A DNA stretch of 37,657 nucleotides, from NCBI RefSeq assembly GCF_000702165.1, contig NZ_JNKU01000028.1:1-37657 (forward strand), in the 5' to 3' direction. Below the pieces are notes generated by a model. It was given only the letters and a program-made list of their open reading frames with translations. It was not told the DNA's origin and searched no databases. Shown piece by piece: positions 1 through 37,657 of this stretch; within the stretch, counting starts at the first letter, position 1; the number at the start of each line of letters is the position of its first letter. Both the position numbers and the translations under genes were made by a program. Origin of the DNA: Sharpea azabuensis DSM 18934 (GTDB taxonomy: Bacteria; Bacillota_I; Bacilli_A; Erysipelotrichales; Coprobacillaceae).

Positions 1-45
1 GCCTGTAAGAATAAGGATTGCCTGACTTGTCAGGTGGAAACTTAA
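1..45 (+). CDS. C-terminal tail of probable IS200/IS605 TnpB (partial)
   Basis: The frame starting at base 1 is open to a TAA at 43-45 and gives ACKNKDCLTCQVET. This is the end of a protein that begins before the window. It carries no diagnostic catalytic residue, so the TnpB call rests on context: immediately downstream are two hairpins and the sequence GTAGTTCAC, which is how the right ends of IS200/IS605-family tnpB elements usually look. In that family TnpB is an RNA-guided nuclease whose RNA overlaps the gene's 3' end. It could instead be the tail of an unrelated gene. Confidence 0.45.
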   Translation, partial: ACKNKDCLTCQVET

Positions 46-115
46 ATATCAAACTTCTTAAATAGAACCGTCAGGTTCTTAGAAGCCACCTACCTTTAGG
101 TGGGTGGTAGTTCAC
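46..115 (+). mobile_element. Right end of an IS200/IS605-type element with omega-RNA-like hairpins
   Basis: Two hairpins follow the truncated gene. The first is AGAACC (64-69), loop GTCA, GGTTCT (74-79). The second is a 10-bp stem with two G-U pairs, GCCACCTACC (85-94), loop TTTA, GGTGGGTGGT (99-108), followed by AGTTCAC. IS200/IS605 elements have subterminal hairpins instead of inverted repeats, and the omega RNA of TnpB ends at this border, so its guide would start just after about base 114. The exact boundary was inferred by resemblance, not by comparison with an empty site. Confidence 0.6.
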
Positions 116-156
116 TCTTGGCATCATCATGATTGTCAGAAACTGGAAGATGAAAC

Positions 157-351
157 ATGAAGAATCTTAAATTAAAAGCTGCTAGGGCTGCGCATGATAT
201 GAGCCAGGCACAGCTTGCTGAGGCCGTTGGGGTGTCTAGACAGACGATTATTGCGATAGAAAAAGGGGACTATAATCCAACAATAAATCTTTGTATTGAA
301 ATATGTAAAGTACTTGATGTGACTTTAAATGATTTGTTCTGGAATGACTAG
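157..351 (+). CDS. Small XRE-family helix-turn-helix regulator
   Basis: This 64-residue protein is almost entirely one Cro/C1-type helix-turn-helix domain: MSQAQLAEAVGVSRQTI (about residues 14-30) forms the two recognition helices, and EKGDYNPTINLCIEICKVL continues the fold. Such minimal regulators (YgzD-like) bind operator DNA as dimers and often control a neighbouring membrane or toxin gene; no partner is evident here. A GGAAG lies about 7 bases before the ATG. The start is only 42 bases from the transposon right end, so the element may have replaced the native promoter. It resembles the second XRE regulator at 8264-8476 (shared VGVSR and YNP segments). Its target is unknown. Confidence 0.85.
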   Translation: MKNLKLKAARAAHDMSQAQLAEAVGVSRQTIIAIEKGDYNPTINLCIEICKVLDVTLNDLFWND

Positions 352-375
352 GGATGCTTATGAAGCATCCTTTTT
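352..375 (+). terminator. Rho-independent terminator after the XRE gene
   Basis: GGATGCTT (352-359), loop ATG, AAGCATCC (363-370), then TTTTT. It starts one base inside the stop codon region. Confidence 0.85.
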
Positions 376-400
376 CTTATAGTGATTTATGATCATCTTA

Positions 401-409
401 TGATATAAT
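401..409 (+). promoter_or_regulatory. Extended -10 promoter of the ribokinase operon
   Basis: TGATATAAT at 401-409 is an extended -10 element (TGnTATAAT). No good -35 is visible at the matching distance. The element overlaps the in-frame ATG at 408, so that ATG would lie upstream of the transcript and cannot be the start codon. This supports the ATG at 435. Confidence 0.65.
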
Positions 410-434
410 GCGGAAAGAAAAGGATGTTGGAATA

Positions 435-1667
435 ATGAAAGTATTATGTTTTGGATCAATGAATATTGATGAGAGTTATCTCATGGATCACTTTGTGCGT
501 CCAGGAGAAACACAATCAGCACTTACATGTACAAGAAGTCTTGGTGGCAAAGGTTTCAATCAGGCACTTGCTATCGCAAAGGCTGGCGGTGAAGTTATCA
601 TGGCTGGATGTATTGGTAGTGATGGATATGCCTTCAAAGAAGTATTAGAACAATATGACTGTACAACACAGTTTATAAAAGAAGTTAATCAGCCAACCGG
701 CCATGCCTTTATTCAGGTAGCTGATGGGGAGAATGCGATTGTCTTAAATAGTGGGGCTAATTATGCCATTGACGATTCATTTATTGATGAAGTTCTCAGT
801 GTTATGCATGCTGGTGATATGATCTTATTACAAAATGAAATCAATGCCATTGATAAGATCATCAAGAAGGCTCATGAACGAAAGCTAAAGATTATCTTGA
901 ATGCTGCGCCAATGAGTGAAGCTGTTAATCATTATCCACTTGAATATATCGATTTGCTTATAGTCAATGTAAGTGAAGCACAACTACTTGCAAAATGTAT
1001 GACATCAAATCTTGAAGAGCTGATGGAAGCATTAGAAAACAAATTCTCAAATCATGATATCTTGTTAACGGTTGGCAAACAGGGCAGCTATTATTTATCT
1101 GAAGGTAAGCGTAAATATGTTGGAGCCTTTGCTTGCCATGTGGTGGATACAACCGGGGCTGGTGATACCTATATTGGCTATTTTCTCGCTTGTATAATGG
1201 CTAATAAGTCAATTGAAGAAGCCATGCAGATAGCCAGTCTTGCAGCGGCCTGCTGTTGTGAGAAGCGTGGTGCGGCTAAAGCGATACCAACAGGTGAAGA
1301 ACTCAAAAAGGCCTATATTATCCGTCAGGCTGTCAATCTTCCTGTGTTTGAAGGGAAGAGTGTGACATACCATAAAGGTGAGTTTGGGAAGAATATACCT
1401 CAATTCGATGAACCAACCAAAGCGTATGTCTATCGCTTCTATAAACTAGGACTCTTTGATGAAGACTATTATAAGCATTTTAAGAAGATGGGCGTAAAGG
1501 CAATCGAGGATATGGATTTACTAGAATGCGTGACAATGCTGACATTCTATATGCGCGAAGAACGCGTGCATACGGCGCTTATGGCTCATGCAATTGAAAA
1601 CGGAAAGTTCAAAGCCTTAGCTGACCATCTACAAGAACTGATACGACTGGAGGATACTCATGATTAA
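435..1667 (+). CDS. PfkB-family sugar kinase (ribokinase-like) with extra C-terminal domain
   Basis: The 410-residue protein has a complete ribokinase/PfkB fold in residues 1 to about 300: N-terminal GSMNID, GGKG (37-40) followed by FNQA, the NSGAN segment, and DTTGAGD with the catalytic-base aspartate D244. It should phosphorylate a sugar such as ribose; the exact substrate is not readable. Ribokinases are usually about 305-310 residues. Here about 110 residues are added, containing TFYMREERVHTALMAHAIE, which resembles the DUF6508 family. The ATG at 435 is chosen because AAAGGA precedes it and the upstream in-frame ATG at 408 sits in the -10 box. It overlaps the next gene by 8 bp. Confidence 0.85.
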   Translation: MKVLCFGSMNIDESYLMDHFVRPGETQSALTCTRSLGGKGFNQALAIAKAGGEVIMAGCIGSDGYAFKEVLEQYDCTTQFIKEVNQPTGHAFIQVADGENAIVLNSGANYAIDDSFIDEVLSVMHAGDMILLQNEINAIDKIIKKAHERKLKIILNAAPMSEAVNHYPLEYIDLLIVNVSEAQLLAKCMTSNLEELMEALENKFSNHDILLTVGKQGSYYLSEGKRKYVGAFACHVVDTTGAGDTYIGYFLACIMANKSIEEAMQIASLAAACCCEKRGAAKAIPTGEELKKAYIIRQAVNLPVFEGKSVTYHKGEFGKNIPQFDEPTKAYVYRFYKLGLFDEDYYKHFKKMGVKAIEDMDLLECVTMLTFYMREERVHTALMAHAIENGKFKALADHLQELIRLEDTHD

Positions 1668-2049
1668 AATTAAGAATACAAGAAGTACATATGCCTATGA
1701 TGAAGACTTTGATGGCTATCAATTGCAGAGTGCGATCTGTGAAATAAGCATTGAAGAAGATGGCGAAGAGAAATATGTGACATGTGCCTGGAAGGCAGAA
1801 GCACCAGAATATATGTCTTTCTATACGACAAAGTACTCTTTATGGAATTTACTGACCTTTGAAGAAGATGACATTGATGAATTAACGAATACGATTGAGA
1901 CAGGTGAAGCGGTTGTATCAATCAAAAAAGCAAAAGCAAGCCGTTATGCCCTACTTTACAACAAAGCCTTTCATGAAGTACGTAAGCTGATTCAACTTAA
2001 GGGTTTCTATCGTATTGAATATGAAGATGCCTGGTATGAAAATGTGTAG
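1660..2049 (+). CDS. Hypothetical protein, 129 aa, coupled to the kinase gene
   Basis: I do not recognise this family. The product is an acidic, soluble-looking protein with no signal peptide or membrane segment, and it alternates short strands and helices (for example YTTKYSLWNLLTF and ALLYNKAFHEVRKL). GGAGG lies 6 bases before the ATG, inside the end of the kinase gene, and the two genes overlap by 8 bp, so they are translated together. The MATE gene follows after 5 bp. The tight packing suggests a role linked to the kinase, but nothing in the sequence says which. Confidence 0.75.
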   Translation: MIKIKNTRSTYAYDEDFDGYQLQSAICEISIEEDGEEKYVTCAWKAEAPEYMSFYTTKYSLWNLLTFEEDDIDELTNTIETGEAVVSIKKAKASRYALLYNKAFHEVRKLIQLKGFYRIEYEDAWYENV

Positions 2050-2054
2050 AATAG

Positions 2055-3383
2055 ATGACTAAAGATATGACGAAGGGGAAGCTTGCTCCCCTGATTATTT
2101 CTTTTACGATACCCCTTGTCTTAGGGAATATCTTACAGCTTACTTATAATGCCGTTGATTCTATTATTGTTGGGCGTTTTGTATCTTCATTGGCCTTGGC
2201 AGCTATTGGGACAAGTAACCCCTTGATGACTTTGGTCATCCTGATGCTTAATGGCATATGCTTAGGGGCAGGTATTCTTGTTGGGCTGTTATATGGCGCC
2301 AAGGACTACAAGAAACTAGAACGCCAGGTTTCAACAGCACTTATTTCGGGGACAATCTTTTCTCTTGTCATGAGCATATTCGCTTTTGTCTTTGCGAAAG
2401 AGCTTCTTATCATTTTACAGGTTGAAGATCAATTACTTATTGAAGCAACAAGCTATTTGCGTATTATTTCATTAGGTCTTGTCTTTACTTTTCTCTATAA
2501 TTTCTTTGCCTCAACGTTAAGGGCAATGGGTGATTCCAAGTCACCATTAATCTTTCTAGGTGTTTCTGCCATCTTGAATATTATTGGTGATCTTATCTTT
2601 GTGATTGTTTTCAAGCTTGGAATCCATGGTGTAGCTATCTCAACAGTCATCAGTGAAGGTTTATCAGCATTAATGTGTTTAATCTATATTAAGAAAAATG
2701 TTCCCGTGCTCAATTTAGGTAAACGGTGGTTCATCTTTGATCATACAATGCTTTATAAAACAATCTCCTATGGCATTGTTACAGCCCTCCAACAATCCAC
2801 AGTCCAGGTAGGAAAGCTTGGCATCCAGATGATTGTCAATACGATGGGCGTATCAACAACAGCTGCCTTTAATGCCGTCAATCGTACGGATGACTTTGCG
2901 ATTGTTCCTGAACAGAATATTGCCCATGCCATGACCGCTGTGATGGCCCAAAACAAAGGAGCAAAAGAGGAACAACGTGTACGTGTTGCCTTTAGAGTAG
3001 GCAATCGGATTGAACTTATTTATGGCATTATAGTAGGTCTGCTTTTCTTCTTTCTGGCTAATCCCATTATGGAACTCTTCACGAATGACCTCAAAGTCAT
3101 TAAGCTAGGAGAAGTCTACCTCCATTGCATTGCCTTCATGTATATTCTTCCTGCCATCACAAATGCCATACAGGGGTATTTTAGAGGTATTGGGGATTTA
3201 AAAATCACCTTCTTTAGCAGCTTGATTAATATGACGGGTAGAGTGATCAGTGCATTGATCTTTGTCTTTACTTTACGATTAGGAATGATTGGTATTCCTC
3301 TTAGTTATCTTGTCGGCTGGATTTGTATGTTGGCATTTGAAGCACCTTTTCTTATCCATATGTTGAAAAAGACTCTCGCATAA
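2055..3383 (+). CDS. MATE-family multidrug/toxin efflux transporter
   Basis: This 442-residue polytopic membrane protein has about 12 hydrophobic segments, the usual MATE number and length. N-terminal hallmarks are IPLVLGNILQLTYNAVDSI and VGRFVSSLALAAIG, the helix 1-2 region of the DinF/NorM fold. MATE proteins export cationic drugs or metabolites using a Na+ or H+ gradient. There is no clear ribosome site; translation probably relies on coupling to the gene that ends 5 bp upstream. The 3' end overlaps the terminator stem. The substrate cannot be inferred. Confidence 0.9.
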   Translation: MTKDMTKGKLAPLIISFTIPLVLGNILQLTYNAVDSIIVGRFVSSLALAAIGTSNPLMTLVILMLNGICLGAGILVGLLYGAKDYKKLERQVSTALISGTIFSLVMSIFAFVFAKELLIILQVEDQLLIEATSYLRIISLGLVFTFLYNFFASTLRAMGDSKSPLIFLGVSAILNIIGDLIFVIVFKLGIHGVAISTVISEGLSALMCLIYIKKNVPVLNLGKRWFIFDHTMLYKTISYGIVTALQQSTVQVGKLGIQMIVNTMGVSTTAAFNAVNRTDDFAIVPEQNIAHAMTAVMAQNKGAKEEQRVRVAFRVGNRIELIYGIIVGLLFFFLANPIMELFTNDLKVIKLGEVYLHCIAFMYILPAITNAIQGYFRGIGDLKITFFSSLINMTGRVISALIFVFTLRLGMIGIPLSYLVGWICMLAFEAPFLIHMLKKTLA

Positions 3384-3398
3384 TAGCAAGAGTCTTTT
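3367..3398 (+). terminator. Terminator of the kinase-MATE operon
   Basis: AAAAGACTCT (3367-3376) pairs with AGAGTCTTTT (3389-3398), with further partial pairing of CGC and GCA inside. The left arm lies within the last codons of the MATE gene. Confidence 0.75.
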
Positions 3399-3871
3399 AG
3401 TAACTCTGGCTCATTAGAATGCTTGAAAGAAACTTCTTCTTTCACAGGTTATTACATATGTTGGAGAGAAATAGCGAATATTTTCAAATTATAAAAAGCA
3501 CTTGAAATCGCTTACATAAATGATTATAGTGTAAGTAGAAAAAAGAAAAGAAAGAAGGAGATTCCAAAATTCTAGATACTGAAAATTCGTTTAATGAAAA
3601 GACATCTTGTTTAGATAATTCATTACATTCCTAGTATATAAAGCCAAGCAAAGAAGACTTTCTTCTCCACAGAATCAAACGATAATGGTGATTCAAGACA
3701 AAGTACTTAATGGATGACAGGTAAAGTGATGAATACGTAAGCAGGGTGTCTTTTCATATACTCTGAAAAAACAAAGCGTTCTTTTTGCCTGAATTTAGAG
3801 ATATCGATATACTGAAAAAAGCTAAGTATGTTGGAAAGGAGAAGGGCAGAATTCTCTGCCTTAAACAAAGA
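3399..3871 (+). other. Long leader region upstream of nrdA
   Basis: About 470 bases without a convincing full gene. It holds a hairpin TGAAAGAA (3424-3431)/TTCTTTCA (3437-3444), a promoter and cre box near 3502-3530, and a strong ribosome site (AAGGAG, about 3554-3559) that is not followed by ATG, GTG or TTG. After that site a short frame is open from an ATT (ILDTENSFNEKTSCLDNS) to a TAG, which looks like a decayed gene start or a leader peptide. No NrdR box pair was found. Confidence 0.5.
3502..3530 (+). promoter_or_regulatory. Promoter with overlapping perfect cre box upstream of nrdA
   Basis: TTGAAA (3502-3507), a 17-bp spacer and TATAGT (3525-3530) form a good sigma-A promoter. TGAAATCGCTTACA at 3503-3516 matches the CcpA cre consensus TGWNANCGNTNWCA at every fixed position and overlaps the -35 element, a placement expected for catabolite repression. 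The nearest downstream intact gene is nrdA, about 340 bases away. Confidence 0.7.
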
Positions 3872-6400
3872 ATGAAAACGATCGTCAAGAGAGATAATCG
3901 CCAAGAGGACTATGATGGCAAGAAAATCATTCATGCCATTCAAAAAGCCTTCATAGCGACAAAAGAAGATATTAGCCAAGACAAGCTAGAAGAACTGCTT
4001 GTAGAAATAGCGGATATGCTTAAGGGAGAAGATGTTGTTGCGGTTGAACGTGTACAGGATGCTGTTGAACAGACATTGATGAAGAATGGATTCTATAATG
4101 TGGCAAGAAATTACATTCTTTATCGTGAAAAGAGAAATGAAGTCAGACAAGCCCGTAAGCATCTCTTACAGGTTGTTGCCATTGATGAACATGACAACGA
4201 GGATAATCTCAATGATGTCATCAAGCGTATTCAAAAGACCTTCCCTAAAAGAGATATCAATCGCCTCACTTCACGTTATGAAGCGATGGCGAAGGATCTC
4301 ATGAGTCAAAAAGAACGCCTTGACTTATTGACAAGAGCAGCTGCTGAACTAACAAGCAAGGAAGAACCGGAATGGGAGAAGATTGCTGGTCGCTTATTAT
4401 GTTTTCAGTTTATGCGTGAACTCAAAGAAACGGAAAAGGCCATGCATGTACACTCTTTCTATGAGAAGATTGTCATGATGACAGAAAAAGAACTCTATGG
4501 TGCCTACATCCTTGAAAACTATACGAAAGAAGAAATAGATCAGCTAGAACAGGCTTTAGATCATAGCCGTAATGATCTCTTTGGATATTCAGGCTTAGAT
4601 TTATTGCTTTCGCGTTATGTCATTCATACGCATGATCGAAAGGCCATTGAATCACCTCAGGAAATGTATATGGGTATTGCCATGCATTTAGCTATGAATG
4701 AGCCTCATGATCGTCTTATGTGGGTGAAGAAGTTCTATGACATGATGTCACTTCATAAAGTGACCATGGCAACACCAACCCAATCCAATGCCCGCAAGCC
4801 ATATCACCAGCTCTCAAGCTGTTTTATTGATACAGTTCCTGATAGCCTGGATGGCATTTATAATGCGGTTTCCAAATTTGCTGATGTTTCCAAATATGGT
4901 GGAGGCATGGGCATGTACTTTGGCAAGGTACGTGCCCGTGGGGGAACAATTCGTGGCTTTGAAGGCGCATCTGGTGGTGTTATTCGCTGGATTCGTTTAG
5001 TCAATGATACAGCTGTTGCTGTTGATCAGTTAGGCATGCGTCAGGGTGCTGTTGCAGTCTATCTTGATGTATGGCATAAGGATCTGCCTGAATTCTTGCA
5101 GCTTCGTACCAATAATGGCGATGACCGCATGAAAGCACATGATGTCTTTCCAGCTGTATGTTATCCAGATTTGTTCTGGAAGCAGGCTAGAGATGATTTA
5201 GAAGGCAACTGGTATCTTCTTGATCCCCATGAAGTGCTGATGAAAAAAGGCTATGCGCTAGAAGATAGCTATGGTGAAGAATGGGAAAGAAAATATCATG
5301 AATGTATCAGTGATCCAACAATCTCTAAACGTGTTGTACCAATTAAAGATATTGTCAGACTTATTTTAAAATCAGCAGTTGAAACAGGTACACCATTTGC
5401 CTTCAATAGAGATACTGTCAATCGCATGAATCCTAATAAACATAAGGGGATGATTTATTGTTCTAATCTTTGTACGGAAATTGCTCAGAATATGTCTGAA
5501 GCCGAAATTCTTTCAGAGAAAGTTGAACTGGAAAATGGAGAAGAAGTCATTGTCACAAGAAGTAAGCCAGGAGATTTTGTCGTTTGTAATCTTGCTTCAT
5601 TGTGCTTAGGTCATATCGATGTCAATAACCGTCAAGAAATAGAAGAAATTACAAGCACGGTTGTACGTGCTCTAGATAATGTCATTGACTTGAATTTCTA
5701 TCCTGTTGCTGATGCGAAGATTACCAATCAGCATTATCGTGCGATTGGGCTAGGTGTATCAGGCTATCATCATATGTTGGCCAAGAATGGCATCAAGTGG
5801 GAATCTGAAGAGCACTTGGAATTTGTTGACAGGGTCTTTGAAGATATCAACTATGCTGCAATTAAAGCTTCCGCAAGTCTTGCCAAGGAAAGAGGCTCAT
5901 ATCCTTATTTTGAAGGATCGGAGTGGGAAGATGGGCAGTATTTTACAAGAAGATACTACACATCGCCAAGATGGCAGGAACTCAAGAAAGCTGCTCATGA
6001 AGGAATGCGCAATGCCTGGATTCTCGCAACTGCACCAACATCTTCAACATCCATTCTGATTGGGACATCAGCCGGACTTGATCCAGTCATGCATCGTTTC
6101 TTCTTAGAAGAAAAGAAGGGGGCTATCCTGCCTCGCGTTGCGCCAGAGCTTTCTATAGAAACTTATTGGTACTATAAGAGTGCCCATTCTATAGACCAAA
6201 GATGGTCGGTTAAGGCAGCTGGTATCCGTCAGCGCCATATTGACCAGTCACAGTCCGTCAATTTTTGGATCACCAATGAATATAAAATGAGCCAGTTATT
6301 AAGACTCTATATTCAAGCCTGGGAAGAGGGCGTCAAGACCGTCTATTATGTACGTTCTCGTGCCCTTGATCCTGAAGAATGTGAATCATGTTCAGCATAA
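3872..6400 (+). CDS. nrdA: Ribonucleoside-diphosphate reductase alpha subunit, class I, with ATP cone
   Basis: This is the large catalytic subunit that reduces NDPs to dNDPs using a radical passed from NrdB. The first 90 or so residues form an ATP-cone allosteric domain (KRDNRQEDYDGKKIIHAIQK). Catalytic residues can be placed: C317 (QLSSCF) and C572 (VVCNLAS) as the reducing pair, the NxCxE triad N532/C534/E536 (SNLCTEI) with thiyl C534, the YY of the radical path near the end (TVYYVRS), and the C-terminal shuttle cysteines C837 and C840 (CESCSA). Length is 842 aa. The start is uncertain: ATG 3872 lacks a close ribosome site, while AGGAG at 3837-3841 lies 9 bases before an in-frame ATT at 3851. 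nrdB follows after 18 bp. Confidence 0.93.
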   Translation: MKTIVKRDNRQEDYDGKKIIHAIQKAFIATKEDISQDKLEELLVEIADMLKGEDVVAVERVQDAVEQTLMKNGFYNVARNYILYREKRNEVRQARKHLLQVVAIDEHDNEDNLNDVIKRIQKTFPKRDINRLTSRYEAMAKDLMSQKERLDLLTRAAAELTSKEEPEWEKIAGRLLCFQFMRELKETEKAMHVHSFYEKIVMMTEKELYGAYILENYTKEEIDQLEQALDHSRNDLFGYSGLDLLLSRYVIHTHDRKAIESPQEMYMGIAMHLAMNEPHDRLMWVKKFYDMMSLHKVTMATPTQSNARKPYHQLSSCFIDTVPDSLDGIYNAVSKFADVSKYGGGMGMYFGKVRARGGTIRGFEGASGGVIRWIRLVNDTAVAVDQLGMRQGAVAVYLDVWHKDLPEFLQLRTNNGDDRMKAHDVFPAVCYPDLFWKQARDDLEGNWYLLDPHEVLMKKGYALEDSYGEEWERKYHECISDPTISKRVVPIKDIVRLILKSAVETGTPFAFNRDTVNRMNPNKHKGMIYCSNLCTEIAQNMSEAEILSEKVELENGEEVIVTRSKPGDFVVCNLASLCLGHIDVNNRQEIEEITSTVVRALDNVIDLNFYPVADAKITNQHYRAIGLGVSGYHHMLAKNGIKWESEEHLEFVDRVFEDINYAAIKASASLAKERGSYPYFEGSEWEDGQYFTRRYYTSPRWQELKKAAHEGMRNAWILATAPTSSTSILIGTSAGLDPVMHRFFLEEKKGAILPRVAPELSIETYWYYKSAHSIDQRWSVKAAGIRQRHIDQSQSVNFWITNEYKMSQLLRLYIQAWEEGVKTVYYVRSRALDPEECESCSA

Positions 6401-6418
6401 TAAGAAAGAAGGAAAAAC

Positions 6419-7465
6419 ATGGAAAATAAAATCATGCGTAAGCCACTCTTCAATCCTGAAGGGGATACGAGTGTCGCAAATCGCCGTCTTATCAATTTCA
6501 ACACAACTAATATCAACGACTTCAATAATATGAAATATGAATGGGTTTCTGACTGGTATCGTCAGGCCATGAATAACTTCTGGATTCCTGAAGAAATTAA
6601 CTTAAACCAGGATAAATCCGACTATCCACACTTACCACATGCTGAACGTGTTGCATATGACAAGATTCTTTCATTTCTTGTCTATCTCGATTCACTTCAG
6701 TCAGCTAACTTACCAAATATCAGTCAGTATGTGACTGCAAATGAAGTCAATCTCTGTCTAGGCATTCAGACCTTCCAGGAATGCATCCATTCCCAGAGCT
6801 ATTCTTATATGTTGGATACGATATGTAATCCAACAGAAAGAAATGATATCCTCTATCAATGGAAGACGGATGAACATTTATTAAAGAGAAATGAATTCAT
6901 TGGTAATCTCTACAACGAATTCATCACGAAACAGGACAAAGAAACATTCCTGCGTGTCTTAATAGCGAACTATATTCTTGAAGGCATCTATTTCTATTCC
7001 GGCTTCATGTTCTTCTATAATCTCGGAAGAAATGGCAGAATGCCAGGTTCTGTACAGGAAATTCGTTATATCAATCGCGATGAAAATACCCATTTATGGT
7101 TGTTTAGAAATATTCTTGTTGAACTAAGAAAAGAGGAACCTGATCTGTTTGATGAGACACATATCAAGATCATTAAGGACATGATTCAGGAAGGCGTTGA
7201 ACAGGAGATTGCCTGGGGCAAATATGTCATTGGCAATGATATTGAAGGTCTTAATGAAAAGATGATTGAAGATTATATTAAATATCTTGGCAACTTACGT
7301 TATTCATCATTAGGACTTGGAACACTTTATCCAGGTTATGAAAAAGAGCCTGCTGACATGAAGTGGGTATCACTTTATGCCGATGCCAATCAGGTGAAAA
7401 CAGACTTCTTTGAAGCCCGTTCAACAGCTTATGCGAAATCATCAGCAATTGAAGATGATCTCTAG
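6419..7465 (+). CDS. nrdB: Ribonucleoside-diphosphate reductase beta subunit (diiron/tyrosyl radical)
   Basis: The 348-residue small subunit makes the tyrosyl radical at a dinuclear metal site. By alignment of motifs with E. coli NrdB, the ligands are D91 (FLVYLDS), E121 and H124 (QECIHSQSY), E188 (YILEGIY), E222 and H225 (RDENTH). The radical tyrosine is Y128, four residues after H124 as in the family. All ligands are present, so the enzyme should be active. AGAAGGA precedes the ATG. It is in an operon with nrdA, and a terminator follows at once. There is no nrdI gene beside it, which would argue against an Ib-type NrdEF system. Confidence 0.95.
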   Translation: MENKIMRKPLFNPEGDTSVANRRLINFNTTNINDFNNMKYEWVSDWYRQAMNNFWIPEEINLNQDKSDYPHLPHAERVAYDKILSFLVYLDSLQSANLPNISQYVTANEVNLCLGIQTFQECIHSQSYSYMLDTICNPTERNDILYQWKTDEHLLKRNEFIGNLYNEFITKQDKETFLRVLIANYILEGIYFYSGFMFFYNLGRNGRMPGSVQEIRYINRDENTHLWLFRNILVELRKEEPDLFDETHIKIIKDMIQEGVEQEIAWGKYVIGNDIEGLNEKMIEDYIKYLGNLRYSSLGLGTLYPGYEKEPADMKWVSLYADANQVKTDFFEARSTAYAKSSAIEDDL

Positions 7466-7472
7466 AAAAAAA

Positions 7473-7498
7473 GGGAAAGATGCACTTTCCCTTTTCTT
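7473..7498 (+). terminator. Terminator of nrdAB
   Basis: GGGAAAG (7473-7479), loop ATGCA, CTTTCCC (7485-7491), then TTTTCTT. Confidence 0.85.
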
Positions 7499-7561
7499 AT
7501 AAATAATTTTGTTTCAATTTAACGCATTCAATGATAAAATGACTCTAGTCAGGAGGGATCT

Positions 7562-7702
7562 ATGATGAGTGTTTATGAAACAATTGGTACGCTTATTCTT
7601 ATGGTTGCAGCTTTTTTAATAATGGCTATTATCTGGAAAGTAACGGATTTACTCCATGTTGGTGAACCAAAAGAGGATAAGCAGAAAAAGATCAAACAAT
7701 AG
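7562..7702 (+). CDS. Small single-pass membrane protein, 46 aa
   Basis: A short frame with a strong AGGAGG (7551-7556) before two adjacent ATGs at 7562 and 7565. The product has one hydrophobic helix (GTLILMVAAFLIMAIIW, about residues 9-25) and a charged tail ending in KEDKQKKIKQ, so it probably sits in the membrane with a cytoplasmic basic end. I do not recognise the family. A terminator begins at its stop codon. It converges with another small membrane protein gene on the opposite strand. Confidence 0.7.
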   Translation: MMSVYETIGTLILMVAAFLIMAIIWKVTDLLHVGEPKEDKQKKIKQ

Positions 7703-7728
7703 TTCTAGAGCAATCTAGAGCTTTTTTT
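7702..7728 (+). terminator. Terminator between convergent small genes
   Basis: GTTCTAGA (7702-7709), loop GCAA, TCTAGAGC (7714-7721), then seven Ts. Only the plus-strand copy has a U-tract directly after the stem. Confidence 0.85.
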
Positions 7729-7897
7729 ATAGCTTGATAATCCCACACAGTCCTAGGATAAGAATCACGCCGGCAAACAAGCCAAGCGCACCCCAGGAAA
7801 GAGCAACTTTTCTATCTTTTTCCTTGTTTCTAATAAACATCACAACCCCAACAGCAATCAGCATCACTTCAATCAACATATTCTCACTCAAATGCAT
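7727..7897 (-). CDS. Small two-helix membrane protein, 56 aa
   Basis: On the minus strand an ATG at 7897 is preceded by AAAGGGG with 9-base spacing and opens a 56-residue frame ending at 7727. It encodes two hydrophobic segments (MLIEVMLIAVGVVMFI and WGALGLFAGVILILGL) joined by a charged loop RNKEKDRKVA, a typical two-pass membrane hairpin. A possible promoter lies upstream: GTGACA, 18 bp, TAAGAT, read on the minus strand near 7937-7970. The family is not recognised. It ends inside the convergent terminator. Confidence 0.7.
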   Translation of the reverse strand: MHLSENMLIEVMLIAVGVVMFIRNKEKDRKVALSWGALGLFAGVILILGLCGIIKL

Positions 7898-7945
7898 TCT
7901 CAATTTCCCCTTTCAATCATATTGCATGAAATATCTTACCATCTA

Positions 7946-7954
7946 TGCTATAGT
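7946..7954 (+). promoter_or_regulatory. Extended -10 promoter for the 73-aa gene
   Basis: TGCTATAGT is an extended -10 element 25 bases before the ATG at 7980. It lies back-to-back with, and overlaps, the putative minus-strand promoter of the 56-aa membrane protein. Confidence 0.5.
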
Positions 7955-7979
7955 GTTGTCACGAAAGGGTGAGAGGTAT

Positions 7980-8201
7980 ATGAAAAACATTGATATTACA
8001 GATAATATCCCTGCTCTTTTTGGAGCTATTGAAACATTAAAACAACAAGTCGCAAAAAAAGAAGGTGAAGCTTATATTGAGGGACAGGGTGTCATTACTG
8101 GTCTTGAGCTTGCCATTGGTCTTCTTGGTTTAGATGAACCCTATCAAGTCTTTAAGGACTATGTTGACAATGAACATAAAAATAATGATTTATTAAACTA
8201 G
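7980..8201 (+). CDS. Hypothetical small acidic protein, 73 aa
   Basis: GAGAGG precedes the ATG at 7980. The product (starting MKNIDITDNIPALFGAIETL) is soluble and mainly helical, with a charged C-terminus. I do not recognise the family. It is its own transcription unit, with an extended -10 promoter before it and a strong terminator overlapping its stop codon. The longer upstream frame is not used, because it crosses the opposite-strand gene and the promoter. Confidence 0.65.
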   Translation: MKNIDITDNIPALFGAIETLKQQVAKKEGEAYIEGQGVITGLELAIGLLGLDEPYQVFKDYVDNEHKNNDLLN

Positions 8202-8223
8202 GTGTGCTGTTAGCACACCTTTT
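8200..8223 (+). terminator. Terminator after the 73-aa gene
   Basis: AGGTGTGCT (8200-8208), loop GTT, AGCACACCT (8212-8220), then TTT. Confidence 0.85.
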
Positions 8224-8263
8224 ATCTTGGAAAAAGAGATATAAATGTCTTGTGAGGTGTTTC

Positions 8264-8476
8264 ATGATGAGGCTTATGACAACATTAATCACATTAAGAA
8301 ATGATCATCACATGACACAGGAAGACTTATCAAAGATTGTTGGTGTATCGCGTGAAACAATTGGCAGGCTTGAAAGAGGGGAATACAATCCATCCTATCG
8401 TCTTGTCTATGAGATTGCACATGTATTTGGGAAGAATGTCGAAGAAGTCTTCTATTATCAGGAAACGGATGACTGA
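8264..8476 (+). CDS. Small XRE-family helix-turn-helix regulator
   Basis: A 70-residue Cro/C1-type DNA-binding protein. MTQEDLSKIVGVSRETIGRL (about residues 17-36) is the helix-turn-helix, followed by ERGEYNPSYRLVYEIAHVFG. The start at ATG 8264 (or the adjacent ATG 8267) is chosen for the GAGGTG upstream. The same family occurs at 157-351. It could bind the inverted repeat TTGTAAT/ATTACAA located just downstream at 8494-8520, but that is only a proximity argument. Confidence 0.85.
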   Translation: MMRLMTTLITLRNDHHMTQEDLSKIVGVSRETIGRLERGEYNPSYRLVYEIAHVFGKNVEEVFYYQETDD

Positions 8477-8489
8477 AAGGTCATCTTTT
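8467..8489 (+). terminator. Terminator of the second XRE gene
   Basis: GATGAC (8468-8473), loop TGAAAG, GTCATC (8480-8485), then TTTT. The left arm overlaps the stop codon. Confidence 0.75.
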
Positions 8490-8493
8490 CTTG

Positions 8494-8520
8494 TTGTAAT
8501 ATGTTATGTTTCCATTACAA
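8494..8520 (+). promoter_or_regulatory. Inverted repeat in the promoter of the hydrolase-thpR operon
   Basis: TTGTAAT (8494-8500) and ATTACAA (8514-8520) are perfect inverted half-sites 13 bp apart, followed by TAAAAT (8521-8526). The site sits where a promoter for the downstream operon must be, so it may be an operator. Confidence 0.4.
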
Positions 8521-8540
8521 TAAAATAAAGAGGTGGTTTA

Positions 8541-9206
8541 ATGGAAACAATAAAGAATCGACAGTGTTTTATTCATGGGAAGAAACAGGCAAAGTATTTA
8601 TTGATACAACCTATTGATGAACATGATCTGGATGCGATGGAAGAAGAAATCGAAACAATCAACAAGACAACAAGTGATTATCTTCTAGTCGGCATACTGG
8701 TTAATGACTGGCAGAAAGAACTCTCACCATGGTATATGCCAGCTTTATTTGGCAATGAGGACTTTCAAGGTGGGGCGGATGTATTTTATCAGGAAGTCAA
8801 GGAAGTTGTTGAAGAAATCAAAGTGTTATATGACATGCATGATGCCCATGTCATTATTGGAGGTTATTCACTAGCTGGTCTCTTCGCGCTTTATGCAGGC
8901 TATCAAGATGCATATGACGGTATTGTGGGGGCTTCACCAAGTGTCTGGTTTAAAGACTTCTTAAGCTACACACAAACCCATCCAATCAAGACACAATATG
9001 TCTATCTTTCCTTGGGCGATAAGGAAGAGAAGGCAAGAAATAAGACTATGGCAAGTGTTGGAGATTGCTTAAGAACATATGAAGCCTATCTTCGAGAACA
9101 TACCCATTGCATCTTAGAAATGAATCCTGGTAATCATTTTAAAGATACAGGCATAAGAGTGGGTAAGGGATTTAGCTGGATTATTAAGAGCTTGGATCAT
9201 GCGTAG
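8541..9206 (+). CDS. Esterase-like alpha/beta hydrolase
   Basis: The 221-residue cytoplasmic protein has the nucleophile elbow GGYSLAG with S110 and a late histidine in NPGNHFKD (H199). An aspartate in the LSLGDKEE segment could complete the triad. The short fold and the sequence GIVGASPSVWF resemble the putative-esterase (EstD/Fes/IroE) branch of alpha/beta hydrolases, which cleave ester bonds. No signal peptide is present. AGAGGTGG precedes the ATG. It overlaps thpR by 8 bp, so the two are co-translated. The physiological ester is unknown. Confidence 0.8.
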   Translation: METIKNRQCFIHGKKQAKYLLIQPIDEHDLDAMEEEIETINKTTSDYLLVGILVNDWQKELSPWYMPALFGNEDFQGGADVFYQEVKEVVEEIKVLYDMHDAHVIIGGYSLAGLFALYAGYQDAYDGIVGASPSVWFKDFLSYTQTHPIKTQYVYLSLGDKEEKARNKTMASVGDCLRTYEAYLREHTHCILEMNPGNHFKDTGIRVGKGFSWIIKSLDHA

Positions 9207-9720
9207 AGTCTATTATGCTTTGACATTCGATCAAGAAGCAACCAATAAAATCATTACCAATGTCAATATTCTTAAAGACAATTCCTTACAAATCAAATCC
9301 ATTCCTGAGAATTCTATTCATATGACTATGGCTTTTTTAGGTGAAGTGGAAGAGTCAATGATTGATGAATTATTGGAGATAAGAGATGAAATAAGCTTTG
9401 AGCCTTTTAGCTTCAATCTAGATTATCTTGATAGCTTTCCTGATCGTAATAGTCGTCTCTATTATCTTGGAACAAATCAATCAGAAGAACTCTATGCTTT
9501 GCAAAAATCACTCGTTAAAAAGCTTTATCAACATAAGATTGCCTTTCATGACAGACAATTCTTGCCCCATGTCACCCTGTCACGTAAGACAGTTCTCAAA
9601 AAAGAGCCTAAAATGCTATTGCCTATTAACTGTACAATTACATCGTTAGAGCTCTTAGAATCCATTCCTTATAAAGAAACAAGAATAGGTATTCCTGTGA
9701 AAAAAATAGCGAATGAATGA
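9199..9720 (+). CDS. thpR: RNA 2',3'-cyclic phosphodiesterase (2H family)
   Basis: The 173-residue protein carries both HxTx motifs of the 2H phosphoesterase fold: HMTM at H41 and HVTL at H124, with the typical spacing of about 80 residues. ThpR/LigT proteins open 2',3'-cyclic phosphate ends of RNA to 2'-phosphates and can also ligate tRNA halves in vitro. Length is normal for the family. It overlaps the upstream hydrolase by 8 bp, and its own start has no separate ribosome site. Confidence 0.9.
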   Translation: MRRVYYALTFDQEATNKIITNVNILKDNSLQIKSIPENSIHMTMAFLGEVEESMIDELLEIRDEISFEPFSFNLDYLDSFPDRNSRLYYLGTNQSEELYALQKSLVKKLYQHKIAFHDRQFLPHVTLSRKTVLKKEPKMLLPINCTITSLELLESIPYKETRIGIPVKKIANE

Positions 9721-9726
9721 TTTTTA

Positions 9727-9899
9727 TTGTCGTAAGGGTTATTGATTGCGTATAATAAGAACATAGGAAGTCGATAGAAATGTCTCGCTTATACTTAATT
9801 TCTTTCCTTTAATTCTTGTTTTCTCATTCATGAAACAAACTGGTGTGGCATTTCTTTCCTTCTTAAAAAGTGATAGGTATCCAGAGGGGATGCCTTTTT
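9727..9899 (+). ncRNA. Candidate small non-coding RNA with own promoter and terminator
   Basis: TTGTCG (9727-9732), an 18-bp spacer and TATAAT (9751-9756) predict a transcript from about 9763. It ends at a terminator, GGTATCC (9876-9882), loop AGAGG, GGATGCC (9888-9894), TTTTT. Between them no frame is convincingly coding. The ends can pair, AGAAATG (9776-9782) with CATTTCT (9849-9855), enclosing a hairpin TTGTTT/AAACAA. The roughly 137-nt closed-stem architecture with a large bubble recalls 6S RNA, but I see no decisive signature, so the class is left open. It could also be a decayed gene. Confidence 0.45.
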
Positions 9900-9986
9900 G
9901 TTTGCATATATAGGGGATATTTGATAGTGTAGTTCATGTATTATTCACAACAATTATTTACAATATGTGCTCACAGGAGGAAGACT

Positions 9987-10571
9987 ATGAGAAAAAATAA
10001 GGGTAGCGTACTAACAAAGATTATTATTATCTTAGTGCTTGTTATTGTTATCGCACTAGGTATACGTTATGTCTATAATCAAATCAGTACCCCAGATACT
10101 TCTGCTATACAAGAATCATTTGGTGATATTCAGGAGCTTGCGACAGAACAATATGAATATACAATAGCTGATAAATATGAAAACACACAAGAACTCTTTG
10201 GCATTAAGATTCCTTTTACAACAGAATCATTTGTCATTAAGTTTAGTGGAACAATTAAAGCAGGTGTTAACTTAGAGAAAGCCAAAGTAACAGCATCAGG
10301 TAAGCATGTCACGGTGACATTGCCTAAAGTAACAACCCTTTCTCACACTACCAGCAAAGTCACTTATCTAGATCGTCATGCCAATATTCTCAATCCATCC
10401 AATCCCAAAAGCTCAACAGAGCTTGTTGATAAACTAAAGGAAAAAGAAGAAAAAAGAGCCATTAAAAAAGGCCTCTATACAAAGGCTGAAAAGAAACTAG
10501 AAAGTGCTATTACAGAGGATGTTAAGAAGGTTGCAGGTAATGATATAGGCGTAAAAATTGTCTTTCAATAG
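9987..10571 (+). CDS. DUF4230-type membrane-anchored protein
   Basis: AGGAGG lies 7 bases before ATG 9987, giving 194 residues. An N-terminal membrane helix (IIIILVLVIVIALGIRY, about residues 11-27) anchors an extracellular domain. The segment starting FGDIQELATEQYEYT, and later strands with alternating hydrophobics and lysines, resemble the DUF4230 family, whose function is unknown. The C-terminal third is rich in lysine and glutamate (KLKEKEEKRAIKKG). It is transcribed alone. The assignment is by pattern, not by a search. Confidence 0.7.
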   Translation: MRKNKGSVLTKIIIILVLVIVIALGIRYVYNQISTPDTSAIQESFGDIQELATEQYEYTIADKYENTQELFGIKIPFTTESFVIKFSGTIKAGVNLEKAKVTASGKHVTVTLPKVTTLSHTTSKVTYLDRHANILNPSNPKSSTELVDKLKEKEEKRAIKKGLYTKAEKKLESAITEDVKKVAGNDIGVKIVFQ

Positions 10572-10584
10572 TAAAAAGCTATAT

Positions 10585-10598
10585 CGAAATCGCTTTCT
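10585..10598 (+). promoter_or_regulatory. cre-like box upstream of the 65-aa gene
   Basis: CGAAATCGCTTTCT matches the CcpA cre consensus except at the first and last positions. A TATGAT -10 candidate follows within 30 bases. This suggests carbon-catabolite control of the small membrane protein gene at 10651. Confidence 0.4.
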
Positions 10599-10650
10599 TT
10601 CTATGTATATTTTTGGTATGATTTAATTACGTAAAAAAGGGAGTGGATAT

Positions 10651-10848
10651 ATGGAGAAGCTAATCTATGATACGCTTGTCACTACCGCACAGAAAGGGTC
10701 ATTAATAAAAGTCTTGGGCGGTATCTTTGCAGCAGGAGCATTTACTGGCTTAGTAGTTACAAAAGCATGTGGAAATGCCATGGTCAAAAGAAATATTCGC
10801 AAGCAAGAAGAAGCAGATAAAGATTTAAAAATTGTAGAAGTTAAGTAA
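10651..10848 (+). CDS. Small membrane protein, 65 aa
   Basis: GGGAGTGG precedes the ATG. One hydrophobic stretch (LIKVLGGIFAAGAFTGLVVT, about residues 18-37) is followed by a basic, then acidic, tail (VKRNIRKQEEADKDLK). It is probably a single-pass protein with a cytoplasmic charged tail. The family is not recognised. It is monocistronic, with a cre-like box upstream and a terminator at its stop codon. Confidence 0.7.
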   Translation: MEKLIYDTLVTTAQKGSLIKVLGGIFAAGAFTGLVVTKACGNAMVKRNIRKQEEADKDLKIVEVK

Positions 10849-10870
10849 TAGGTCATCATGACCTATTTTT
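10847..10870 (+). terminator. Terminator after the 65-aa gene
   Basis: AATAGGTCA (10847-10855), loop TCA, TGACCTATT (10859-10867), TTT. Confidence 0.8.
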
Positions 10871-10880
10871 CATTACTTCA

Positions 10881-10970
10881 AAGAGACATATTTGTGTTAA
10901 TAATCACCATACATTTATATAACGCTATGAAACGCTTTCATGGTTTTACCTATGTATGATATACTTTCAA
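10881..10970 (+). repeat. Promoter-like direct repeat, copy A
   Basis: This stretch shares AAGAGACATATTTGT, AACGCTTTCATGG and GATATACTTTCA in the same order with copy B at 12273-12360. Both include an extended -10-like TATACT. The copies bracket the mazG-fic pair. Bases 10871-11104 otherwise hold only AT-rich sequence and the promoter of the MazG-like gene (TGTGATATACT, about 11068-11078). Confidence 0.6.
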
Positions 10971-11104
10971 CAATATAAAAACATAAACAATTGATACGAT
11001 TGTAAAGAGTACCCAATTTCACAAAAACATAATAAGAAGAAAGTAATTCTTTGTTTTCTTTCTTATGTGATATACTAAAAGTAGTTTGTTTGGAGGAACA
11101 TGTA

Positions 11105-11419
11105 ATGGATGAAATACAAGCATTAGTAAATAAATTTGTGAATGACAGAGACTGGGATCAGTATCACCAACCTGAAAAGCTAGCTATGTCGATATCTATT
11201 GAAGCTGCTGAACTTCTTGAACACTATCAATGGGGATATGATGGAGATGAACAGGGTGTAAAGGAAGAACTCGCTGACGTGCTTATTTATTGCTTTCAAA
11301 TGTGTGACAAGATTGGTGTAAGAGCTGATGATATCATTAAGATGAAAATGAAGAAGAATGAAGAGAAGTATCCAGTAGAGAAAGCTAAAGGGGTAGCGAC
11401 TAAGTACGATAAGTTATAG
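11105..11419 (+). CDS. MazG-like nucleotide pyrophosphohydrolase, copy 1
   Basis: The 104-residue all-helical protein has the metal-binding motifs of the MazG/dCTP pyrophosphatase superfamily: EAAELLEHYQW (E33, E36) and KEELADVLIYC (E54/E55, D58). Such enzymes hydrolyse nucleoside triphosphates (often dCTP or damaged dNTPs) to monophosphates. GGAGG precedes the ATG at 11105; the longer upstream frame runs through the promoter. It is 12 bp ahead of a fic gene, so it forms a two-gene operon. A second copy at 19945 differs at only three residues (N13S, D14Y, K95R). Confidence 0.88.
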   Translation: MDEIQALVNKFVNDRDWDQYHQPEKLAMSISIEAAELLEHYQWGYDGDEQGVKEELADVLIYCFQMCDKIGVRADDIIKMKMKKNEEKYPVEKAKGVATKYDKL

Positions 11420-11431
11420 AAGGAAAATGTG

Positions 11432-12040
11432 ATGGCACTAGACAATAAATTGGGAATTACTGATTCAGTAGAATTAGCGAAAGCAGAAGAAAAAATCAGT
11501 AAGAAAAGAGCTATAGAACTCTTTGAAAGTGGATATTTGGATACTCTTGAATCTGGTAGCTTTACTTCTCTTGTGGAAATACATAAATACTTATTTGATA
11601 CAATTTATGAATTTGCAGGAAAGATCAGAACTGTCAATATCGCCAAAGGGCATTTTCGCTTTGCGCCACTCATGTACCTAGAAGCAGCATTACAAAATAT
11701 CGAAAAAATGCCTCAATCAACATATGATGAAATCATCGAAAAATATGTTGAAATGAATATTGCTCACCCATTTCGTGAGGGGAATGGCAGAAGTACAAGA
11801 ATTTGGCTAGATTTGATTTTGAAGAAAGAATTGAGGCAGGTTGTAGCTTGGAGTCTTGTAGATAAAGAAGATTATCTTTTAGCTATGGAACGCAGTCCTA
11901 TTAGAGATATTGAAATCAAACACATCTTAAAGCAAGCATTAACAGATAAGATTAATGATCGTGATGTCTATATGAAAGGTATTGATCAAAGTTATTATTA
12001 CGAAGGTTATTCTATATATAAGACGAGTGATTTATTATAG
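11432..12040 (+). CDS. Fic-domain AMP-transferase with C-terminal inhibitory motif
   Basis: The 202-residue protein has the full Fic active site HPFREGNGRSTR starting at H112, so it should transfer AMP (or another nucleotide moiety) to a protein target. Near its end SYYYEG (residues 187-192) matches the autoinhibitory motif [S/T]xxxE[G/N]. A C-terminal motif places it in class III Fic proteins, like the small Neisseria Fic, which inhibit themselves through oligomer-sensitive contacts. The ATG at 11432 is preferred over the GTG at 11429 for spacing to AAGGA. The target is unknown. Pairing with a nucleotide pyrophosphohydrolase is notable. Confidence 0.9.
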   Translation: MALDNKLGITDSVELAKAEEKISKKRAIELFESGYLDTLESGSFTSLVEIHKYLFDTIYEFAGKIRTVNIAKGHFRFAPLMYLEAALQNIEKMPQSTYDEIIEKYVEMNIAHPFREGNGRSTRIWLDLILKKELRQVVAWSLVDKEDYLLAMERSPIRDIEIKHILKQALTDKINDRDVYMKGIDQSYYYEGYSIYKTSDLL

Positions 12041-12138
12041 AAGTGTTAGAAATGCCTTTTTAACTAACAAGTTATAATGCAAAGACCATTTAAAGAGAAT
12101 TTATCAGTATATGTGGATCAATTCTTTTTTACTTTAAA

Positions 12139-12166
12139 TGTGAACGTGCTTCGTTCACATTTTTTT
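12139..12166 (+). terminator. Terminator of the mazG-fic operon
   Basis: TGTGAACG (12139-12146), loop TGCTT, CGTTCACA (12152-12159), then seven Ts. It is about 100 bases after fic. Confidence 0.85.
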
Positions 12167-12272
12167 GGAAGTCTTATATGATAGAACATAGACTTAAGAA
12201 AAAGCTGACCAGGAATGTATGAAGGTGTAGATAAAATTATCTTAATCGTATAATGACTAATTTCTTATCTAA

Positions 12273-12360
12273 AAGAGACATATTTGTATTAATTATCAAT
12301 AATCTTTCATACAAGTATATAAAACGCTTTCATGGCTACATTTATATGTGATATACTTTC
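12273..12360 (+). repeat. Promoter-like direct repeat, copy B
   Basis: Counterpart of copy A at 10881-10970 (shared AAGAGACATATTTGT, AACGCTTTCATGG, GATATACTTTCA). By eye the two are clearly homologous but not identical. Copy B lies upstream of cas9 and contains the promoter element described separately. Confidence 0.6.
12329..12357 (+). promoter_or_regulatory. Probable cas9 operon promoter
   Basis: TGATATACT (12349-12357) is an extended -10 element with a weak -35 (TTCATG, 12329-12334) 17 bp upstream. A transcript from about 12364 would give cas9 a leader of about 220 nt that covers the whole tracrRNA locus in antisense. No better promoter is visible closer to cas9. Confidence 0.45.
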
Positions 12361-12418
12361 ATAGTAAGGTCTTTCGAACAATATGTTCATTTTACAAAGT
12401 CATATTTTAAGACATTTA

Positions 12419-12543
12419 AAAAGGTTGCCGAAGCAACCTTAGTAAAGTCATCTAAATGACACCAGCAAAGCTGGCATTTAAGCATAAGCTTTATTTTAAC
12501 TCGTTGTGTTATTTTGGACTGAACAAAACATATTGTTTTGAAC
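12419..12543 (-). ncRNA. tracrRNA of the type II-A CRISPR system
   Basis: Read on the minus strand, the RNA begins with an anti-repeat (plus-strand positions 12503-12529) that equals the complement of the 3' 28 bases of the CRISPR repeat with one base missing. It continues GAGTTAAAAT, as expected for the lower stem and bulge. Then come hairpins AAGC/GCTT (about 12481-12492), GCCAGC/GCTGGT (about 12461-12475) and GTCAT/ATGAC (12447-12460). It ends with terminator AAGGTTGC-TTCG-GCAACCTT plus U-tract (12440-12418). This pairs with crRNA for RNase III processing and Cas9 binding. Confidence 0.92.
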
Positions 12544-12549
12544 AATTAA

Positions 12550-12578
12550 AGAATAATCTAAAATAGGGAGGTTGTCAA
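12550..12578 (-). promoter_or_regulatory. tracrRNA promoter overlapping the cas9 ribosome site
   Basis: On the minus strand TTGACA (12578-12573), a 17-bp spacer and TATTCT (12555-12550) form a near-consensus promoter, predicting a start near 12543. It overlies the cas9 Shine-Dalgarno sequence GGGAGG (12565-12570) and ends 4 bases before the cas9 ATG. Confidence 0.8.
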
Positions 12579-12582
12579 GGTC

Positions 12583-15500
12583 ATGGCTAAAAATAAGGAT
12601 ATAAGATATAGTATAGGACTAGATATAGGGACGAATTCTGTAGGCTGGGCAGTTATGGATGAACACTATGAACTGTTGAAAAAGGGAAATCACCATATGT
12701 GGGGATCAAGATTATTTGATGCAGCAGAACCAGCAGCAACAAGACGTGCAAGTCGTTCAATAAGAAGACGATACAATAAGAGACGAGAAAGAATAAGATT
12801 GCTTAGAGACTTACTTGGCGATATGGTTATGGAGGTTGATCCAACGTTCTTTATTCGTTTATTGAATGTATCATTCTTAGATGAAGAAGATAAGCAGAAG
12901 AATCTAGGTAATGATTATAAAGATAACTATAATCTTTTTATCGAAAAGGATTTTAATGATAAGACATATTATGATAAGTACCCAACAATCTATCATTTGA
13001 GAAAAGAGTTATGTGAGAATAAAGAGAAAGCTGATCCTCGCTTAATATACTTAGCTTTACATCATATTGTGAAATATCGTGGAAATTTCTTGTATGAAGG
13101 TCAAAGCTTTACAATGGACAATAGCGATATTGAAGAAAGACTGAATAGTGCTATTGAAAAATTTATGTCCATTAATGAATTTGATAATCGTATCGTTGAG
13201 AGTGATATCAATTCAATGATTGCAGTATTATCTAAGATTTATCAAAGATCCAAGAAAGCAGACGATCTACTTAAAATAATGAATCCTACTAAAGAAGAAA
13301 AAGCTGCGTATAAAGAATTTACTAAAGCATTAGTAGGCTTAAAATTCAACATATCTAAAATGATTCTTGCTCAAGAAGTGAAAAAAGGTGATACAGATAT
13401 TGTACTAGAGTTCTCTAATGCAAATTATGATAGTACAATAGATGAATTGCAGTCAGAATTAGGCGAGTATATTGAATTTATAGAAATGCTTCATAATATT
13501 TATAGTTGGGTTGAATTACAAGCAATCCTTGGCGCAACGCATACAGATAATCCATCTATTTCAGCTGCAATGGTTGAAAGATATGAAGAACACAAGAAAG
13601 ACTTGAGAGTTTTAAAGAAGGTAATACGTGAGGAATTACCTGATAAATATAATGAAGTATTTAGAAAAGATAACCGTAAACTTCATAACTATTTAGGCTA
13701 TATCAAATATCCTAAAGATACACCTGTAGAAGAATTCTATAAATATATTAAAGGACTATTGGCTAAAGTAGATACTGATGAGGCAAGAGAAATTCTAGAA
13801 CGTATTGATCTAGAAAAATTCATGTTAAAACAGAACTCAAGAACAAATGGATCAATTCCATATCAAATGCAGAAAGATGAAATGATTCAAATTATTGATA
13901 ATCAGTCTGTTTATTATCCACAATTAAAAGAAAATAGAGATAAATTAATCTCCATTCTTGAATTTAGAATCCCATATTATTTTGGTCCATTAAATGCACA
14001 TTCAGAATTTGCTTGGATCAAGAAATTCGAGGATAAACAAAAAGAAAGAATACTGCCATGGAATTATGACCAAATTGTAGATATTGACGCAACTGCAGAA
14101 GGCTTTATAGAACGTATGAAGAATACGGGAACATACTTTCCTGATGAACCTGTTATGGCAAAGAACTCTCTTACTGTAAGTAAGTTTGAGGTATTAAATG
14201 AACTTAATAAGATTCGTATTAATGGTAAGCTTATAGCAGTAGAGACAAAAAAGGAATTATTGTCAGACCTATTTATGAAAAACAAGACAATTACTGATAA
14301 AAAACTGAAGGATTGGCTTGTAACACATCAGTACTATGATATAAATGAAGAATTGAAAATAGAAGGCTATCAAAAAGATTTACAATTCTCTACATCTTTA
14401 GCTCCATGGATTGATTTTACAAAGATATTTGGTGAGATTAATGCATCAAATTATCAATTAATTGAAAAGATCATTTATGATATTTCTATTTTTGAAGATA
14501 AGAAAATACTTAAAAGAAGACTCAAGAAGGTCTATCAACTTGATGACTTATTAGTTGATAAAATCTTGAAATTAAACTATACAGGATGGTCTAGATTGTC
14601 AGAAAAACTCTTAACTGGTATGACTGCGGATAATGAGTTTGGATCTAAAGCAACAGTTTTATTTGTTTTGGAGAATTCTAACAAGAATTTAATGGAAATC
14701 ATAAACGATGAAAAGCTTGGTTATAAGCAAATCATTGAAGAGAGTAATATGCAAGATATTGAAGGACCTTTCAAATATGATGAGGTGAAAAAGCTTGCAG
14801 GCTCACCAGCAATTAAGAGAGGAATATGGCAAGCACTACTTGTGGTTCGGGAAATCACTAAATTCATGAAACATGAACCAAGTCATATCTATATTGAATT
14901 TGCGAGAGAGGAGCAAGAAAAGGTAAGAAAAGAATCAAAAATAGCTAAGTTACAGAAAATTTATGAAAACTTGAATTTACAAACTAAAGAAGATCAGCAA
15001 GTCTATGAATCCTTGAAAAAAGAAGATGCGAAGAAAAGAATGGAGACAGATGCACTTTATCTATATTACTTACAGATGGGAAAGAGTATGTACTCAGGTA
15101 AACCTCTTGACATTGATAAACTTAGTACATATCAGATTGATCACATTCTTCCACAATCTCTAATAAAGGATGATAGCTTTGATAATAGAGTTCTTGTCTT
15201 ACCGGAGGAAAATCAATGGAAACTTGATAGCGAAACAGTCCCATTTGAAATAAGAAATAAAATGATTGGATTCTGGCAAATGCTTCATGAAAATGGTCTT
15301 ATGTCTAACAAGAAGTTCTTTTCACTTATTCGAACAGATTTTAGCGACAAAGACAAAGAACGCTTTATCAATAGACAATTGGTTGAAACAAGACAAATCA
15401 TCAAGAATGTTGCAGTCATTATTAATGATCATTATACGAATACAAATATTGTGACAGTAAGAGCAGAATTATCTCACCAATTTAGAGAAAGATATAAAAT

Positions 15501-16590
15501 CTATAAGAATCGTGATATTAATGATTTTCATCATGCGCATGATGCATATATTGCATGTATAGTTGGTCAATTCATGCATCAAAACTTCGAACATCTTGAT
15601 GCAAAAATCATTTATGGTCAGTACAAAAAGAACTATAAGAAAGATGTAAAACATCATAATAACTATGGCTTCATTCTTAATAGCATGAATCATCTACAAT
15701 CTGATATTGATACAGGTGAAGTGATGTGGGATCCTGCTAAAATTGGTAAGATCAAATCTTGTTTCTATTATAAAGATGTTTATGTAACAAAGAAATTGGA
15801 ACAAAATTCTGGTACATTGTTCAATGTAACGGTATTACCAAATGATGCTCATTCAGAAAAAGGAATTACTGCAGCAACGGTACCTCTAAATAAATATCGT
15901 GCGGATGTTCATAAATATGGCGGCTTCGGAAATGTACAATCTATTATCGTCGCAATAGAAGGAAAAAAGAAAAAGGGCAAGAAGCTAATAGATGTAAGGA
16001 AGCTTACAAGTATTCCATTGCATTTAAAGAATGCCCCAGTTGAAGAACAACTTTCATATATTGCTTCGCCAGAACATGAAGATCTGATAGATGTAAGAAT
16101 TGTTAAGGAAATACTCAAAAATCAGCTAATAGAAATTGATGGTGGTCTTTACTACGTTACATCTCCTACAGAATACGTAACTGCAAGACAATTATCACTC
16201 AATGAACAAAGCTGTAAATTAATTAGTGAAATCTATGCAGCAATGTTAAAAAAGCGTTATGAGTATTTAGATGAAGAAGAAATTTTTGATTTGTACCTTC
16301 AACTATTACAAAAGATGGATACGTTATATCCGGCTTATAAAGGAATCGCGAAGAGATTCTTTGATAGAGCTGAGGACTTTAAGAATATTGATGTTGTTGA
16401 GAAATGTGATGTTATAAAGCAGATTTTAATTATTATGCATGCAGGTCCTATGAATGGAAATATAATGTATGATGATTTTAAGTTTACTAATCGTATTGGG
16501 AGGTTTACACATAAAAATATTGACCTCAATAAAACAACCTTTATTTCCACTTCTGTTACAGGTTTATTCTCTAAAAAATATAAGTTATGA
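12583..16590 (+). CDS. cas9: CRISPR-associated endonuclease Cas9, type II-A
   Basis: The 1335-residue RNA-guided DNA nuclease is intact. RuvC-I is IGLDIGTNSVGWAV with D14. The arginine-rich bridge helix is RRASRSIRRRYNKRRERIR. RuvC-II is IYIEFAREEQ with E772. The HNH motif is YQIDHILPQSL with H854 and N877 (the position of SpCas9 N863). RuvC-III is HHAHDAYIACIVG with H984 and D987. Length and order match the Streptococcus-type II-A branch (SpCas9 is 1368 aa). GGGAGG precedes the ATG by 12 bases. The stop codon overlaps the cas1 start (ATGA). The PAM cannot be read from the sequence. Confidence 0.98.
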   Translation: MAKNKDIRYSIGLDIGTNSVGWAVMDEHYELLKKGNHHMWGSRLFDAAEPAATRRASRSIRRRYNKRRERIRLLRDLLGDMVMEVDPTFFIRLLNVSFLDEEDKQKNLGNDYKDNYNLFIEKDFNDKTYYDKYPTIYHLRKELCENKEKADPRLIYLALHHIVKYRGNFLYEGQSFTMDNSDIEERLNSAIEKFMSINEFDNRIVESDINSMIAVLSKIYQRSKKADDLLKIMNPTKEEKAAYKEFTKALVGLKFNISKMILAQEVKKGDTDIVLEFSNANYDSTIDELQSELGEYIEFIEMLHNIYSWVELQAILGATHTDNPSISAAMVERYEEHKKDLRVLKKVIREELPDKYNEVFRKDNRKLHNYLGYIKYPKDTPVEEFYKYIKGLLAKVDTDEAREILERIDLEKFMLKQNSRTNGSIPYQMQKDEMIQIIDNQSVYYPQLKENRDKLISILEFRIPYYFGPLNAHSEFAWIKKFEDKQKERILPWNYDQIVDIDATAEGFIERMKNTGTYFPDEPVMAKNSLTVSKFEVLNELNKIRINGKLIAVETKKELLSDLFMKNKTITDKKLKDWLVTHQYYDINEELKIEGYQKDLQFSTSLAPWIDFTKIFGEINASNYQLIEKIIYDISIFEDKKILKRRLKKVYQLDDLLVDKILKLNYTGWSRLSEKLLTGMTADNEFGSKATVLFVLENSNKNLMEIINDEKLGYKQIIEESNMQDIEGPFKYDEVKKLAGSPAIKRGIWQALLVVREITKFMKHEPSHIYIEFAREEQEKVRKESKIAKLQKIYENLNLQTKEDQQVYESLKKEDAKKRMETDALYLYYLQMGKSMYSGKPLDIDKLSTYQIDHILPQSLIKDDSFDNRVLVLPEENQWKLDSETVPFEIRNKMIGFWQMLHENGLMSNKKFFSLIRTDFSDKDKERFINRQLVETRQIIKNVAVIINDHYTNTNIVTVRAELSHQFRERYKIYKNRDINDFHHAHDAYIACIVGQFMHQNFEHLDAKIIYGQYKKNYKKDVKHHNNYGFILNSMNHLQSDIDTGEVMWDPAKIGKIKSCFYYKDVYVTKKLEQNSGTLFNVTVLPNDAHSEKGITAATVPLNKYRADVHKYGGFGNVQSIIVAIEGKKKKGKKLIDVRKLTSIPLHLKNAPVEEQLSYIASPEHEDLIDVRIVKEILKNQLIEIDGGLYYVTSPTEYVTARQLSLNEQSCKLISEIYAAMLKKRYEYLDEEEIFDLYLQLLQKMDTLYPAYKGIAKRFFDRAEDFKNIDVVEKCDVIKQILIIMHAGPMNGNIMYDDFKFTNRIGRFTHKNIDLNKTTFISTSVTGLFSKKYKL

Positions 16591-17459
16591 GCTGGCGTAT
16601 AGTAGTTATTGATCATAAGGCAAAACTCTCGTATAAGAATGGGTATTTAATTGTAAGAAATGAAGAAATAAAAAAGATTCATTTATCTGAGATTAATACA
16701 ATTATTATCAATTCTACTGCAACCGTTATTACTTCCTACTTAGTAAATGAATTACTAAGTAGGAAGATAAAGGTTGTATTCTGTGATGAAAAGCGTAATC
16801 CAGCAGGTGAAATTGTATCGTACTATGGTTGTCATAACTCATCCAAACGCATTCAAGAACAGTTATCTTGGGATAAAGAATATTCTACCCTAATCTGGAC
16901 AAGAATAATAAAAGAGAAAATCTATAATCAAGCTAAGCTTCTTGAAATTGAAGACAAAGATAAAGCAGATATGCTTTATTCGTATTGTGATAATGTTAAG
17001 TTTAATGACGAAACAAATAGAGAAGGACATTCTGCTAAAGTTTATTTCAATAGTTTGTTTGGCCTTCAATTTACCAGAGATGCAAAGATAGATGTTAATG
17101 CAGCATTGGATTATGGATATTCAATAATTCTTTCGCAATTTAATAGAGAGGTTGTTGCCCAGGGATGTTTAACACAGTTAGGTATTAAACATAGAAATGA
17201 ATTCAATCCATTTAATTTATCATCGGATTTAATGGAACCATTTCGTCCATTAGTTGATCGAATAGTATATGAAAATATGAATGAGGTGTTTGATGGGACT
17301 ATGAAGCTAAAGCTTATTGATGTATTAAATCATCGTGTTCATATTAGTAATAGTAACCAATATGTATCTAATGCCATTAGTTTATATGTTAAGAGTGTTG
17401 TTAAGGCTTTAAAGGATAAAGATGTTGATGAAATAGAATTTTTTGATTATGAGTTATAG
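16587..17459 (+). CDS. cas1: CRISPR integrase Cas1, type II
   Basis: The 290-residue spacer-acquisition integrase has its metal ligands: E146 in NREGHSAKVYF, H202 in LGIKHRNEFNPFNL, and E217 in DLMEPFRPLVD. It forms a Cas1-Cas2 complex that inserts prespacers at the leader end of the array. The ATG overlaps the cas9 stop by 4 bp, so translation is coupled. The protein is of normal length for type II Cas1. Confidence 0.97.
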   Translation: MSWRIVVIDHKAKLSYKNGYLIVRNEEIKKIHLSEINTIIINSTATVITSYLVNELLSRKIKVVFCDEKRNPAGEIVSYYGCHNSSKRIQEQLSWDKEYSTLIWTRIIKEKIYNQAKLLEIEDKDKADMLYSYCDNVKFNDETNREGHSAKVYFNSLFGLQFTRDAKIDVNAALDYGYSIILSQFNREVVAQGCLTQLGIKHRNEFNPFNLSSDLMEPFRPLVDRIVYENMNEVFDGTMKLKLIDVLNHRVHISNSNQYVSNAISLYVKSVVKALKDKDVDEIEFFDYEL

Positions 17460-17769
17460 ATATATGAGAATGATATTGTTTTTTGACTTGCCTATGCAGA
17501 CTTATTTAGATAGGAAAGAATATACTTTGTTTAGAAAGTTCTTAATAAATGATGGTTTTATAATGATGCAAGAAAGTGTTTATTGTAAGTTAGCACTCAA
17601 TAATTCAATAGTTAAAGCAGAAAGAACAAGATTAGAAGCACACAAGCCACCCGATGGTGATGTAGAGTTATTAGTTATTACAGAAAAACAGTTCTCGCAA
17701 ATAGACTACATTGTAGGTAAAAAGAAAGCTGAAACTGAAGATAGTGAAAATAGGTTAATAGTGTTATGA
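17449..17769 (+). CDS. cas2: CRISPR-associated Cas2, type II
   Basis: The 106-residue ferredoxin-fold protein has MRMILFFDLP with the conserved D13 at the end of the first strand, followed by YTLFRKFLINDGFIMMQESVY cut into the usual helix and strand. It is the structural partner of Cas1. The ATG at 17449 lies within the last codons of cas1 (11-bp overlap). The upstream in-frame TTG is not needed. It overlaps csn2 by 4 bp. Confidence 0.95.
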   Translation: MSYRYMRMILFFDLPMQTYLDRKEYTLFRKFLINDGFIMMQESVYCKLALNNSIVKAERTRLEAHKPPDGDVELLVITEKQFSQIDYIVGKKKAETEDSENRLIVL

Positions 17770-18446
17770 AACTAAACATTATGGGGCTTGATGAAAGTAT
17801 TGAGTTTAATGACTATTCTAATACTGTACTCATTATTAAAGAGCCAAAATTCTATTCACATGTTTTGAAAACAATATCAACAATAATCAAAGATAAAAAT
17901 AAAACCAATGAAATAGTATTATTAGATGACAAAGATAAAAACATATTACCTAAATCATTATTCATACTCAATCCATTTGAATTAGACCTAAATTCAAAGC
18001 CTTTATTAAAAGCTATCTATACAGACATACAGTCAAAGATTATTGATGATGGAGATTTAGATATTGAATTCAAAGAACATATCCAATTTCTTAATCAAAT
18101 CATAGAAAATAGTTTAGAAGACTATAATCTTGATTTCGACTATGATCAAGAACTTCTTGTTGAGAACTATCTGAAAGCTATTGGATTAAAGGTTGTAAAG
18201 GATATGGATGAACCATTATATAATACATTCATAAATTATCTTGAATTAATCTCTGAATTACTTCCTGATTCAGTATTAATCATAGCTAATTGTCTAGAAT
18301 ACTTTGAACATGATCAAATAGTAGAAATCTGTAAATATAAAAATTACAAGCATCTAAATCTCTTATTCATCGAATCTTATTTAAGTAACTTTGATGAAGC
18401 AACTAAATATATTATTGATGAAGATCTGTTTCAAGTGATAGAATAA
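17766..18446 (+). CDS. csn2: Csn2, type II-A adaptation protein
   Basis: This 226-residue protein is in the diagnostic fourth position of a II-A operon. The N-terminal segment IEFNDYSNTVLIIKEPKFYS and the strongly acidic, helical body fit the Csn2 family, whose tetrameric rings bind DNA ends and are required for spacer acquisition. It overlaps cas2 by 4 bp and is followed by the 66-base leader of the array. The subgroup assignment rests on length (about 220 aa, Csn2a-like) and position. Confidence 0.92.
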   Translation: MKLNIMGLDESIEFNDYSNTVLIIKEPKFYSHVLKTISTIIKDKNKTNEIVLLDDKDKNILPKSLFILNPFELDLNSKPLLKAIYTDIQSKIIDDGDLDIEFKEHIQFLNQIIENSLEDYNLDFDYDQELLVENYLKAIGLKVVKDMDEPLYNTFINYLELISELLPDSVLIIANCLEYFEHDQIVEICKYKNYKHLNLLFIESYLSNFDEATKYIIDEDLFQVIE

Positions 18447-18512
18447 ATACGAATCAGTTCATGATAACTAGCTTGTCGTTGGGCGAAAAAACTCTAAATA
18501 CATCAATTTGAG
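18447..18512 (+). promoter_or_regulatory. CRISPR leader with ATTTGAG integration motif
   Basis: The 66 bases between csn2 and the first repeat end in ATTTGAG (18506-18512), directly abutting repeat 1. This is the leader-anchoring sequence known from type II-A loci of the streptococcal CRISPR3 kind, read by Cas1-Cas2-Csn2. TTGTCG near 18472 and TAAATA near 18494 may be the array promoter. Confidence 0.8.
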
Positions 18513-19803
18513 GTTTTAGAGTTGTGTTATTTTGGACTGAACTAAAACTTTTTTCCTCTTTTAATTAATAAATTCTAAGTTTTAGAGTTGTGTTATTTTG
18601 GACTGAACTAAAACATGTCCATGTGATCCATCGCTTTCAAGACTGTTTTAGAGTTGTGTTATTTTGGACTGAACTAAAACTATTCTAATTGCGATATTTT
18701 GTGTTTTTGCGTTTTAGAGTTGTGTTATTTTGGACTGAACTAAAACAGGTGGAAATGTTGCGGGTGCGGTTGGATTGTTTTAGAGTTGTGTTATTTTGGA
18801 CTGAACTAAAACTATTGACACATTAGCAAATGAAGTTATCAAGTTTTAGAGTTGTGTTATTTTGGACTGAACTAAAACATGGCAGCGTCAAGAGAAGATG
18901 ACTCAAGAGTTTTAGAGTTGTGTTATTTTGGACTGAACTAAAACAATCGATTCTTGCAAAAGAATACGGTCTAAGTTTTAGAGTTGTGTTATTTTGGACT
19001 GAACTAAAACATCAACGAAACAGCACTCAATTAAAAGTGCGTTTTAGAGTTGTGTTATTTTGGACTGAACTAAAACAGATGTAATTTTTTATGACTGGCA
19101 AGACAAGTTTTAGAGTTGTGTTATTTTGGACTGAACTAAAACTATCAGAGGTGTCGTGGTTCATGAAAGAGCGTTTTAGAGTTGTGTTATTTTGGACTGA
19201 ACTAAAACTCAACACGCTGAATAGGAAGCTGATGGAAAGTTTTAGAGTTGTGTTATTTTGGACTGAACTAAAACGCAGACATTTCTTGCAGAACCACCAA
19301 CTGAGTTTTAGAGTTGTGTTATTTTGGGCTGAACTAAAACTATGCCTACATTGGGAGAGATTGTTGACTAGTTTTAGAGTTGTGTTATTTTGGACTGAAC
19401 TAAAACTGACTTCTAACAAATGAAGTAGTATTGTATGTTTTAGAGTTGTGTTATTTTGGACTGAACTAAAACCATTGGACATAGCAACCGTTCTTATTCC
19501 ATTGTTTTAGAGTTGTGTTATTTTGGACTGAACTAAAACAGAGCGGAATATACAAAAGCGAAAGGCAGAGTTTTAGAGTTGTGTTATTTTGGACTGAACT
19601 AAAACATCTATTACTAACAATGACGCAAGCTTATAGTTTTAGAGTTGTGTTATTTTGGATTGAACTAAAACGAGGTAACACCTGACGAAACTCGTATTTA
19701 CGTTTTAGAGTTGTGTTATTTTGGACTGAACTAAAACTCCATAAGTTCCATTGATGACAATCTTCAAGTTTTAGAGTTGTGTTATTTTGGACTGAACTAA
19801 ACC
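18513..19803 (+). CRISPR. Type II-A CRISPR array, 20 repeats and 19 spacers
   Basis: 36-bp repeats start GTTTTAGAGTTGTG, continue TTATTTTGGACTGA and end ACTAAAAC. I count 20 copies starting at 18513, 18579, 18645, 18711, 18777, 18843, 18909, 18975, 19041, 19107, 19173, 19239, 19305, 19371, 19437, 19504, 19570, 19636, 19702 and 19768. Spacers are 30 nt except spacer 15 (19473-19503), which is 31. Repeat 13 has GGGCTG for GGACTG, repeat 18 has GGATTG, and the last repeat ends AACC. Variants lie toward the distal end, so the leader is on the left and crRNAs are plus-strand. No spacer obviously matches the rest of the window. Confidence 0.99.
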
Positions 19804-19944
19804 GTAACCTTACTATTATGTCTTATATAATGTTTTATAAAGTGTAATTATAATTGTAAGTATAATGATGATGGGAATGAAGAAAGTGACTCTTCATTCT
19901 CTTTCTTATGTTATACTTAGAATGGCTTTTTGGAGGGAAATGTA

Positions 19945-20259
19945 ATGGATGAAATACAAGCATTAGTAAATAAATTTGTGAGTTATAGAGACTGGGATCA
20001 GTATCACCAGCCAGAGAAGCTTGCTATGTCTATATCTATAGAAGCAGCTGAACTGCTAGAACATTATCAATGGGGATATGATGGTGATGAACAGGGTGTT
20101 AAGGAAGAACTAGCTGATGTTCTTATTTATTGTTTTCAGATGTGTGACAAGATTGGTGTAAGAGCTGATGATATTATTAAGATGAAAATGAAGAAGAATG
20201 AAGAGAAGTATCCAGTAGAGAAAGCTAGAGGAGTAGCTACTAAGTACGATAAGTTATGA
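19945..20259 (+). CDS. MazG-like nucleotide pyrophosphohydrolase, copy 2
   Basis: Same length (104 aa) and motifs as copy 1 (EAAELLEHYQW, KEELADVLIYC), with only three amino-acid differences. By my count about 26 of 315 bases differ, mostly at third positions, so both copies appear to be kept under selection. GGAGGG precedes the ATG, and an extended -10 TGTTATACT lies at about 19908-19916. Its stop codon overlaps the start of the nuclease-helicase gene (ATGA), making translational coupling likely. Bases 19804-19944 hold only the promoter region, which resembles that of copy 1. Confidence 0.88.
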   Translation: MDEIQALVNKFVSYRDWDQYHQPEKLAMSISIEAAELLEHYQWGYDGDEQGVKEELADVLIYCFQMCDKIGVRADDIIKMKMKKNEEKYPVEKARGVATKYDKL

Positions 20260-22124
20260 TTATTTATAAAGAGAGTAAGAAACAGTTTGTTGCAGATGTT
20301 TTCAATGATTGTATTGAAGAGAAAATCAACAATATGATGATTGAAAAAATGCATCGACATACAGGAGAAGCGGAATATCGTTCATGGGCAAACAGTATGC
20401 AATATATGTACAAGGTGATGGATTCGGATAGCATTCCTGATGATGTTGATGTTGCAATAGAGTATCGTATTCCAAATTCAAATAAAAGAGTTGACTTCAT
20501 TGTTGCTGGTGAAGGTGAAAATGGTGAAGAGAATGCTGTAGTAATTGAATTGAAGCAATGGCAAAGTGCCCAAAGGGTGACGGATAAGAATGGCCTTGTG
20601 AGAACTGCTTTAGGTGGCTCTTTAAGAGAAACAACGCATCCTTCATATCAGGCATGGTCATATGTTTCTATGATTCAGGATTACAATGAAGATGTAAGAA
20701 AATATCATATTGACTTAGAGCCATGTACTTATCTTCATAATTACGTAAGATCAGAAAATGATCCATTGCTTGATCGTATTTATTCTTACTATACAAGAAA
20801 AGCACCTGTCTTTATGAGAGGTGATGCATTAAAACTTAGAGAATATATTACGAAATATATAAAGAAAGCAAACAATAAAACACTTTATGAAATAGAATTT
20901 GGTCGCATTAAGCCATCAAAGTCTTTGCAAGATACGATGGTTAATCTATTAGCTGGTAAAGAAGAATTTAAGTTGATAGATGAACAGAAGGTTATCTTCG
21001 AACAAGTTTTATCTCTTGCAAAGCTCAATGATAATAAAAAACGAACAGTCATCATTCATGGTGGACCTGGCACAGGCAAATCTGTTTTAGCTATTAATTT
21101 GCTGGCGAAAACAATGGGTGAACTTGCAAGCAATAGTATGTATGTCACAAAGAATCAAGCACCCCGTAGTGTATATAGCGAAAAGCTACAAGAAGGTAAT
21201 TATCGTAAAGCAACAATAGATAACTTATTCAAGGGTTCAGGTTCGTTTATTGACACTCCTGCTAATTTCTTTGATAGTTTGTTTATTGATGAAGCCCATC
21301 GATTAAATGCTAAGAGTGGTATGTTTTCTAATAAAGGTGAAAATCAGGTTAAAGAACTTATTAATGCTGCTAAGCTTTCTGTCTTTTTTGTTGATGATCA
21401 CCAGCAAGTTACTTTAAAGGATATTGGCTCGACGGATGAAATTAAAAAATGGGCTCATTTCTATCATACAAGTGTTTATGAATATACACTTGCATCACAG
21501 TTTCGATGCAATGGTAGCGATGGTTATTTAAACTGGATTGATGATGTCTTGGAGGTACAGCCTACCGCAAATGATGTCTTTGATTTAGATTATGATGTTA
21601 GAGTTTATGATGATCCTAATGAGGTTTATCAAGAAGTTTTAAAGCACAATGATAATAATAAAGCAAGAATGCTTGCTGGATACTGCTGGAACTGGCTTAA
21701 AGATGGAAAAGCTGATAGTTCAGTGCATGATATAGAAATACCGGAATTTGATTTTGGGATGTCGTGGAATTTAGGCTCCACTTCTACATGGGCAATAGAT
21801 AAAGATTCGGTAAATGAAGTAGGCTGTATTCATACATGCCAGGGATTGGAATTTGATTATGTCGGCGTTATTATTGGGGATGATATGCGCTATGAAAATG
21901 GACATATCATTACTGATTTTACAAAACGTGCTAAAACAGATAAATCATTATTTGGGATTAAGAAGCTTTATAAAGAACAACCAGAAGAAGCGTTAAAAAG
22001 AGCTGATCATATTATTAAGAATACTTATCGCACATTATTAACAAGGGGACAAAAAGGCTGTTTTATATATTGTACAGATAGCGCATTAGCAAATTATTTC
22101 AAAGCACGCCTTAGTTATAAATAA
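20256..22124 (+). CDS. PD-(D/E)XK nuclease-like plus Schlafen-group-3/DUF2075 helicase-like protein
   Basis: This is a 622-residue two-domain protein. The N-terminal part has RVDFIVAG (D80) and VVIELKQW (E98, K100), the D...ExK signature of PD-(D/E)XK nucleases. The rest is an SF1-like ATPase of the DUF2075 (SLFN-g3 helicase) type: Walker A GGPGTGKS at 269-276, Walker B FIDEAH with D345/E346, SQFRCNGSDGYLNWI, IHTCQGLEFDYVGVIIG and NTYRTLLTRGQKG as later helicase motifs. It should cut or unwind nucleic acid using ATP. It overlaps the MazG-like gene by 4 bp. No ribosome site is visible, so it is probably coupled. The defence role is an inference from domain content and position beside CRISPR. 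Confidence 0.88.
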   Translation: MIIYKESKKQFVADVFNDCIEEKINNMMIEKMHRHTGEAEYRSWANSMQYMYKVMDSDSIPDDVDVAIEYRIPNSNKRVDFIVAGEGENGEENAVVIELKQWQSAQRVTDKNGLVRTALGGSLRETTHPSYQAWSYVSMIQDYNEDVRKYHIDLEPCTYLHNYVRSENDPLLDRIYSYYTRKAPVFMRGDALKLREYITKYIKKANNKTLYEIEFGRIKPSKSLQDTMVNLLAGKEEFKLIDEQKVIFEQVLSLAKLNDNKKRTVIIHGGPGTGKSVLAINLLAKTMGELASNSMYVTKNQAPRSVYSEKLQEGNYRKATIDNLFKGSGSFIDTPANFFDSLFIDEAHRLNAKSGMFSNKGENQVKELINAAKLSVFFVDDHQQVTLKDIGSTDEIKKWAHFYHTSVYEYTLASQFRCNGSDGYLNWIDDVLEVQPTANDVFDLDYDVRVYDDPNEVYQEVLKHNDNNKARMLAGYCWNWLKDGKADSSVHDIEIPEFDFGMSWNLGSTSTWAIDKDSVNEVGCIHTCQGLEFDYVGVIIGDDMRYENGHIITDFTKRAKTDKSLFGIKKLYKEQPEEALKRADHIIKNTYRTLLTRGQKGCFIYCTDSALANYFKARLSYK

Positions 22125-22135
22125 ATTGGATATGC

Positions 22136-22189
22136 AAAAAGATAACTCCAGAACACAACTATACACTTGTGTTCTGGAGTTATCTTTTT
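22136..22189 (+). terminator. Very long perfect hairpin terminator
   Basis: A 23-bp perfect stem, left arm 22136-22158 (starts AAAAAGATAACTCC), 8-base loop, right arm 22167-22189 (ends GGAGTTATCTTTTT), followed by further Ts. It would work in both directions, since it is flanked by A- and T-tracts. Confidence 0.9.
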
Positions 22190-22194
22190 TTGAT

Positions 22195-22408
22195 TATTTG
22201 TTTGTCTTAGAAACACATCAAGACGTTCCTGCGTTTCATAAACCTTGTCAGCAGGTTTATGGTATTTCCTGATGATGATCTTGCATGTCCTACAATGATA
22301 GGTATGGGGTACGATAATCTGAATTTGACTGGTAAGTCTAACTAGATTTATTCTTGAGTCGTTATGATGGGATTAAGATGTTTCTTGGTGACAATAAGGA
22401 CACTCCAT
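22195..22408 (-). pseudogene. Broken zinc-ribbon protein gene
   Basis: On the minus strand, ATG at 22408 opens [11 protein letters not shown], then hits TAA. The same frame then continues with SHHNDSRINLVRLTS and on to YHCRTCKIIIRKYHKPADKV and ETQERLDVFLRQTN. CPYC plus CRTC would make one four-cysteine zinc ribbon, as in some transposase N-termini and small DNA-binding proteins. GGGGAT lies upstream. The internal stop and the loss of a clear 3' end (it runs into the long terminator) argue for decay. The parent family is not identified. Confidence 0.4.
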
Positions 22409-22455
22409 AATGCTTATCCCCAATAAGATTACTATATCAAATTATGAGAATTTAA

Positions 22456-22489
22456 ATATTAATATGTTGTTATTACAACATATTAATAT
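22456..22489 (+). promoter_or_regulatory. Palindromic operator upstream of hcp
   Basis: ATATTAATATGTTGT (22456-22470) and ACAACATATTAATAT (22475-22489) are perfect inverted 15-bp arms around TATT. The core TGTTGT-N4-ACAACA has the size and symmetry of a Crp/Fnr-family site, the family of the nitrosative-stress regulator HcpR. TATAGT (22487-22492) is a candidate -10, so the palindrome overlaps the promoter. Confidence 0.55.
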
Positions 22490-22532
22490 AGTAGGAAATG
22501 ATAAAGTAAGCCGTGTCGGAGGTTATAAAACA

Positions 22533-24164
22533 ATGGAAAACAAAATGTTCTGTTATCAATGCCAGGAAACAGCACGTAATACTGGCTGTACTATTCAGGG
22601 TGTATGTGGCAAGAAGGCTACAACTGCAATCATGCAGGATTTATTAATTTATGTGACAAAGGGCTTATCTGCTGTTACTACACAGTTAAGAAAAGAAGGA
22701 AAGAAAGTTGATCAGGAAGTCAACCATCTTGTAACTGTCAACCTTTTCACAACAATCACAAATGCTAACTTTGATGATGATGTTATCAAAGGTAGAATCA
22801 AGAAGACTCTTGAAGTCAAGAAAGATTTATATGCACAAGTAGAAGACAAGGATGCACTTGTCAAGGCTGCTGGTGAAGAAATCACAGATTATGATACAAG
22901 AGCTAAAGAAGTTGGAGTTCTTGCAACTGAAAATGAAGATATCAGAAGCTTAAGAGAGCTTATTACCTATGGTCTTAAGGGCTTAGCTGCTTACAGCAAG
23001 CATGCCAATGCTTTATTAAAGGATAATGAAGAAGTTGATACATTCATTCAGGAAGCTCTTGCAAAGACTTTAGATGATTCATTAACTGTTGATGATTTAG
23101 TAGCTTTAACACTTGAAACAGGTAAGTATGGTGTTGATGGCATGGCTTTATTAGATGAAGCAAATACAAGTGCTTATGGTCATCCAGAAATCACTGAAGT
23201 TGATATTGGGGTAAGAAAGAATCCTGGTATCCTTGTTTCAGGTCATGACTTAAAGGACTTAGAAATGCTCCTTGAACAAACTCAAGGTACTGGTGTTGAT
23301 GTTTATACACATTCAGAAATGCTTCCAGCACATTACTATCCATTCTTTAAGAAATATGAAAACTTTGCAGGTAACTATGGTAATGCCTGGTGGAAACAGA
23401 CTGAAGAATTTGAAAGCTTCAATGGTCCAATTCTTATGACGACAAACTGTGTTGTTCCACCTCGTGCAAGCTATAAGGACCGTTTATGGACAACAGGTGC
23501 TGCTGGTGTAGATGGCTGCAAGCATATTGATGCTCCATATGGTGAAACAAAAGACTTCTCTGCTTTAATCGAGCAGGCTAAGAGCTGTGAAGCGCCTACA
23601 GAAATTGAGACAGGTAAGATTGTTGGTGGCTTTGCTCATAATCAGGTCTTTGCCTTGGCTGATCAGGTTGTTGAAGCTGTTAAGAGTGGGGCAATTAGAA
23701 AGTTTGTTGTTATGGCAGGCTGTGATGGCCGTCAGAAGAGCCGTAACTACTATACGGAATTTGCTTCAAAATTACCTCATGATACAGTTATCCTAACAGC
23801 AGGATGTGCTAAATATAAGTATAATAAATTAAACTTAGGTGATATCAACGGTATTCCTAGAGTTCTTGATGCAGGTCAGTGTAATGATTCTTATTCACTA
23901 GCTTTAATCGCCTTGAAGTTTAAAGAGATCTTTAACTTAGATGATATCAATGATTTACCAATTGCTTTCAATATTGCATGGTATGAACAGAAAGCTGTTA
24001 TTGTTTTATTGGCATTGCTTTACCTTGGTGTCAAGAATATTCATTTAGGACCAACATTACCTGCCTTCCTTTCTCCAAATGTTGCTAATGTATTAGTTGA
24101 ACAGTTTGGTATTGCTGGTATTGGTGATGTTGATGATGATCTAAAGCTTTTAGTTGAAGCATAG
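22533..24164 (+). CDS. hcp: Hydroxylamine reductase / hybrid-cluster protein
   Basis: The 543-residue iron-sulfur enzyme starts [18 protein letters not shown] with the N-terminal cluster cysteines C7, C10, C19 and C25. Later segments with hybrid-cluster ligands are visible: [59 protein letters not shown] and [12 protein letters not shown]. Hcp reduces hydroxylamine in vitro and acts as a nitric-oxide reductase or nitrosylase in anaerobes under nitrosative stress. ATG 22533 follows CGGAGG. The frame extends further upstream but crosses the palindrome. No hcr reductase gene is adjacent. A strong terminator follows. Confidence 0.95.
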
Positions 24165-24173
24165 GATTTTTAT

Positions 24174-24223
24174 AGATAACTTGTCAGTAGTGCTCAAAGC
24201 ACTATTGATAGGTTATCTTTTTT
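24174..24223 (+). terminator. Terminator of hcp
   Basis: A 21-bp stem (24174-24194 with 24198-24218), loop CAA, contains three G-U pairs and is followed by TTTTTT. Confidence 0.88.
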
Positions 24224-24296
24224 CTATATGCTTCAAGACTTCCTCATTGCGTCAAAGAGAAAATTGTTTTAAGATGGCTAAAAAGAAGGTAAGAGT

Positions 24297-25061
24297 ATGC
24301 AGAAATATTTTGATATTAATAAAGAAGGATTCAGTGTACGCTGCAAGCTTTATTATCACAAGGATCTTCATGATCTTAAGGATATTGTTGTGGCAACATA
24401 TGGTTTTGGTGGCAACAAAGACAATAAGGCAATAGAGAAGTTTGCAATGCGTATTACAAGCAAATATAAACATTATGGTGTGATTTGCTTTGACTGGCCT
24501 GCCCATGGACAGGATGCAAGAAACAAGCTTGTTATCGATGAATGCATGACATATCTTAGACTTGTCAATACATACATAGAAGAAGAAATGGGCATTACTA
24601 GTCTTTATCACTATGCGTCAAGCTTTGGGGCCTATGTGCTTTTAAGAATGCTTCATGAAGAAGGAGGCTGTTATAAGAAGATAGCTCTAAGATGTCCTGC
24701 TATCAAGATGTATGATTCTTTGACTCAGGATATCGACGAAAGTGAATGGTCAAAGTTAGCTAAAGGCAAGGATGTTATCCGTGGCTATGATCGCAAGATC
24801 AAGCTTGATCAGGCATTCTTTGATGATTTAAAGAGTCATGATATCAGTCAGTATGATTATCTTGAGTATGCGGATGATATATTGATGATTCATGGCACAA
24901 AGGATACCATGGTTCCAATTGCTGTGACCCGTGCTTTTTCAGAAAACAATGTCATCGAGCTTTTGGAAGTAGAGAATGCTGACCATCCTTTCTCCAATCC
25001 CAAATACATGGATGAAGCTATTGATGCCATCATTCATTTCTTTAGCCCGACATCCCATTAA
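24297..25061 (+). CDS. Alpha/beta hydrolase (serine hydrolase family)
   Basis: The 254-residue cytoplasmic enzyme has a complete triad by position: S109 in ASSFGAY (the elbow, with Ala in place of the first Gly), D203 in HGTKDTMVP, and H230 in NADHPF. The TYGFGGNKDNKA stretch near residue 34 is the oxyanion-hole region, and WPAHGQD follows at 67-73. It resembles the Hydrolase_4/S9-like lipases and acyl-esterases. GAAGG precedes the ATG. It is monocistronic as far as can be seen, and sequence downstream is decayed. Confidence 0.85.
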   Translation: MQKYFDINKEGFSVRCKLYYHKDLHDLKDIVVATYGFGGNKDNKAIEKFAMRITSKYKHYGVICFDWPAHGQDARNKLVIDECMTYLRLVNTYIEEEMGITSLYHYASSFGAYVLLRMLHEEGGCYKKIALRCPAIKMYDSLTQDIDESEWSKLAKGKDVIRGYDRKIKLDQAFFDDLKSHDISQYDYLEYADDILMIHGTKDTMVPIAVTRAFSENNVIELLEVENADHPFSNPKYMDEAIDAIIHFFSPTSH

Positions 25062-25600
25062 AAAAGTGATCCTAGAATTTTTTTCATGGTAAGTAGACAT
25101 GGCAAGAATTCAGTCTTTGTCAGGATGACTACAGGCAGTTAATGCCAGGCTAGCGATTGCTTATGTGTACGCACAGAAGCTTGATCAGGCTAAATGATGA
25201 ATAAGGTTGCTTGTCAAACCGAAGTCCGAAAGGTATACGTAAAAAAGACAGTAAGTCAAGAGGCTGCGAGGGAAAAAGAATGAGTGAATGCTCACCGGGA
25301 GAACTTGCAGGCAGTCAATCCCAGTATACTTTAAAATCAGTGATGGTAACATAAGTGCGGTCCAAGGTGTCGGCTGAGGTTGTAGTATATGTTTCACTAG
25401 CACAAAAGAGATTAATGGCTATAAGATCACATTGCTTTATCATGATGCAAGCATAGAGGATATCCTGACATATGATGATTTCATCACTAAATCAACACTT
25501 GCCAAAGAAAAGGTACATAGTGATTATGAGATAAATGAATATCCTCATTCAAAAGATGTATGGTGATTTATTCAGCTAATGAACGTCTGACAAGAAGGAT
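25062..25600 (+). pseudogene. Decayed coding remnants
   Basis: No intact gene. One plus-strand frame reads KVACQTEVRKVYVKKTVSQE and VNAHRENLQAVNPSIL with several stops between. Further on another stretch gives GYKITLLYHDASIEDILTYD, then DFITKSTLAKEKV up to TGA at about 25566. The codon patterns look like old protein sequence broken by stops and frame changes. The parent genes are not identified. Confidence 0.45.
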
Positions 25601-25631
25601 GAAAGATAACTGTTATTATCAATGATATTTA

Positions 25632-25965
25632 TTGTTGAATGATTATCTTTTGTTTAATCCACGCTTTGATGCCACGAAGTCATTCAGCTATTTTGAAGGC
25701 TATACAAACTTTAACTCCGTCACTATTGTTGATGAAGATTTTATGCTGAAAAAACAGAAACTTTTTGTCAGATTCTTGATGACCTCACAACAACTTCACG
25801 TTTTGGCTTATCGCTTATTGAAAGTGAAGGTATGGTATTAAAGGTACTTGAGCTGAGCGGGGATGAGAATCGTCGTGTGATGGAAACGCTCATTCGTACT
25901 TATCGCAAGAGTCTGAATTTAACGCCACTAAGTTTACATAAGGGTCCTCATTCCATGAATATCTA
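25632..25965 (+). pseudogene. Frameshifted remnant, possibly urease accessory UreD
   Basis: One frame reads LNDYLLFNPRFDATKSFSYF, then EGYTNFNSVTIVDEDFMLK. Near 25755 the sense shifts frame and continues FCQILDDLTTTSRFGLSLIE, SEGMVLKVLELSGDENRRVM, ETLIRTYRKSLN to a stop at 25965. The order of GYTxxxS, a YGxS-like RFGLS and a VLxLSGD tail recalls the C-terminal half of UreD, the urease nickel-assembly protein. No other urease gene is recognisable, so the identification is tentative. It is followed by a terminator, as a real gene would be. Confidence 0.4.
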
Positions 25966-25969
25966 GGAG

Positions 25970-25993
25970 AAGTCCTGTTTGAGGACTTTTTCT
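25970..25993 (+). terminator. Terminator after the decayed gene
   Basis: AAGTCCT (25970-25976), loop GTTTG, AGGACTT (25982-25988), TTT. Confidence 0.8.
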
Positions 25994-26132
25994 TTATGTG
26001 AATATTTTGTGAAATATGTAAAAAACTATCTTAAATAGGTCATATTTTAGATTTATTCACAAAAAGTTCACAAAACTTTTTAAACTGTTACTTGCATGCT
26101 TACAAAACATCATTTATTAAACAAATAAGTAT

Positions 26133-26161
26133 TTGATTTTTCTTCTTTCCCCTTTTAGAAT
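26133..26161 (+). promoter_or_regulatory. Promoter of the SGNH hydrolase gene
   Basis: TTGATT (26133-26138), 17-bp pyrimidine-rich spacer, TAGAAT (26156-26161). Bases 25994-26132 are AT-rich with no other recognised element. Confidence 0.6.
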
Positions 26162-26218
26162 ATACTCGTTTTTGATATTAGTGTCTCGTTTGCATATCAG
26201 CTTATAGGAGAAAATGCC

Positions 26219-26965
26219 ATGAATCCATCAACAATTGTTAAGTTAGCCATCATTCCTCTTCTTGCCTTCTCATCTACCAATTCTGTACCTCAGTTTGTCA
26301 AAGCCTCAACATCAATTGCCACAGAAGTCAAAGCTATCAATACGAAAACAGAAATCAATGCCTGGGGTGATTCAATGACTGAGGGCGTCAATGGTGATGG
26401 TGTTAGCTATCCATCAGTTCTTGCAAAACTGACTGGGATGAAAACAAATAACTATGGTGTTGGTGGAGAAACGAGTGAGGAAATCATGAATCGTTCACTA
26501 AAAAAAGGGGACCAGTCCAATGATATCCTGATTATTGAGATGGGCGATAATGGCGGCTGGGATAAGGATATTGATACCCTTATTAATCAATATAAGACAA
26601 TAATTGCTAATGCCAATACGGATCGCTATATCATCATTAGTTCTACAGATGATCCAAATGATTCTGATCAGATATGGGGCTATACGGATGAAGCAATTGG
26701 TTTAGAGGATACATGGTATGAAGAAGCACTTGAAGAAGCTTTTGGTGAACACTTATTGAAGGGCAGACAATATCTTATTAAGCGCGGTCTAGCTATCAAT
26801 GGCATCCCATTTGATGAAGAAGATATTGAACGTGCTCATCAGGGACTTATTTCTGAAAAATTACGACATGTAGAAAAAGATAATACACATTTAAATAGCT
26901 TAGGGTATACAGCCCAGGCCTATGGTGTTTATGAACTAGGGCAAAAGCTAGGATATTGGAAATAA
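26219..26965 (+). CDS. Secreted SGNH/GDSL hydrolase
   Basis: The 248-residue protein begins with a signal-peptide-like segment (hydrophobic VKLAIIPLLAFSS, probable cleavage after FVKA near residue 29). Block I is WGDSMTEG with nucleophile S52. Block II is GVGGET (G83). Block III is EMGDNGG (N111), a variant of GxND. Block V is DNTHLNSLGY with D221 and H224. SGNH enzymes remove acyl or acetyl groups from lipids or polysaccharides; an exported one likely acts at the cell surface. GGAGAAAATGCC precedes the ATG. The inner ATG in that string is out of frame. Confidence 0.88.
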   Translation: MNPSTIVKLAIIPLLAFSSTNSVPQFVKASTSIATEVKAINTKTEINAWGDSMTEGVNGDGVSYPSVLAKLTGMKTNNYGVGGETSEEIMNRSLKKGDQSNDILIIEMGDNGGWDKDIDTLINQYKTIIANANTDRYIIISSTDDPNDSDQIWGYTDEAIGLEDTWYEEALEEAFGEHLLKGRQYLIKRGLAINGIPFDEEDIERAHQGLISEKLRHVEKDNTHLNSLGYTAQAYGVYELGQKLGYWK

Positions 26966-26971
26966 TGATTT

Positions 26972-26994
26972 AAAACGAGCTAAGCTCGTTTTTT
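26972..26994 (+). terminator. Terminator of the SGNH hydrolase gene
   Basis: AAAACGAGC (26972-26980), loop TAA, GCTCGTTTT (26984-26992), further Ts. Confidence 0.88.
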
Positions 26995-27042
26995 ATTGCT
27001 TCAATGGAATTTCTTCAATAAAATAAAGAAAAGGAGAGGATT

Positions 27043-27309
27043 ATGGAAAAGATTAATCGTTATGTGCAGCTTGTCATATCTATTGTGCTGATTGCCTTTG
27101 GATTATTTGGTTTATTTACTATTATTAATGGCAATATCAGACAGTTTGGAATTGGCATCATGTTTATTCTTGTAGGCTTAGATTTCAATCCCTATGTAAT
27201 TGATTATATGAATAAGAAGTTAGCTGACAGTATTACCATTCCTAAACGCATGATTTTTGCGATATGGGTCATTGTCATGTATATGTTTTTACTAACATTG
27301 GGAAAGTAG
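27043..27309 (+). CDS. Small membrane protein, 88 aa
   Basis: AAGGAGAGG precedes the ATG. There are three hydrophobic segments: VQLVISIVLIAFGLFGLFTI (8-27), FGIGIMFILVGLDF (about 35-48) and FAIWVIVMYMFLLTL (about 72-86). It is a polytopic protein of unknown function. It is monocistronic with its own terminator. The family is not recognised. Confidence 0.7.
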   Translation: MEKINRYVQLVISIVLIAFGLFGLFTIINGNIRQFGIGIMFILVGLDFNPYVIDYMNKKLADSITIPKRMIFAIWVIVMYMFLLTLGK

Positions 27310-27330
27310 AGTTCTTGGGAACTCTTTTTT
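27309..27330 (+). terminator. Terminator after the 88-aa gene
   Basis: GAGTTC (27309-27314), loop TTGG, GAACTC (27319-27324), TTTTTT. Confidence 0.85.
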
Positions 27331-27422
27331 AATGGGATATTGTTAAAATTGAGATATTGCGGTAAAAAAATATAGAATAAATAATATAATATGCTTTAAA
27401 TATAAAAATTGTGTTAAAAAAG

Positions 27423-27436
27423 AATAACCGTTTACA
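27423..27436 (+). promoter_or_regulatory. cre-like box upstream of the mannose PTS operon
   Basis: AATAACCGTTTACA matches the cre consensus at all but the first two positions. It lies about 100 bp upstream of the -35 element. The rest of 27331-27533 is very AT-rich with no other clear element. Confidence 0.4.
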
Positions 27437-27533
27437 ATTCTTGGTTAATATAAAAAATGATGATAAATGCATGATAAAACGTTAAATAAGTATGCTGTCT
27501 ATTATTAATATTTTGTAAAAAGGACAAATGTTA

Positions 27534-27562
27534 TTTCAAAATTATTGAATACGTACTATAAT
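27534..27562 (+). promoter_or_regulatory. Promoter of the mannose PTS operon
   Basis: TTTCAA (27534-27539), 17-bp spacer, TATAAT (27557-27562). The predicted leader is about 80 nt. Confidence 0.7.
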
Positions 27563-27591
27563 ATAAGTGCGTGAATTCATGTGCAATGATT

Positions 27592-27620
27592 TTGAAAGCT
27601 TCTGACGAGAATGCTTTCAA
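27592..27620 (+). promoter_or_regulatory. Leader hairpin before the PTS IIAB gene
   Basis: TTGAAAGC (27592-27599) pairs with GCTTTCAA (27613-27620), with an inner TTCT/AGAA extension around GACG. It sits between the promoter and the GGGAGG ribosome site, with no U-tract, so it is not a terminator. It may stabilise or regulate the mRNA. Confidence 0.5.
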
Positions 27621-27648
27621 TAAAACTTATTGGGAGGAAATACTAATT

Positions 27649-28638
27649 ATGGTAGGAATTATCATAGCCAGCCATGGTGAGTTCGCTAAAGGAATTTACC
27701 AGTCTGGTAAGATGATTTTTGGTGAACAAGCTAATGTTGCTCCTGTTACCCTAATGCCAAGTGAAGGCCCTGAAGACATTAAAAAGAAAATGCTTGATGC
27801 AATTGCTTCTTTTGATGACGACAAGGAAATTATCTTCATGTGTGATTTGTGGAGTGGTACACCATTTAACCAGGCTTCAAGCTTATTAAATGGTCATGAA
27901 GATCATTGGGCAATCATGACAGGTCTTAACTTGCCAATGCTTCTTGAAGCATACGCAGCTCGTTTTTCTAGCGAATCTTCACACGAAATCGTCGCTAAAG
28001 TTGCCGGCGTAGCAAAAGACGGCGTTAAAGTTTTACCTGAAACAATCAAGATTGAAGGCGAAGAAAAGAAGGCAGAACCTGCTGATTCTATGCCTAAAGG
28101 TGCTATTCCTGAAGGAACAGTTATTGGTGATGGTAAGATCAAATACGTTTTAGCACGTATTGATACACGTCTTTTACATGGTCAGGTTGCTACAACTTGG
28201 ACGAAGACTACTAATCCAAACAGAATTATCGCAGTCAGCGATAATGTAGCTCATGATGCATTAAGAAAACAGATGATTGAACAGGCAGCTCCACCAGGAG
28301 TTAAAGCTAACGTTACTACAATCGATAAGATGATTAAGGTCGACAAGGATCCTCGTTTTGGTAATACAAGAGCAATGTTATTATTCGAAACACCTCAGGA
28401 TGCTTTAAGAGCAATCGAAGGTGGCGTTTCAATCAAGGAATTGAACTTAGGTTCAATGGCTCATAGTGAAGGCAAGGTTGTATGTACTAAAGCCGTATCT
28501 ATGGGTAAGGATGATGTAGAAACATTTGAAAAACTTCAGAAGTTAGGGGTTAAGATTGTTGTCAAGAAAGTCCCTGCAGATTCTGAAGAGAATTTTGATG
28601 AAATCATGAAAAAAGCTAAAGAAGGCTTAGGCTTATAA
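27649..28638 (+). CDS. PTS mannose-family EIIAB component
   Basis: The 329-residue cytoplasmic protein fuses IIA and IIB. IIA starts MVGIIIASHGEFAKG with phosphoryl-accepting H9. After a flexible linker (about residues 130-160, rich in K, E and P) IIB reads RIDTRLLHGQVATTW with H177. It carries phosphate from HPr to the sugar through IIC and IID. GGGAGG is 12 bases before ATG 27649; the frame extends upstream only through the leader hairpin. It is the first gene of the operon IIAB-IIC-IID-ManO. Mannose, glucose or glucosamine are likely sugars for this subfamily. Confidence 0.95.
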   Translation: MVGIIIASHGEFAKGIYQSGKMIFGEQANVAPVTLMPSEGPEDIKKKMLDAIASFDDDKEIIFMCDLWSGTPFNQASSLLNGHEDHWAIMTGLNLPMLLEAYAARFSSESSHEIVAKVAGVAKDGVKVLPETIKIEGEEKKAEPADSMPKGAIPEGTVIGDGKIKYVLARIDTRLLHGQVATTWTKTTNPNRIIAVSDNVAHDALRKQMIEQAAPPGVKANVTTIDKMIKVDKDPRFGNTRAMLLFETPQDALRAIEGGVSIKELNLGSMAHSEGKVVCTKAVSMGKDDVETFEKLQKLGVKIVVKKVPADSEENFDEIMKKAKEGLGL

Positions 28639-28657
28639 TATTGGGAGGAAAAAGTCA

Positions 28658-29476
28658 ATGTCAGCTATTTCTATCGTGCTGGTTATTGTCGTAGCATTCT
28701 TCGCTGGTATGGAAGGTATTCTTGATGAATGGCAGTTCCATCAGCCTCTAGTTGCTTGTACATTAATCGGTTTAGTTACTGGCCATCCAACAGAAGGAAT
28801 CATGCTTGGTGGTTCTTTACAGATGATGGCTCTTGGCTGGGCAAACGTTGGTGCAGCCGTAGCACCAGATGCTGCTTTAGCATCAGTTGCCTCAGCAATT
28901 ATCATGGTATTAGGTTTACAAGGTGGTACTACTGATGCTACTAAAGCTATCAATACATCTATCGCTGTAGCCGTTCCACTTTCTGTTGCCGGATTATTCT
29001 TAACTATGCTTTGTCGTACAATCGCTATTCCTATGGTTCATTTCATGGATAAAGCTGCTGAAGATGCAAACTTCAAAGTTGTTGAATTCTGGCAGATTGC
29101 TGCAATTTGCTTACAGGGTGTTCGTATCGCAATCCCTGCTGCTGCACTTTGCGTTATTCCTGCTAAGGCCGTTACAAGTGCATTAAATGCTATGCCTGCC
29201 TGGTTATCAGGTGGTATGGCTGTTGGTGGTGGCATGGTTGCCGCTGTCGGTTATGCAATGGTTATTAATATGATGGCTACTAAGGAAGTATGGCCATTCT
29301 TCGCTATTGGTTTCGTATTAGCTGCTATCAAAGAGTTAACATTAATTGCTTTAGGTGTTATTGGTGTATCTCTTGCCTTAATCTATCTTGGACTTAAGGA
29401 ATCTGCTAAGAACTCAGGTGGAGGCAATGGTGGATCAGGCGATCCTCTTGGCGACATCTTGAATGACTATGAATAA
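28658..29476 (+). CDS. PTS mannose-family EIIC component
   Basis: The 272-residue membrane component forms the sugar channel with IID. The segments DEWQFHQPLVACTLIGLVTG (about 23-42) and IMLGGSLQMMALGWANVGAA are conserved in ManY-type proteins. It ends with a glycine-rich cytoplasmic tail (SGGGNGGSGDPLGD). GGGAGG precedes the ATG, and IID starts 17 bp after the stop. Confidence 0.95.
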   Translation: MSAISIVLVIVVAFFAGMEGILDEWQFHQPLVACTLIGLVTGHPTEGIMLGGSLQMMALGWANVGAAVAPDAALASVASAIIMVLGLQGGTTDATKAINTSIAVAVPLSVAGLFLTMLCRTIAIPMVHFMDKAAEDANFKVVEFWQIAAICLQGVRIAIPAAALCVIPAKAVTSALNAMPAWLSGGMAVGGGMVAAVGYAMVINMMATKEVWPFFAIGFVLAAIKELTLIALGVIGVSLALIYLGLKESAKNSGGGNGGSGDPLGDILNDYE

Positions 29477-29493
29477 TGAGGGAGGAAAGACAA

Positions 29494-30411
29494 ATGGCAG
29501 ACAAAATTCAGTTAACTAAACATGACCGTTTCTCTGTTGCTTGGCGTCATCAGTTCCTTCAGGGTTCATGGAACTATGAAAGAATGCAGAATGGTGGTTG
29601 GTGCTATTCAATCATCCCAGCAATCAAGAGATTATATCCTAAAAAAGAAGATCAGGTTGCCGCTTTAAAGAGACACCTTGAATTCTATAATACACATCCA
29701 TATGTATCAGCACCAGTTATGGGTGTTACATTAGCCCTTGAAGAAGAAAGAGCTAATGGTGCTCCAATCGATGACACTGCAATCAACGGTGTTAAGGTTG
29801 GTATGATGGGTCCACTTGCTGGTGTTGGTGACCCAGTATTCTGGTTCACTGCCCGTCCTATCTTAGGTGCCTTAGGTGCATCTATGGCATTAAGTGGATC
29901 AATTGTTGGTCCTATCTTATTCTTCGTACTATGGAATATTATTCGTTTTGCATTCTTATGGTACACTCAGGAATTTGGTTACAAAGTTGGTACAGAAATC
30001 ACTAAGGACTTATCTGGTGGTTTACTTGGAAAGATCACTTCAGGTGCATCAATCCTTGGTATGTTCATCATTGGTGCCTTAGTACAACGCTGGGTTTCAA
30101 TCTCATTTACACCAGTTGTATCAAAAGTTACACAGCAGCCTGGTGCTTACATTGATTGGGCAAAAATACCATCAGGTACAGCAGGTATCAAGCAGGCACT
30201 TTCTCAGTATGCAAGTCTTGGTGCTACAGGTCTTGACAAAGTTAAGGTTACAACATTACAGGGTAACTTAGACCAGTTAATTCCTGGCTTAGCAGCATTA
30301 TTATTAACATTATTATGCTGTAAGTTATTAAAGAACAAAGTATCTCCAATCGTTATTATCTTAGCATTATTCGCTGTAGGTATTATCGGTAGAGTACTTG
30401 GCTTCATGTAA
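29494..30411 (+). CDS. PTS mannose-family EIID component
   Basis: The 305-residue membrane partner of IIC has the characteristic WRHQFLQGSWNYERMQNGGW near the N-terminus and VGMMGPLAGVGDPVFWFTAR in the middle, both hallmarks of the ManZ family. GGGAGG precedes ATG 29494. A longer upstream frame (MREERQ) would begin at a codon inside the ribosome site and is rejected. Confidence 0.95.
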   Translation: MADKIQLTKHDRFSVAWRHQFLQGSWNYERMQNGGWCYSIIPAIKRLYPKKEDQVAALKRHLEFYNTHPYVSAPVMGVTLALEEERANGAPIDDTAINGVKVGMMGPLAGVGDPVFWFTARPILGALGASMALSGSIVGPILFFVLWNIIRFAFLWYTQEFGYKVGTEITKDLSGGLLGKITSGASILGMFIIGALVQRWVSISFTPVVSKVTQQPGAYIDWAKIPSGTAGIKQALSQYASLGATGLDKVKVTTLQGNLDQLIPGLAALLLTLLCCKLLKNKVSPIVIILALFAVGIIGRVLGFM

Positions 30412-30426
30412 TAGAAAGGAGTATCT

Positions 30427-30813
30427 ATGGCACAATCACAGAATACGAAAGTCGATTATGTGGTGAAGGCAAGCAGTTTTCTTGGCTTGAATTCTGTTGG
30501 TAAGATTATGATTGGTGATAAAGCCTTTGAATATTATAATGACCGTAATGTTGAAGACTATATCCAGATTCCTTGGGAAGAAATAGACTATATTTCAGCC
30601 GGGGTATTATTTAATAAATGGATTGATCGCTTTGTCATTTTTACAAAGAGAAATGGCCACTATTCATTCTCTGCTCGCAAAAATAAAGAACTCTTACGAG
30701 CTATGAGAAAGTATGTAAGTGAAGACCGCATGTTTAAATCACTCAGCTTTTTTCAGGTGATTGTTCGAGGTCTCAAAGGTTTATTACATATTGGAAAGAA
30801 AGCAGCTGATTAA
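30427..30813 (+). CDS. manO: ManO / DUF956 family protein
   Basis: The 128-residue protein linked to mannose PTS operons contains VDYVVKASSFLGLNSVGKIM and IPWEEIDYISAGVLFNKWID, typical of DUF956. In lactobacilli and streptococci this gene closes man operons and was named ManO, with a proposed regulatory role. GAAAGGAG precedes the ATG. It has no membrane segment. The operon terminator follows directly. Confidence 0.9.
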   Translation: MAQSQNTKVDYVVKASSFLGLNSVGKIMIGDKAFEYYNDRNVEDYIQIPWEEIDYISAGVLFNKWIDRFVIFTKRNGHYSFSARKNKELLRAMRKYVSEDRMFKSLSFFQVIVRGLKGLLHIGKKAAD

Positions 30814-30830
30814 ATTCAGCTGTTTTTTTT
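30803..30830 (+). terminator. Terminator of the mannose PTS operon
   Basis: CAGCTGA (30803-30809), loop TTAAAT, TCAGCTG (30816-30822), eight Ts. Confidence 0.9.
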
Positions 30831-30876
30831 GTTATAACAATATTGAATATGATAAAATAGTTCTGGAGTTGATTAT

Positions 30877-31470
30877 ATGAATTTAGGAGAAATCATTACA
30901 GAAGTAAAGAATGATCCGCGTAATGCACAATATACAGAAAAAGGCATTCCGCCCATTCTCCAAGTGAACAAGGAAGCCAAGATCTTAATCATTGGTCAGG
31001 CACCAGGCAGAAAGGTGGAAGAAAGCCTCATCCCTTTCAATGACCAATCAGGCATCACTTTGATGGAATGGCTAGGCATTGATCGAGAAACATTCTATTC
31101 CAAGCAGATAGGCATTCTACCAATGGATTTCTATTATCCAGGAAAAGGCAAGACAGGGGACTTGCCACCACGTCCTTTCATGAGCGAATACCATGTTCAG
31201 ATTCGTGAACTGATGGATCAGGTACAACTAGTCGTTCTTGTAGGCAGTTATGCGATTAAGCATTATTTAGGCAAGAAGGCCAAAAAGAATCTCACTGAGA
31301 CAGTCAGAAGCTATGAAGACTATTTACCAGACTATTTTCCCATTGTCCATCCTAGTCCGCTTAACTTCCGTTGGCAGAAGATGAACCCATGGTTTAAAGA
31401 AGATGTTGTGCCTGTCCTTCAAGAACATGTACATCGTATATTAAAAGATCAAGAGCTACATAATGAGTAG
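30877..31470 (+). CDS. Uracil-DNA glycosylase superfamily protein
   Basis: The 197-residue protein has motif I as IIGQAPGRKVEES and motif II as FPIVHPSPLNFRW, the two active-site signatures of family 4-like/COG1573 uracil-DNA glycosylases, which remove uracil from DNA. It lacks the four cysteines of the iron-sulfur type (family 4), so it fits the smaller 'uracil-DNA glycosylase family protein' group. A weak ribosome site (TGGAG) precedes the ATG. Activity is probable but not proven by residues alone. Confidence 0.85.
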   Translation: MNLGEIITEVKNDPRNAQYTEKGIPPILQVNKEAKILIIGQAPGRKVEESLIPFNDQSGITLMEWLGIDRETFYSKQIGILPMDFYYPGKGKTGDLPPRPFMSEYHVQIRELMDQVQLVVLVGSYAIKHYLGKKAKKNLTETVRSYEDYLPDYFPIVHPSPLNFRWQKMNPWFKEDVVPVLQEHVHRILKDQELHNE

Positions 31471-31905
31471 GTAGAGAACGAGAAAGCTAAAAAAGGATTA
31501 TCAAACATACACAATCGTCTTCTACTCTCAATATATTTGATGTTTTAGAATCAAATGATATAAAACAAATAGTTTAGAAGACCTGGAACAGATGCGTTAA
31601 TAGAAAAAATTGATTAAGCTTATATAGCAACAAATTCTATATGAAAAAAGTCATAGCAGAATAAAGACTCTTCCTGATCATTGCTCTATTGTTGAGGAAT
31701 TAGAAAATCTTAGTGGTGTAGATGTTTAAGATTTTACGTATTTTCAAAAATATCATCAATATGCATAATTAGACATTTAAACAGCTCTTTCATGACTTTA
31801 TAAGATTAAAAGAAGAAGTGACGCATATCTAAGTACTATTTGTCTTTGAGAAATCTTGTCATAGGATTATTTAGGATATGGAATTTAAATTTGTAAGCAT
31901 TATTG
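31471..31905 (+). other. Gene-free AT-rich interval with coding scars
   Basis: No intact gene. One frame reads ILYEKSHSRIKTLPDHCSIV then EELENLSGVDV before a stop, and another reads FKQLFHDFIRLKEEVTHI before a stop. These may be scars of one decayed gene. No terminator hairpin for the upstream gene is obvious. Confidence 0.4.
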
Positions 31906-31934
31906 TTGCATGGATAAATGTTCTATGTTTTAAT
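31906..31934 (+). promoter_or_regulatory. Promoter of the nitroreductase gene
   Basis: TTGCAT (31906-31911), 17-bp spacer, TTTAAT (31929-31934), 26 bases before the ATG. Confidence 0.55.
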
Positions 31935-31960
31935 GGAATCAAGAAAGAGGTGTAACAAAT

Positions 31961-32530
31961 ATGATTACAGATGTGTTAAAGAAAAGAAGAACAATTTATG
32001 CTTTATCTAAGAATATTGATTTAAAACAGGAAGAAGTAGAAGCAATCGTTAAAGATACTGTTGAACTTGTCCCTGATGCATTTAATATGAGATCACAAAG
32101 AGTCGTTTTAGCAACAGGTGCTAAACAGGATGAACTCTGGGATAAGATCTATGATGCTTTTGAAGGCAAAGTCGCAAGAGAAAAAATTGATGGCTTCAAG
32201 GCTGCTTATGGTACAGTCCTTTATTTCATCGATGAGAATGTTGTTAAGGGATTACAGGATGCCTTCCCATTATATGCTGCTAACTTTCCAGTCTGGGCAC
32301 AGCAGTCCAATGGTATGCTTCAGTTCACATTATGGAATCGTTTCACTGAAGCTGGCTTAGGTGCAAATATCCAGCATTACAATCCAGTGATTGATGATGC
32401 TGTAAGAACATTATTCGATTTACCAGAAAACTGGACACTTGTTGCCCAGATGCCATTTGGTAAGATTGAAGCTGAAGCTGGCGAAAAACAAGGTGAAGAC
32501 GTTAATGAACGTGTGATCATCGCAAAATAA
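31961..32530 (+). CDS. Nitroreductase family protein (Frm2/Hbn1-like)
   Basis: The 189-residue flavoprotein starts MITDVLKKRRTIYALSKN, the FMN-phosphate-binding start of the family. NFPVWAQQSNGMLQF and GLGANIQHYNP are typical of the oxidoreductase branch that includes yeast Frm2/Hbn1. These enzymes reduce nitro compounds or quinones with NAD(P)H, and the natural substrate is unclear. AGAGGTG precedes the ATG. Own promoter and terminator. Confidence 0.9.
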   Translation: MITDVLKKRRTIYALSKNIDLKQEEVEAIVKDTVELVPDAFNMRSQRVVLATGAKQDELWDKIYDAFEGKVAREKIDGFKAAYGTVLYFIDENVVKGLQDAFPLYAANFPVWAQQSNGMLQFTLWNRFTEAGLGANIQHYNPVIDDAVRTLFDLPENWTLVAQMPFGKIEAEAGEKQGEDVNERVIIAK

Positions 32531-32536
32531 TCAATC

Positions 32537-32566
32537 AAGAATGGGAGTTTATCCCATTCTTTTTTT
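32537..32566 (+). terminator. Terminator of the nitroreductase gene
   Basis: AAGAATGGGA (32537-32546), loop GTTTA, TCCCATTCTT (32552-32561), more Ts. Confidence 0.9.
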
Positions 32567-32598
32567 GTCCTATAATAAGTTTAGAAGAGGTGAGAGAA

Positions 32599-33447
32599 AT
32601 GCATGATTTGATGAAATTTAAAGGTATTGATCATGATGAAGTATTATATCATTATACAAGCTGTAAAAGTGTACAGGGTATCTTGAAAAGCGGAATCTTC
32701 TTTGCCACAAAGAGCAGTTTTCTTAATGACACCAATGAACTTGCCTATATTCTTGAACTTGTAGAAATGGTCATTAGTGAAGTTGAGAACGCTGAGTATC
32801 GCCATCTTTTAAGACTCTCCATTATCGAGACAATGGAAGAATTCACACAAAGAAATATCTATGTTCTTTCCTTCTCTACAGATCCTGATTCCTTAACATT
32901 GTGGGCAGAGTTTGGGGATAAAACTGGCTATAATATGGCCTTTGATGGCAAGAAGCTACTTGACGCAATTAAAGAAAATCATCCTATCACACTCCATGGA
33001 CATATTATCTATGACAAGGCTTATCAGCTTAAGATCTTAAGAAACTTACTTTTTGTGAAAATACCTGATGAACTCAATATTACCTTCAAGGATATTATTG
33101 AGGAAGAAATCAAATCACAGAATACGGAAGCTTTTCAAGAACTAACAACACGATTTCAACAAGATATAAGCCGTTTAGCCATCTTCTTTAAACAGAATGA
33201 GTTTAAGAGTGAACAGGAATATCGTATCGCCTTTGAAAATCCATCAAAGCAATCATTATCTTTTCGTGAGAAAGATGGATTCCTGTTGCCCTATATCCAG
33301 ATATATGTAGGTAAGTTGCCGCTGCTTTCAATCACTGTAGCACCCAAGAATCATGTCGATTTAGCACCAGCGGGCATGAGAGCCTATTTAGAATATCTTG
33401 GTTATGATACAACCGTCTATTTCTCTCAGCTTAAGTTACGTTATTGA
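32599..33447 (+). CDS. DUF2971 domain protein
   Basis: The 282-residue protein has the DUF2971 pattern: LYHYTSCKSVQGILKSG near the N-terminus, FLNDTNELAY, VLSFSTDPDSLTLWAEFGD, then KSEQEYRIAFE, and ITVAPKNHVDL near the end. The H-Y-T-S...LND arrangement recalls ADP-ribosyltransferase-like folds, but the function of the family is not established. ATG 32599 is chosen for its 8-base spacing to AGAGG, over the GTG at 32590. The Nudix gene follows after 13 bp with its own GGAG site, so the two are likely co-transcribed. Confidence 0.8.
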   Translation: MHDLMKFKGIDHDEVLYHYTSCKSVQGILKSGIFFATKSSFLNDTNELAYILELVEMVISEVENAEYRHLLRLSIIETMEEFTQRNIYVLSFSTDPDSLTLWAEFGDKTGYNMAFDGKKLLDAIKENHPITLHGHIIYDKAYQLKILRNLLFVKIPDELNITFKDIIEEEIKSQNTEAFQELTTRFQQDISRLAIFFKQNEFKSEQEYRIAFENPSKQSLSFREKDGFLLPYIQIYVGKLPLLSITVAPKNHVDLAPAGMRAYLEYLGYDTTVYFSQLKLRY

Positions 33448-33460
33448 TAAGGAGTAAAAT

Positions 33461-34000
33461 ATGGAATATTTTGATGAATATGATGAAAATGGTCATAGCT
33501 TAAAGAGAAAAGTGACAAGAGAAGAAGCACATAGACTTGGCTTATGGCACAAAACAGTCCATATCTGGCTGCTTTGTCAAAACGAAGTGCTGATCCAGCA
33601 ACGTTCATTTCAAAAAGATAGCTATCCAGGCTATTATGATATCTCATCTGCCGGTCATCTGTCAGCTGGTGATACATTACTTCAAGGTGCTTTAAGAGAA
33701 GTAGAGGAAGAACTTGGGTTAAAGCTAACAAGTAGCGACTTCATTCCATTAGGGGTTTATAGAATACATTATGATAAAAGCTTTCATGATGCTCTTTTTA
33801 AAGACCGTGAATTTGCCCATGTCTATGTTGTTGAACTTAAGACAGAACCACAAATCACCATCCAGCAAGAAGAACTAGAAAAAGCTTTCTGGATATCACT
33901 AGAAGAGCTTGATCGTGAAATCTTTAGTTCCTCGAAATACTGTATCAATCAACATGATTATGAGCTGTTGGTGAAATATCTTAAAACAAGAAAGGAATAA
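33461..34000 (+). CDS. Nudix hydrolase (IDI/YfcD-like)
   Basis: The 179-residue enzyme has a Nudix box GHLSAGDTLLQGALREVEEE starting at G65 and ending LGL. The first glutamate of the consensus GX5E is an aspartate here (D71); REVEEELG is intact. The N-terminal DENGHSLKRKVTREEAHRLG and WHKTVHIWLL are typical of the isopentenyl-diphosphate-isomerase-like Nudix group (YfcD). Such proteins hydrolyse nucleoside or other diphosphates linked to a moiety X. It is probably co-transcribed with the DUF2971 gene. Confidence 0.88.
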   Translation: MEYFDEYDENGHSLKRKVTREEAHRLGLWHKTVHIWLLCQNEVLIQQRSFQKDSYPGYYDISSAGHLSAGDTLLQGALREVEEELGLKLTSSDFIPLGVYRIHYDKSFHDALFKDREFAHVYVVELKTEPQITIQQEELEKAFWISLEELDREIFSSSKYCINQHDYELLVKYLKTRKE

Positions 34001-34027
34001 GGAATTCATCGGGAAAGGCTTAGGAAG

Positions 34028-34078
34028 TTGCAATGACTCTTAGGGACAACTATAATATATGTGTACGCTTTCGTACAC
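34028..34078 (+). promoter_or_regulatory. Strong promoter with inverted repeat at the start site
   Basis: TTGCAA (34028-34033), 17-bp spacer, TATAAT (34051-34056). Four bases later GTGTACG (34061-34067) and CGTACAC (34072-34078) form a perfect inverted repeat around CTTT, exactly over the predicted transcription start. It could be an operator or a 5' mRNA hairpin. Confidence 0.7.
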
Positions 34079-34108
34079 GAAGGATTTATGTTTTGAGGGA
34101 GAGGTAAT

Positions 34109-34960
34109 ATGGAATTTATTGAAGAACTTGATCAGGCGATTGAGTTAGAAAAGAATGCCTATGAATTAAGGGCAATGCGTAAGATTATGGAGGAAGAAAT
34201 AGAACGGCTAAATCATACAAAATATGATTTACCTGAAGCTCCAGAAAATAAAACGGTTGCACCTCAACCACCGGTTAAGCCGGATATGACAATGCATACA
34301 TTTATGACAAAGAAGATTGCGCTTCTTATAGCATTAATTGTGGCTTTGGTTGTTGTCGTTGTCTTTCACAAGAGTTTGCCAACAATTGTCTATTTTGGCT
34401 TAGTCATTCTTATTGTTTTAGGCTTAGTTGTCTTTTTAAAACTCAAAAAAATTGAACAACAGGAAATGATCGAAAAGCATGCATCTCAAGAACAATATCA
34501 TACCCAAGATACAAAATATCAGCATGAACTAGAAATCTATCACCAAAAGATGAAACGCTATGAAGAAGAGATGGAGCATTATGAAAGAGAATGCGAAGTC
34601 ATTAAGAATAGAAATAATGGTATTGATCTTGTCATTAAAGAAACAGAAAATAAGCTGAAAAGACTCAATCGCTTTGAAGAAAACAAAGCGCTTGAAGACT
34701 ACTATTCTCGCCATGACATTCCTAGTCAATATCGCAATTTATCCAGTCTTATTTTCTTAAGGGGCTTTAGGGACCCTGAATCAGCATTCCATCAATTAGA
34801 TGAATTGCATCTAAGTGACCAGCTTGAAGAGAATGTTGATAAGGTGAGTAAGCTAGGTATTTATGTCAGTCGCATGAATACAGAAATAGAAAAGGGCAAA
34901 CATACCTTTGAAGATTTCTATCTGAAGATGGAAAAAAGCTTCGGCAAAAAGAATGTGTAA
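34109..34960 (+). CDS. Coiled-coil membrane protein of unknown function
   Basis: The 283-residue protein has a helical N-terminal segment (residues 1-38), a proline-rich linker (PEAPENKTVAPQPPVKP), and two adjacent membrane helices (about 69-86 and 91-111). A long charged coiled coil (about 112-190, with repeats of H, Y, E and K such as KMKRYEEEMEHYERE) and a folded C-terminal region follow. GGGAGAGG precedes the ATG. It is monocistronic under a near-consensus promoter. I do not recognise the family. The layout suggests a membrane-bound scaffold or sensor. Confidence 0.8.
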   Translation: MEFIEELDQAIELEKNAYELRAMRKIMEEEIERLNHTKYDLPEAPENKTVAPQPPVKPDMTMHTFMTKKIALLIALIVALVVVVVFHKSLPTIVYFGLVILIVLGLVVFLKLKKIEQQEMIEKHASQEQYHTQDTKYQHELEIYHQKMKRYEEEMEHYERECEVIKNRNNGIDLVIKETENKLKRLNRFEENKALEDYYSRHDIPSQYRNLSSLIFLRGFRDPESAFHQLDELHLSDQLEENVDKVSKLGIYVSRMNTEIEKGKHTFEDFYLKMEKSFGKKNV

Positions 34961-34985
34961 TATTTTGAGAATTTTCTTATATGTC

Positions 34986-35037
34986 TTAACAAGCAAGCCT
35001 TTGATGAACTATAATTAATGTATAGAAAACGCTTACC
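34986..35037 (+). promoter_or_regulatory. Promoter and cre box of the orphan PTS IIB gene
   Basis: TTAACA (34986-34991), 18-bp spacer, TATAAT (35010-35015). AGAAAACGCTTACC at 35024-35037 matches the cre consensus except at its first and last positions and lies just past the start site, a position where CcpA blocks elongation. Confidence 0.6.
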
Positions 35038-35068
35038 TTAATATAGGTAAAAGTGAGGAGGTTTGTAT

Positions 35069-35389
35069 ATGATCAACATTATGTTAACATGTTCAGCGGG
35101 TATGTCGACAAGTTTACTTGTCCTACATATGCAGGACGAAGCTAAGAAAAGAGGTTTGGAAGCCAATATCTGGGCAGTTTCTGAAACAACAGTAAGAAAA
35201 GAATATGCTGAAAAACAGATTGACTGCATCCTCGTTGGACCACAGGTACGTTATTTAATGAATCAGGTTAAGACACAGACAGAGAATAGTATTCCTGTTG
35301 AATTAATTGATATGCGTACTTATGGTATGATGGATGGCAAGAAAGCTTTAGATCAGGCTTTAAAAGCTATTGAAAACTGGAAGAAATAA
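35069..35389 (+). CDS. PTS lactose/cellobiose-family EIIB component
   Basis: The 106-residue cytoplasmic protein starts MINIMLTCSAGMSTSLL, with C8 as the phosphorylated cysteine in the family's P-loop. ILVGPQVRYLMNQVK is the other conserved stretch. It passes phosphate from a IIA to a IIC sugar channel, but neither IIA nor IIC is nearby, so it is an orphan that must pair with components encoded elsewhere. GGAGG lies 8 bases before ATG 35069. A cre box suggests catabolite repression. Confidence 0.92.
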   Translation: MINIMLTCSAGMSTSLLVLHMQDEAKKRGLEANIWAVSETTVRKEYAEKQIDCILVGPQVRYLMNQVKTQTENSIPVELIDMRTYGMMDGKKALDQALKAIENWKK

Positions 35390-35403
35390 TTGAGAAAGGC
35401 AAT

Positions 35404-35427
35404 AGTGGGGCATTTGTCCCACTTTTT
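35404..35427 (+). terminator. Terminator of the PTS IIB gene
   Basis: AGTGGG (35404-35409), 8-base loop, CCCACT (35418-35423), TTTT. Confidence 0.8.
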
Positions 35428-35433
35428 AAAAAG

Positions 35434-35808
35434 ATGAATATCAAGGAATTAATGAAGAAGGTAGAAGCAGGCGATTTAGAAAGCTATGTCAGTCTTGCTG
35501 AGTGTTACTGGAATGGTGATGGTGTGAAAAAAAGCAAGACGAAGGCTAAAGAACTTTTAGATGAAGGAGCACAAAAGGGAAGCGGGGAATGTGCCTATCG
35601 TCTTGGCATGCTTTATGAAAAAGGCTTGACTGTTGAGCAGAACTATGAAACAGCCCGCAGCTATTTCATGCTGGCTGCTAGAAATCATCATCCTGCAGGC
35701 ACATATAAGCTTGCTTATTACTATCAATATGGCTATGGCATTTACAAGGATCAAGAAGAGGCAAAGAAGTATTATCAGCAAGCCAAAGCACTTGGCTATC
35801 AAGAGTAA
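35434..35808 (+). CDS. Sel1-repeat protein
   Basis: The 124-residue protein is built of about three Sel1-like (TPR-related) repeats, recognisable as LAECYWNGDGVKKSKTKAKE, LGMLYEKGLTVEQNYETARS and LAYYYQYGYGIYKDQEEAKK. Such arrays bind partner proteins. There is no signal peptide. The ATG at 35434 directly follows the U-tract of the previous terminator and has no ribosome site. The in-frame ATG at 35452 has AAGGA 4 bases upstream and is a possible alternative. Confidence 0.85.
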   Translation: MNIKELMKKVEAGDLESYVSLAECYWNGDGVKKSKTKAKELLDEGAQKGSGECAYRLGMLYEKGLTVEQNYETARSYFMLAARNHHPAGTYKLAYYYQYGYGIYKDQEEAKKYYQQAKALGYQE

Positions 35809-35832
35809 GCTATCATGTTGCTTGCTCTTTTT
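35802..35832 (+). terminator. Terminator of the Sel1-repeat gene
   Basis: AGAGTAAGC (35802-35810), 9-base loop, GCTTGCTCT (35820-35828; one G-U pair), TTTTC. Confidence 0.75.
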
Positions 35833-35896
35833 CTTTTTAGGAAGTATTTGCATACAAGTACAATGCGTGGTAATATAGTGCCTCGAGGTGATTAAG

Positions 35897-36298
35897 GTGT
35901 TCAATGAATCATTAGTAGAGTCCCTTGTTGGGCAGATCGATTCAATGGATCAGCTCAATCCAGAACTTATTGAGAAATACTATATGCAGATTCGCAATGA
36001 AGCTGTAGCTGCCATCGATCGCAGTAAAACGCACTATCAGCAGGCAAAGAAAACCTATGAAGGCTATGAGCGTGATTATTTACATGTTATTGAAAAAAGT
36101 GCTTATATTCCTTTTACTGGCATAAAAACGACTCACAACGATCGACAATTTGAAGAAAATATCCGCCACTATAGACAATTAAAAGCCAGTGCCTATCGCA
36201 AGATGGAAAGAGCAAAGGAAGAGTATGATGAAAGCAAGAATAATCTCATCCTCCTAGAAACAATTGCCAAGAAACTCTTGCGAATGCAATATGAGTAG
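35897..36298 (+). CDS. Helical hypothetical protein, 133 aa
   Basis: The protein is almost wholly alpha-helical and highly charged (ESLVESLVGQIDSMDQLNPE, then HYQQAKKTYEGYERDYLH and AYRKMERAKEEYDESKNN), likely forming two long coiled-coil helices around a turn at AYIPFTGIKT. GTG 35897 is chosen because GAGG lies 9 bases upstream. The earlier GTG at 35888 is inside that ribosome site. The family is not recognised. It is between a Sel1-repeat gene and serine acetyltransferase with no clear operon link. Confidence 0.65.
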   Translation: MFNESLVESLVGQIDSMDQLNPELIEKYYMQIRNEAVAAIDRSKTHYQQAKKTYEGYERDYLHVIEKSAYIPFTGIKTTHNDRQFEENIRHYRQLKASAYRKMERAKEEYDESKNNLILLETIAKKLLRMQYE

Positions 36299-36376
36299 AG
36301 ATGTGATTTCTTTATCGTCTGATTTGAATATCATACAACATTCTAGTATACTGTATGTAATGAAAAGAGGGATTTT

Positions 36377-37303
36377 ATGGATAACAAAATCAGTGCTATT
36401 GTCAATGATATTCTCATTGATTATCAAGATGACCGAACAATCAACAAGGTGAATCTATTTGTTCAGCCAGATACAGCCATTGTAGAAGATATGCTTGCAA
36501 AGCTGATTAAGATTATCTTTCCAGGTTTCTTTAATGAACGTCGTTATCGTTTTTATAATTTATCAAGCCAGTTAACAGTGCTTATTGAAGATGTCTTCTA
36601 TAATATGAATAAGCAGATTGCTTTAGCTTTAAAACAATTACCTGAAAATGAAGACAAGCCAGAATGTACGGAAGAAATTCTTGCCAGCCGTATTTGTGAG
36701 AAGTTCTTTGAAAGTATTCCTAAGATCAGAGCACTTATTGAAACAGATGTGCAGGCAAGCTTTGATGGTGATCCCGCTGCCTTCAATAAGAATGAGATTA
36801 TTCTTTGCTATCCAGGGCTTTATGCCATTACGGTCAATCGTATTGCCCATGAACTCTATAAGCTCAATGTTCCTATTATTCCTAGAATCATGACAGAACA
36901 TGCTCATAGCCAGACGGGTATTGATATTCACCCAGGCGCAACTATTGGTGAATATTTCTTTATTGATCATGGGACAGGTATTGTCATTGGTGAAACAACA
37001 ACAATTGGTAAGAATGTCAAGATTTATCAGGGTGTAACCCTTGGGGCATTATCACTAAGAGGTGGCCAGAAACTCAAAAACAAGAAACGTCATCCAACGA
37101 TTGAAGATGATGTCACAATCTATTCCGGAGCTTCTATTCTTGGCGGTGAAACGGTTATCGGCCAGGGCAGCACCATTGGCTCCAATGCCTTTATTACAAA
37201 GTCGGTTGCTCCACATACGAAAGTTTCAATCAAGAATCAGGAACTCAATATTAAAGGTGACCAGTTACCTGAAGATGATAAGAGCTGGTTCTATATTATT
37301 TAA
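36377..37303 (+). CDS. Serine O-acetyltransferase, EpsC-type
   Basis: The 308-residue enzyme acetylates serine with acetyl-CoA, the first step of cysteine synthesis. The N-terminal helical domain (1 to about 170) precedes a left-handed beta-helix of hexapeptide repeats: GIDIHPGATIGEYFFIDHGT, GIVIGETTTIGKNVKIYQGV, TLGALSLRGG, then IEDDVTIYSGASILGGETVI. The catalytic histidine region IDHGTG and the insert RGGQKLKNKKRHP are conserved in the SAT family. The long N-terminal domain matches the 'EpsC' form found in anaerobes, rather than short CysE. AGAGGG precedes the ATG. No T-box or S-box fits in the 78-bp upstream gap. Confidence 0.93.
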   Translation: MDNKISAIVNDILIDYQDDRTINKVNLFVQPDTAIVEDMLAKLIKIIFPGFFNERRYRFYNLSSQLTVLIEDVFYNMNKQIALALKQLPENEDKPECTEEILASRICEKFFESIPKIRALIETDVQASFDGDPAAFNKNEIILCYPGLYAITVNRIAHELYKLNVPIIPRIMTEHAHSQTGIDIHPGATIGEYFFIDHGTGIVIGETTTIGKNVKIYQGVTLGALSLRGGQKLKNKKRHPTIEDDVTIYSGASILGGETVIGQGSTIGSNAFITKSVAPHTKVSIKNQELNIKGDQLPEDDKSWFYII

Positions 37304-37326
37304 GTCTGCTTATGCAGGCTTTTTTT
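37303..37326 (+). terminator. Terminator of the serine acetyltransferase gene
   Basis: AGTCTGC (37303-37309), loop TTAT, GCAGGCT (37314-37320; one G-U pair), TTTTTT. Confidence 0.85.
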
Positions 37327-37344
37327 GCATAGATAAATTATCAT

Positions 37345-37657
37345 AACAAGTGCAACACATGAAAAGTTCATAGGAATTATCTATGCTACTATGTGAGTGA
37401 CCAAAAAAAACATAGAATGGAGATAAGCCTATGAACTATAACCATATTAACATAAATGAGCGTTCCTGCATCTATCAATTTCTCACTCTGGGCATGAGTA
37501 TACGCGGGATTGCAAAGGCACTTCATAGAAGTCCTTCCACCATTTCCCGAGAGATAAAAAGAAATTCATACCGTACCTGGAGCAATTTCAAGGAGCATGA
37601 TAGATATATTCCTGTAAAAGCCCAGGAAAAATATGAAGAAAGAAGGACCAGATGCCA
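37345..37657 (+). mobile_element. Left part of an IS30-family insertion sequence (runs off the window)
   Basis: The element carries the transposase start described separately. ACAAGTGCAACAC just after 37345 resembles terminal inverted repeats of Firmicutes IS30 elements, so the left end is probably close to there. The boundary is a guess without the right end. Confidence 0.55.
37431..37657 (+). CDS. IS30-family transposase, N-terminal part (partial)
   Basis: ATG 37431 follows TGGAG. The 75 visible residues begin MNYNHININERSCIYQFLTL and contain the IS30 helix-turn-helix GMSIRGIAKALHRSPSTISR followed by EIKRNSYRTW, which binds the element ends. The DDE catalytic domain would lie beyond the window. 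The frame is intact as far as it goes. Confidence 0.92.
   Translation, partial: MNYNHININERSCIYQFLTLGMSIRGIAKALHRSPSTISREIKRNSYRTWSNFKEHDRYIPVKAQEKYEERRTRC

Follow-up and report, generated by a model that had tools for sequence, protein, structure and literature searches.

Architecture of the locus

The window analysed here, 37,657 nucleotides of Sharpea azabuensis DSM 18934, carries on its forward strand two overlapping genes that lie directly behind a CRISPR array. The first (19945-20259) encodes a 104-residue MazG-like all-alpha NTP pyrophosphatase of the DCTPP1/RS21-C6 type, which matches Pfam PF12643 (1.2e-19) and also the Pfam MazG family PF03819. The second (20256-22124) encodes a 622-residue protein that joins a predicted PD-(D/E)XK nuclease to an SF1 helicase of the Schlafen group 3/DUF2075 type, with residues 262-608 matching PF09848 at 2.5e-104. 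An earlier note, made from the letters alone, had described a 104-residue MazG-like frame running into a 622-residue frame by 4 bp, and both the ATGA overlap (20256-20259, + strand) and the Pfam matches agree with it. The motifs singled out there are likewise present. In the large protein these are RVDF...VIELKQW (D80, E98 and K100), GGPGTGKS and FIDEAH; in the small protein they are the metal-binding residues E33/E36 and E55/D58, which do not vary in an alignment of nine members of the family.

The pair is followed by an intrinsic terminator (22136-22189, + strand) with a 23-bp stem, an 8-nt loop and a T tail. Its arms (22136-22158 and 22167-22189, 23 nt each) are perfectly complementary and precede a run of T, as had been noted, and terminator-like sites number five against 0.8 in shuffled sequence. 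The claim that the pair has its own extended -10 promoter fared less well. The extended -10-like sequence TGTTATACT can be read by eye at 19909-19917 (+ strand), yet its support is not beyond chance, because promoter-like sites number 12 against 13.1 in shuffles, with no excess. No regulator gene adjoining the pair is encoded in the window.

Upstream, a type II-A cas9-cas1-cas2-csn2 operon (12583-18446, + strand) is followed by an array of 20 repeats (18513-19803, + strand) that ends 139 bp before the MazG start, confirming the described position of the pair. A further MazG-like gene, missed in the first reading, lies outside the pair at 11105-11419 on the same strand and duplicates the first (92% nucleotide identity over 300 nt; 97% protein identity), so that the two copies bracket the whole CRISPR-Cas9 locus. 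This second copy precedes a gene for an NmFic-type Fic protein (11429-12040, + strand; NF046029 at 1.1e-93, PADLOC PDC-S04 at 7.4e-104). In Sharpea porci, whose helicase is 93% identical to that of the window, the order is array, Fic, MazG and helicase. It follows that the MazG copy before Fic in the window reflects a local duplication or rearrangement, and that proximity to CRISPR is characteristic at the level of the genus. We considered whether the pair is specifically tied to CRISPR and rejected the idea, since Fic intervenes between the array and the pair in Sharpea porci and relatives elsewhere have other neighbours. Separately, a 97-bp upstream region occurs twice in the window, at 10873-10969 before the MazG-Fic genes and at 12265-12361 before cas9, with 76% identity.

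A predicted nuclease joined to a Schlafen-type helicase

The PF09848/DUF2075 match of the large protein is full-length (profile positions 1-354 of 354) and scores 349.8 bits against a curated cut-off of 24. Structural comparison of the AlphaFold model places the helicase core near UvrD, RecD2, HelD and the SLFN11 helicase. The N-terminal domain (residues 1-218, encoded at 20256-20909, + strand), modelled separately, gives a pLDDT of 93.7 and an alpha-beta-beta-beta-alpha-beta succession that is the element order of PD-(D/E)XK nucleases. The folds of both parts can be regarded as confident predictions, and the earlier note's reservation, that residues 1-130 might prove to lack such a fold, is answered by a PD-(D/E)XK-like prediction of high confidence for residues 1-218.

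Foldseek returned weak matches for the N-terminal domain, none of them significant. With VIA-align the best match is Can2 (Z 9.2, rmsd 3.2, 135 residues aligned), and Can2, Cdn1, Card1, Can1, BstEII, EndoMS, BsaWI, Shedu and Hachiman all rank high; most of the top matches are PD-(D/E)XK nucleases. The candidate active-site residues D80, E98 and K100 are invariant among 48 sequences from Bacillota, archaea, Bacteroidota, Pseudomonadota and a cyanophage. We consider that the N-terminal domain probably cleaves DNA.

Pfam searches of the large protein found no known modified-base reader domain (EVE, SRA and the like), so that a dependence on modified DNA would be argued from association alone. A search of PHROGs with the helicase returned generic ATPase matches only.

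Linkage of the MazG-like and helicase genes

To follow the pair across genomes we took the best 80 homologues of the helicase, one genome per species, and scored MazG as adjacent when it lay within 150 bp on the same strand, after correcting two gene starts by hand. Of these 80 helicases, 57 have MazG next to them, 29 on the upstream and 28 on the downstream side, and the genes mostly overlap or lie no more than 20 bp apart. The expectation that MazG would be conserved immediately upstream therefore holds for adjacency, and for position in about half of the linked cases. The description of the two genes as fused by translation coupling stands for the 4-bp overlap in the window, but not as a general arrangement, given the homologues in which MazG comes second. 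No single-chain fusion of MazG with the helicase was found in the fetched loci.

The tree of helicases requires at least 18 changes among the states MazG upstream, downstream and absent. Such repeated shuffling of gene order with adjacency kept argues strongly that the two proteins are functionally linked. The distance matrices of MazG and helicase are correlated (r 0.68, against a best value of 0.13 in 999 shuffles), and among the dozen closest relatives of this MazG in Sharpea's family, eight adjoin a Schlafen-group-3 helicase. In Lactiplantibacillus, in Ligilactobacillus and in loci L011 and L012 a GIY-YIG domain replaces the PD-(D/E)XK domain while MazG is kept, on either side. The pair also occurs in the archaeon Halalkalicoccus, in Marivirga (Bacteroidota), on a Priestia plasmid and in a Microcystis phage; it has passed between domains at about 50-55% identity, and within Sharpea's own family the helicase is patchy, being present in 10 of 43 genomes. 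MazG and the helicase thus form a real, horizontally spread unit. The link is not obligatory, as 23 of 83 helicases lack a MazG neighbour. Of 17 such genomes that were searched, 10 have a MazG relative elsewhere and the other seven have none at all, which implies that some lineages have a helicase able to work without MazG.

The tight coupling and co-divergence of the two proteins might also be read as a sign that MazG restrains its partner in the manner of an antitoxin, by binding or removing a nucleotide signal that would otherwise switch the nuclease-helicase on. The structural proximity of the nuclease domain to effectors of the Can2/Card1 type, whose activity is controlled by cyclic oligoadenylates, is in keeping with such a role. 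We nevertheless regard it as very improbable: many helicases have no MazG beside them, the Pfam search detected neither a CARF domain nor any other signal-sensing domain in the large protein, and the NTP pyrophosphatase site residues of MazG are fully conserved.

Restriction genes around the pair

The neighbourhoods of the pair are rich in genes of restriction systems. Across the 80 loci, MazG apart, the genes that recur most often are C5 methylases (11), SauUSI-like PLD-helicases recognised by the mREase_IV profile (10) and NUDIX proteins (10), followed by McrC (8), a small methyltransferase (8), McrB (7), HNH nucleases (7), GmrSD (4) and Vsr (3). McrBC, SauUSI-like and GmrSD enzymes act on modified cytosine. 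The NUDIX gene that recurs in these islands is NudG/MutT-like. At least one restriction-type family is present in 34 of the 80 loci and in none of 20 random 20-kb regions of Sharpea's family, a contrast that is biased upward by the choice of families that were already seen to recur. With that bias in mind, the enrichment in defence genes that the earlier note suggested looking for is present, and the homologues do not as a rule lack MazG and sit in housekeeping contexts, the outcome that would have spoken against its proposal.

The density of McrB provides an independent yardstick. McrB occurs in 7 of 18 Paenibacillaceae loci (0.36 Mb), while 61 Paenibacillaceae genomes (about 348 Mb) hold 15 copies, so that about 0.015 would be expected; on the tree the seven loci belong to about four distinct lineages. 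For the C5 methylase (PF00145) the figures are 11 in 1.3 Mb of loci and any copy in 22 of 43 genomes of Sharpea's family, a family sample having replaced a phylum-wide one that consisted mostly of small mollicute-like genomes and was unsuitable. When 140 neighbours drawn at random and 140 control genes were compared by PADLOC, the outcome was uninformative, since the comparison covered the top families only and one control region held a CRISPR locus. We also observed an uncharacterised HNH protein of about 390 residues (cluster c8) near the pair at L035 (5745-6917) and six further loci, in company with a small SAM methyltransferase (c7); it has no match in PADLOC.

These surroundings bear on whether the pair might serve repair and housecleaning, with MazG clearing nucleotides that have been oxidised or damaged and the helicase-nuclease repairing DNA that contains them, so that the restriction genes would be no more than companions in shared mobile surroundings. 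DCTPP1, mycobacterial MazG and MutT are indeed housecleaning enzymes, and the helicase fold resembles UvrD, RecD2 and HelD. A patchy distribution, transfer across domains, carriage on plasmids and a phage, and the strength of the restriction-gene association all weigh against this reading, however, and make it improbable. Rather, a pair that travels together in bacteria, archaea and a phage, with frequent defence genes beside it, is probably an unnamed two-part system of defence against foreign DNA.

Kinship of the MazG-like protein with DCTPP1

The closest characterised and best-annotated structural relatives of the small protein are, by sequence comparison, DCTPP1/RS21-C6. A profile of the MazG family matches their structures at E 5.8e-24 over residues 2-104, and the window protein alone, used as query, matches DCTPP1/RS21-C6 at 4e-15 and the pyrophosphatase 4qgp at 1.2e-19. 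The similarity to DCTPP1/RS21-C6 spans the full length, including the metal motifs and the C-terminal KY motifs. DCTPP1/RS21-C6 hydrolyse 5-methyl-, 5-formyl- and halo-dCTP (PMC7162842; PMC10742078), and DCTPP1 also hydrolyses plain dCTP (PMC7162842). Mycobacterial MazG prefers 5-OH-dCTP (PMC3855555), and Orf135/NudG is a known 5-methyl-dCTP hydrolase (PMC10742078).

This kinship points to dCTP and C5-modified dCTP, rather than all dNTPs, as the likeliest range of substrates. On the evidence of the relatives, we judge the chances of a dCTP-type substrate (dCTP together with C5-modified dCTP) to be about even. The company of McrBC, SauUSI-like and GmrSD enzymes, the NudG/MutT-like NUDIX gene and a single fusion of MazG to an Mrr_N domain favour modified dCTP within that range.

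Related MazG proteins in other operons

Proteins of the same MazG type occur in operons of other kinds. In L016 (5806-9098, genome G010) the last gene of a SIR2-HerA operon encodes a near-identical MazG, and that genome's own helicase-MazG pair lies only a few kilobases away. In L184 (3879-10560, genome G014) there is an apparently complete JetABCD operon, with Wadjet-like gene sizes and JetD identified by Pfam, and the gene for a DCTPP1-type MazG shares about 28 bp with the end of jetD; in L185, from a related genome, the MazG after the Wadjet-like operon is decayed or lost. The Mrr_N fusion is a 232-residue protein encoded in L033 (8849-9547), about 450 bp before a nuclease-helicase, and in L129 (462-1821, genome G019) a solitary DCTPP1-type MazG stands directly before an ADP-ribosylglycohydrolase.

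The Wadjet and SIR2-HerA operons are not modified-cytosine systems. Their use of this MazG argues against a purely modified-cytosine role, and limitation of plain dNTPs fits them equally well. A C5 methylase in 11 loci argues in the same direction, since it would endanger the host beside a general 5mC-dependent nuclease. One could therefore envisage general nucleotide depletion, in which MazG, on infection, turns canonical dNTPs into dNMPs and starves phage replication, while the nuclease-helicase degrades DNA and signals or enforces arrest; MazG would in addition block the phage from recycling dNMPs freed by DNA cutting. The recurrence of the enzyme at the end of unrelated DNA-attacking operons (Schlafen-group-3 nucleases, Wadjet, SIR2-HerA) and the activity of DCTPP1 on plain dCTP agree with depletion. 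The relatives of DCTPP1 are selective rather than general, though, and a constitutive depleting enzyme would harm the host, with no regulator beside the pair in the window. We consider depletion rather unlikely.

A broader proposal, which we put forward tentatively, is that the DCTPP1-type MazG may be a general nucleotide-pool arm of many DNA-attacking defence operons: Schlafen-group-3 helicases with either nuclease, Wadjet, SIR2-HerA and the Mrr_N fusion. Together with the NudG-like NUDIX protein it would destroy modified deoxycytidine triphosphates, leaving phage unable to escape by base modification and sparing the host attack by its own modified-DNA nucleases.

Comparison with known systems

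Among known defence systems, Nhi (nuclease-helicase immunity) of Staphylococcus epidermidis, which responds to phage SSB, and AbiO resemble the large protein in joining a nuclease and an SF1 helicase in one chain. Their PADLOC profiles match only part of the helicase (Nhi: residues 236-419, 49.8 bits, model positions 179-331 of 470; AbiO: residues 235-419, 54 bits, model positions 174-329 of 468) and leave the N-terminal nuclease unmatched. Moreover, Nhi is a single-gene system (PMC12904381), whereas the pair has a MazG partner. The PADLOC profile PDC-S41 does not extend over the whole protein either, reaching 57.6 bits in three short stretches, the best at 525-606. Because all three profiles cover parts of the helicase only, we do not file it under any of them.

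A parallel in genetic design is type IV restriction by SauUSI, for which neighbouring MutT homologues were noted earlier (Bell et al., 2020, PMC7641849): a nuclease-helicase for modified DNA stands beside a nucleotide pyrophosphohydrolase. SauUSI, however, combines a PLD nuclease with an SF2 helicase and MutT, whereas here a PD-(D/E)XK domain and an SF1 helicase, in which no known modified-base reader was found, accompany a DCTPP1-type MazG. SauUSI-like PLD-helicase and NUDIX genes share islands with the pair.

The vertebrate Schlafen group III proteins SLFN11 and SLFN14 have a homologous helicase type, as judged by PF09848 and by structural matches, but their Schlafen RNase core was not detected in the large protein, whose N-terminal half is a predicted PD-(D/E)XK nuclease instead. 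DCTPP1 itself is a eukaryotic housekeeping enzyme, whereas the MazG described here is encoded next to a nuclease-helicase as part of a mobile module.

MazG figures among the defence domains that DefensePredictor predicts but has not validated (PMC13092281); the main text of that study makes no mention of Schlafen or helicase genes and does not describe the pair. In our literature search, which covered openly available papers and preprints within PMC, we found neither a description of the DUF2075-MazG pair nor experiments on any member of it; DUF2075 is mentioned in five of the papers covered, none of which deals with the pair. Nuclease-helicase defence systems are known, as is the proposal of MazG as a defence domain; what is new, within the reach of that search, is the pairing, together with the kinship of this MazG with DCTPP1.

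A model for the two-gene module

A role in defence is, in our view, likely for the pair. For the reading as a whole, we favour, with somewhat more restraint, an unnamed, horizontally spread two-gene module of restriction type, composed of a nuclease-helicase and a nucleotide-pool arm. In such a module the nuclease-helicase would load onto foreign DNA, translocate along it at the expense of ATP and cleave it. MazG would act on the nucleotide pool, its most likely targets being dCTP and C5-modified dCTP (methyl-, hydroxymethyl- or oxidised). Two consequences can be imagined. Removal of modified dCTP may prevent the phage from building protective modified cytosine into its DNA; alternatively, MazG may keep stray modified cytosine out of host DNA, which would otherwise be cut by the neighbouring modified-cytosine restriction enzymes.

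A widely conserved pairing of nuclease-helicase and MazG, with two interchangeable nuclease types and a named substrate hypothesis, makes a specific case that lends itself readily to testing. Should MazG indeed act on modified dCTP, the module would link the restriction of modified DNA to control over its precursors, an arm of immunity that is rarely considered.
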